Assembly: GCA_017623935.1 (NCBI GenBank)
Contig: JAGAOC010000030.1
Coordinates: forward strand, 1-42,971
Length of the DNA: 42,971 nucleotides
Reading direction: 5' to 3'
From: Agathobacter sp.
GTDB taxonomy: Bacteria > Bacillota > Clostridia > Lachnospirales > Lachnospiraceae
Part shown: piece after piece, positions 1 to 42,971 of the stretch
Numbering within the stretch: the first letter of the stretch is position 1
How the letters are laid out: each line of letters starts with the position of its first letter
The notes under the pieces: model-generated
What the model was told of the DNA's origin: nothing
The model's input: only the letters and a program-made list of their open reading frames with translations
The model's database searches: none
Translations under genes and position numbers: made by a program

Positions 1-666
1 ATAAGAAGTTCCTACCTTAGGATGGGTTACAGTCAGATCTTTGTTTGTGACTGCCTTTTGGAAAGATTCATATAAACTGGAATTATGCACATAATCTGCG
101 CCGATTACGGTTTCTACATCAAACACATTCAGGCATCCGATCAGTCCGCTGACATGATCAGAATCATAATGAGATGAGATCAAATAATCGATCTTTTCAA
201 CGCCCTGTTTTTTCAGATAGGAAACCACAAAATCAGAAGAACTTCGATCGCCTCCATCATAGATCAGAACTTCATCTTCGGACATCGCCAAAATGGAAAG
301 TCCTTGTCTTACATCAAGAAAATGAACCTCCATATGAGCCTCAGCAGAGGAATCATCACCGGATGAATTACTGGAAACCTCAGAGGAAGCGTCATCAGAT
401 ATCTGAGAAGAGACCTCGGAGGAAGCATCCGCTATGGGCTCAGAAGACGAACTGTCAGGTGACTCCGAAGAGTCAGTGCCAGAGGTTGAACTGCTTGCAA
501 GTTCAGTGGAAGCAGTGTCGGATGCCTCGGAGGAAGTTTCGGGTGTCAAGGATGAAACTACACTGCTGCAGGAAGTGAGCAGGAGGCAGGAAAGTAACAG
601 ACAGATGAAGCTTCCAGTTCCTTTGAAAAAAGGTTGTTTTCGTTTGCGTTCATAAGAAGGTTTCAT
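1..666 (-). CDS. MBL-fold secreted lipoprotein, ComEC-like hydrolase domain (partial, C-terminus beyond window)
   Basis: Open on the minus strand from ATG at 666 to the window edge: 222 codons, no stop. Revcomp AAAGGAG lies 7 nt upstream of the ATG. The N-terminus is basic, then hydrophobic, ending in a lipobox LTSC with the lipidated Cys at about residue 33. Residues 34-110 are a Ser/Thr/Asp/Glu-rich linker, as in wall-spanning lipoproteins. From residue 111 an MBL fold starts, with HFLDVRQG, an IYDGGD strand and the metal motif HYDSDH at 166-171. The usual ComEC-like DVGQGD is DVRQGL here. The fold and metal motif are visible; a secreted phosphodiesterase or nuclease role is only inferred from the family. 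It stands alone, divergent from the ABC-F gene. Confidence 0.85.
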   Translation of the reverse strand, partial: MKPSYERKRKQPFFKGTGSFICLLLSCLLLTSCSSVVSSLTPETSSEASDTASTELASSSTSGTDSSESPDSSSSEPIADASSEVSSQISDDASSEVSSNSSGDDSSAEAHMEVHFLDVRQGLSILAMSEDEVLIYDGGDRSSSDFVVSYLKKQGVEKIDYLISSHYDSDHVSGLIGCLNVFDVETVIGADYVHNSSLYESFQKAVTNKDLTVTHPKVGTSY

Positions 667-731
667 AGGTTTACTCCTTTATCGTAAATTGTCGGTGGAG
701 TGGCTGGTGCCGTGTCCATAAATATAGATAT

Positions 732-761
732 AGTATAACATGGAACGACAATGTTAGTAAA
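732..761 (-). promoter_or_regulatory. Candidate promoter of the MBL lipoprotein gene
   Basis: On the minus strand, TTTACT (756-761) and TATACT (732-737) are 18 nt apart, about 65 nt upstream of the start codon. The match is fair but not perfect. It is arranged back to back with the ABC-F promoter. Confidence 0.45.
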
Positions 762-775
762 TGAGAAGATTTAAA

Positions 776-804
776 TTGACAAATATATCCTTTTCCGATA
801 GAAT
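776..804 (+). promoter_or_regulatory. Promoter of the ABC-F leader and gene
   Basis: Consensus TTGACA (776-781), a 17-nt spacer and TAGAAT (799-804). Transcription would start near 811, leaving a leader of about 255 nt before the ABC-F start codon. Confidence 0.85.
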
Positions 805-834
805 AAACCCAGATTATGTGAAAGAGGTGAAAAG

Positions 835-846
835 ATGAGAAGATAA
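835..846 (+). CDS. Leader peptide uORF, Met-Arg-Arg-stop
   Basis: ATG AGA AGA TAA follows a strong Shine-Dalgarno AAAGAGGTGA (821-830) at normal spacing, about 25 nt into the predicted transcript. A three-codon ORF with such a good ribosome binding site, upstream of an ABC-F gene and a terminator, fits the translation-sensing uORFs known from antibiotic-resistance attenuators (I recall a three-residue uORF at Listeria lmo0919). The ribosome-bound region is itself complementary to the downstream terminator, which supports a regulatory rather than a product role. Confidence 0.65.
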   Translation: MRR

Positions 847-955
847 TTCCTTTTGATAACATGTTGAGACAGGTACTTTGCGCGAGAAGTGCGCAGGTAC
901 GTTTTAGAAGCAGCGATTCCCAATGGATGAACTGTTTTATCATGTTGCCAAAAGT

Positions 956-984
956 GGATTATGATTCTCATAACCTCTTTTTTT
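956..984 (+). terminator. Intrinsic terminator in the ABC-F leader
   Basis: GGATTATGA (956-964), loop TTC, TCATAACC (968-975; one bulged A in the 5' arm), then T7 at 978-984. It lies 81 nt before the ABC-F start, so it must be read through for expression. Confidence 0.75.
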
Positions 985-1065
985 GTTGCAATAAATGAAA
1001 AGAACCCGCCAGAAAAAAGTTAAGAGAGAACATTCCAATTTGGCAGCAGAGAATTGGAGGTATAT

Positions 1066-2619
1066 ATGGCACAGATTAACGTAACGAATCTTACATTTAA
1101 TTATGAAGGTAGTTTTGACAATATTTTTGAAAAGGTCTCTTTTTCCATTGACACGAACTGGAAACTGGGATTTTTAGGGAGAAATGGAAAAGGAAAGACC
1201 ACTTTTTTAAATCTGCTGTTGGGAAAATACGAATACGAAGGAAGTATCAGCACTTCTACAGTCTTTGATTATTTTCCGTATGAGATAAGACCGGAATACC
1301 TTACCCAGTTTGCGGGGGATTTTTTAGAGGAATTAAAACCTTCCTGCGAACTGTGGAAAGTCTTATGTGAATTGGATCAGCTACAGGTGGATGCAGAGGT
1401 TTTATATCGTCCATTTGAGACTTTAAGCCACGGAGAGCGTACCAAGGTAATGCTGGCAGTGTTGTTCTCGGGAGAGAATGATTTTCTGCTGATCGACGAA
1501 CCCACCAATCATTTGGATAAAGATTCCAGAGAGATCATAAAGGACTACTTGAAACAGAAAAAAGGATTTATTCTGGTATCCCATGACAGAGATCTGCTAG
1601 ATGCTTGTATCGATCATGTATTGGTGCTGAATCGTTGTTCCATTGAAGTACAGAGTGGGAATTTTTCTAGTTGGTGGGAAAATAAGAACAGAAAAGACAA
1701 TTTTTCCCGTATGGAAAATGAGAAGCACAAAAAAGAGATTGATAAGTTAAAGAAAGCTTCCGAGCGAACGAGACAGTGGGCAGACAAAAGCGAAAGCTCT
1801 AAGATCGGATTTGATCCTACCAAAGAACATGATAGAAGCATTTCCACCCGGGCATATATTGGGGCAAAGACCAAGAAAATGCAGAGCAGGGTAAAGCAGA
1901 TGGAGGATCGGATCGACCGGGAGATCGCGGAGAAAGAGGGCTTGTTGCAGGATATCGAGTCGCCGGTAGACTTAAAGATCATGCCTTTAAGCCATCATAA
2001 AGAAGTGCTGCTTTCTGCTAGAGAATACAGTCTGCGATATGAAGACGCAAAGGAGCCATTGTTTACAGATCTGACCTTTGAGCTGCGTCAGGGAGACAGA
2101 CTTTTCCTAAATGGCAAGAATGGCTGTGGAAAATCCAGCCTTATCAAGGCAATCTTACGGAAACTATCTCAGCAAACGAACAGGCAGGATCTGACCCTTC
2201 CGGTGTGGGGAAAAGGAGCAGAAGAATCGGGAGGGTTGTCCATAGCATCCGGTCTTGTGGTCTCTTATATCAACCAGGATACGTCCTTTTTGAAAGGAAA
2301 TATCAAAGATTTCTGCAGGGAAAAAGGGTTAGAAGAAAGTCTTTTTTGCAGTATCTTAAGGCAGTTGGATATGGAACGGGTGCAGTTTTCAAAGAATATG
2401 GAAGATTTTTCCGAGGGGCAGAAGAAAAAGGTGCTGATCGCCGCAAGCCTTATGACCCCGGCACATTTGTATATCTGGGATGAACCGTTAAATTACATTG
2501 ACGTATTTTCCAGAATGCAGATTGAAAAACTGCTTCTGACCTATCAGCCTACCATGCTCTTAGTGGAGCATGATGTGATGTTTCGTGAGAAGATCGCCAC
2601 GGGGGTAGTGGAACTGTAA
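1066..2619 (+). CDS. Lsa-like ABC-F ribosomal protection ATPase
   Basis: A 517-residue soluble twin-ATPase protein. ABC-F proteins bind the ribosomal E site and dislodge antibiotics; the Lsa/Vga/VmlR group gives lincosamide, pleuromutilin and streptogramin A resistance. ABC1: Walker A GRNGKGKT at 38-45, signature LSHGE at 120-124, DEPTNHLD at 144-151. A charged helical linker follows at about 190-310, the domain that reaches the peptidyl-transferase centre. ABC2: Walker A GKNGCGKS at 350-357, a degenerate signature FSEGQ and DEPLNYID. No membrane segments. ATG 1066 is chosen over an upstream in-frame TTG (1054) because GGAGG at 1056-1060 serves it. Lsa-like subfamily placement is from sequence feel; the drug spectrum is untested. 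The leader suggests drug-inducible attenuation. Confidence 0.93.
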   Translation: MAQINVTNLTFNYEGSFDNIFEKVSFSIDTNWKLGFLGRNGKGKTTFLNLLLGKYEYEGSISTSTVFDYFPYEIRPEYLTQFAGDFLEELKPSCELWKVLCELDQLQVDAEVLYRPFETLSHGERTKVMLAVLFSGENDFLLIDEPTNHLDKDSREIIKDYLKQKKGFILVSHDRDLLDACIDHVLVLNRCSIEVQSGNFSSWWENKNRKDNFSRMENEKHKKEIDKLKKASERTRQWADKSESSKIGFDPTKEHDRSISTRAYIGAKTKKMQSRVKQMEDRIDREIAEKEGLLQDIESPVDLKIMPLSHHKEVLLSAREYSLRYEDAKEPLFTDLTFELRQGDRLFLNGKNGCGKSSLIKAILRKLSQQTNRQDLTLPVWGKGAEESGGLSIASGLVVSYINQDTSFLKGNIKDFCREKGLEESLFCSILRQLDMERVQFSKNMEDFSEGQKKKVLIAASLMTPAHLYIWDEPLNYIDVFSRMQIEKLLLTYQPTMLLVEHDVMFREKIATGVVEL

Positions 2620-2736
2620 GGTGCTGTGAAGAAAACCTTAGAAGTGGTTGAGGTGGAAGGTGTTGTGAAGAAAACCTTAGAAGTGACGGAACTGGAAGGT
2701 GTTGTGAAGAACACCTTAAGAGTGGTGAAACTGTGA
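2620..2736 (+). repeat. 39-bp tandem repeat, three copies, in frame after the ABC-F stop
   Basis: Three adjacent 39-bp units (2620-2658, 2659-2697, 2698-2736) each begin GGTGYTGTGAAGAA. They follow the TAA of the ABC-F gene directly and stay open in its frame until TGA at 2734-2736, encoding 13-residue units such as GVVKKTLEVTELE. The last residues of the ABC-F protein (GVVEL) look like part of the same unit. The third unit holds an 8-bp stem AAGGTGTT/AACACCTT without a T tract. Confidence 0.85.
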
Positions 2737-2778
2737 ATAGGCGCCAGTGAATGGAATAAACATGGAAGAGTGCGAAAG

Positions 2779-3690
2779 ATGAGAAAACGAGTATACAGTG
2801 GGATTGTGGTAAGTATTTTGTTGGCTATGATCATGGTTTATAGCTATCAGGCAGAGAAAGAGAACGTAAGTCGGGTGGAGTTTGAAAGTACACCGGAATT
2901 GATCCAGGAGGAGAGCTACAGCGAGAAATATGAGGATTTGAGTACTTTTCCGATGCAATGTATTCTCTTAGAAAATGGAAATCTGGTAAGATTATTTCAT
3001 AATGTATGTAGAGAAGATAAGCCTGTTCCAACAGTACAGATCTTTGATATTTATGATACAAAGGAAAATAAAGTGCTAAAAGAAACTGATATTTCTGAAT
3101 ATCACTTTTGGCCCCTTAGTATCGAATGTGGAGTATTTGAAGGCGGATTTTATATAAAGAGCAAGGCGTATTCCTCTTTTCTGGTATTTAGCAATGAAGG
3201 AGAGTTTTTGAAGAAGATCTCTTTTCCAGAAGATGTGGAATGTGTCTGTTTGTCAGAGGATCTTACTCTTATGGCTTATCAACAAAGCATTTTGACAGAA
3301 GATGAGAGTTTTCTTATGCTAAAAGATCTGGTGGATGGAACAGAAAAAGAAGTGTATCAAAATCAGTTTGAAGAAGGCAAAGTATCAGGTTTTTTGGAAA
3401 TCTCTTTTCGTGCAGATCAGACTGGACTCTATTTCCGGGGAATGACGAATCCGATACCCGAAGAGCAGAGCCTCGATTGTTATGGGACCTTGGAGTTAAG
3501 CACTGGAGAGATTACTTTTACAGAGCAGTATCATGGAGATCTGCCACAGACACCTTATGATGATATAATGGACGGAGACTCAGGGATCACAGATATCTTG
3601 TATGATGAAATGTCCGGTACCTTGTATATGCAAAGATATGATATGGAACTGCTGCAATATGTGGTGGAACGAGCTGTAATAAAAAAGTAG
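2779..3690 (+). CDS. Membrane-anchored protein of unknown function
   Basis: Not recognised. 303 residues from ATG 2779 (GGAAGAG 8 nt upstream; an in-frame GTG at 2770 is less likely). Residues 5-23 are a hydrophobic segment with no Cys lipobox, so the protein is probably a signal-anchored extracytoplasmic protein. The rest is soluble, rich in acidic and aromatic residues and short beta-strand-like stretches (FDIYDTKENKVL, FLVFSNEGEFLKKISF) that recall beta-propeller blades. That fold is only an impression. It may share the ABC-F transcript, since no T-tract terminator separates them, and it ends at a strong terminator. Confidence 0.7.
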   Translation: MRKRVYSGIVVSILLAMIMVYSYQAEKENVSRVEFESTPELIQEESYSEKYEDLSTFPMQCILLENGNLVRLFHNVCREDKPVPTVQIFDIYDTKENKVLKETDISEYHFWPLSIECGVFEGGFYIKSKAYSSFLVFSNEGEFLKKISFPEDVECVCLSEDLTLMAYQQSILTEDESFLMLKDLVDGTEKEVYQNQFEEGKVSGFLEISFRADQTGLYFRGMTNPIPEEQSLDCYGTLELSTGEITFTEQYHGDLPQTPYDDIMDGDSGITDILYDEMSGTLYMQRYDMELLQYVVERAVIKK

Positions 3691-3719
3691 ATTATGCAGA
3701 AAAAGTCAGTTGATTTTTC

Positions 3720-3766
3720 CCTCTTTTCTATCTAAAATAGAAGATAGAAGAGAGGTTTTTCTTTTT
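3720..3766 (+). terminator. Intrinsic terminator after the unknown membrane protein
   Basis: A 14-bp stem (3720-3733 with 3742-3755, one G-U pair), 8-nt loop, then TTTTTCTTTTT. Confidence 0.85.
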
Positions 3767-3801
3767 CTGGGAAATCCTTTTATGTATTTGGAGGCGGTAT
3801 T

Positions 3802-5769
3802 TTGGATAAGGAACGTAAGCGTTATTTTGAACAGCTGTCAGAACTCTATCCTACCATTGGGAAGGCATCAGCTGAGATCATTAATTTACAATCAATTTTA
3901 TATTTACCGAAAGGAACAGAGCATTTTCTTTCGGATATTCATGGGGAACATGAGGCGTTTTCCCATGTGCTCCGTAATGGATCCGGGGCAGTACGGAAGA
4001 AGATCGATGATGTATTCGGGCATACTTTAAGTACGGCGGATAAGGCAGCTTTAGCAACTTTGATCTATTATCCAAGCCGGAAAATGGAGTTGGTGAAGAA
4101 ACAGGAACCGGACATGGAGAATTGGTATAAGATCACATTATATCGACTCATCGAAGTTTGTAAGACAGTGTCTTCCAAGTATACCCGCTCTAAGGTGAGA
4201 AAAGCTCTGCCGGCAGAATATGCCTATGTCATTGAAGAGTTGATCACAGAGAAGCAGGAAGTGTTAAATAAAGAAGCCTATTATGAAGCCATCGTTAATA
4301 CCATCGTGGAACTGGGGCAGACAGAGAATTTTATCATTGCTTTGGCTGAATTGATCCAGAAATTGGTTATTGATCATCTTCATATTTTAGGGGACATTTT
4401 TGATAGAGGTCCTTCTCCACACAGGATCATGGATAAGCTCTGTTATTATCATTCTTTTGATATTCAGTGGGGCAATCATGACATGGTCTGGATGGGGGCT
4501 GCAGCAGGACAGCTTGCCTGCATTGCCAGCGTGATCCGAACCAGTATCCGTTATGGGAATCTGGATCTTTTGGAAGAAGGATATGGAATCAATATGCTGC
4601 CATTAGCGACGTTTGCCATGAAGGCTTATGCAGATGACCCTTGTGACCGCTTTGTGGAAAAAAGCGTAGAAGGCACCACAAGCCCTATGGAAAACGATAT
4701 GATCCGGAAAATGCACAAAGCCATTGCCATTATCCGATTTAAGCTGGAAGGGCAGCTCATTCAGAAATGGCCGGAATATGGCATGGAGAACCGGTGTCTC
4801 CTTCATCGGATTGATTTTGAGACGGGAACCGTGGAGATCGATGGACATCGGTATAAGATGATGGATCTGAATTTCCCGACCATTTCTAAGGAAGATCCTT
4901 ATGGGCTCTCAGAAGAGGAATTAGAGGTTATGACGCGACTTCGTTCTTCCTTTGTGCACTGTGAGAAATTACAGAAACATGTGCAGCTTCTTTTGAAAAA
5001 AGGAAGTATGTATAAAGTATACAACGGAAATCTTCTCTACCATGGATGTATTCCAATGAATGAAGATGGAAGTTTTACAAAAGTGAATATATATGGAAAA
5101 GAATACAACGGTAAGGCATTGTATGATGTGTTAGAGTCTTATGTGAGAAAAGCCTTTTTCTCCACAGATCCGAAGGAGCGGGAGAAAGGTCAGGATATGA
5201 TCTGGTATATCTGGACGGCACCGAATTCTCCAATCTATGGACGGCACAAGATGGCGACTTTTGAACGGTATTTCTTAGAGGAAGAGGCTATGAAGCACGA
5301 ATCTAAGAATCCTTACTATAAGCTCATTGATAAGCCGGAAACGGCAGATGCAATCTTAGAAGAGTTTGGATTATCCGGAGATCGGGTTCATATTATCAAC
5401 GGCCATGTACCGGTGCGAAAGATCGCAGGAGAGAGCCCGGTAAAATGTAACGGTAAAGTCATCATCATTGATGGTGGATTTTCCAAGACCTACCACAGTA
5501 AGACCGGTATTGCGGGCTATACCTTGACCTATAACTCCTATGGACTTTCCTTAACGGCACATCAGCCTTTTGAGTCTGCGGAGAATGCGATCCGAGATGA
5601 GTTAGATATTGTGTCTAAGCGAGAGGTTGTAGAGTATGTAGGCCGAAGGATCTTAGTGGGAGATACGGATGATGGAATGAGGATGAAGGCAAGGATTGAC
5701 GATATCAAAGAATTGATCAAGGCTTACCAGTCCGGTGAGATCGCAGAAAGAGATCAGAGGGAATTTTAG
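3802..5769 (+). CDS. fbp: Fructose-1,6-bisphosphatase, class III
   Basis: A 655-residue cytoplasmic enzyme that hydrolyses fructose-1,6-bisphosphate to fructose-6-phosphate in gluconeogenesis. Class III is the large Firmicute type, of calcineurin-like metallophosphatase fold, and the length is typical. Metal-ligand motifs are SDIHGEH (44-50), GDIFDRG (197-203), GNHD (224-227) and, late in the protein, NGHVPV. The start is TTG at 3802, set by GGAGG 3790-3794 with 7-nt spacing and by the family N-terminus; TTG starts are weak and may limit expression. It sits alone between a terminator and a promoter, so it is probably monocistronic. Confidence 0.95.
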   Translation: MDKERKRYFEQLSELYPTIGKASAEIINLQSILYLPKGTEHFLSDIHGEHEAFSHVLRNGSGAVRKKIDDVFGHTLSTADKAALATLIYYPSRKMELVKKQEPDMENWYKITLYRLIEVCKTVSSKYTRSKVRKALPAEYAYVIEELITEKQEVLNKEAYYEAIVNTIVELGQTENFIIALAELIQKLVIDHLHILGDIFDRGPSPHRIMDKLCYYHSFDIQWGNHDMVWMGAAAGQLACIASVIRTSIRYGNLDLLEEGYGINMLPLATFAMKAYADDPCDRFVEKSVEGTTSPMENDMIRKMHKAIAIIRFKLEGQLIQKWPEYGMENRCLLHRIDFETGTVEIDGHRYKMMDLNFPTISKEDPYGLSEEELEVMTRLRSSFVHCEKLQKHVQLLLKKGSMYKVYNGNLLYHGCIPMNEDGSFTKVNIYGKEYNGKALYDVLESYVRKAFFSTDPKEREKGQDMIWYIWTAPNSPIYGRHKMATFERYFLEEEAMKHESKNPYYKLIDKPETADAILEEFGLSGDRVHIINGHVPVRKIAGESPVKCNGKVIIIDGGFSKTYHSKTGIAGYTLTYNSYGLSLTAHQPFESAENAIRDELDIVSKREVVEYVGRRILVGDTDDGMRMKARIDDIKELIKAYQSGEIAERDQREF

Positions 5770-5809
5770 TTTTTCTCATAAGAAGAAATATTGCGAACAA
5801 GAGTTTGCG

Positions 5810-5838
5810 TTTACAAAGGCAATTTCAGATGATACAAT
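5810..5838 (+). promoter_or_regulatory. Promoter of the coiled-coil protein gene
   Basis: TTTACA (5810-5815), 17 nt, TACAAT (5833-5838), with a predicted start near 5845 and a 29-nt leader. Confidence 0.75.
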
Positions 5839-5873
5839 AGAGCAATATGGGAACGACCAATGGAGGAATTATT

Positions 5874-6539
5874 ATGTTGGGATTGTTCAAGCGGCTTAAG
5901 GCGAGACGGATCAGAACGGACAGCCCCAGAAAAAAGCTTGAAAGGATACGGAGAAAGTTGGAAAATCAAGATTACTTATTGAGTCAGATAGATGAGTTCA
6001 GAGAGAAAGCAATGCAGTTACAGGAACTGCTTGTTTCCAGAGAATCCAAAGCAAAAGAATTGCAGACAATCGTTGAAGAAAGAGAAGTAAAAGCCGAAGA
6101 ACTGCAGCATATTTTAGATGAGCGTCAGGAGAAGGCTGATGGGATCACTGCAGAAGTTTCTAAGAAGATCAATGTGTTGATCGAGAAAGTTGCCCAGAAG
6201 ATGGATGAAGTAGAAGCTTCCATGAAAGCAGAACTGGCAAATGGTAACGAGCTTTCTGCACAGCAGGCGCAGCAGTTAAAAGATACCTTAACTGAAGTGA
6301 CCGCCCAGTTGGAGACCATCAAAGGAGAGCTTTCCGAGAAGATTCACTCTGAAAATGTGATATGCTATAGAAATATGGCTGATCTTATGAAGGGAATCGA
6401 GGACAAGCTGGATGATTTTGCAGTACTTCAGGATACTGTAGATACGAATAAGAAGCTTTCTATCTTAGGAATTGTGCTGGGAGGCGTTAATTTAATCGCT
6501 CTTATTGCATTAATCCTTGTTTCTTTTGGTATAATTTAA
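5874..6539 (+). CDS. Tail-anchored coiled-coil membrane protein
   Basis: Function unknown. 221 residues from ATG 5874 (GGAGG 5862-5866); an upstream ATG at 5847 lacks a ribosome binding site. The N-terminus is strongly basic (LFKRLKARRIR). Residues 20-190 are almost all charged helix, predicted coiled coil. Residues 52-91 hold three 14-residue repeats of the type EREVKAEELQ. The C-terminal 25 residues are a single hydrophobic segment ending at the stop, so the coil faces the cytoplasm with a C-tail anchor. It has its own promoter and terminator. A scaffold or division/cytoskeleton-like role is possible but not shown. Confidence 0.75.
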   Translation: MLGLFKRLKARRIRTDSPRKKLERIRRKLENQDYLLSQIDEFREKAMQLQELLVSRESKAKELQTIVEEREVKAEELQHILDERQEKADGITAEVSKKINVLIEKVAQKMDEVEASMKAELANGNELSAQQAQQLKDTLTEVTAQLETIKGELSEKIHSENVICYRNMADLMKGIEDKLDDFAVLQDTVDTNKKLSILGIVLGGVNLIALIALILVSFGII

Positions 6540-6553
6540 TGAATCAGTATTTG

Positions 6554-6588
6554 AATGCAATTCCTGTATAGGAATTGCATTTTCCTTT
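6554..6588 (+). terminator. Intrinsic terminator after the coiled-coil gene
   Basis: A perfect 11-bp stem AATGCAATTCC/GGAATTGCATT with loop TGTATA, then TTTTCCTTT. It lies 31 nt before the pyrophosphatase gene, for which I found no clear separate promoter, so partial readthrough is possible. Confidence 0.75.
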
Positions 6589-6618
6589 AGCAAGAGAAAA
6601 TTCTTAAAGGAGGAAAGT

Positions 6619-8292
6619 ATGGAAGGAAAGAAAGTTTGGGTAGTAGGACATAAGAATCCGGATACGGACTCCATATGTGCAGCTATTGCCTATGCAAATT
6701 ATAAAAATCTGGTAGAAGAAGATACAAAGACCGAAGGGGCTAAGACTGTCTATGTTCCAAAGAGAGCGGGAAAAGTCAACGCGGAGACAGCGTATGTGTT
6801 GAATTATTTTCATATGAAAGCCCCAGAGCTCATTAATGACGTGGGAACCCAGATCAAAGATATTTCTATTAGAAGAACGGAAGGAGTAGACAGCCATATT
6901 TCCATGAAAAAAGCATGGGAAATGATGAAGATCTTAAAGGTTGTTACTCTGCCGGTGGTAAATAAACGGAACAAATTAGAAGGTCTTATCGTTACTGGGG
7001 ATATTGCAAAATCCTACATGGACGTGTACGATAATTCCATTTTGTCTATCGCTCGTACACCGTATCGGAACATTATCGAGACTTTGGAAGGACGCCTGCT
7101 TTCAGGAAATGAGCATGGATATTTTGTCCGGGGAAAAGTTGTAGTAGGTGTGGGAAGTGCAGCCGCTCTTGAGAATGCAGTAGAGCCGGACGATCTGGTC
7201 ATTATCGGAGACCGGGAGGAATCTCAGTTAGTATCGATTGCCTCTAACTGTAGTTGCATGATCGTAACAGGAGGCTTTGAAGTAAGTCAGGAAGTGTTAG
7301 AAGCTGCAGAGCGAAGAGAAGTGGTAGTGATCAGCACACCATATGATACTTTTACCACAGCCCGTATGATCAATCAGAGTATGCCGATCAAATTTTTCAT
7401 GACAAAAGAAAACCTGATCTATTTTAACATGGAAGACTATCTGGATGAATTAAGAGATGCAGTCAGCAAGATCCGTCACAGAGACTTCCCAGTGGTAGAC
7501 GAGAACCAGAACTATGTGGGAATGTTCTCTCGAAGAAACTTATTAAATACCCAGAAAAAACAGGTGATCTTAGTGGATCATAATGAAAAATCCCAAGCAG
7601 TTTATAATATTGAGGAAGCAGAGATCTTAGAGATCATCGATCATCATAGATTAGGAAGCTTAGAGACTATGGCACCGGTATATTTTAGAAACCAGCCATT
7701 GGGATGTACTTCCACCATCATCTATCAGATGTATCAGGAGAAAAATCTAGAGATCACACCGGAGATCGCAGGACTGTTATGTGCAGCCATCTTATCTGAC
7801 ACGTTAATGTTCCGTTCTCCAACCTGTACAGAGATTGACAAAATGGCAGCCACACAGCTGGCAGAGATCGCAGGGATCGATGTAAGAGAATTTGCTCTTA
7901 AGATGTTTGAAGCAGGAAGTAATTTTGACAGTAAGACTGAACAGGAAATATTAAATCAGGATTTTAAAATCTTCCATTCCGGTACGATTACCTTCGGTGT
8001 GGGTCAGGTCAGCGCCATGAGCGAGACAGAACTGGCAAAAGTACAAAAAAGGATCCAGCCGTTCCTACCACAGATGTTAGGGGAGAAAAAGCTGGATATG
8101 ATCTTTATCATGTTAACAGATATTTTAAACGAATCCACTCATTTGATCTGTTATGGCGATGACGCGGCAGCAGTTGTGCAGCAGGCATACAGACAGATCC
8201 CTGGGGAAGAGGGTGTCCTGCTAAAAGGAGTAGTATCCCGTAAGAAGCAGTTGATCCCGGATCTTATGAGTACCCTTGCAGAGCGTTCATAG
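6619..8292 (+). CDS. ppaC: Manganese-dependent (family II) inorganic pyrophosphatase with CBS and DRTGG domains
   Basis: 557 residues; hydrolyses pyrophosphate in the cytoplasm and pulls biosynthetic reactions forward. The DHH-family catalytic motifs are GHKNPDTDS (10-18), VDHNE (319-323) and DHH (341-343). Between the first and second lies an insert of about 250 residues: CBS (about 72-130), DRTGG (about 135-245) and a second CBS (about 250-310). In this subfamily CBS domains bind adenine nucleotides and tune activity. The C-terminal DHHA2 domain follows. ATG 6619 has AAAGGAGG upstream. The 3' end overlaps the convergent AraC gene by 29 bp. Confidence 0.95.
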   Translation: MEGKKVWVVGHKNPDTDSICAAIAYANYKNLVEEDTKTEGAKTVYVPKRAGKVNAETAYVLNYFHMKAPELINDVGTQIKDISIRRTEGVDSHISMKKAWEMMKILKVVTLPVVNKRNKLEGLIVTGDIAKSYMDVYDNSILSIARTPYRNIIETLEGRLLSGNEHGYFVRGKVVVGVGSAAALENAVEPDDLVIIGDREESQLVSIASNCSCMIVTGGFEVSQEVLEAAERREVVVISTPYDTFTTARMINQSMPIKFFMTKENLIYFNMEDYLDELRDAVSKIRHRDFPVVDENQNYVGMFSRRNLLNTQKKQVILVDHNEKSQAVYNIEEAEILEIIDHHRLGSLETMAPVYFRNQPLGCTSTIIYQMYQEKNLEITPEIAGLLCAAILSDTLMFRSPTCTEIDKMAATQLAEIAGIDVREFALKMFEAGSNFDSKTEQEILNQDFKIFHSGTITFGVGQVSAMSETELAKVQKRIQPFLPQMLGEKKLDMIFIMLTDILNESTHLICYGDDAAAVVQQAYRQIPGEEGVLLKGVVSRKKQLIPDLMSTLAERS

Positions 8293-9124
8293 AAGATTCT
8301 CCGGTAGGTGTAGCATTGAAATTCTTTTTATATGCCCGGTAGAACGTAGAGTAGTTACGGAAGCCACATTCATAACAGGCTTCTGTAGCCGGCATACCGC
8401 CATCAATTAACTCTTTTGCCATAAGAAGGCGTTTGGTGGTGAGATAATGACCAATGGTATAGCCTGTCTCTTCTTTGAAGGTGTGCATGAGATAATAGCG
8501 GTTCAAGTAGAAGGTTTCGGATATACGGTCAATAGTTAAATCCTCATTTAAATGAGCATTGATATAATCAATAATAGAAATGATCTTCGGGTTGGCGGAG
8601 GAAGTAGAGATATATTCCACCCCTTCCCGGATCACAGCGCGGTTGAGCTGTACCATGAATTCCAGAAAAAGGATGTCGTGGTACAGCTCATTTGCATATT
8701 CAGTGGAATGGAAAGAAGCTTCCAGTTCCTTAATGACATTGCCCAATTTGGTGGACTGAAAAGCAGGCACTCGAAGAACATGAGACTGGTTCTCGTGAGC
8801 CTGTTTTAAACACAGCCCCAGGTCGTTATTTTCCTGCTGATAAGCCCCTAAAAACTCTCTGGATATGTAAATGATGATCCTCTCATAAGGGGAAGCATCC
8901 TGCCAGATCGGACGGTGCACCTCCCCAGCGTGGATAAACACAATATCGTTTGGAGTGAGATCATAATTCCTGCCCTCAATGCAGTAAGAAATATTTCCCT
9001 TCAAAAAGATCAGGATCTTATGAAAATCATGGTAGTGAAAATCAATTTCCTGTTTTGCCTCGTCATTTAAATGGAACACTTTGAAATTTCCATTTAAATA
9101 TCCCGTTTGTTTATATTCATTCAT
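8264..9124 (-). CDS. AraC-family transcriptional regulator with cupin sensor
   Basis: 286 residues from ATG 9124, preceded by AAAGGTG at 6-nt spacing; an ATG six codons upstream (9142) has no ribosome binding site. The N-terminal half (about 10-110) is a cupin with FHYHDFHK and a later AGEVHRP histidine motif, typical of sugar-sensing AraC regulators. The C-terminal 100 residues carry two helix-turn-helix motifs (DLTIDRISETFYLN and ATEACYECGFRNYSTFYRAYKK). It overlaps the pyrophosphatase 3' end and diverges from dapF. The ligand and targets are not visible; no sugar operon is adjacent. Confidence 0.9.
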   Translation of the reverse strand: MNEYKQTGYLNGNFKVFHLNDEAKQEIDFHYHDFHKILIFLKGNISYCIEGRNYDLTPNDIVFIHAGEVHRPIWQDASPYERIIIYISREFLGAYQQENNDLGLCLKQAHENQSHVLRVPAFQSTKLGNVIKELEASFHSTEYANELYHDILFLEFMVQLNRAVIREGVEYISTSSANPKIISIIDYINAHLNEDLTIDRISETFYLNRYYLMHTFKEETGYTIGHYLTTKRLLMAKELIDGGMPATEACYECGFRNYSTFYRAYKKNFNATPTGESSMNALQGYS

Positions 9125-9194
9125 GGTATGCACCTTTCCCATTTTCTATTTCTATAGGATTCCGGCGGCAATCATTTCGTCGCCGTTTATTCTT

Positions 9195-9223
9195 ATAGTA
9201 CATGGAAAAGGCATTATTTGCAA
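9195..9223 (-). promoter_or_regulatory. Candidate promoter of the AraC gene
   Basis: Minus-strand TTGCAA (9218-9223), 17 nt, TACTAT (9195-9200), 71 nt upstream of the AraC start. Confidence 0.55.
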
Positions 9224-9244
9224 TATGAAATAACACAAAAGAAG

Positions 9245-9273
9245 TATGCATTGGAAAAAGTGCGGAGTATAAT
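9245..9273 (+). promoter_or_regulatory. Candidate dapF-murE promoter
   Basis: A perfect TATAAT at 9268-9273, 38 nt before the dapF ATG. The -35 at 17-nt spacing (TATGCA, 9245-9250) is poor, so either it is weak or an activator helps. Confidence 0.5.
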
Positions 9274-9310
9274 AACAATATACGAAAAAAGATCACAGGG
9301 GGACGAAACT

Positions 9311-10144
9311 ATGAAATTTACAAAAATGCACGGATGTGGCAATGATTATGTATATGTGAATCTGTTTGAGGAAGAGATCAAAGATGTAGCAGCTTTTTCT
9401 ATAAAAGTCAGTGACAGGCACTTTGGGATTGGCTCCGATGGAGTGATCACCATTGGACCATCCGATGTGGCTGATTTTCGCATGAGAATATACAATGCAG
9501 ACGGTTCGGAAGCAGAAATGTGTGGAAATGGAATCCGTTGTGTGGCAAAATATGTATATGACCACAAGCTGACGGATCAGACGGAGATCTCCGTGGAATC
9601 TGGCGCAGGCATCAAATATCTGACCCTTTACGTGGAAAATGGAAAAGTAGCGCAGGTTCGTGTAGATATGGGCGAGCCGATCTTACAGCCAGAGCTGATC
9701 CCGGTAGAAGCAGAGGGAGAGAAGGTCGTAGATGAGCTGATCGAAGCCGCAGGAAAACAGTGGAACATGACTTGTGTTTCCATGGGAAATCCTCATGCCG
9801 TAGTTTTCGTGGATGATGTGGAGAATTTTGAACTGGAAAAATATGGTCCGGCATTTGAAAATCATCCTCGTTTTCCAAAGAGAACTAATACAGAGTTCGT
9901 TCATGTGATCTCAAGAACGGAGGCTTCCATGCGAGTATGGGAGAGAGGTTCTGCGGAGACTTGGGCTTGCGGAACAGGCACCTGTGCCACAGTTATGGCG
10001 TGTATCTTAAATGGATATACCGACAACAAAGTGCTGGTGCATTTACGAGGTGGAGATCTGACCATTGAATATGATGAGAAGACCAATCACATTTTTATGA
10101 CAGGACCGGCTACAGAAGTCTTTGAGGGCGAGATTGAGGAATAA
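9311..10144 (+). CDS. dapF: Diaminopimelate epimerase
   Basis: 277 residues, the normal size. It interconverts LL- and meso-diaminopimelate for lysine synthesis and peptidoglycan, without a cofactor, using two cysteines as acid and base. Both are present: C71 in NADGSEAEMCGNG and C220 in ETWACGTGTC. ATG 9311 follows AGGGGGAC; the N-terminus KFTKMHGCGNDY is the family start, so the longer in-frame extension back to 9218 is rejected. It is first in an operon with murE (23-nt gap), whose enzyme uses its meso-DAP product. Confidence 0.96.
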   Translation: MKFTKMHGCGNDYVYVNLFEEEIKDVAAFSIKVSDRHFGIGSDGVITIGPSDVADFRMRIYNADGSEAEMCGNGIRCVAKYVYDHKLTDQTEISVESGAGIKYLTLYVENGKVAQVRVDMGEPILQPELIPVEAEGEKVVDELIEAAGKQWNMTCVSMGNPHAVVFVDDVENFELEKYGPAFENHPRFPKRTNTEFVHVISRTEASMRVWERGSAETWACGTGTCATVMACILNGYTDNKVLVHLRGGDLTIEYDEKTNHIFMTGPATEVFEGEIEE

Positions 10145-10167
10145 GTCGAAGGAAGAAGGAGAACATT

Positions 10168-11640
10168 ATGCAGATTCAGAAATTAATGGAACATTTGGAT
10201 TATACATTTTTGACAGGAAGTATGGAGACGGAAATCTCTACTCTGGTATATGATTCCAGAAAAGTGGAAAAAGATTCTGTTTTCGTATGTATTTCAGGAA
10301 CGGTGCGGGACGCCCATGATTTTATTCCAGACGTAGTGGAAAAAGGTGCTTCCGTAGTGATCGTGGAAAAAGACGTAGAGTTTTTGCCGGGAGTTACCTA
10401 TATCAAAGTGGATAATAGCAGAAAAGCCTTAGCTTATATGTCTGCGGCTTATTTTGACTATCCAGCCAAGAAATTAAAAACTATTGGAATCACTGGAACC
10501 AAAGGAAAGACCACTACCACCTATATGGTAAAATCCATTTTAGAATCAGCCGGAATGAAGACCGGACTTATCGGAACCATTGAGTCCATCATCGGAGAAA
10601 AACGCACTCCTGCCGCAAATACCACCCCGGAATCCTATCTGCTGCAGCAGCTTTTTGCAGAGATGGTAGAAGCAGGCATGGACGCGGTAGTAATGGAAGT
10701 GTCCTCTCAGGCATTAATGCTTCACCGGGTATCCGGATTTGAATTTGATCTTGGAGTATTTACCAACTTAGAACCAGATCATATCGGCACCAATGAGCAT
10801 AAGGATTTTGATGATTATATGCATTGTAAGAGCCTTCTGTTCCAGCAGTGTAAAAAAGGAATCTTCAACGGAGACAGCGAGCATTTAGAAGGTATTTTAA
10901 AAGGGCATACCTGCGAGGTAGAGACTTTCGGCTACGGCAAAGACAATGATTATGTGGCTGAAAACGTCGCCCTGAAAAAAGACCACGGTGCATTAGGCGT
11001 AAGCTATCATATCTCAGGACTGACGGATTTTGATGTGGAAGTGAATGTGCCTGGAAGTTTCAGTGTATACAATTCTTTGACCGCTATTGCGATCTGTCAT
11101 CATTTTAATGTGCCGGTAGAGAAGATCAAGCAGGCACTTTTAGATGTGAGAGTTAAAGGAAGGATTGAAATCCTGCCAGTAACCAAGCGTTATACTTTAA
11201 TGATCGATTATGCTCACAATGCTATGGCATTAGAAAGCCTTTTGGCTACCTTAAAAGAATACGAACCGGGAAGACTGGTATGCCTCTTCGGTTGTGGTGG
11301 AAACCGTGCCAAATCCAGACGTTACGAAATGGGCGAGGTATCTTCTAAACTGGCAGATCTTACGATCATTACATCGGATAATCCAAGAAACGAAGAGCCA
11401 ATGGATATTATCAATGACATCCTTATTGGAGTGAAAAAAGCGGATGGCGATTACGTGACTATTCCAGACCGAAAAGAAGCCATTGCCTATGCGATGAAAA
11501 ATGCAAAAGATGGCGATATTATCGTTCTGGCTGGAAAAGGACACGAAGATTATCAGGAGATCTGCGGTGTGAAACACCATATGGATGAGCGGGAACTGGT
11601 AGCAGAGATCATTGCAGAAAATCCAGATCTTTCTCTATAA
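10168..11640 (+). CDS. murE: UDP-MurNAc-tripeptide synthetase (Mur ligase)
   Basis: 490 residues. It adds the third amino acid of the peptidoglycan stem to UDP-MurNAc-L-Ala-D-Glu using ATP, in the cytoplasm. The ATP loop GTKGKTT is at 110-116, followed by NTTPES substrate-binding and HNAMALES regions. DNPR at 404-407 is the motif linked to meso-DAP specificity, which agrees with the upstream dapF. ATG 10168 has GGAAGAAGGAG upstream. It is followed by the flavin reductase gene after 28 nt, probably on one transcript. Confidence 0.95.
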   Translation: MQIQKLMEHLDYTFLTGSMETEISTLVYDSRKVEKDSVFVCISGTVRDAHDFIPDVVEKGASVVIVEKDVEFLPGVTYIKVDNSRKALAYMSAAYFDYPAKKLKTIGITGTKGKTTTTYMVKSILESAGMKTGLIGTIESIIGEKRTPAANTTPESYLLQQLFAEMVEAGMDAVVMEVSSQALMLHRVSGFEFDLGVFTNLEPDHIGTNEHKDFDDYMHCKSLLFQQCKKGIFNGDSEHLEGILKGHTCEVETFGYGKDNDYVAENVALKKDHGALGVSYHISGLTDFDVEVNVPGSFSVYNSLTAIAICHHFNVPVEKIKQALLDVRVKGRIEILPVTKRYTLMIDYAHNAMALESLLATLKEYEPGRLVCLFGCGGNRAKSRRYEMGEVSSKLADLTIITSDNPRNEEPMDIINDILIGVKKADGDYVTIPDRKEAIAYAMKNAKDGDIIVLAGKGHEDYQEICGVKHHMDERELVAEIIAENPDLSL

Positions 11641-11668
11641 AATGCGAATAACAATGACAGGAGAAAAA

Positions 11669-12253
11669 ATGGCTAATAACCAATCAAATAAAAAACAATC
11701 CTGGAAACCGGGAAATATGTTAAATCCTGTTCCAGCAGTCATGGTAAGTGTGGCAGATTCCCAAGGAAAGTCCAATATCATTACCGTTGCCTGGGCAGGC
11801 ACCGTATGCACCAATCCTCCTATGGTCTCCATATCCGTAAGGCCGGAGAGATATTCCTATCATATGATAGAAGAAACAGGAGAATTTGTCATAAACCTGA
11901 CCAACGATAAGCTGGTGGAAGCCTGTGATTATTGTGGCGTAGTCAGCGGAAGAGATGTGGATAAGTTTAAGAAAATGAACCTGACGCCTTTTTCCGTGGA
12001 AAATGTGAAAGCACCTGCCATTAGCGAAAGTCCGGTAAATATTGCCTGTCAGGTAGTAAGTAAGCAGGAGTTAGGCAGTCATACTATGTTTTTAGCAAAA
12101 GTAGTGGGAGTGACTGTGGATGAATCCTATATGGATGAGACGGGAAAGTTTCATATTAATGAGACAGGACTGGTCATGTATTCCCATGGAGAGTATTTCC
12201 GATTAGGAGAAAAACTGGGAAAATTCGGTTACAGTATCCAGAAGAAAAAATAA
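11669..12253 (+). CDS. Flavin reductase-like FMN-binding protein
   Basis: 194 residues, split-barrel flavin reductase family: PAVMVSVAD near the N-terminus, then ITVAWAGTVCTNPPMVSISVRP, the FMN-binding region, and a late LGEKLGKFGYS. Members reduce flavin with NAD(P)H or act as small flavoproteins. The specific partner is unknown. ATG 11669 (AGGAG 6 nt upstream) is preferred over ATGs at 11612 and 11654; the first would overlap murE. It is the third gene of the dapF-murE unit, with no obvious link to cell-wall synthesis. Confidence 0.88.
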   Translation: MANNQSNKKQSWKPGNMLNPVPAVMVSVADSQGKSNIITVAWAGTVCTNPPMVSISVRPERYSYHMIEETGEFVINLTNDKLVEACDYCGVVSGRDVDKFKKMNLTPFSVENVKAPAISESPVNIACQVVSKQELGSHTMFLAKVVGVTVDESYMDETGKFHINETGLVMYSHGEYFRLGEKLGKFGYSIQKKK

Positions 12254-12267
12254 TTCATAAAAGAAAA

Positions 12268-12291
12268 GGTTCTATGATTCCGCATAGAACC
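12268..12291 (-). terminator. Hairpin terminator shared by convergent genes
   Basis: A perfect 9-bp stem GGTTCTATG/CATAGAACC with 6-nt loop. On the minus strand it is followed at once by TTTTCTTTT, so it mainly terminates the transglycosylase gene, whose stop codon lies in the stem. On the plus strand the T7 run begins 9 nt beyond the stem, so it may also help end the murE unit. Confidence 0.7.
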
Positions 12292-13354
12292 CAAGAACTT
12301 TTTTTACATAATTGGCAGCGGATGTCGGAATACCGCCACAACGGTCTACGGCACCGCTTCCTGCATTATATGCAGCAAGAGCAAGGCTCAAGTCTCCATC
12401 ATATTTCTCAAGGTGGCTGGCAATGACGCTGGCACCTCCCATAATATTATCATGCGCATCATAAGCATCTGAAATTCCTAATTCTTCAGCAACAAAAGGC
12501 ATTAACTGCATAACTCCCATGGCACCGGAACTGCTGGTAGCACTTGGATCAAAATTGGATTCGGTCTTGGCAATCGCCTTTAATAAATTGATATCCACCT
12601 GATATTTCTCGGCAGCCTCTAAAAAATAGGATTCCAGTTCCGTAGAACAGATCAGGTTCTTAGCTGTGCTGGATATCAGATTAGCTGAACCACTAGAGGT
12701 TACTGCAGAAGGATTAGCAGAGTCAGAAGCTGTGGCACTCTCAGAAGCAGTGCTTGAGTTGTCTGAATCAGAAGCAGTGGTACTCTCAGTAGAAGCAGCA
12801 CTAGAGTTATCGGTGCCGGAAATGCCAGTTTCAGCAGCGCTGCTGGATGTATCTGTGCCAGAAACACCAGTATTAGCGGAAGAAGTCGCACTGGATGCGT
12901 CTGTACCAGAAGCAGTGGTACTTCCAGTAGAAGCAGTGTTAGAGCTGTCTGTGTCAGAAACGCTAGTATTTTCCGTAGAACCTGTGCTAGAGGTATCTGA
13001 GTCAGAAGTTCCTGTACTCTCAGAAGTAGTTGTTGTTGTGTAGCCGGCAGCCTGTAAAATAGCGGTAGCGGCTTCTGATCCTGACATGGAATCAGATGAG
13101 TCTGCATAGTCTGCCATAACATTTCCAATGGCCTGTAGATCGGTACGACCACTGCGGCTTAAAACAGCAGCAGCTTCAAAAGCAGCCTTCTTATCCCCGG
13201 ATAATACGGTATCCACGGAGAGAGCGGTGATGGCTTTCTTAGCGGCAGTTAACTGAGTGTTAAAATCTGCGTCACTTTTTGTAGCGTAGCTGGTAGTGCT
13301 GTTTGCGTAATCTGCTGTTTCTGTATCTATATAAGGTGTAATGTTGATTTTCAT
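12272..13354 (-). CDS. Lytic transglycosylase (SLT/GH23) with unknown N-terminal domain and Ser/Thr-rich linker
   Basis: 360 residues. The last 130 form an SLT domain that cleaves MurNAc-GlcNAc bonds to 1,6-anhydro products: catalytic Glu at about 265 in AIAKTESNFDP, then SSSGAMGVMQLMP and ALAAYNAGSGAV. Residues 107-228 are a low-complexity Ser/Thr/Asp linker with GTD.SS-type repeats. Residues 1-105 form an alanine-rich helical domain not recognised. There is no signal peptide or membrane segment at the N-terminus (MKINITPYIDTETADYANS), odd for a wall enzyme. RBS AGAGAGG is 8 nt from ATG 13354. It faces lysA across a 164-bp divergent spacer. Confidence 0.88.
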   Translation of the reverse strand: MKINITPYIDTETADYANSTTSYATKSDADFNTQLTAAKKAITALSVDTVLSGDKKAAFEAAAVLSRSGRTDLQAIGNVMADYADSSDSMSGSEAATAILQAAGYTTTTTSESTGTSDSDTSSTGSTENTSVSDTDSSNTASTGSTTASGTDASSATSSANTGVSGTDTSSSAAETGISGTDNSSAASTESTTASDSDNSSTASESATASDSANPSAVTSSGSANLISSTAKNLICSTELESYFLEAAEKYQVDINLLKAIAKTESNFDPSATSSSGAMGVMQLMPFVAEELGISDAYDAHDNIMGGASVIASHLEKYDGDLSLALAAYNAGSGAVDRCGGIPTSAANYVKKVLGFYAES

Positions 13355-13518
13355 ATGTATATTCCTCTCTGCGAAGACTATTCTACAGTTTTTTTATCGG
13401 CATGTCCAGAAAAAAGTTTACTGGAAAAAGAAAAATCCCTTGAATTTCAAAAGAACTTGGTGTAAGGTAGGCTACATAGTGTAATATCGCAAGAACTAGA
13501 AGTACAAGGAGACAAACT

Positions 13519-14787
13519 ATGAAAAAAATACCATTTGTGACAAAAGAACAGGTTGAAGAAATGGTAAAGACTTTTCCAACACCATTTCATTTATATGATG
13601 AGGCAGGAATCCGCAAGAATGCTCAGGCAGTAAAAGACGCCTTTTCCTGGAATCCGGGCTTCCGTGAATATTTTGCAGTAAAAGCAACTCCAAATCCATT
13701 TATCTTAAAGATCTTAAAAGATTATGATTTTGGATGTGACTGCTCTTCTTATACAGAGTTATTAATGTCTGACGCTTGTGGATTTGATGGAAAACATATC
13801 ATGTTCTCTTCTAATGATACACCAGCAGAAGATTTCAAATTAGCAGCGAAATTAGGAGCTATCATCAATCTGGATGATTTTACTCATATCCAGTTCTTAG
13901 AGGATACCATTGGATATATTCCTGAGACCATCAGCTGCCGTTACAACCCAGGCGGAGTCTTTGAATTAAGTAATGGAATCATGGACAACCCTGGAGATTC
14001 CAAGTACGGAATGACCAAGGATCAGCTGATCGAAGCATTTAAGATCTTAAAATCCAAAGGAGCAAAATACTTTGGTGTTCATGCTTTCCTTGCCAGCAAC
14101 ACCGTAACTAACGAATATTACCCAACTTTGGCAAAACAGTTATTTGAACTGGTAGTAGAGATCAAAGAGAAGACCGGCTGTGACGTAAAATTTGTAAACC
14201 TTTCAGGTGGTGTTGGAATTCCTTATACACCAGACAAAGAGCCAAACGATATCGCTGTTATCGGTGATGGCGTTCATAAAGCATTTGATGAAGTATTAGT
14301 TCCAGCGGGAATGGGAGATGTATCTATCTTCTGTGAAATGGGACGTTTTATGCTGGCTCCATATGGTTGTGTAGTAACTAAGGCAATTCATGAGAAGCAC
14401 ATCTACAAAGAGTACATTGGTGTGGATGCCTGCGCTGTAAATTTAATGCGTCCAGCTGTATATGGTTCTTATCACCATATTACCGTCCTTGGAAAAGAAG
14501 ATGCAGAATGTACAGAGACCTATGACGTAGTAGGATCTTTATGTGAGAACTGTGATAAATTTGCCATTGACCGTAAGCTTCCTAAGATCGATATGGGAGA
14601 TTACTTGGTTATCCATGATACAGGAGCACATGGCTTCTCTATGGGATATAACTATAACGGAAAACTTCGTTCCGCAGAGCTTCTCTTACAGGAAGATGGC
14701 AGCGTGAAGATGATCCGCCGTGCAGAGACTCCAAAGGATTACTTTGCAACCTTTGATTGTTTTGAAGAGTTGGGGTTATGTAAATAA
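13519..14787 (+). CDS. lysA: Diaminopimelate decarboxylase
   Basis: 422 residues, a fold-type III PLP enzyme that decarboxylates meso-DAP to L-lysine, the last step of the pathway that shares DAP with dapF/murE nearby. The PLP lysine is K55 in YFAVKATPNP. NLSGGVGIPY forms the phosphate-binding loop, and GSLCENCDKFA carries the active-site Cys. The length is usual. AAGGAGA precedes ATG 13519. The promoter is unclear: TTGGTG (13457) with TAATAT (13482) has a 19-nt spacer. I see no lysine riboswitch in the short leader. Confidence 0.93.
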   Translation: MKKIPFVTKEQVEEMVKTFPTPFHLYDEAGIRKNAQAVKDAFSWNPGFREYFAVKATPNPFILKILKDYDFGCDCSSYTELLMSDACGFDGKHIMFSSNDTPAEDFKLAAKLGAIINLDDFTHIQFLEDTIGYIPETISCRYNPGGVFELSNGIMDNPGDSKYGMTKDQLIEAFKILKSKGAKYFGVHAFLASNTVTNEYYPTLAKQLFELVVEIKEKTGCDVKFVNLSGGVGIPYTPDKEPNDIAVIGDGVHKAFDEVLVPAGMGDVSIFCEMGRFMLAPYGCVVTKAIHEKHIYKEYIGVDACAVNLMRPAVYGSYHHITVLGKEDAECTETYDVVGSLCENCDKFAIDRKLPKIDMGDYLVIHDTGAHGFSMGYNYNGKLRSAELLLQEDGSVKMIRRAETPKDYFATFDCFEELGLCK

Positions 14788-14806
14788 TAAATACTTTATT
14801 GTTGAG

Positions 14807-14953
14807 ATGTTAGAGAATTTGAAAGCCTATGCAGGAGAAACTATCAAACCAGATGATTGGGATTTGGCGATGATTGAGCAAGCCCGGCAGGAAAATGATG
14901 GAGTAACAGTTACGCTTGATGAATTAGCACACGAGCTGGAGATTGAGCTATGA
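14807..14953 (+). CDS. Small acidic protein of unknown function
   Basis: 48 residues, 19 nt after lysA and before a strong terminator, so co-transcribed if real. The sequence is acidic, with DDWDLAMIEQARQENDG and VTVTLDELAHELEIEL. This pattern resembles C-terminal parts of small antitoxin-like or Phd/RelB-adjacent proteins, and it may be a truncated remnant. The upstream Shine-Dalgarno (TTGAG) is poor. A longer reading frame extends back into lysA without a better start. Confidence 0.45.
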   Translation: MLENLKAYAGETIKPDDWDLAMIEQARQENDGVTVTLDELAHELEIEL

Positions 14954-15001
14954 TGTATAAAATTCCCTGAAGTGAGGTACACTCAAAAGAATGTTTTTTA
15001 T

Positions 15002-15040
15002 TGCGTAACAGATTTTTACGTCTGTTACGCATTTGTTGTT
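15002..15040 (+). terminator. Terminator of the lysA transcript
   Basis: A perfect 11-bp stem TGCGTAACAGA/TCTGTTACGCA with 8-nt loop, followed by TTTGTTGTTT. Confidence 0.8.
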
Positions 15041-15097
15041 TATTAGGAATTTTTTCAGATAATAAAAAGTGTCCTATACGGAACTGTCAGATGCTGG

Positions 15098-15643
15098 TTA
15101 TTCCAGCAGTTCTGAAATATTGATATTTAGATCTCCGTAAATGCCTACGGTAATGTCCTGTTGAAAAGAAAAGATAACAGGAGCGGCGTCTTCCTCGTAT
15201 CGATAGACAGTGGTGCGTTCTTTCTCCGGATCGACGATCCAGTATTCCCGTACTCCGCAATCAGAATAGAGAGTGTTCTTTCTGGAATAATCCATTTTGC
15301 GGCTACTAGGAGAGACCACCTCGATCACAAGGTCAGGTGCACCATTACACCCCTTATCGTTGAGTTTATTCTTATCACAGATAACAGATAGATCAGGTTC
15401 TACATAAGTCTCATTATCTTCTTTTAAGAAAACTGCAAAAGGAGCGGGATAAACTTCGCAAAGCCCCTTTTTGGCGTCAATATAGTTTGAGATCTTCTGA
15501 GAAAGACGGTTAATGAGCTTTTGATGGATCCTGCTTGGTGGAGCCATATCATAGACGACTCCATCGATCAGTTCTGCTCGTTGACCTTCCGGTAATGAGT
15601 AGATATAGTCAATAGTTTGATTATCAGATTTTAGTAAAGGCAT
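15098..15643 (-). CDS. Uma2-family (DUF820) PD-(D/E)XK nuclease-like protein
   Basis: 181 residues. The Uma2 fold is a restriction-endonuclease-like core whose biological role is mostly unknown; it is often found in many copies and near mobile or toxin-like genes. Core motifs are RAELIDGVVYDM (N-terminal Glu), YVEPDLSVICD (catalytic Asp) and PDLVIEVVSPSS (E-x-V), then YWIVDPEKE. These acidic residues look intact. ATG 15643 follows AAGGGGGT. It is monocistronic and faces lysA convergently. Confidence 0.88.
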   Translation of the reverse strand: MPLLKSDNQTIDYIYSLPEGQRAELIDGVVYDMAPPSRIHQKLINRLSQKISNYIDAKKGLCEVYPAPFAVFLKEDNETYVEPDLSVICDKNKLNDKGCNGAPDLVIEVVSPSSRKMDYSRKNTLYSDCGVREYWIVDPEKERTTVYRYEEDAAPVIFSFQQDITVGIYGDLNINISELLE

Positions 15644-15711
15644 GGTAGATACCCCCTTTTATTGAATTCTCTAATATTTTAAGAAGAGAATCTTTCTAAG
15701 ATTAGGATAAC

Positions 15712-15755
15712 AAAAAAGCCCCAGAATATCAATGTTAATTGAGATTACTAGGACT
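15712..15755 (-). terminator. Terminator downstream of tRNA-Leu
   Basis: On the minus strand, AGTCCTAG pairs with CTGGGGCT (two G-U pairs), enclosing a small TCAAT/ATTGA stem, followed by T6. Confidence 0.65.
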
Positions 15756-15763
15756 TTTAACAG

Positions 15764-15846
15764 TGCCGGCAGTGGGACTTGAACCCACACGTGGTTACCC
15801 ACAACAGATTTTGAGTCTGCATCGTCTGCCATTCCGACATGCCGGC
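15764..15846 (-). tRNA. tRNA-Leu (anticodon CAA)
   Basis: 83 nt on the minus strand. Acceptor GCCGGCA (15840-15846) pairs with TGCCGGC (15765-15771), with discriminator A at 15764. D stem TCG/CGA, anticodon arm GCAGA-CTCAAAA-TCTGT (anticodon CAA, codon TTG), a long class II variable arm as in Leu, and T arm GTGGGTTCAAGTCCCAC. CCA is not encoded. Confidence 0.95.
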
Positions 15847-16100
15847 ATTTCTTCAACAAATGATATTCTAGCATATGAAGTAAGAGTTTGCAACTATTAA
15901 TTTTTTTTGATGCTATATATGGAAAAAATTTTTTTTGATTATTTTTTGACAGATGTTGCATTTATGCCGGTTTAATCGGCAAAAACTCCAATTTTTTTCG
16001 ATAAATTACAATAAATTTGTGGATTATTTTTTGTATATGCTTTATAATAAAACATATATATTGTTGACTTGTAGTATATCGTAAACATTGGGGGATTCTA

Positions 16101-18002
16101 ATGAAGAAAGTTGCACTTATTGCGGATTGCTGGAGAAAATTGATCAATTTTGCATGGATCAGTGGATGCAGAAGATATATTGCAGAGCACAATCTGGATG
16201 TGAATTTATATGTTTTTTCATCTTTTGGTAATTTCAGCAAAGATGAGAAATTCAATGAGGGAGAATACAATATCTTTAATTTGCCGAATCTATCTGAATT
16301 CGATGGAATTATCGTAGATTTTACGAATATCGAGATGGAAGGAACCAAGGACTGGATCATTAGAAAAGTTCGTGAAGCAAATGTGCCGGTAGTTTCTTTG
16401 GCAGAATCCATTGATGGTATGTACCTTTCCAGTATTGATGACTATAGCATTATGAAGAAGATGATCGAGCATGTCGTGGATGTTCACGGGTGCAAGAAGA
16501 TCAACTTCGTAGGTGGACCATCACGAAATGATGAGGCAAGACTTCGTTTGAAAGCATATCGTGATGTAATGATGGAACGTGGCTTTGCTTATACAGAAGA
16601 CCAGATCTATTGTGGAAATTATGAGATGTCTACAGGAGAGGAAGCTTTCCGAAATAGTTATGAGAAGGGGATCATTCCTGAGGCGTTTGTTTGTGTAAAT
16701 GACAATCTGGCAGTTGGAATCTGTCATGAGGCGAAGAAATATGGTTATGAGTGTCCGAGGGATTTTCTGGTAACCGGATTCGATAATTTTGATAAAGCAG
16801 CTTGTTATAGCCCACGGATCACAACGGTTGGTTTTATACGAGAAGAGATCTCTTACCATGCTATGGAATTGATGGAAGAGGTATGGAATGGAACTGGTAA
16901 GAGACGTTCCATTTATACAGAGACACCGCTCATCTTCCAGGATAGTTGCGGTTGCGTGAATCCTCATCCAATGGATCGTGGACAGTATGTTGTGAATCAC
17001 ATTCATACAGAACATTGGAATAATATCTTAGAAGATGAGTTATTGGAGTTTAACCGTTCTCTGGTAAACTGTGGAAGCTTTAAAGAATTAGCTGCCAAGA
17101 TTCCGGACAAATTAAAGTTTGTTCAGTGTGAAGCCCTTCATCTTATGGTAGATCAGGAGATCTTAGAAGATTATACTTCCATTCATGATATTGAGGAGCC
17201 AAAACCTTATTGTACCTCTGGATATCCGGATTTTATAACAGTCTTCCTATCCTGTGATAATCGGGAAGGAGTAATGGAGACTCAGATCCAGTCGGGCGAG
17301 TTATTCCCACAGGAGCAGGAGGAAGCTGCCGGGAATATGTTCCTTTTTACACCTATCCATTTTAGAGATCGGTCAGTAGGTTATCTGGTATTTAAAAATT
17401 GTGATTTTACATATGATACACAGTTGTTATTTGATTTTACCAATACCATTCAGGAGAATATGGAGACTCTTCATGCGAAGCTGACTCTCCAGAAAATGAA
17501 CGAAGAGTTGTCCAGACTTTACATCAGGGATTCCCTGACTGGCTTATATAATCGAATGGCATATAGCAGAAAGGCAGTACCGCTGTTTGATAAATGCAAA
17601 GAGATGAAGCGTGATCTGGCAGTTATGTTCGTGGATGTGGATCGATTGAAATATATCAATGATGTCTATGGTCATGATGCAGGAAATGTAGCCATCACGA
17701 ACGTGGCAACGGCTATCGAACAGAGATGCCCGAAGGACTCCATTGCCATGCGGTATGGAGGCGATGAATTCGTAGTTCTGATCCCGGATTGTGATGAGGA
17801 AATGGCGAATGAAGTCACCAAAGCGATCCGGCGTCTGGTAGAGAGCCGATCTTTAGCTCTGAATATGGGATTTGATATTACGGCAAGTATCGGATATACC
17901 ATTTTTAATGGTCAGTATGAGTCTTTAAATGACGCCATCAACGAAGCGGATGAGATCATGTACGAAGATAAAAAAATACGTCGTATGAGACGGGAAGATT
18001 AA
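16101..18002 (+). CDS. Diguanylate cyclase with periplasmic-binding-protein-like sensor domain
   Basis: 633 residues, cytoplasmic: no signal peptide or membrane segment. Residues 1-290 match the LacI/GalR-type ligand-binding fold (VALIADCW, EFDGIIVDF, VPVVSLAES, INFVGG, AFVCVNDNLAVG, LVTGFDNFD) but without a DNA-binding helix-turn-helix. A middle region of about 170 residues follows, then a GGDEF domain with DSLTGLYNR, FVDVDRLKYIND and intact YGGDEF at about 552-557, so c-di-GMP synthesis is likely. The RxxD inhibitory site is missing (PKDS at that place), suggesting no product feedback. A sugar-like ligand controlling c-di-GMP is an inference. GGGGGA precedes ATG 16101; it is monocistronic. 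Confidence 0.9.
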   Translation: MKKVALIADCWRKLINFAWISGCRRYIAEHNLDVNLYVFSSFGNFSKDEKFNEGEYNIFNLPNLSEFDGIIVDFTNIEMEGTKDWIIRKVREANVPVVSLAESIDGMYLSSIDDYSIMKKMIEHVVDVHGCKKINFVGGPSRNDEARLRLKAYRDVMMERGFAYTEDQIYCGNYEMSTGEEAFRNSYEKGIIPEAFVCVNDNLAVGICHEAKKYGYECPRDFLVTGFDNFDKAACYSPRITTVGFIREEISYHAMELMEEVWNGTGKRRSIYTETPLIFQDSCGCVNPHPMDRGQYVVNHIHTEHWNNILEDELLEFNRSLVNCGSFKELAAKIPDKLKFVQCEALHLMVDQEILEDYTSIHDIEEPKPYCTSGYPDFITVFLSCDNREGVMETQIQSGELFPQEQEEAAGNMFLFTPIHFRDRSVGYLVFKNCDFTYDTQLLFDFTNTIQENMETLHAKLTLQKMNEELSRLYIRDSLTGLYNRMAYSRKAVPLFDKCKEMKRDLAVMFVDVDRLKYINDVYGHDAGNVAITNVATAIEQRCPKDSIAMRYGGDEFVVLIPDCDEEMANEVTKAIRRLVESRSLALNMGFDITASIGYTIFNGQYESLNDAINEADEIMYEDKKIRRMRRED

Positions 18003-18007
18003 ATCTG

Positions 18008-18043
18008 AACGCTCGGAATTCTTAAGGATTCCGGGCGTTTTTT
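18008..18043 (+). terminator. Terminator of the diguanylate cyclase gene
   Basis: A 12-bp stem AACGCTCGGAAT/ATTCCGGGCGTT (one G-U) with 8-nt loop and T6, abutting the next promoter. Confidence 0.85.
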
Positions 18044-18044
18044 C

Positions 18045-18073
18045 TTGACAAAAGTTATCATATATGATAACCT
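18045..18073 (+). promoter_or_regulatory. Promoter with perfect 18-bp palindromic operator for the XRE/LTA operon
   Basis: TTGACA at 18045-18050 is a perfect -35. Three nt later comes the perfect palindrome GTTATCATATATGATAAC (18054-18071), filling the space where the -10 must lie; candidates are TAACCT (18068-18073) or a TATGAT-like hexamer with short spacing. A dyad between -35 and -10 is a typical repressor site, and the next gene encodes a small XRE protein, so autorepression is the simplest reading. Confidence 0.75.
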
Positions 18074-18122
18074 AGAGAAGTGAGAATCGCCTGCGAAAAT
18101 GCAGGAATCTGGAGAGAATGAT

Positions 18123-18338
18123 ATGGAAAATGGAAGAATTCCCAGAGAATCTTTGGTGAAGCAGATTCGGGAAGCCAGGAAGGCTCAGGGTATGACCCAG
18201 CAGGAGCTGGCAGAATTGGCAGGGACGAAGAAGTCTAATATTTCCCGTCTGGAGAGTGGACGGTATAATCCAAGTCTTGATTTTTTAATAAAAATAGCAG
18301 ATGGACTTGGCAAACAGATACGAATTACGATACAATAA
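18123..18338 (+). CDS. XRE-family helix-turn-helix regulator (HipB/HigA-like)
   Basis: 71 residues and essentially one HTH domain: LVKQIREARKAQGMTQQELAELAGTK then SNISRLESGRYNPSLDFLIKIADGLG. ATG 18123 has GGAGAG 6 nt upstream; ATG 18099 lacks a ribosome binding site. Compact proteins of this type are antitoxins or autoregulators. It lies about 50 nt after a perfect palindrome, 12 nt before a small basic gene and on the same strand as the LTA genes. The target is inferred to be its own operator. Confidence 0.9.
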   Translation: MENGRIPRESLVKQIREARKAQGMTQQELAELAGTKKSNISRLESGRYNPSLDFLIKIADGLGKQIRITIQ

Positions 18339-18350
18339 GGAGATAGAATA

Positions 18351-18635
18351 ATGGCAGCAATTAAGAAACTTGGAAATTATACAGATAATGATATTGAACT
18401 TTGCAGAACCACCAGCAACAGGGTGGGGGAGAGAGCTGTGATGGCATTAATAGAAGAGAGGATCCCATTTACAAGGAATTGTAGGAAGATCCCTTTCTTT
18501 CGAAGAGAGAAATATCATGGAGCCAGTAAGATCTATGTGATCACCATTAATCCGAGAAGATATGGTCAGGCGAGAAGGGTATTAGATGGACTGGAATTAG
18601 GGGACAGAAGCCGCCTGGTATTAAGTAATTTCTAA
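18351..18635 (+). CDS. Small basic protein partnered with the XRE regulator, unknown function
   Basis: 94 residues, rich in Arg/Lys, with AAGGAGA before ATG 18351. Pattern: a conserved-looking core ERAVMALIEERIPFTRN, then KIYVITINPRRYGQARRVLDGLE. The helix-strand-strand-helix arrangement with an A..L...IP and Y.V.V....Y.QA motif faintly recalls DUF2007-type signal-transducing domains; it does not look like RelE/HigB. With the XRE gene 12 nt upstream it could be a toxin, co-regulator or modulator of the LTA machinery. None of these is shown. Confidence 0.7.
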   Translation: MAAIKKLGNYTDNDIELCRTTSNRVGERAVMALIEERIPFTRNCRKIPFFRREKYHGASKIYVITINPRRYGQARRVLDGLELGDRSRLVLSNF

Positions 18636-18665
18636 AGATATGCATGCCGGTAAGGAAGATGGCAT

Positions 18666-20540
18666 ATGAATTTTGGGAAACCAAGTAGTAGGAATAAATT
18701 GAAGAGTGAACAGAATTCACAAGAGATAGTGATAGGAGAAATAAAAGAGCAGGAAGCAGGAGTAGAGGCACCGCTTTCCACCAGTCAGAAGATCAGAAGA
18801 GTGGTGGAATGGGGGCTTATGTTCCTGCTTCCTGCCATGTCTTTTTATCTGATGGAATGGTATGAGCATAATCCCTTTGAAGAAGTGCGGCCTATGGCAC
18901 AGTGGTTTAACATTTTGTTATTGGAACTGATAGCCTGGATCTTGTTCTTTCTTATTGGGAAGGCTAGAGCAGCACTTCGGATAGAACTTTTGTTAGCGAT
19001 GATCTTTGGATTAGTGAATCATTATGTCATGGAATTTCGGTCTACGCCGTTTGTACCTTGGGATATCTTTTCCGTTGGTACAGCTGCCAGCGTAGCCGGG
19101 GAGTACGATTTTACACCGACTAAAGAAGTAGTTATCGTTACACTTATTTTTGTGGGAATATTGATCCTGCTACAGTTTATGAAATTAAAACTATCCGGAA
19201 AACGGATCAAATGGCTGATCCCGGCAGGGGGATGTGTATTAGCGTTATGTATTTTGGTGAATAATCTACAGGATGAGGATTTTCAGACCAGCCATAGTCT
19301 GTATCCATTTCTATTTACGCCAGTGTATATGACTCAGGTAAACGGCATGGCAGTGACTTTTACCATGAATCTGCAATACATTATGGTAGATAAGCCACAG
19401 GGCTATGATGCAGACGACGCCCAGGCTCTGTTAGCGGCATATGAAGAGATATCAGGAGAAAACGCTGGAACCGCAGAAACTGGAGGAATAACCGGAACAG
19501 TGGGAACGGAGACAGAAGAACTTCCGAACATCATTGTGATCATGGATGAAGCATTTTCTGATCTGGGTGTTTTGGAAGAATTAGAGACCAATGTGGATTA
19601 TATGCCTTTTGTTCATAGCTTACAGCAGGGAGAGGAAAACACCGTTACAGGAACTTTACACGTGTCTGTCTGCGGGGGAAATACAGCCAATTCAGAGTTT
19701 GAATTTTTGACAGGAAATACCATGGCATTTTTGCCGAATGGAAGTATTCCATACCAGCAGTATATCAAAGGAGAATGTTCTTCTATCGTCAGCCACTTAA
19801 ATGAGTTGGGATATGTGACTTATGCCATGCATCCTTACTATGCCTCTGGATGGAATCGGGATGAAGTGTATGAGTGGATGGGATTTTCGGAATCCATTTT
19901 CTTAGGAGATATGATCTCTCCGTCATACTTAAGAAAATATGTCAGTGATGCTTATGATTTTGAGATGATACAGGAAATATATGAGGGAAAACCACAGGAT
20001 CAGCCATTGTTCTTGTTTAATGTGACCATGCAGAACCATGGAAGTTATGGGGATTCTTATGAGAACTTCACTCCAGATGTAACAGTTGAGGGAAATGATA
20101 GTTTTGTACTATCTCAGTATTTATCTCTGGTAAAAGAAACTGATGAGCAGTTAGAAGATTTGATCTCTTATTTTAGTGAACAGGAAGAAAAGACCGTAGT
20201 TGTCTTTTTCGGAGATCATCAGCCAGCGGACGTAGTAGCTAATCAGGTGCGTCGGGTAGGAGCAGATGAGTTGGAAACCCGGTATCAGGTGCCGTATGTT
20301 ATTTGGGCAAATTATGATATTGAAGAAGGATCCGGTGTGGATACCAGTCTGAATTATCTGGCGGCAGAAGCATTTGAGCGTTGTGGGATTCCAACCAGCA
20401 GCTATCAGGATTTCCTGCTGGAATTAAAAGAGACCTATCCGGTGATCTCTGCAGTTGCCCAGGATTTTGAAGAAGAGGAAAGCATATTAAATTATAAACG
20501 GTTACAATATTATGAAATTTTTGACTGGAAGGAACAGTAA
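18666..20540 (+). CDS. LtaS-like sulfatase-family membrane phosphoglycerol transferase
   Basis: 624 residues. LTA synthases take glycerol-phosphate from phosphatidylglycerol and polymerise it on the outer face of the membrane. About five membrane helices (roughly 48-66, 81-98, 105-122, 153-171, 183-199) precede an extracellular alkaline-phosphatase-superfamily domain. Catalytic Thr340 lies in GGNTANSEFEFLTG, metal Glu295 in IIVIMDEAFSDLG, and FFGDHQPAD is the late metal motif. The cytoplasmic N-terminal 40 residues are charged. AAGGAAG precedes ATG 18666. It is 30 nt after the small basic gene and 1 nt before the YfhO gene, so translational coupling is likely. LTA rather than another phosphoglycerol polymer is inference. 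Confidence 0.9.
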   Translation: MNFGKPSSRNKLKSEQNSQEIVIGEIKEQEAGVEAPLSTSQKIRRVVEWGLMFLLPAMSFYLMEWYEHNPFEEVRPMAQWFNILLLELIAWILFFLIGKARAALRIELLLAMIFGLVNHYVMEFRSTPFVPWDIFSVGTAASVAGEYDFTPTKEVVIVTLIFVGILILLQFMKLKLSGKRIKWLIPAGGCVLALCILVNNLQDEDFQTSHSLYPFLFTPVYMTQVNGMAVTFTMNLQYIMVDKPQGYDADDAQALLAAYEEISGENAGTAETGGITGTVGTETEELPNIIVIMDEAFSDLGVLEELETNVDYMPFVHSLQQGEENTVTGTLHVSVCGGNTANSEFEFLTGNTMAFLPNGSIPYQQYIKGECSSIVSHLNELGYVTYAMHPYYASGWNRDEVYEWMGFSESIFLGDMISPSYLRKYVSDAYDFEMIQEIYEGKPQDQPLFLFNVTMQNHGSYGDSYENFTPDVTVEGNDSFVLSQYLSLVKETDEQLEDLISYFSEQEEKTVVVFFGDHQPADVVANQVRRVGADELETRYQVPYVIWANYDIEEGSGVDTSLNYLAAEAFERCGIPTSSYQDFLLELKETYPVISAVAQDFEEEESILNYKRLQYYEIFDWKEQ

Positions 20541-20541
20541 T

Positions 20542-23082
20542 ATGAAAGCAAAGAAATGTTATTGGGCTGCATTTGCGGTGCCCTTGGTAATATGCGTCAT
20601 TATCTGTATCGGCAATGGTGTTTTTCCTTTTGGGGAAAAGTGTATTCTGGAAATGGATATGTATCATCAGTACTGCCCATTTTTTAATGAATTACAGGAA
20701 AAACTCCTTCATGGAGGCAGTTTGCAGTATTCTTGGAATCTGGGACTGGGATCAGATTTTGTGGGGCTTTATGCCTATTATCTGGCAAGCCCGTTAAACT
20801 GGCTTGTGGTACTCTGGCCTAAGTCTTATATCATTGAGTTTATGACTCTTTTGATCTTGGTTAAGATTGCTTTTTCCGGAACCAGTTTCTTTCTCTTTTT
20901 AACGGATCATTTTCAATTGAAAGATGAAAAAAAAGAGATATCTAGCAAGAATTTCTGGGTAGGAATCGTGTTTTCTACAGCCTATGCTTTAAGCGGATTT
21001 GTGGCTGCTTACAGTTGGGATATCATGTGGATGGATTCCATTGCCTTAGCACCCCTTATCTTTTTAGGGCTGGAAAAATTAGTAAAGCAGAAAGATCCAA
21101 GACTTTATTATATTACGTTAGCACTTTCTATCGTAGCGAATTATTATATTTCCATCATGATCTGTATTTTTCTGGTCTTTTACTTCATTCTGTTGTTCTT
21201 TGAGCAGAAAGGGGGAAAAATCAAGGCTGTAGGCAGATTTGCGTTCTATTCTCTTTTAGCAGGAGGAACTGGCGCAATTCTTATCATTCCGGAAGCTATG
21301 CTCCTTGGAAGCAGTGGTTCTGCAGTGGAACTTCCGGAGAAAATGGAATGGTATTTTAATATCATTGAGGAAATCTCCAGAGTCTGCACCATGACAGAGA
21401 CTTATACAGGAAGAGATCATTGGCCGAACCTCTATGCCGGGGCATTTACCCTGGTCTTATTAGGCTTATATGTCTTAAATAGAAAGATCAGCTGGAAGAA
21501 AAAAATTCCGAGGATCGCAATGGTTGTATTTTTCCTGATCAGCTTTACGAATAACTATCTGGAATTTTTCTGGCATGGATTTGATTTCCCGGATTCCCTT
21601 CCGGCAAGACAGTCCTTTTTGTTTATCTTTCTGGTGTTAGTCATGGCATTTGATCAGGTTATGCACTGGGAAGGAACGAAAGTCTGGCATATTCCTGTGG
21701 TCTGGCTGGGCTGGGGAGCACTGCTTGGGGCATCCTGGTTTATAACAGAGGATGGAGTGACGGATGAATTATCTTTTATCATAACAGGATTGTTTTTGCT
21801 GTTCTACGGAATCGTTTTTCTGATGCTTCGACTGGGCAAGGCGAGAGTGAAGGATATATTTTTTAAGGCGATCGTATTTGTGGCACTGGTGGAATTAGGT
21901 GTCAATATGGCATATTCAGGTTTCTCCTGTACCAGCAGAACCGCCTATATGGAAAAAATGGAAGATTATCTGGTGTTGATCGATCATGCCAACGAGATCA
22001 CAGAGAACAATGTAGGTCTTAATCGAATCGAAGATGCTGGCAGAAAGACAAAAAATGACAGCGCTCTTTATGGATATCAGTCTTCAACCATCTTTTCTTC
22101 CATGATGAATATTGGTGTTAGCCGACTGTATCAAAAAGTCTATATGGAGGGAGGCAAAAATTATTACTGCTATAATGGAGCAACCCCTCTTACTACAGCT
22201 ATGCTTTCCGTTAATTATGTATTGTCGGATGACCCGGATCTGGATAATCCTTATTATCAGTTTGTAAGTTCTTCCGGAGAGCATTATCTGTATAAGACTA
22301 CTTATAGTCTGCCATTGGGATATGTAATGTCGGAAGAGGCCATTGAAAACTGGATCCCAGAGAGTAATACCAGAATTAACAATATGAATGATCTGGCGTA
22401 TCTGCTTGGAGCTGAGACGAAAATGTTTACTCAGGTCAAATCCGAACAGACGGCAAAAGAAGGAGAGACTACTTTTGTTATCCCGGAAGATGGCTATTAT
22501 TATATGGGATATGATTATTGTGACAGTGAGTCATTAAATCTGACTTCCACAGAGGGAAAAGAGATCAAATACTCCAAGACCTCCCATCGTTATCTTATGG
22601 AGATCCGAGAGTGCGTTGCAGGGGAAGAGATCACTGTTAAAAATAAGACAAATGAGATCATTAATTATACGTTATATACTTTAGAGGAAAGTGCGGTAGC
22701 GGCCGCAGTAGAAACTTTGAGCAAGCAGTGCATGACCATGGAATCTTGCACGGATACAGAGATTGTAGGAAGCATTACTGTTACAGAGCAGGGACGACTG
22801 ATCTTTTCTATTCCTCATGATAGTGGCTGGACCTTATATGTGAATGGGGAAGAAACTGAGATTGATCCATTCTACGAGGCTTTTATCGGCGTCCATTTGG
22901 AAGAAGGAGAATATGAGATCCGACTGAAATATGAGACTCCAGGACTGGGGATGGGCGCAGTGATCAGTATCTCATGCATCCTAATCTTTATCTTGACGCT
23001 AGTAATTCGTCACTTAATTAAGAAACGTAAGGAGGTTCGACATGTCGAAGAAGATGATCAGTATTATCATTCCCTGCTATAA
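20542..23082 (+). CDS. YfhO-family polytopic membrane protein (GT-C type glycosyltransferase)
   Basis: 846 residues with many membrane helices in the first 450 residues and again at the extreme C-terminus, plus an extracytoplasmic region of about 400 residues. EMDMYHQYCPFF is the acidic loop typical of YfhO/GT-C proteins. In Bacillus, YfhO works with the GT2 enzyme CsbB to put GlcNAc on lipoteichoic acid outside the cell. The start at 20542, 1 nt after the LtaS-like stop, is supported by AAGGAAC; the frame extends further upstream but only inside the previous gene. It overlaps the downstream GT2 gene by 41 bp, exactly the known partner type. Confidence 0.9.
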   Translation: MKAKKCYWAAFAVPLVICVIICIGNGVFPFGEKCILEMDMYHQYCPFFNELQEKLLHGGSLQYSWNLGLGSDFVGLYAYYLASPLNWLVVLWPKSYIIEFMTLLILVKIAFSGTSFFLFLTDHFQLKDEKKEISSKNFWVGIVFSTAYALSGFVAAYSWDIMWMDSIALAPLIFLGLEKLVKQKDPRLYYITLALSIVANYYISIMICIFLVFYFILLFFEQKGGKIKAVGRFAFYSLLAGGTGAILIIPEAMLLGSSGSAVELPEKMEWYFNIIEEISRVCTMTETYTGRDHWPNLYAGAFTLVLLGLYVLNRKISWKKKIPRIAMVVFFLISFTNNYLEFFWHGFDFPDSLPARQSFLFIFLVLVMAFDQVMHWEGTKVWHIPVVWLGWGALLGASWFITEDGVTDELSFIITGLFLLFYGIVFLMLRLGKARVKDIFFKAIVFVALVELGVNMAYSGFSCTSRTAYMEKMEDYLVLIDHANEITENNVGLNRIEDAGRKTKNDSALYGYQSSTIFSSMMNIGVSRLYQKVYMEGGKNYYCYNGATPLTTAMLSVNYVLSDDPDLDNPYYQFVSSSGEHYLYKTTYSLPLGYVMSEEAIENWIPESNTRINNMNDLAYLLGAETKMFTQVKSEQTAKEGETTFVIPEDGYYYMGYDYCDSESLNLTSTEGKEIKYSKTSHRYLMEIRECVAGEEITVKNKTNEIINYTLYTLEESAVAAAVETLSKQCMTMESCTDTEIVGSITVTEQGRLIFSIPHDSGWTLYVNGEETEIDPFYEAFIGVHLEEGEYEIRLKYETPGLGMGAVISISCILIFILTLVIRHLIKKRKEVRHVEEDDQYYHSLL

Positions 23083-23998
23083 TGAAGAAGCCACGCTTCC
23101 TGTCTTATACGAGGAATTAAAGAAACTTTCTGTTCAGCTGGAAGCCTATGATCTTGAATATGTTTTCGTAAATGATGGTTCCTCCGATAGAACTTTTTCT
23201 ATGCTGACGGAAATGGCAAAGCAGGATGAAAAAGTAAAATATATTTCTTTTTCCAGAAATTTTGGAAAGGAAGCGGCACTTTTTGCAGGGCTTTCTAATG
23301 CAAAAGGAGATTATATCGCTACTATGGATGCGGATATGCAGGATCCGCCATCTTTACTTCCGGAAATGGTAGCAGATCTGGAATCAGGTGAATATGATAA
23401 TGTAGCAACAAGGCGGGTAAACCGGATAGGAGAACCGCCAATTCGATCCTTTTTTGCCAGATGCTTTTATAAATTAATGCATCATTTATCAGATATTGAA
23501 CTGGTGGATGGAGCCAGAGATTATCGGCTTATGCGCCGGGAAATGGTTGACAGTATACTGGCAGTTGGAGAATATAACCGTTTTTCCAAAGGAATCTATG
23601 CCTGGGTCGGTTATAAGACCAAGTGGATCGCCTATGAGAATGTAGAGAGAAGTGCGGGAGAGACCAAGTGGAGCTTCTGGAAATTGCTTCATTACTCCAT
23701 TGATGGCATTGTGAATTTTTCTAACGTGCCAATTACCATTTCTTCGTATTTGGGATTGATCCTGACAGTGATCTCTTTTATCGCAATTATCTTTGAGATC
23801 ATTAGAGCTCTTGTATTTGGTGATCCGGTAGCGGGCTGGCCATCTTTGGTGTGTATTATCACTTTTATTGGAGGAATACAGCTTTTTTGCATGGGAATCA
23901 TGGGGCAGTATATTTCTAAGACCTATATGGAAGTAAAGAAGAGACCTCATTACATCATCCGTGACACCAATTGTTCAGAAGCTAAGAAAAATAACTAA
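23042..23998 (+). CDS. GT2 undecaprenyl-phosphate glycosyltransferase (CsbB/GtrB-like)
   Basis: 318 residues. A cytoplasmic GT-A domain carries SIIIPCYNEE at the N-terminus, VNDGSSD, and the nucleotide-sugar motif DAD (96-98) in ATMDADMQDPP. Two C-terminal membrane helices (about 230-260 and 265-292) follow. Such enzymes load a sugar onto undecaprenyl phosphate for use outside the cell. AAGGAGG precedes ATG 23042 within the end of the YfhO gene. LtaS-like, YfhO and this enzyme together make an LTA-synthesis and glycosylation set. The sugar is not readable from sequence; GlcNAc is the Bacillus precedent. Confidence 0.93.
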   Translation: MSKKMISIIIPCYNEEATLPVLYEELKKLSVQLEAYDLEYVFVNDGSSDRTFSMLTEMAKQDEKVKYISFSRNFGKEAALFAGLSNAKGDYIATMDADMQDPPSLLPEMVADLESGEYDNVATRRVNRIGEPPIRSFFARCFYKLMHHLSDIELVDGARDYRLMRREMVDSILAVGEYNRFSKGIYAWVGYKTKWIAYENVERSAGETKWSFWKLLHYSIDGIVNFSNVPITISSYLGLILTVISFIAIIFEIIRALVFGDPVAGWPSLVCIITFIGGIQLFCMGIMGQYISKTYMEVKKRPHYIIRDTNCSEAKKNN

Positions 23999-24045
23999 AA
24001 GAAGATGTATAACTACAGGTTATGGGCTATATAACAAAAAAATAA

Positions 24046-24074
24046 TTGACAATTTGGAAGTCAATGGATATACT
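24046..24074 (+). promoter_or_regulatory. Consensus promoter upstream of a leader terminator
   Basis: TTGACA (24046-24051), 17 nt, TATACT (24069-24074); predicted start near 24081. The terminator at 24114-24152 lies only about 35-70 nt downstream, so the product is either a short RNA or an attenuated leader for the ABC transporter operon. Confidence 0.75.
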
Positions 24075-24113
24075 GACACTAAATTAAATAAAAAAATTAT
24101 TTATTTCGTGAAC

Positions 24114-24152
24114 AAAGGCGTTTACTTTTTACTAAGTAAGCGCCTTTTTTTT
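24114..24152 (+). terminator. Terminator between the GT2 gene and the amino-acid ABC transporter
   Basis: A 14-bp stem AAAGGCGTTTACTT/AAGTAAGCGCCTTT (one G-U pair), 6-nt loop, T8. It can end the LTA operon and also the short transcript from the promoter at 24046. A second hairpin, TTCTATT/AATAGAA, follows close by. Confidence 0.85.
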
Positions 24153-24213
24153 ATTTTCTTACAAGGGTTTTCTATTGTCTGAAAATAGAAGTCACGAGGA
24201 AAGCGAGGAGCCT

Positions 24214-25104
24214 ATGAAAGCAAAAACAGTAAGAAGAATGACAGGTGTATTATTAACTGCAGTTATGGCTTTGTCCATGCTGGCAGGATGTGGATCCTCT
24301 TCAGGAGCTGCGGGAAGTAGTGCAACAGAAGACAAAAAAGTTTTGAAAGTTGGAATGGAATGTGCGTATGCACCATTTAACTGGACTCAGGAAACAGAAG
24401 AGGTTGCAAATGGAGAAAAAGCAGTTCCAATCTATGGAACAGATTTTTATGCATATGGATATGATGTAATGGTAGCTCAGAAATTAGCGGATGAAATGGG
24501 AATGGAATTGGAGATCCACAAAGTAGAGTGGGATTCCATTGGACTTTCCTTAGACTCTGGAGTTTATGACTGTATTATCGCAGGTATGGGAAAAACAGCA
24601 GAAAGAGAACAGTCTTACGCATTTACAGAGCCATATTATTACAGAGATAACTGCATTACCGTAAAGAAAGGCAGTGAGTACGAGAATATTACTGGATTAT
24701 CTCAGTTAGCAGATAAAGGGGTAAAAGTTACCACACAGTCAGGAACTGGCTGGGTTCCACTGTTAGACCAGATCGAAGGTGCAGAACAGATTGGAAACTA
24801 TGCAACGACAGCCGAGTGTTTCATGTCAATCTCTAATGGAGTTGCAGATGTGGCAGTTATTGACCTTCCAACTGCAAAATCAGCAGCAATGACTAACGAT
24901 GATTTAGTAGTGATCTCCTTAGATTCTTCTGATACTTTTGCAAATGATCAGGAAATGACCAATGTCTGCATTGCCACAAGAAAAGATGATACCGAATTCC
25001 GTGATCAGATCCAGGCAGCAATGGATGCCATTGGATGGAATGACAAGGCAGCAATGGATGAATTAATGGATGAGGCAATCAAATTACAGCCATCAGCAAA
25101 CTAA
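24214..25104 (+). CDS. Amino-acid ABC transporter substrate-binding lipoprotein
   Basis: 296 residues of the SBP_bac_3 family, which binds polar amino acids or cystine outside the cell. Signal sequence with lipobox LAGC, lipidated Cys about residue 26, then a Gly/Ser/Ala spacer. VLKVGMECAYAPFNW starts lobe 1; DVMVAQKLADEMGMELEIHKVEWD is a typical stretch; GMGKTAEREQSYAFTEPYYY carries the family signature Thr and Arg. ATG 24214 with GAGGAG close upstream is preferred over the in-frame TTG at 24175. First gene of the transporter operon; a stem-loop at 25118-25144 lies before the permease and may favour higher binding-protein levels. The ligand is uncertain. Confidence 0.93.
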   Translation: MKAKTVRRMTGVLLTAVMALSMLAGCGSSSGAAGSSATEDKKVLKVGMECAYAPFNWTQETEEVANGEKAVPIYGTDFYAYGYDVMVAQKLADEMGMELEIHKVEWDSIGLSLDSGVYDCIIAGMGKTAEREQSYAFTEPYYYRDNCITVKKGSEYENITGLSQLADKGVKVTTQSGTGWVPLLDQIEGAEQIGNYATTAECFMSISNGVADVAVIDLPTAKSAAMTNDDLVVISLDSSDTFANDQEMTNVCIATRKDDTEFRDQIQAAMDAIGWNDKAAMDELMDEAIKLQPSAN

Positions 25105-25117
25105 ATGAAAAGAAAAA

Positions 25118-25144
25118 GGAGGGCTGTCTGAAAGATGGCTCTCC
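25118..25144 (+). other. Intra-operon stem-loop between binding protein and permease
   Basis: GGAGGGCTGTC (25118-25128) pairs with GATGGCTCTCC (25134-25144) around a TGAAA loop, using three G-U pairs, without a T tract. It is more likely an mRNA 3' end stabiliser or processing site than a terminator. A 14-nt tandem duplication (25191-25204 and 25205-25218, sharing GGTAATAG) follows just before the permease ribosome binding site. Confidence 0.5.
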
Positions 25145-25228
25145 TGAGATTTGATGTATATCGGGTGATTACAGAGAATAGATAAAAGTAAAAAGGTAAT
25201 AGAGAAACGGTAATAGGGAGGATTAGAT

Positions 25229-25999
25229 ATGGCATCAGGTATTTTATTACAGGCTTTGCCAGAAACGACGATTGGATGGATGTTTTTTCTGGCTAAAAAA
25301 TATTCCAGTATGTTCCTTCAGGGAACTGGGATCACATTGTACATTGCGATCGTAGGAACGATCCTTGGATTTATTCTGGGCTATGTAGTGGGCATTGTAC
25401 AGGATATGAAAATTAACAAAGAAGACAATATTATCAAAAAGATATTTGGAAATATATTAAAAGAAATCTGTATTGTTTACGTGGAAGTTTTCCGAGATAC
25501 CCCAATGATCGTGCAGGCAATGATCATCTATTATGGAATGAATCAGTCCGGGCTTTCCATTGATCCGGTGCCGGCTGGTATTTTGGTCACTTTGCTGAAT
25601 ACTGGTGCGTATATGGCAGAGACGGTTCGTGCAGGTATTAAATCTATTGATATTGGTCAAAGAGAAGGGGCTTTGGCAATGGGTATGTCCCCAATGAAGA
25701 CCATGTTTCACATTATTCTGCCACAGGCATTTAAAAACATTATTCCTGAAATGGCAAATACATTTCTTACTAACCTGAAAATGACTTCTGTCTTAAACGT
25801 AATCTTAGTTCAGGAGCTTTTCATGGCTGCGAAGACAGCAGGAGGAACATATTATAAGTATTTTGAGTCCTACCTGGTGATCGCAGTGATCTACTTTGTA
25901 TTGTGCTTCGTATTTAACCGTTTGTTCCTTTTCATTGAAAAAAGAATGGCAGGAAAAAATGATTATGTATTGGCAGTAGAGTATATGGAGAATCAATAG
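25229..25999 (+). CDS. Amino-acid ABC transporter permease
   Basis: 256 residues of the HisM/GlnP type with about five membrane helices. The cytoplasmic EAA loop reads REGALAMGMSPMKTMFHIILPQAFKNIIPE, in its usual place, and contacts the ATPase. VEVFRDTPMIVQ is the typical family segment. GGGAGG precedes ATG 25229. Only one permease is present, so it probably works as a homodimer. It is followed by the ATPase after 12 nt. Confidence 0.93.
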   Translation: MASGILLQALPETTIGWMFFLAKKYSSMFLQGTGITLYIAIVGTILGFILGYVVGIVQDMKINKEDNIIKKIFGNILKEICIVYVEVFRDTPMIVQAMIIYYGMNQSGLSIDPVPAGILVTLLNTGAYMAETVRAGIKSIDIGQREGALAMGMSPMKTMFHIILPQAFKNIIPEMANTFLTNLKMTSVLNVILVQELFMAAKTAGGTYYKYFESYLVIAVIYFVLCFVFNRLFLFIEKRMAGKNDYVLAVEYMENQ

Positions 26000-26011
26000 G
26001 AGGAAACCACT

Positions 26012-26752
26012 ATGGCAGAAAAAATTATCAGTATTGAAGGTTTGAGTAAATCCTTCGGTGATCATGAAGTTTTAAGAAAAATAGATATCTCTGTACAAAA
26101 AGGAGAGGTGATCTGTATTGTCGGTTCTTCTGGTTCCGGTAAGTCCACTTTGCTTCGTTGTATCAACAGGCTGGAACGACAGACAAACGGCAAGATCTTT
26201 TACCATGGAAAAGAGATTCGTGATGTACAAAGAGAGATCAACGAATACCGCTCCAAAGTAGGAATGGTATTCCAGTCCTTTAATTTATTTAACAATATGA
26301 CAGTTTTGGAAAACTGTATGTGCGGAACAAGAAAAGTCCTTCATCTATCTAAGGAAGAGGCATTTGACCGGGCAATTTCCCATCTGAAAAAAGTTGGTAT
26401 GGCACCATATATCAATGCAAAACCATCTCAGTTATCTGGTGGTCAAAAGCAGCGTGTTGCCATTGCAAGAGCCCTTTGCATGAATCCGGAGGTTTTATTA
26501 TTTGATGAGCCTACCAGTGCCTTAGATCCGGAAATGGTAGGAGATGTTTTAAATGTCATGAAAGAACTGGCGCAGACGGGACTTACCATGATCATTGTGA
26601 CCCACGAGATGGCATTTGCAAGAGATGTTTCTACAAGAACCATTTTTATGGATAAGGGATATGTGGCAGAAGATGCTGCACCATCGGAATTATTTACAAA
26701 TCCAAAGAATCCAAGAACAAGAGAATTCTTAAGCAGATATTTGGCTGGTTAG
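26012..26752 (+). CDS. Amino-acid ABC transporter ATP-binding protein
   Basis: 246 residues of the GlnQ/HisP type, the ATPase for the adjacent permease. Walker [10 protein letters not shown] near residue 40, Q-loop [10 protein letters not shown], signature LSGGQKQR, Walker [14 protein letters not shown], and switch His in IIVTHEM. Length and all motifs are normal. AGGAGG precedes ATG 26012. It shares the inner-membrane transporter complex with the two upstream gene products. Confidence 0.96.
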
Positions 26753-26797
26753 GCAGAGTATTTGATTAGTGACGGAAAGAAACAGGAGGGAGATTAG

Positions 26798-27427
26798 ATG
26801 AAGAATTATGTGATCACTTTTGCCAGAGGCTTTGGCACAGGCGGAAAAGAGATTGCCTCAAAACTGGCAAAGGAGCTGGGAATCCATTGTTATGAAAATC
26901 GAATCTTGACATTGGCAAGCCAGATGAGCGGATTAAATGAGCAGTTATTTCAGGAAGTAAATGAGAAAGTAAGGAGTAACGGAGGTTTTTCCAGCTTTTT
27001 AAAAGGACTTCCAAGAGCCAACAGTTATATTGCCAGAAACGAGAAATTTGTTTCTGATGACACTCTTTTTGATTATCAGAAGCAGATCATTGAGAATCTG
27101 GCGGATACGGAATCCTGTGTCATTGTGGGAAAATGCGCAGACTGGGTGCTTCGGGGCAGAGACAATGTAGTCAGTATCTATATTGAGGCACCAAGAGATT
27201 TTTGTGTGAAACGAACCATGGCACACATGGGAGTAACCGAAGAGGTGGCAAACGCAACAATTGCTCATACAGATAAGTACCGGGCAGATTATTATAAATA
27301 TTATACTCATGGAAATTACTGGACAAATCCGGTCAACTATGACCTGACCTTAAACAGTGAGAAAGTGGGAATTGAGAATTGTGTCAAGACGATTAAAGCC
27401 TATTTGGAGATCAAAGGCTTAATATAA
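26798..27427 (+). CDS. Cytidylate kinase-like family protein
   Basis: 209 residues. The glycine-rich loop FARGFGTGGKEIASKLA near the N-terminus is the degenerate P-loop of the cytidylate-kinase-like family, distinct from true Cmk; VIVGKCADWVLR and a later RADYYKYYT segment also fit. True substrate unknown; these proteins are common next to transporters and sensors in gut Firmicutes. CAGGAGGGAG precedes ATG 26798. It follows the ABC ATPase by 45 nt, so probably the same transcript. Confidence 0.85.
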   Translation: MKNYVITFARGFGTGGKEIASKLAKELGIHCYENRILTLASQMSGLNEQLFQEVNEKVRSNGGFSSFLKGLPRANSYIARNEKFVSDDTLFDYQKQIIENLADTESCVIVGKCADWVLRGRDNVVSIYIEAPRDFCVKRTMAHMGVTEEVANATIAHTDKYRADYYKYYTHGNYWTNPVNYDLTLNSEKVGIENCVKTIKAYLEIKGLI

Positions 27428-27447
27428 AAAAGTTTTTCTTTTGTGAC

Positions 27448-27475
27448 TTGACATTTAAAAAAAGTGGAGTATAAT
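27448..27475 (+). promoter_or_regulatory. Promoter of the T-box trp operon
   Basis: TTGACA (27448-27453), 16 nt, perfect TATAAT (27470-27475); start near 27482, about 50 nt before T-box stem I. Confidence 0.85.
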
Positions 27476-27529
27476 GACCATAAGTCAACAAGAGGTTGAC
27501 GCGTTAATTGAATAAAGTTAAACCGTTGA

Positions 27530-27796
27530 GGTGGAGATAAAAATAAAAAGTGCACTTACAGAGAGTTGGGATTGCTGAGAACCGACAGAACGCAGTTTAT
27601 TAAATGGACCACTGAGGGCATGGTCAAAGGAACTTCGGTTCTGAGTATTCCATGACGTGAGGGCATACGTCAGTTGCCAGGAATATGTTGGTATTCTGAT
27701 GAGAGTGTGGGTTTCACAAATTAAGGTGGCACCGCGGTATAAGTGTATTTTACCGTCCTTAATAACAGATTTGTTCTGTTGTTAAGGGCGGTTTTT
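27530..27796 (+). promoter_or_regulatory. T-box riboswitch specific for tRNA-Trp
   Basis: Stem I base GGTGG/CCACT, middle helix AATAAA..TGC/GCA.TTTATT, AG-bulge AGAGA and apical loop GCTGAGA (the GMUGNRA motif) inside GTTGG/CCGAC. The specifier codon is TGG at 27605-27607, followed by ACC as usual, so it reads the Trp anticodon. A hairpin TGACGT/ACGTCA is part of the middle region. The T-box AAGGTGGCACCGCGG is at 27723-27737; its TGGC pairs with a G-CCA tRNA end, which fits the G discriminator of tRNA-Trp. Uncharged tRNA-Trp would stabilise the antiterminator against the terminator at 27752-27796 and switch on trp synthesis. Confidence 0.95.
27752..27796 (+). terminator. T-box-controlled terminator
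   Basis: ACCGTCCTTAAtAACAGA pairs with TCTGTTgTTAAGGGCGGT over a 5-nt loop, followed by T5. Its 5' arm overlaps the antiterminator pairing TACCGTCCTT with AAGG..GCGGTA. Confidence 0.9.
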
Positions 27797-27945
27797 GTTT
27801 ACTGGGAAATTCCTTTGGAATTTCCCAGTAAACAAAAGACACTACGTGTCAATTATGCGCAGCTCGCGGAGGAGAAGTTTATTGCTTCGCAATACCGTTC
27901 GCGCGCGGAGATTGCGCGAAGCGCAATCTTTTTACTTTCGGTGTC
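27793..27945 (+). repeat. Hairpin-rich element between the T-box terminator and trpE
   Basis: Three inverted repeats in a row. First, a perfect 21-bp inverted repeat with a 3-nt loop (27793-27813 with 27817-27837) that begins in the T tract of the T-box terminator. Second, GACAC-TAC-GTGTC (27838-27850). Third, AGATTGCGC-GAA-GCGCAATCT followed by T5 (27909-27933), which looks like an intrinsic terminator. GACAC at 27838 and GTGTC at 27941-27945 could be terminal inverted repeats of a 108-bp MITE-like unit. The internal GC-rich stretch differs from the surrounding DNA. No coding sequence is seen. Confidence 0.65.
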
Positions 27946-27997
27946 CCCATCCTGATCTTCCCATATGACTTCTCTCTCAGAAAAGAAAGGAGAGAAT

Positions 27998-29443
27998 ATG
28001 ACATTAAACGAGGCAAAAAAACAAGCAGAAGATTACAAGGTAGTGCCGGTGAACCGGGAAATCCTAGCGGACATTAAGACTCCGATAGAGGTCTTAAGAG
28101 CCCTAAAGAAGGTAAGTTCCCACTGCTACATGTTAGAAAGCGTGGGAGAACAGGACACCTGGGGCAGATACACTTTTCTGGGATTTGACCCAACCATGGA
28201 AGTGACTTGTACTAATGGAGAAATATTTGTAAACCGTGAAAAAATAAAGAACATGTCTCATCCCAAGGAGATCATCCGCAATATCTTGCAGGAATATAAA
28301 AGTCCAAAAGTAGAAGGGTTACCACCTTTTACCGGGGGACTGGTAGGATACTTCTCTTACGATTATGCAAAGTATTGTGAGCCCTCCTTACACTTGGACG
28401 CAAAAGACGAAGAAGGTTTTAAAGACGTGGATCTTATGCTTTTCGATAAGGTCATCGCCTTTGATCATTATAAACAAAAGATCATCGTGATCGTAAATGC
28501 GAAAACAGATCATTTAGAACAGGAGTATGAAAGAGCAGAAAAAGAAATTGAAAAAATAATAGAGATCATCAAACATGGCAGTCCGGCAGAGATCCCGCCG
28601 GGAAAGCTAAAATCTCCATACCGGGCACTTTTTGATAAAGAAGAGTATTGCCGGATGGTAGAAAAAGCAAAGAAATATATTTACGAGGGTGATATTTTTC
28701 AGGTAGTCTTGTCTAACCGCCTGGAAGCAGATTTTGAAGGAAGTTTGTTTAATACGTACAGGGCTTTGCGAACCACCAATCCCTCCCCGTATATGTTTTA
28801 TTTTTGCTCTGATGATATTGAGGTGGCAGGAGCGTCGCCAGAGACACTGGTAAAGTTAGAAGATGGAGTGCTTCATACTTTTCCACTGGCGGGAACCAGA
28901 CCAAGAGGGAAGGATCAGGCAGAAGACGAAGCCTTAGAAAAGGAATTATTAGCCGATGAAAAAGAGCGGGCAGAGCACAACATGCTGGTGGATCTGGGAA
29001 GAAACGATTTAGGAAAGATCAGCCAATTCGGAAGTGTAGAAGTGGAAAAATATATGTCTATTGAACGATATTCCCACGTAATGCACATTGGCTCCACTGT
29101 TCGGGGACAGATCCGAGAAGATAAGGACGCCCTTGACGCCATAGATGCCATTCTACCGGCAGGAACTCTTTCCGGCGCACCTAAGATCCGGGCAATGGAG
29201 ATCATCAACGAACTGGAAAATAACAAGAGAGGCATTTATGGAGGGGCGATCGGCTATATCGATCTTACAGGAAACTTAGATACCTGTATTGCCATCCGGA
29301 TTGCTTTTAAGAAAAATGGAAAAGTCTTTGTCAGATCCGGCGCAGGGATCGTGGCAGACAGTATTCCGGAAAATGAGTACCAGGAATGTATCAACAAGGC
29401 AAAGGCAGTTATGAAATCCTTAGAAGCCGGAGAGGAGATGTAG
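27998..29443 (+). CDS. trpE: Anthranilate synthase component I
   Basis: 481 residues. It makes anthranilate from chorismate, using ammonia from TrpG. The N-terminal tryptophan feedback element is seen as YMLESVGEQDTWGRY. The chorismate-binding domain shows PSPYMFYF, FPLAGTRPRG, DLGRNDLGKI and GTLSGAPKIRAMEI, all intact. ATG 27998 follows GGAGAG; an upstream in-frame ATG at 27965 has no site. First gene of trpEGDCFBA, reached only after T-box antitermination and the hairpin element. Confidence 0.97.
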   Translation: MTLNEAKKQAEDYKVVPVNREILADIKTPIEVLRALKKVSSHCYMLESVGEQDTWGRYTFLGFDPTMEVTCTNGEIFVNREKIKNMSHPKEIIRNILQEYKSPKVEGLPPFTGGLVGYFSYDYAKYCEPSLHLDAKDEEGFKDVDLMLFDKVIAFDHYKQKIIVIVNAKTDHLEQEYERAEKEIEKIIEIIKHGSPAEIPPGKLKSPYRALFDKEEYCRMVEKAKKYIYEGDIFQVVLSNRLEADFEGSLFNTYRALRTTNPSPYMFYFCSDDIEVAGASPETLVKLEDGVLHTFPLAGTRPRGKDQAEDEALEKELLADEKERAEHNMLVDLGRNDLGKISQFGSVEVEKYMSIERYSHVMHIGSTVRGQIREDKDALDAIDAILPAGTLSGAPKIRAMEIINELENNKRGIYGGAIGYIDLTGNLDTCIAIRIAFKKNGKVFVRSGAGIVADSIPENEYQECINKAKAVMKSLEAGEEM

Positions 29444-29446
29444 CAG

Positions 29447-30016
29447 ATGATCTTATTGATTGATAATTACGATAGTTTTTCTTATAACCTGTATCAGCTG
29501 GTGGGAGAGATGGATCCTGACATTCTGGTTATAAGAAATGACGAAATGACCATAGAAGAAATTGAAAATTTACATCCATCCCATATTATCTTATCTCCGG
29601 GACCGGGAAAGCCAAAGGACGCAGGAATCTGCGAAGAGGTGGTGGAAAAATTAGCTGGAAAGATACCAATCCTTGGGGTGTGCTTGGGACATCAGGCAAT
29701 CTGTGAAGTGTTTGGAGCAACTGTTACCTACGCATCTCGGCTCATGCATGGAAAACAATCCGTGGCAGCAGTAGAAGAAAACAGCAGACTTTTTGCAGGA
29801 ATGGGAAAAGAGATCAAGGTAGCAAGATATCATTCCCTTTCTGCAAAAAAAGATACCATGCCAGAGGAATTAAGGGTAACTGCTCTTTCAGAAGATGGAG
29901 AGATTATGGCAGTAGAACACAGAGAATTTCCAGTGTACGGATTGCAGTTTCACCCGGAATCTATTCTGACTCCAGAAGGAAAAAAGATCATGAAGAATTT
30001 TATGGAGGGTATGTAA
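29447..30016 (+). CDS. trpG: Anthranilate synthase component II (glutamine amidotransferase)
   Basis: 189 residues, a stand-alone class I amidotransferase; many bacteria fuse it to trpD, here it is separate. Nucleophile Cys in GVCLGHQAI and the His-Glu pair in [23 protein letters not shown] at the N-terminus is the family signature. It starts 3 nt after the trpE stop with a purine-rich site in the trpE end, so translation is coupled. Confidence 0.97.
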
Positions 30017-30017
30017 G

Positions 30018-31022
30018 ATGATCAAAGAAGCCATTGCAAAATTAGTAAATAAAGAAGATTTAGATGATAAGATGATGACCGCAGTCATGGACGAGATCAT
30101 GACAGGAGAAGCAACCGATGCTCAGAAAGCCTCTTTTCTTACGGCTTTGAATATGAAAGGGGAGACCATTGACGAGATCACTGCAGCAGCCAGAGTCATG
30201 CGTCAGCATTGTGAACGATTTTTAAATGATATGGATGTTTTGGAGATCGTAGGAACCGGTGGAGATGGTTCAAATACCATTAATATTTCTACATTGGCTT
30301 CCATCGTAGTTTCTTCCACTGGAATTCCCGTAGCAAAGCACGGAAACAGAGCGGCTTCCAGCAAATGCGGTACAGCAGACTGTTTAGAGGCACTGGGGGT
30401 CAAGATCGATCTTTCTCCGGAAGAGAGTGCCAAGATCTTAAAAGAGATCAATATCTGTTTCCTTTTTGCTCAGAAATATCACACAGCTATGCGTTTTGTG
30501 GGCGGTGTCAGAAAAGAAATGGGAATCCGTTCCCTGTTCAATTGTTTAGGACCTCTTGCAAACCCCGCAGGTGCAAGCTTGCAGCTCCTTGGGGTGTATG
30601 CAGAGGAATTGGTAGAGCCTCTGGCAAGAGTCCTTCATAACCTGGGCGTAAAAAATGCCATGGTAGTTTATGGGCAGGATAGTATTGATGAGATTTCCTT
30701 AAGTGCGCCCACCACAGTTTGTGAGACCATCGGCGGAGAATTTAAGTCTTATGTGATAAAGCCAGAGGATTATGGTTTTGCCCGTTGCAAGAAAGAGGAT
30801 CTGGCAGGGGGAACTCCAGAGGAAAATGCCAAGGTGGTTCGGGAAATCCTAGAAGGTGCCAAAGGACCAAAGACCGACGCGGTTATCTTAAACGCAGGAG
30901 CTGCCATTCATATTGCAACTCAGTGTTCCATTGAAGAGGGAATCGAAAGAGCAAAAGAAGCTATTGAAAGCGGTAAGGCATTAGCGCAGCTGGAAAAATT
31001 CATTGAACTGAGCAACCGGTAA
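30018..31022 (+). CDS. trpD: Anthranilate phosphoribosyltransferase
   Basis: 334 residues. It joins anthranilate to PRPP. The PRPP loop is [35 protein letters not shown] and the later GPLANPA follow as expected. It starts 1 nt after trpG. Its 3' end is unusual: a 36-bp unit containing the stop codon is tandemly repeated into the trpD-trpC spacer. Confidence 0.97.
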
Positions 31023-31076
31023 GGCATGAAGAAGTGCATGGAACATAGCAATTGATAAGGCATAAAGAAGTGCATG
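31005..31076 (+). repeat. 36-bp tandem duplication across the trpD stop codon
   Basis: Units 31005-31040 and 31041-31076 agree at 30 of 36 positions; both carry the block TAAGGCAT.AAGAAGTGC. The trpD stop TAA lies in the first unit and the second keeps a TAA at the same place. It accounts for nearly all of the 73-nt trpD-trpC spacer. Confidence 0.8.
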
Positions 31077-31095
31077 AAACGGATGGGAGTAATCT

Positions 31096-31899
31096 ATGAA
31101 TATATTAGAAGAAATCGCACAAAAGCGAAAACTTGATATTGCGGGAAGAAAAGAAAAAATTGCTCTGGAAGAGATAAAACGATCTGCTTTTCAAATAGCC
31201 GAAAAAGAACTTTCTAAAACAGGTGAGTTTCTATTTCCTTTTGAAAAGAATCTAAAAAAAGAGGGGATCAGCTTTATCTGTGAGGTAAAAAAAGCGTCCC
31301 CTTCCAAAGGTCTGATCGCAGAGGATTTTCCATACCTTCAGATCGCAAAGGATTATGAAGCTGCTGGAGCAGCAGCCATTTCTGTTCTTACAGAGCCAGA
31401 GTATTTTCTGGGAAGCGATGTGTATTTAAAAGAGATTGCGGCAGCAGTACAGATTCCGGTCCTAAGGAAAGATTTTACGGTGGATGAGTACCAGATCTAC
31501 GAAGCAAAAACCTTGGGGGCTTCCGCAGTGCTTTTGATCTGTTCTTTATTAGAGGATGAGACCTTGCAGCATTTTCTAAATGTGGCTCATTCTCTCGGAC
31601 TTTCCGTTTTGGTGGAGGCTCATGATGAAGACGAAGTAAAACGAGCCTTGGCGGCGGGAGCAAAGATCATTGGTGTGAATAACCGGGATTTAAAAACCTT
31701 TCAGGTTGATATTTGTAACAGTGTAAGGTTAAGACAAATGGTGCCATCGGATATTGTTTTTGTTTCGGAAAGCGGGATCAAAACAGCAGAGGATATTTCT
31801 GTTTTAAGAAGAAATGGAACCAATGCAGTGTTGATCGGTGAGACCTTAATGCGCAGTGAAAACAAGAGGAAAATGTTAGCGGAGTTGAGCCAGGAATAG
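31096..31899 (+). CDS. trpC: Indole-3-glycerol phosphate synthase
   Basis: 267 residues, a TIM barrel that closes the indole ring. ICEVKKASPSKG holds the catalytic Lys, then VLRKDF, SVLVEAHDEDE, IGVNNRDLKTF and FVSESGI with catalytic Glu/Ser residues. Stand-alone, not fused to trpF. GGATGGGAG is a modest ribosome binding site before ATG 31096. Confidence 0.97.
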   Translation: MNILEEIAQKRKLDIAGRKEKIALEEIKRSAFQIAEKELSKTGEFLFPFEKNLKKEGISFICEVKKASPSKGLIAEDFPYLQIAKDYEAAGAAAISVLTEPEYFLGSDVYLKEIAAAVQIPVLRKDFTVDEYQIYEAKTLGASAVLLICSLLEDETLQHFLNVAHSLGLSVLVEAHDEDEVKRALAAGAKIIGVNNRDLKTFQVDICNSVRLRQMVPSDIVFVSESGIKTAEDISVLRRNGTNAVLIGETLMRSENKRKMLAELSQE

Positions 31900-31905
31900 G
31901 GCCTG

Positions 31906-31956
31906 CTGAAAAGCATCATTCCCCGAAAAGTATCGTTACCTGAAAAGTGGCAGGGC
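31906..31956 (+). repeat. Imperfect 17-nt triplicate in the trpC-trpF spacer
   Basis: Three adjacent 17-nt units at 31906, 31923 and 31940 share CYGAAAAGYATCRTT in the first two; the third keeps only the first half (CTGAAAAGT). The 87-nt spacer contains nothing else recognisable apart from the trpF ribosome binding site AAAGGAAAG. Confidence 0.55.
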
Positions 31957-31986
31957 AATGATCTGTTATGAAAGAAAGGAAAGTCC

Positions 31987-32616
31987 ATGACGAAAATTAA
32001 GATCTGCGGATTACGAAGAATTGAAGATATTAAAGCCGTCAATAGCTGTCTGCCGGATTACGGAGGCTTTGTCTTTGCAAAAGGAAAGCGGACAGTTTCC
32101 GAGGAAGAAGCGAAGGTTTTAAGAGAAGCTCTTTCACCGGAGATCGTGCCTGTTGGGGTATTTGTCAATGCCCCGGCAGAGCAGGTGGCAGGGCTCTTAA
32201 ATGAAAAAGTCATTGATATTGCTCAGCTTCACGGGGATGAGGACGAGGCATACATGAAAACCTTAAGAAGCATCATGAAACGGGGACAGCTTATAAAAGC
32301 TCTTCGGGCAGCTTCGCCAGAGTGCTTAAAGCAAGGAGATGGATTAGATGTAGATTACCTGCTATTTGACGCTTTTTCCCAGGAGGGATATGGAGGAACT
32401 GGCGAGACTTTTGATTGGAGCTGGATCAAAGATGTGAAGAAGCCCTTTTTTCTGGCTGGCGGCATCAGCAGTGAAAATGTAGAAAAAGCCATAGAAAGGG
32501 TATCGCCTTTTGCGGTGGATGTCAGCAGTTCTGTGGAGACAGCAGGCTGGAAAGATAGAGATAAGATCATAGAGATCGTAAATAAAGTAAAAAGAAAAAA
32601 TCAGACGGAGGATTAG
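31987..32616 (+). CDS. trpF: Phosphoribosylanthranilate isomerase
   Basis: 209 residues, a TIM barrel performing the Amadori rearrangement before TrpC. KICGLRR near the N-terminus holds the catalytic Cys; [16 protein letters not shown] and FLAGGIS follow, and a late catalytic Asp lies in [19 protein letters not shown] precedes ATG 31987. It ends 4 nt before trpB. Confidence 0.96.
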
Positions 32617-32620
32617 AGAA

Positions 32621-33805
32621 ATGGGAAAAGGAAGATACGGAATTCATGGAGGTCAGTACATTCCAGAAACGTTAATGAATGAAGTAAATAAGCTGGAAGA
32701 AGCCTATGAATTTTATAAAAAAGACCCTGCATTTTTAGAGAAATTAGACACGCTGCTTCGGGAGTACGCCGGCAGACCATCCCTTTTATATTATGCAGAA
32801 AAAATGACCAAGGATCTAGGTGGAGCTAAGATCTATTTCAAAAGAGAAGATTTAAATCATACCGGCTCCCACAAGATCAATAATGTCTTAGGTCAGGCAC
32901 TTCTTGCCAAGAAAATGGGAAAGACTAGGATCATTGCAGAGACCGGAGCTGGTCAGCATGGCGTAGCCACCGCTACAGCCGCAGCTTTATTAGGGCTGGA
33001 ATGTGAGATCTTCATGGGAAAAGAAGATACCATCCGACAGGCATTAAACGTGTATCGTATGGAACTCTTAGGCGCAAAAGTCCATGCGGTGGAGACGGGA
33101 ACTCAGACCTTAAAAGATGCGGTCAACGAGTGTATGAGAGAATGGACAAAGAGAGTAGATGATACGCTTTATGTGCTGGGCTCTGTTATGGGACCACATC
33201 CATTTCCAATGATTGTCCGGGATTTTCAGAGTGTTATCAGCCGGGAAGCAAGAGAGCAGATCCTGGAAAAAGAAGGAAAACTTCCAGATGTAGTTATGGC
33301 CTGTGTAGGAGGCGGCAGCAATGCAATGGGTATGTTCTATGAATTTATCAAAGACGAATCCGTTCAGCTCATTGGCTGTGAAGCGGCTGGCCACGGAGTA
33401 CATACCGATAAGACTGCAGCTACCATTGCCACCGGAAAAGAAGGCATTTTCCACGGAATGAAATCTTATTTCTGTCAGGATGAATACGGACAGATCGCAC
33501 CGGTATATTCCATTTCCGCAGGACTGGACTATCCGGGAATCGGGCCGGAACACGCCAACCTTCACGACACAGGAAGAGCCCAGTATGTGCCGGTAACTGA
33601 CGAAGAGGCAGTGGAAGCTTTTGAATACATTGCAAAAACGGAAGGGATCATTGCAGCCATTGAAAGTTCCCATGCAGTAGCCCATTTGATGAAGATTGCC
33701 CCAACCATGAAAAAAGACCAGATCATTATCTGTTGTTTATCAGGTCGTGGAGATAAGGATGTAGCGGCAATTGCAAGATATAGAGGAGTAGATTTATATG
33801 AGTAA
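32621..33805 (+). CDS. trpB: Tryptophan synthase beta subunit
   Basis: 394 residues, the PLP enzyme that joins indole and serine. PLP lysine K85 in HTGSHKINN, phosphate loop GGGSNAMG and a C-terminal SGRGDKD. This is the classical TrpB1 size, consistent with a partner TrpA next door. It overlaps trpA by 8 bp, so the two subunits are translationally coupled. Confidence 0.97.
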
Positions 33806-34571
33806 GATTAGTGAAGCATTTTCAAATAAAAAAGCATTTATCGGATTTTTAACCGCGGGAGATCCATCCCTGGAAAAAACAGAGGAATTCATTGTTGAAA
33901 TGGAAAAAGCCGGCGCGGCCTTAATTGAGATCGGAATCCCTTTTTCCGACCCGATCGCAGAAGGTCCAGTGATCCAGGAGGCAAATGTAAGAGCTTTGTC
34001 TGCACCGGGAGGCTGTACCACAGATATGGTATTTGATATGGTAGAAAGAGTCAGCAAAAAAGTGTCTGTACCACTGGTATTCCTTACTTATTTGAATCCT
34101 GTTTTCAGCTACGGTTATGATCGATTCTGCAAAAGATGTAAGGAAGCCGGCGTTAGCGGTATCATCATTCCGGATATGCCTTTTGAAGAGAGAGGCGAAC
34201 TGATCCCATTTGCAGAGAAGCATGACGTAGAACTGATCTCCTTGATCGCGCCAACCAGTGAAGAACGGATCCAGATGATCGCCAAGGAAGCGAAGGGATA
34301 TATCTATGTAGTTTCGTCTATGGGCGTTACTGGAATCCGTAGTGAGATCACCACGGATATTGGAGAAATCATTGCAAATATCCGAAAAGCCACTGACACT
34401 CCAGTTGCTATCGGTTTTGGTATTAACACACCAGAACAGGCGGCTTCCTACAGTCAGATGGCAGACGGCGTCATCGTAGGCAGTGCCATCGTGAAGATCA
34501 TCCAGGAACATGGCGTTCACGCCGGAAAATATGTATATGATTATGTGAGATCTATGGTGGATGGAATGTAA
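33798..34571 (+). CDS. trpA: Tryptophan synthase alpha subunit
   Basis: 257 residues, a TIM barrel that releases indole from indole-glycerol phosphate into the tunnel to TrpB. FLTAGDPS, catalytic Glu in [11 protein letters not shown], catalytic Asp in [11 protein letters not shown], and phosphate-binding GFGINTPEQ. The ATG at 33798 lies inside the trpB end. The last seven codons (SMVDGM-stop) are partly duplicated directly after the stop. Confidence 0.97.
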
Positions 34572-34584
34572 TCTATGGTGGATG
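34550..34584 (+). repeat. 21-bp-period tandem duplication across the trpA stop codon
   Basis: ATCTATGGTGGATG occurs at 34550-34563 and again at 34571-34584, exactly 21 bp apart; the trpA TAA (34569-34571) lies between. The second copy decays after 14 nt. Confidence 0.75.
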
Positions 34585-34593
34585 AGAGGGCAG

Positions 34594-34630
34594 AAAGGAT
34601 TGGCAGCTATATGGTCAGTCCTTTTTGTTT
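34594..34630 (+). terminator. Terminator of the trp operon
   Basis: AAAGGATTGGC (34594-34604) pairs with GTCAGTCCTTT (34614-34624) with two G-U pairs, followed by T5GTTT. Confidence 0.8.
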
Positions 34631-34705
34631 CTGGAAATTTCTGGGGCAGCGAGCGCATCAATAGCAATTACAAGAGGGTAGTTTGGGAAATTTCTGTGAA
34701 GAAGG

Positions 34706-34735
34706 TAGACAAAAATAGGATAAGTTAGATATAAT
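34706..34735 (+). promoter_or_regulatory. Promoter of the coiled-coil/response-regulator pair
   Basis: TAGACA (34706-34711), 18 nt, perfect TATAAT (34730-34735); predicted start near 34742, leaving a leader of about 107 nt. Confidence 0.65.
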
Positions 34736-34745
34736 TAACTAAGAT

Positions 34746-34826
34746 ATGGAGTTAGAACAAACCATTAAATTTGTTGGTGATCCTGCCGATATATATTTTA
34801 ATGAGTATCTATCGAGGATAGAATAA
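34746..34826 (+). CDS. Possible 26-residue small ORF or gene remnant
   Basis: ATG 34746 to TAA 34826 encodes MELEQTIKFVGDP followed by ADIYFNEYLSRIE. It begins about 11 nt after the -10 hexamer, so the message would be nearly leaderless, and no Shine-Dalgarno is visible. It may be a chance frame or a decayed gene end. The rest of the 34631-34848 spacer holds only the promoter. Confidence 0.25.
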   Translation: MELEQTIKFVGDPADIYFNEYLSRIE

Positions 34827-34848
34827 GTTCACAGAATTGAGGAAGATT

Positions 34849-35550
34849 ATGTATAACGTAGAAGGTTTTGAATTTGAGACAAAGGAGCAGGCGCTCCAGG
34901 CTAAGAAAGAAGTAGAAGGTGTTCGTTACATCAAAGCTCAGATGCAGTTAGATGACCCGGAAGTTGTCCGTCGTCTCTATCAGAAACTGATTGCTCAGAA
35001 TGTATTTGAGACACCGATAGGATTAAGTTTTTTGTCTGAACTGAAACAGTACCTTCAAGCACATGATTCTGCAAGCAGGAGCGTGATCAAGATGCCATCT
35101 CACGTGGAGCCGGAGTTATTCCATGAGGAGACCGATGAGATGGATTTTGCCAGTGAAAAAGATGCAGAAGAGGCAAGAGAAGCCCGTAAAGAGGCCATCC
35201 GTCAGGAAAAAGAGAACATTCGCAAAGCCAAGAAGATGGAGAAGACTTCTAATGAAGCATTTTTAGAGAATCAGATCATGCGTGAGAAGAACGCCATAGA
35301 TAAGAACCAGAAGAAGTTGATTGAGAAATATCGCAAACGTTTTCAGGTCAGTTTGTTTTTTGCAATCGTGTTTGCAGTGGCAGTGATCGGAATGTTTGTT
35401 ATAACTTTTATCAGCAAAGATAATGTAAATATCTTAAATTATGAAAATGCTTTAATTGACAGGTACGAATCCTGGGAAGCTGATCTGCAGGAGAGGGAAG
35501 CTGCAATTCAGCAGAAGGAAGCGGAATTGGGAATCACCGGGGAAGAATAA
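34849..35550 (+). CDS. Single-pass membrane protein with charged coiled-coil region, unknown function
   Basis: 233 residues from ATG 34849 (GAGGAAG upstream; TTG 34837 rejected). No signal peptide. The N-terminal 75 residues (YNVEGFEFETKEQALQAKKE) look like a small folded domain. Residues 95-165 are a highly charged helix rich in EAREARKEA-type coil. A single membrane helix spans about 167-188, and the extracytoplasmic tail ends in another short coil (LQEREAAIQQKEAELG). It lies 17 nt before the response regulator, so the two are co-expressed; a membrane input or scaffold for that regulator is possible but unproven. Confidence 0.75.
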   Translation: MYNVEGFEFETKEQALQAKKEVEGVRYIKAQMQLDDPEVVRRLYQKLIAQNVFETPIGLSFLSELKQYLQAHDSASRSVIKMPSHVEPELFHEETDEMDFASEKDAEEAREARKEAIRQEKENIRKAKKMEKTSNEAFLENQIMREKNAIDKNQKKLIEKYRKRFQVSLFFAIVFAVAVIGMFVITFISKDNVNILNYENALIDRYESWEADLQEREAAIQQKEAELGITGEE

Positions 35551-35567
35551 TAGTAGCGAGGTTTTAA

Positions 35568-36245
35568 ATGAGTAAGATTAAGATTCTTGTGGTGGATGAT
35601 GAGAGCCGCATGCGCAAACTGGTACGGGATTTTTTAGTACGGGAAGATTACGAAGTTTTAGAGGCAGCAGATGGAGAGGAAGCATTAGATCTGTTTTACA
35701 GAGATAAAGAAATTGAACTTTTGATCTTGGATGTAATGATGCCGAAGATGAATGGTTGGGAAGTCTGCAAGGAGGTTCGTGAGACCTCCAAGGTTCCGAT
35801 CATCATGCTCACTGCAAAAGGCGATGAGAGCGACGAACTGATGGGCTTTGATTTAGGTGTAGACGAGTACATTTCCAAGCCTTTTTCACCGAAGATCCTG
35901 GTAGCACGAGTGGGAGCACTTCTCCGTCGAGCAAATAAGTTAGGAGACGAAGCACAGCTTCGAGAGATAGGCGGAATTGTTTTAGATAAAAAGGCTCATC
36001 TGGTATCTATCGACGGACAGCCAATTGACTTAAGTTTTAAGGAATTTGAACTTTTAGATTATTTCATGGAAAATGCAGGAATCGCATTATCCCGTGAACG
36101 TATATTGAACAGTGTGTGGAACTACGATTATTTCGGCGATGCCCGCACCATCGACACCCACGTCAAAAAACTCCGTAGCAAGATGGGCGACAAAGGAGAC
36201 TACATCAAGACCATCTGGGGCATGGGGTATAAATTTGAGTGTTAG
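35568..36245 (+). CDS. OmpR/PhoB-family response regulator
   Basis: 225 residues. Receiver domain with acidic pocket D10/D11, phospho-acceptor D55 in LLILDVMMPK, T82 and K104 (YISKPFSP), all intact. C-terminal winged helix (about 125-225) with the DARTIDTHVKKLRSKMG recognition region and GMGYKFE end. The expected histidine kinase gene is not downstream; instead a repeat element begins 13 nt after the stop. The kinase may be encoded elsewhere or have been displaced. Confidence 0.95.
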   Translation: MSKIKILVVDDESRMRKLVRDFLVREDYEVLEAADGEEALDLFYRDKEIELLILDVMMPKMNGWEVCKEVRETSKVPIIMLTAKGDESDELMGFDLGVDEYISKPFSPKILVARVGALLRRANKLGDEAQLREIGGIVLDKKAHLVSIDGQPIDLSFKEFELLDYFMENAGIALSRERILNSVWNYDYFGDARTIDTHVKKLRSKMGDKGDYIKTIWGMGYKFEC

Positions 36246-36258
36246 CTACGAGCAGAGC

Positions 36259-36319
36259 AAAAATAGAGTCTGTCAGGCGATGGAAATTTATTTCCATGAG
36301 CATGACAGGATCTATTTTT
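36259..36319 (+). terminator. Long hairpin after the response regulator
   Basis: AAAAATAGA (36259-36267) pairs with TCTATTTTT (36311-36319); inside are CTGTCA/TGACAG and ATGGAAAT/ATTTCCAT. It ends in a T-rich run and would terminate the regulator transcript, but it is also the left edge of the repeat element. Confidence 0.65.
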
Positions 36320-36529
36320 ATTGTGCGACAGCACAGACAACGAACGAGCTAGTCTCGCGAGTTGAGCGCTGCGAGAAGAGCCGACAACGGATAAATCTGG
36401 CGACAGCCAGTCAGCGAGATGAAGCGAAGCGGAATCGAGCTGAGCCTTGCTTGTAGAGTGACAGGCTCTATTTTTATTGTGCGACAGCACAGACAACGAG
36501 CGAGCTAGTCTCGCGAGTTGAGCGCTGCG
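36303..36529 (+). repeat. 71-bp direct repeat pair in a non-coding repeat element
   Basis: Copies at 36303-36373 and 36459-36529 agree at 69 of 71 positions, 156 bp apart. Each starts TGACAGGMTCTATTTTTATT and contains palindromic pieces such as CTCGCGAG and AGCGCT. The 85-nt middle contains GAAGCGAAGC-type sequence. No plausible gene is present; open frames here are by-products of the repeat. The element fills the 319-bp gap between the response regulator and the VOC gene. Confidence 0.85.
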
Positions 36530-36564
36530 CGTCTCGGCGATCATCTCGCCCCCCTGCAAATTAA

Positions 36565-36948
36565 TTATTCCGTTATCTCAATCTGATTTCCCTCAATTCC
36601 AATAATACAACTTTCATAGTAACCATCTCCAGTCGTTCTCGGTCCGCTGATAACAGAATAACCATCTTTTCTTATTTTCTCGGTTAGTTCATTTACAGCG
36701 TCTTTGCTTCCAACGCTAAAGGCAATATGAATATAACCAGTTCGTGTTAAGGTTTTTCCTGCATCTTCCCTTTGAGGCTTATTCATAATTTCCAGTCTTG
36801 CTCCGTCGTCAAAACTCAAAAAATATGAACGAAAATCTGTTTTTTGATTGTGATACCCCTCGTTTGGTATTGCATTGAAATATTTAACAAAGAATTCTTT
36901 TGTTTTCTCCAAATCATTTACATACATTGCAATATGTTCTATACGCAT
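36565..36948 (-). CDS. VOC-superfamily (glyoxalase/bleomycin-resistance-like) protein
   Basis: 127 residues, one complete vicinal-oxygen-chelate unit made of two beta-alpha-beta-beta-beta modules. MRIEHIAMYVNDLEKTKEFFVKYF begins it with His5; HIAFSVGS opens the second module and the last residues IEITE provide the metal Glu. Members are lyases or drug-binding proteins; the substrate is unknown. GGAGG precedes ATG 36948. It is the second gene after the EamA transporter (28-nt gap). Base composition is more AT-rich than in the neighbours. Confidence 0.88.
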   Translation of the reverse strand: MRIEHIAMYVNDLEKTKEFFVKYFNAIPNEGYHNQKTDFRSYFLSFDDGARLEIMNKPQREDAGKTLTRTGYIHIAFSVGSKDAVNELTEKIRKDGYSVISGPRTTGDGYYESCIIGIEGNQIEITE

Positions 36949-36976
36949 AAATTACCTCCGTCAAATTTTTGGGGTG

Positions 36977-37390
36977 TTATATAACCATTATTAATGTTCC
37001 AATGCCTATCAGAATACATCCAATTAGCGACTTAATCGTAAAATCTTCATGTAAAAACACAAAAGCTAACACCAAGGTAATCACTACACTTAATTTATCT
37101 ATTGGCACAACTTTTGATGCATCTCCTACTTGCAATGCTTTATAATAGCATAGCCATGAAGCTCCCGTTGCTAATCCTGACAATATTAGAAATAACCAGC
37201 TTTTTTTGCTAATTTCAGATATTCCACTTTGGGCATTTGTCAAAAATACCATTCCCCATGCCATAATTACAACCACAACTGTTCTGATAGCTGTTGCAAG
37301 ATTTGAGTTCACACCATCTATGCCGACTTTTGCCAGTATAGAGGTAAGTGCGGCAAATATTGCAGACAGTAATGCTAATACAAACCACAT
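36977..37390 (-). CDS. EamA/DMT-family small transporter (single-repeat form)
   Basis: 137 residues with about four to five hydrophobic helices, that is, one EamA repeat rather than the usual two. WFVLALLSAIFAALTSILAKVGI and SWLFLILSGLATGASWLCYYKAL are typical; the C-terminus LGCILIGIGTLIMV-like segment closes the repeat. Such half-size proteins act as dimers. GGAGG lies 9 nt before ATG 37390. With the VOC gene it could form a small efflux/detoxification pair; the substrate is unknown. Confidence 0.85.
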   Translation of the reverse strand: MWFVLALLSAIFAALTSILAKVGIDGVNSNLATAIRTVVVVIMAWGMVFLTNAQSGISEISKKSWLFLILSGLATGASWLCYYKALQVGDASKVVPIDKLSVVITLVLAFVFLHEDFTIKSLIGCILIGIGTLIMVI

Positions 37391-37444
37391 ACAATTGGAC
37401 CTCCATTTTCTCTTTTGTTCATTTTCAAAGCGTAAACTTTAAAT

Positions 37445-37609
37445 CTATTGTAGAAGTGTTGCTTCCACTAAGAAGCTGTTGTCATATTTTTCGAAATATT
37501 CAGTCTGTGTTGGCTCTCCATTGCCGGATGTGACATCAACAGTATAGTTTCCGGTTTCACTGAAGGTTACTTCAATCGTATAAAGATGAATACCTCCTGT
37601 ATCAAATTT
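37445..37609 (-). pseudogene. Remnant of a secreted beta-sandwich-like protein
   Basis: On the minus strand a frame bounded by stops encodes 54 residues without a start codon, including LYTIEVTFSETGNYTVDVTSG and FLVEATLLQ before a TAG. Alternating hydrophobic and Thr/Ser residues look like the C-terminal end of an Ig-like or surface protein. It explains most of the 358-bp gap before 37749; the rest holds the next promoter. Confidence 0.4.
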
Positions 37610-37698
37610 TTAGTCACGAAACTGATAAAGATATTATATCGCTACAAGAAACTGAGAACAAGCTGAAAAATTAAACTTATAAAATTACAGACAATGAT

Positions 37699-37727
37699 TT
37701 GTAATTTATAAAGTTACGCGTTATAAT
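37699..37727 (+). promoter_or_regulatory. Promoter of the HNHP/EF-hand cassette
   Basis: TTGTAA (37699-37704), 17 nt, perfect TATAAT (37722-37727). An inverted repeat AAATTACA/TGTAATTT (37682-37689 and 37700-37707) overlaps the -35 and could be an operator. Confidence 0.7.
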
Positions 37728-37748
37728 TAAAAGAAAAAGGAGAAAAAT

Positions 37749-38339
37749 ATGTTAAACGTAGGGTCAATATCGTCACATAAGAAGCAGTTTATTAATGAAG
37801 CAAGTATTTTAAGATTGAGACCATATGTAATTGATGAAATAGGAGAGGATGAATCTTTTTATTTATATCAGCAGTGTCAAAAATTATTGTACCATGCTTT
37901 TAGTAGGAATATGAGTAATGAAGTTGCATTAGTTTATACCGTCAAAGAGCATGAAGAGGGTAATTATATTTTAGGGACGCAGACAAATACCGATTTAGAG
38001 TCTGATACTAAGACACAACAAATTTTAAATAAAAAGGATGATAATATATGTATATTGTTGCATAATCATCCAACGGATTTATCATTTTCGATTGAAGATT
38101 TTGCAGAGTTTTTATTATATGGCAAATTGAAAGTGATGGTGGCTATAACTAATTCTGGGGAACAGTATTTTATGACTAAAACCAGCGATTATGATAGAAA
38201 GAAAGCTGTAAAAAAATTGATCGAGATATCGAAAATCTGTGATCATAATAATGATGGGAAATTAACGAGATCAGAATCTGTACAGGCAGCGAAGCAATTT
38301 GAAAAAGTTGCATATGCGGTTGGAATACGAATTGAGTAA
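37749..38339 (+). CDS. Protein with HNHP metallopeptidase-like motif and C-terminal EF-hand loop, unknown function
   Basis: 196 residues, no signal or membrane segment. AAGGAGA precedes ATG 37749. ICILLHNHPTDLSFSIEDF (101-119) resembles the JAMM/JAB metal motif H-x-H-x7-S-x2-D but is one residue shorter; it is closer to the HNHP..FS..D form I recall from phage head-morphogenesis and polymorphic-toxin C-termini. The next strand, VMVAITNSGEQYFM, fits that fold. Residues 165-176 (DHNNDGKLTRSE) match an EF-hand loop at every ligand position (1, 3, 5, 7, 9, 12), so calcium binding is plausible. Low GC and location beside a gene remnant suggest transfer. Protease or toxin activity is inference. Confidence 0.75.
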   Translation: MLNVGSISSHKKQFINEASILRLRPYVIDEIGEDESFYLYQQCQKLLYHAFSRNMSNEVALVYTVKEHEEGNYILGTQTNTDLESDTKTQQILNKKDDNICILLHNHPTDLSFSIEDFAEFLLYGKLKVMVAITNSGEQYFMTKTSDYDRKKAVKKLIEISKICDHNNDGKLTRSESVQAAKQFEKVAYAVGIRIE

Positions 38340-38353
38340 AGGAGGAGTGTGAT

Positions 38354-38509
38354 ATGAAAAAACCAACATTTTCAATTCTAGTAGATTCAGAAGAAAATAC
38401 TAATCTGGCAATACAGCAATTAATTGATATATCATTAGAAGATGGAACTATTACAGAAGAAGATCTGAAAGAGATAGAAGAGAAAAGAACTCTTTTAGCA
38501 GAGGCATAA
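38354..38509 (+). CDS. 51-residue acidic partner of the HNHP/EF-hand protein
   Basis: ATG 38354 to TAA 38509, preceded by a strong GGAGGAG, 14 nt after the larger gene. It encodes MKKPTFSILVDSEENTNL followed by a helical acidic stretch. ISLEDGTITEEDLKEIEEKR resembles the second half of an EF-hand (DGTIT) but lacks the first two ligands. Close coupling, small size and charge fit an immunity/antitoxin-like or regulatory partner, but no family is recognised. Confidence 0.7.
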   Translation: MKKPTFSILVDSEENTNLAIQQLIDISLEDGTITEEDLKEIEEKRTLLAEA

Positions 38510-38562
38510 TTGACATTAGGTACTGTAAAAGTGGTATTTGTTTTAAACTTTAAGTAAAGCAT

Positions 38563-38595
38563 GGAGTGTGATTCGTTTGAATACACTCCTTTTTT
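38563..38595 (+). terminator. Terminator of the HNHP/EF-hand cassette
   Basis: GGAGTGT (38563-38569) pairs with ACACTCC (38583-38589), with inner ATTC/GAAT, followed by T6. Confidence 0.85.
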
Positions 38596-38656
38596 ATTTT
38601 CCATTTTGGGTGTAAAACTACCAAAACGCACTTAGGATTATTAGGTAATTTGCACA

Positions 38657-38708
38657 TTGACTTTTTATTGCCGTGTGATAGACTAAAAAGTGAGCAAACG
38701 GTTGCGCA
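38657..38708 (+). promoter_or_regulatory. Galactanase promoter with LacI-family operator
   Basis: TTGACT (38657-38662), 16 nt, TAGACT (38679-38684). At the expected transcription start lies the near-palindrome TGAGCAAACGGTTGCGCA (38691-38708), which matches GCAAACGTTTGC-type LacI/MalR or CcpA-like sites with one asymmetric centre base. No lacI gene is present in the window, so the repressor acts in trans. Confidence 0.7.
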
Positions 38709-38748
38709 AATGAGAAAACCGTACAATAAAAAGGGAGGTATGTTCTAA

Positions 38749-40758
<2,010 letters not shown>

Positions 40759-40790
40759 ATTTAACAATAAAATGAAATAAAATAAAAACA

Positions 40791-40830
40791 AACCGGCTGT
40801 GATCTTCAAAATGAGATCACAGCCGGTTTT
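40791..40830 (+). terminator. Terminator after the galactanase gene
   Basis: A perfect 14-bp stem AACCGGCTGTGATC/GATCACAGCCGGTT over a 10-nt loop with TTTT at its end. Confidence 0.85.
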
Positions 40831-40860
40831 GCATGCTAGGAGATATAAAAAATACAAGAA

Positions 40861-40912
40861 TTCATATGAAAAACGCAAATAAAACACAAAAGTTCATATG
40901 AAAAAAGCAAAT
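40861..40912 (+). repeat. Paired direct repeat with TTCATATGAA palindromes upstream of the ATPase gene
   Basis: TTCATATGAAAAAMGCAAAT occurs at 40861-40880 and 40893-40912, 32 bp (three helical turns) apart; each contains the perfect palindrome TTCATATGAA. They lie 42-93 bp upstream of a perfect TATAAT at 40954-40959, a layout that suits a dimeric regulator bound to one face of the DNA. Confidence 0.6.
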
Positions 40913-40982
40913 GTTTTGATTGTTTTTCCACATAAAACGTGATAAATTAAACATATAATAAACTCGAAAGTGAGATGAATCC

Positions 40983-42314
40983 ATGGAAAGAGATATTATG
41001 AAACAGTTGGTGAATTGGAAAGAGTCTGCGGATCGAAAGCCATTATTGTTAACAGGAGTGAGACAATGCGGTAAGACATATGTCTGTAAGCAATTTGGTG
41101 AACAGTATTTTGAAGATGTTGCCTATTTTTATTTTGAGGGAAATAAAGGACTTGCATCTATATTTGAATATGATTTTGATGTGGAAAGAATTATAGATGA
41201 GTTGGGTAGCATAATTAGGGGGAAAGAGATCATTCCAGGAAAAACACTGGTAATATTTGATGAAATACAGTCCTGTCCAAATGCTATAACTTCCCTCAAA
41301 TATTTTTGTGAAAATAAACCGGAACTTCATATAGTGTGCGCTGGATCCCTGTTGGGAGTATCTATAAAAAGAGATAATATTTCATTTCCAGTTGGAAAAG
41401 TTGATCGACTTCAAATGTACCCTCTTTCGTTTGCAGAGTTTTTGCGAGCTGACGGAGGAGAAGCAATTTATGAAGGTGTTCAAAAGTATGGTATAGATCG
41501 TGAACTGCCAGAGTTATATACGGGTAAATTAGAGAAAGCATTAAAATATTATTATATAGTTGGTGGAATGCCAGAAGTAGTTTCAAAATGGGTAGAAACT
41601 CATAGTTTTGAAAAAGTTGAAAAATTGCAGGAGAATATTTTGCAGGATTATAGTAGCGATTTTGCAAAACACGCACCTAAGACGGATATTCCGAAATTAG
41701 GATGGATCTGGGAATCTATTCCAAAGCAATTAGCAAAAGATAATAACAAGTTTGTGTTTTCCCATGTAAAAGAGGGAAAGAGATCTAGTGAGTTAGAGGA
41801 TGCTTTAGAATGGTTGATAGATGCGGGGCTAGTATATAAATTAGAATTGGTTTCACATCCAGAACTTCCACTTTCGTTTTGTTCAGATGCAACATTTTTT
41901 AAAATCTATTTATCTGACGTGGGGTTATTGCGAAAAAAGTCTGGAGTGTCATATAGAACTATCTTAGAAGACTCTGATCTGTATAAGAATTTTAAAGGAG
42001 CTTTTACAGAGAATTTTGTATTAACAGAATTAGTGAAACAGAAGATACATCCGTATTTTTGGCGTTCTGGAAATACCGCGGAACTGGATTTTTTATTTGA
42101 ATATGAGGATAAGATAATACCAGTGGAAGCAAAGGCGGAGATTCATACCCGGGCAAAAAGCTATAGTCAGTATTGTAAGAAATATAGTCCCCAAATTGGT
42201 TTTAAGTTTTCTATGAAAAATGTAGGAAATCATATGGTAGAAAGTACAACAACATATAGCGTTCCACTGTATTTGATCTGGTTGGTAAAGAAATATATTG
42301 ATAACCGAGGTTAA
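40983..42314 (+). CDS. AAA-type ATPase with C-terminal DUF4143
   Basis: 443 residues. N-terminal AAA_14 domain with Walker A GVRQCGKT (25-32) and Walker B TLVIFDEIQSC (88-98), then AGSLLGV (sensor) and YPLSFAEFL. Late DUF4143 part with YLSDVGLLR, GAFTENFVLTELVKQ, YFWRSGNTAELDFLFEYEDKIIPVEAKA, a PD-(D/E)XK-like nuclease core (E..D..EAK). Function is unknown; these genes are abundant in gut Clostridia and often variable between strains. ATG 40983 has only a weak ribosome binding site; an internal ATG at 40998 is possible. Monocistronic. Confidence 0.93.
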   Translation: MERDIMKQLVNWKESADRKPLLLTGVRQCGKTYVCKQFGEQYFEDVAYFYFEGNKGLASIFEYDFDVERIIDELGSIIRGKEIIPGKTLVIFDEIQSCPNAITSLKYFCENKPELHIVCAGSLLGVSIKRDNISFPVGKVDRLQMYPLSFAEFLRADGGEAIYEGVQKYGIDRELPELYTGKLEKALKYYYIVGGMPEVVSKWVETHSFEKVEKLQENILQDYSSDFAKHAPKTDIPKLGWIWESIPKQLAKDNNKFVFSHVKEGKRSSELEDALEWLIDAGLVYKLELVSHPELPLSFCSDATFFKIYLSDVGLLRKKSGVSYRTILEDSDLYKNFKGAFTENFVLTELVKQKIHPYFWRSGNTAELDFLFEYEDKIIPVEAKAEIHTRAKSYSQYCKKYSPQIGFKFSMKNVGNHMVESTTTYSVPLYLIWLVKKYIDNRG

Positions 42315-42332
42315 AATATGGAAAATAAAGGA

Positions 42333-42385
42333 GGCTGTCCCAAACTATGATTTTAATAAGTCATAGTGGAGGGACAGCCGTTTTT
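42333..42385 (+). terminator. Terminator of the ATPase gene
   Basis: GGCTGTCCC/GGGACAGCC (42333-42341 with 42371-42379) with inner ACTATGA/TCATAGT, followed by GT5. Confidence 0.88.
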
Positions 42386-42428
42386 GTGCGCTTCACCCTT
42401 CAAAAAGTGTCACTTGCCATCTTGCTAA

Positions 42429-42457
42429 TTGTGAAAAAACACCCCACCTGTTACAAT
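42429..42457 (+). promoter_or_regulatory. Promoter of the LytTR gene
   Basis: TTGTGA (42429-42434), 17 nt, TACAAT (42452-42457), 30 nt before the start codon. Confidence 0.7.
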
Positions 42458-42487
42458 ATGCCTATCTTAACAAAAGGAAGGTTTCCA

Positions 42488-42937
42488 ATGAAATATACGA
42501 TACAAAAGATCCCAAAAGGGGAAGATGAGGTCATATTAAGGTATCAGACCATGACTCCGGAAGTCGAGCGGGTCTATTACTTTTTAAATGGAATGGAGCA
42601 AAAACTTATAGGCTGGAATGAAAAAACGCAGGTTGTTTTGGAATTGTCTCAGATCTTATATATAGAGAGTGTAGATGGAAAAACTTTTGCTTACACAGAA
42701 AAGGAAGTGTTGCGCATGGATCATTCTCTGAATCGATTAGAGACGATCTTAAGTGATATTAATTTCTTTCGTTGCAGCAAATCCATGATCATTAATATCG
42801 ATAAAGTAGAACGTTTAAAGAGTCTTCCGTCTAATCGGATTGATGCAGTTATGCGTAACGGAGAACATATCTTAATATCCAGAACCTATGCGTCAGATTT
42901 TAGAAAAAGATTAAGAGGAGGTAGAGAGAATGAGTAA
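42488..42937 (+). CDS. LytTR-domain DNA-binding regulator
   Basis: 149 residues from ATG 42488 (AAGGAAGG upstream); the in-frame extension back to 42347 runs through the terminator and promoter and is rejected. About 45 N-terminal residues precede a LytTR domain: QILYIESVDGKTFAYTEKEV, LEDI-like LNRLETILSDINFFRCSKSMIIN and RTYASDFRKRL. No receiver domain, so it is a one-component regulator. Such genes usually pair with a small membrane protein of the DUF3021 type, and the next frame starts inside its end. Confidence 0.93.
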   Translation: MKYTIQKIPKGEDEVILRYQTMTPEVERVYYFLNGMEQKLIGWNEKTQVVLELSQILYIESVDGKTFAYTEKEVLRMDHSLNRLETILSDINFFRCSKSMIINIDKVERLKSLPSNRIDAVMRNGEHILISRTYASDFRKRLRGGRENE

Positions 42938-42971
42938 GCGGCGAAAGAGAATATCCGCACTGGAAAAATAT
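42930..42971 (+). CDS. Partial gene after LytTR (start only; DUF3021-type membrane protein expected)
   Basis: ATG 42930, with AAGAGGAGG upstream, overlaps the LytTR gene by 8 bp and runs to the window edge: MSKRRKRISALEKY. The product cannot be identified from 14 residues; the DUF3021 expectation rests only on the usual LytTR gene pairing. Confidence 0.5.
   Translation, partial: MSKRRKRISALEKY

Follow-up and report, generated by a model that had tools for sequence, protein, structure and literature searches.

Among the leaders described to date, those of Bacillus subtilis vmlR and Clostridioides difficile cplR are closest to the one studied here. In the vmlR leader, a tripeptide upstream open reading frame (uORF; Met-Ile-Asn) lies in a hairpin and follows an anti-antiterminator/antiterminator logic, and a hairpin that sequesters the Shine-Dalgarno sequence (SD) is opened in the induced form. 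The uORF's own SD is single-stranded there and the uORF sits in a bulge; once this SD or the uORF start codon was disrupted, almost no expression remained (PMC9226507). The cplR leader precedes a PLSA-type ABC-F gene, carries a tripeptide uORF with Arg at codon 2 (Met-Arg-Ile) and a 5' hairpin that sequesters the uORF, and combines transcription and translation attenuation. Mutation of the cplR uORF start abolished activity whether or not drug was present, and regulation persisted after the poly-U was altered (PMC10201436). Enterococcus faecalis lsaA, compared by its uORF alone, has an Lsa-type gene and a very short uORF in common with the present leader and differs in its uORF consensus, MAGN (PMC10201436). 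With LSAP drugs, ribosomes came to a halt on the start codon of two uORFs of this kind (PMC12421871).

The element reported here, which we call the three-arm leader, resembles the vmlR and cplR attenuators. Unlike in vmlR, the SD, start, codons and stop of its uORF lie largely in duplex, and this duplex adjoins a U-run of its own. In cplR, going by the description in that paper, one terminator hairpin itself hides the SD, whereas leaders of the present type have a likely terminator at the uORF hairpin (T1), followed by a second terminator (T2) or, in part of them, by a hairpin around the gene's SD. Its uORF peptide, Met-Arg-Arg, falls outside the consensus of the CplR leader type, MR[I/M].

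Results

The leader of an Lsa-like ABC-F gene

The window, the whole stretch of DNA that was analysed, comprises 42,971 nucleotides of Agathobacter sp. (contig JAGAOC010000030.1), and all leader features lie on its forward strand. Positions 776-1066 form the leader of an Lsa-like ABC-F gene, with a promoter, a Met-Arg-Arg uORF with an SD, and a long hairpin. The promoter (776-804) is of the sigma-70 type, with TTGACA at 776-781, a 17-nt spacer and TAGAAT at 799-804. It was called perfect in an earlier sequence-only reading of this DNA; at 11 of 12 consensus matches, it is near-perfect. From the promoter spacing, transcription would start near position 811. The uORF, ATG AGA AGA TAA at 835-846, and its SD, GAGGTG at 824-829, could be read directly where that reading had placed a Met-Arg-Arg-stop uORF with an SD.

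The SD of the downstream gene, GGAGG, is at 1056-1060, and the gene (1066-2619) encodes a 517-residue Lsa-like ABC-F ribosome-protection protein. Its product scored above the cut-off for the ribosomal protection-like ABC-F family (NCBIfam NF000355; 431.4 against 380 bits). It scored 618.9 bits against NCBIfam Lsa (NF000167), below the curated cut-off of 750, and we therefore call it Lsa-like rather than Lsa. Among solved structures, Lsa(A) (7nhk) is nearest in sequence. A 39-bp unit in tandem (2608-2733, 3.2 copies) starts in the last codons of the gene and extends beyond its stop.

Homologous leaders in one bacterial family

When 62 genomes of the genus were searched at the protein level, 21 had a match, and a scan of genome contigs yielded 48 loci. 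By hand count, the 45 usable scan loci comprised 37 with the same leader type, six with a related type that has a four-codon uORF, and two from Bacilli with neither. Unused were three gene fragments (L023, L034, L035), L060, L082 and L084, and L037 and L038, which duplicate L016 and L017. The alignment, A1, contains 45 leaders. It omits 17 whose arms did not match the typed consensus: three with the uORF arm beyond the stretch read (L047, L076, L083; added later by hand), a second group of eight (L026, L027, L067-L071, L081), four distant leaders (L030-L033) and the two from Bacilli (L073, L074). The second group has mostly four-codon uORFs (MISR, MINR, MKIR, MIFR, MIVR and MRNR; LKR with a TTG start in L027). 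By inspection, its uORF hairpin is without a T1-like U-run, and masking of the uORF rearranges downstream hairpins in several members.

With a covariance model, R1, the element was detected in 50 of 397 genomes sampled from the window's family, one of them the window's own. In the order, 13 of 392 genomes had it, and each of these belongs to that family. Under strict filters, a phylum sample of 398 genomes returned only the window's own. R1 matches on the second strand at the same places reflect the symmetry of the hairpins. Protein-found and R1-found leaders, less three duplicates and including the window, make up 95 distinct leaders. Because a model trained on 45 of these leaders supplied part of the set, counts taken from it are not independent of the search.

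The leader of the window had no match in Rfam 15 at the gathering score. At E values up to 1, region 700-1150 matched two microRNA models alone, both far below gathering. The leader had no match on plasmids, and a 20-base word taken from arm 2 (see below) had no exact counterpart in viral contigs. A search by title and abstract, in a collection with few subscription papers, returned no paper on the three-arm leader. The original Term-seq work reportedly covered such leaders. As an attenuator family, the three-arm leader would be missing from Rfam 15, and it occurs at the above frequency among sampled genomes of one bacterial family.

The uORF is retained in all leaders

We observed a short uORF in 95/95 leaders, with ATG, GTG or TTG as start codon and an SD-like 4-mer before it in 94. 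The peptides were MRR (34 leaders), MRK (18), MKR (12), MRI (11), MKK (4) and others (15); the L076 uORF, unread automatically, is MKR by its sequence. MRM was present in two of the 95. Every peptide contains Lys or Arg. Selection for Arg at codon 2, assessed from the third bases of CGN versus AGN codons, was not significant (P = 0.28). Outside the 95-leader set, L151 has a longer reading frame at the uORF site.

A 45-residue open reading frame that runs through T1 (861-998) was rejected as a gene; no SD was seen before it and it is not conserved. Among the 83 leaders that share the CATG word, the frame has at least 40 residues in 17, with a median of 23.

The uORF arm coevolves with arm 2

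The 5' side of the long hairpin, arm 1 (820-863), consists of the uORF SD, the uORF and the bases that follow; the 3' side is arm 2 (941-981). Folding of 811-985 gave −58.9 kcal/mol, with helices 820-828:973-981, 835-841:965-971, 843-849:956-962, 850-855:949-954 and 857-863:941-947. Coordinates and pair count agree with the earlier proposal that the uORF region (821-850) pairs with 956-980 over about 22 bp in a helix that continues upward. Folding of the full leader (811-1066) gave a z of −4.68 (0/200 shuffles as good). The base helix of the long hairpin was not formed in this fold because CCUCU of arm 2 paired with the gene's own SD.

Across the 45 aligned leaders, 93.8% of arm 1:2 cells were paired (0/500 shuffles as high), and 94.7% in the helix that holds the uORF SD. 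Both sides had changed in 11 of 36 pairs, giving 34 double-change cells (0/500 shuffles as high); these are compensatory changes of the kind that the sequence-only reading had proposed to check in homologous leaders. When arms were swapped between leaders, cognate combinations were better in 860 comparisons, worse in 85 and tied in 45 (0/5000 permutations). Arm 1 and arm 2 coevolve. Every leader had a uORF, and arm 1:2 pairing was kept in 94 of 95 (z < −3; exception L139).

The long hairpin adjoins a U-run

At the base of the long hairpin, GAGGU (824-828) pairs with ACCUC (973-977), and this helix runs directly into a U-run (978-984). We therefore read the long hairpin as a likely terminator by form (T1), acting in the OFF state, and as a lock on arm 2. 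A U-run at a hairpin base thus provides the leader with an intrinsic terminator by form, and covariation and folding together indicate a hairpin that sequesters the uORF, as an anti-antiterminator would. Of the 95 leaders, 83 have a U-run of at least five in a 22-nt stretch spanning the end of arm 2. T2 was present in 10 of the 12 leaders that lack it, an association that was not significant (P = 0.12, 95 leaders; P = 0.13, 45 leaders). The notion that the T1 U-run is lost only where T2 exists was set aside as a non-significant trend.

The sequence-only reading had assigned the terminator to a short local hairpin, 956-980. This hairpin (−8.6 kcal/mol in the window, with the U-run) is the weaker of two that can use U978-984. 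Its pairs were 88.6% paired in the 45 leaders, with no excess over shuffles (131/500 as high). The median was −5.7 kcal/mol across 95 leaders, compared to −12.9 kcal/mol for T2 in 59 leaders, and 73 of the 95 local hairpins were weaker than −8 kcal/mol, making the window's stronger than usual. With the uORF masked, it is predicted to form at the window's U-run at a stage when arm 3 does not yet exist, and it might cause some termination in the ON state. The ABC-F leader, the tripeptide uORF and the mutually exclusive structures of the sequence-only reading were upheld; its choice of 956-980 as the terminator was not, this hairpin being weak in most homologs and without covariation.

Arm 2 moves to arm 3 when the uORF is masked

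Arm 3 (1018-1049; core TTTGGCAGCA at 1039-1048) is an alternative partner of arm 2, identified by a shuffle test, an own-partner test and masked folding. We masked 815-851, where a ribosome on the start codon would be expected to sit. In the full leader, arm 2 then left arm 1 and formed 38 pairs with 1008-1050, and the SD hairpin dissolved. During stepwise masked folding, the top of arm 1:2 persisted until arm 3 was made; arm 2:3 was complete from transcript end 1050, with no SD-hairpin pairs, and at end 1100 the gene's SD paired with coding sequence. In unmasked stepwise folding the long hairpin stayed, while ends 1060 and 1080 opened its base and the SD paired with CCUCU of arm 2. The computation thus gave an alternative structure with the uORF occupied. 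Folding with and without the uORF had been put forward in the sequence-only reading, and alternative structures were indeed obtained, but with the uORF masked arm 2 goes to arm 3, which that reading had missed.

In the window, arm 2:3 had a z of −3.8 (0/200 dinucleotide shuffles of the downstream region). Of 45 leaders tested against such shuffles, 28 reached the 1% level and 34 the 5% level. In the wide set it was equalled or beaten by at most 3/60 shuffles in 73 of 94 leaders, and 21 of 94 failed the 5% level; the fractions at or below 5% were similar with T2 (46/59) and without T2 (27/35). Cognate arms 2:3 were better than swapped ones in 3703 comparisons, worse in 446 and tied in 222 (0/5000 permutations). 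In the own-partner test on the last 70 nt, arm 2:3 was better in 3058 and worse in 1035. The gene-start control was flat (2094 versus 2046), and the loop control, in which leaders with very short loops received a ten-A filler, gave 1614 versus 2460. A reversed-sequence control mildly preferred its own partner (2483 versus 1692; 27/2000 permutations); composition or relatedness may therefore account for part of the arm 2:3 signal.

Two putative outputs behind a putative shared sensor

In the window, a hairpin at 1033-1059, extended by two pairs (1030-1031:1060-1061), encloses the gene's SD according to the fold. Homologs have T2 at this place. Scored as a motif (7 of 10 letters) followed by five T, T2 was found in 59 of the 95 leaders and was absent from the window; stricter and looser rules gave 26/45 and 28/45, respectively. 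Arm 3 overlaps the T2 core in 58 of the 59 T2 leaders. The median distance from arm 3 to the gene is 18 nt without T2 and 54.5 nt with it.

SD exposure was computed for 91 of the 95 leaders, leaving out one with a short downstream stretch and three without a recognisable SD. With folding stopped at the start codon, freeing arm 2 raised the unpaired fraction of the SD from 0.35 to 0.67 in the 33 leaders without T2 (20 up, 3 down; P = 9e-5) and left it unchanged in the 58 with T2. For the window, the same fold gave 0.10 with arm 2 absent and 0.98 with arm 2 free. The effect depended on the length of coding sequence folded: it was significant at gene +3, +12 (P = 0.02) and +20 (P = 0.015) and not significant at +30, +40 or +50. 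At +40 the means were reversed (0.43 to 0.33; 7 up, 12 down; P = 0.14). In the window, exposure still rose from 0.13 at +30, +40 and +50, to 0.43, 0.25 and 0.52. A general exposure of the SD in the ON state was discarded, none being seen across 45 leaders with 40 nt of coding sequence.

We mapped T2 presence on a tree of 88 ABC-F proteins. Of the 95 leaders, four were without a usable protein (L036, L086, L091, L109) and three were removed as other proteins (L096, L134, L138). The tree was built quickly, with poor support for 36 of its 85 inner branches; 22 changes were needed on the best tree, and well-supported branches gave 11 independent pairs. The output therefore seems to have been swapped many times, between a terminator and the region near the ribosome-binding site; the sensor-hiding hairpin itself resembles a terminator.

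Discussion

A stalled ribosome as the probable ON signal

We propose, with a probability of roughly 0.7, that this leader is a three-arm ribosome-sensing attenuator in which a stalled ribosome means ON. Its sequence parts, the conserved, coevolving pairings of arm 1:2 and arm 2:3, and the refolding with the uORF masked were all obtained by computation here. In the OFF state, a ribosome would finish Met-Arg-Arg and depart, and arm 1 would pair with arm 2. The resulting hairpin would terminate transcription at U978-984, hide the uORF's own SD and hold arm 2 off arm 3. Transcripts that escape would keep the gene's SD paired, either inside hairpin 1033-1059 or through CCUCU of arm 2. In the ON state, a drug, expected to be a pleuromutilin, lincosamide or streptogramin A, would halt the ribosome at the start codon, where it would cover about 815-851 and keep the lower part of arm 1:2 from forming; RNA polymerase would pass T1. 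Arm 2 would then pair with arm 3, open hairpin 1033-1059 and expose the gene's SD. Many related leaders instead have arm 3 as part of T2, which the same arm 2:3 pairing would open. The drug-induced stalling, the termination at T1 and T2, and the induction are our inference.

The sequence-only reading had the opposite sign: a ribosome on the uORF would free the short hairpin (956-980) to terminate, and loss of initiation would let the long hairpin form as an antiterminator and allow readthrough. The strength of the window's short hairpin, its U-run and its predicted formation with 815-851 masked speak for this. The long hairpin, however, itself adjoins the U-run and is a terminator by form, and covariation of the short hairpin is not above shuffles, most local hairpins being weak. 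Masking of the uORF moves arm 2 onto arm 3, an arm that this sign leaves without a role. By analogy, vmlR and cplR with a disabled uORF start are uninducible rather than constitutive. These start-mutant results, together with the stalling of ribosomes by LSAP drugs, favour a stalled ribosome as the ON signal. We consider the reversed sign improbable, and the direction of the switch in the sequence-only reading is probably wrong.

Control might also lie in SD exposure (or T2) alone, with the long hairpin just keeping arm 2 off arm 3 and T1 being no working terminator. The 12 leaders without a T1 U-run of at least five would fit such a switch, as would the second group of eight, whose uORF hairpin is by inspection without a T1-like U-run, and the continued regulation of cplR after its poly-U change. 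Yet the U-run around the end of arm 2 is kept in 83 of 95 leaders and directly follows the hairpin base in the window, and the computed SD exposure varies with the length folded; we regard this version as unlikely, though it deserves some weight. A long hairpin that serves chiefly as an RNase III or stability element, its pairing with the uORF being incidental, is very improbable. The duplex is very long and nearly unbroken, as such an element might be, but start codons stay ATG, GTG or TTG, the SD-like 4-mer is retained in 94 of 95 leaders and the short uORF in all, and arm 2 coevolves with arm 3. The attenuator in which a stalled ribosome means ON remains our preferred reading.

Genes behind the leader

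We examined the genes downstream in 51 R1-bearing genomes besides the window's (49 from the family sample and two further from the order sample). The next gene was Lsa-like in 45 of the 51. One of these, in L090, stands behind an intact-looking leader and matches the window's protein over the first 101 residues only. The other six genomes differ. L134 and L138 have another ABC-F type, with 24% and 23% identity to the window's protein; that of L134 scored 309.6 bits against NF000355, below the cut-off of 380. The same second type is present in L155 and L157, sister genomes of L134, at 78-79% identity to it, and three of these four cases come from one genus. In L086, a GNAT protein follows a three-arm leader with T2. 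In L096, such a leader, also with T2, precedes a P-loop protein that is PRK06761-like (139 bits, below the cut-off of 270) and carries a GNAT domain behind the P-loop domain; this GNAT domain is 60% identical to that of L086. Five other elements in the genera of L086 and L096 (L149, L150, L151; L144, L145) precede Lsa-like genes, and the GNAT cases therefore look like replacements in single species. In L109, only 12 codons of an ABC-F gene remain after the leader, and the gene for a MATE-type efflux pump comes next. In L091, a metallophosphoesterase lies farther downstream, its link to the leader being uncertain.

The three-arm leader may be a portable antibiotic-sensing cassette, with a conserved sensor (the uORF arm and arm 2) and exchangeable outputs (T2 or the SD hairpin) and genes, so that the genes that follow it flag unrecognised resistance genes. 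We hold this idea tentatively and with some doubt. If it is true, candidate unrecognised resistance genes would include those for the second ABC-F type and for the GNAT acetyltransferases found in two genera, and the leader before genes other than ABC-F would offer a direct way to seek unrecognised drug-response genes in gut bacteria.

Elsewhere in the window, we observed a tRNA-Leu (anticodon caa) at 15763-15846 on the minus strand, and a 32-bp direct repeat in two copies at 40849-40912.
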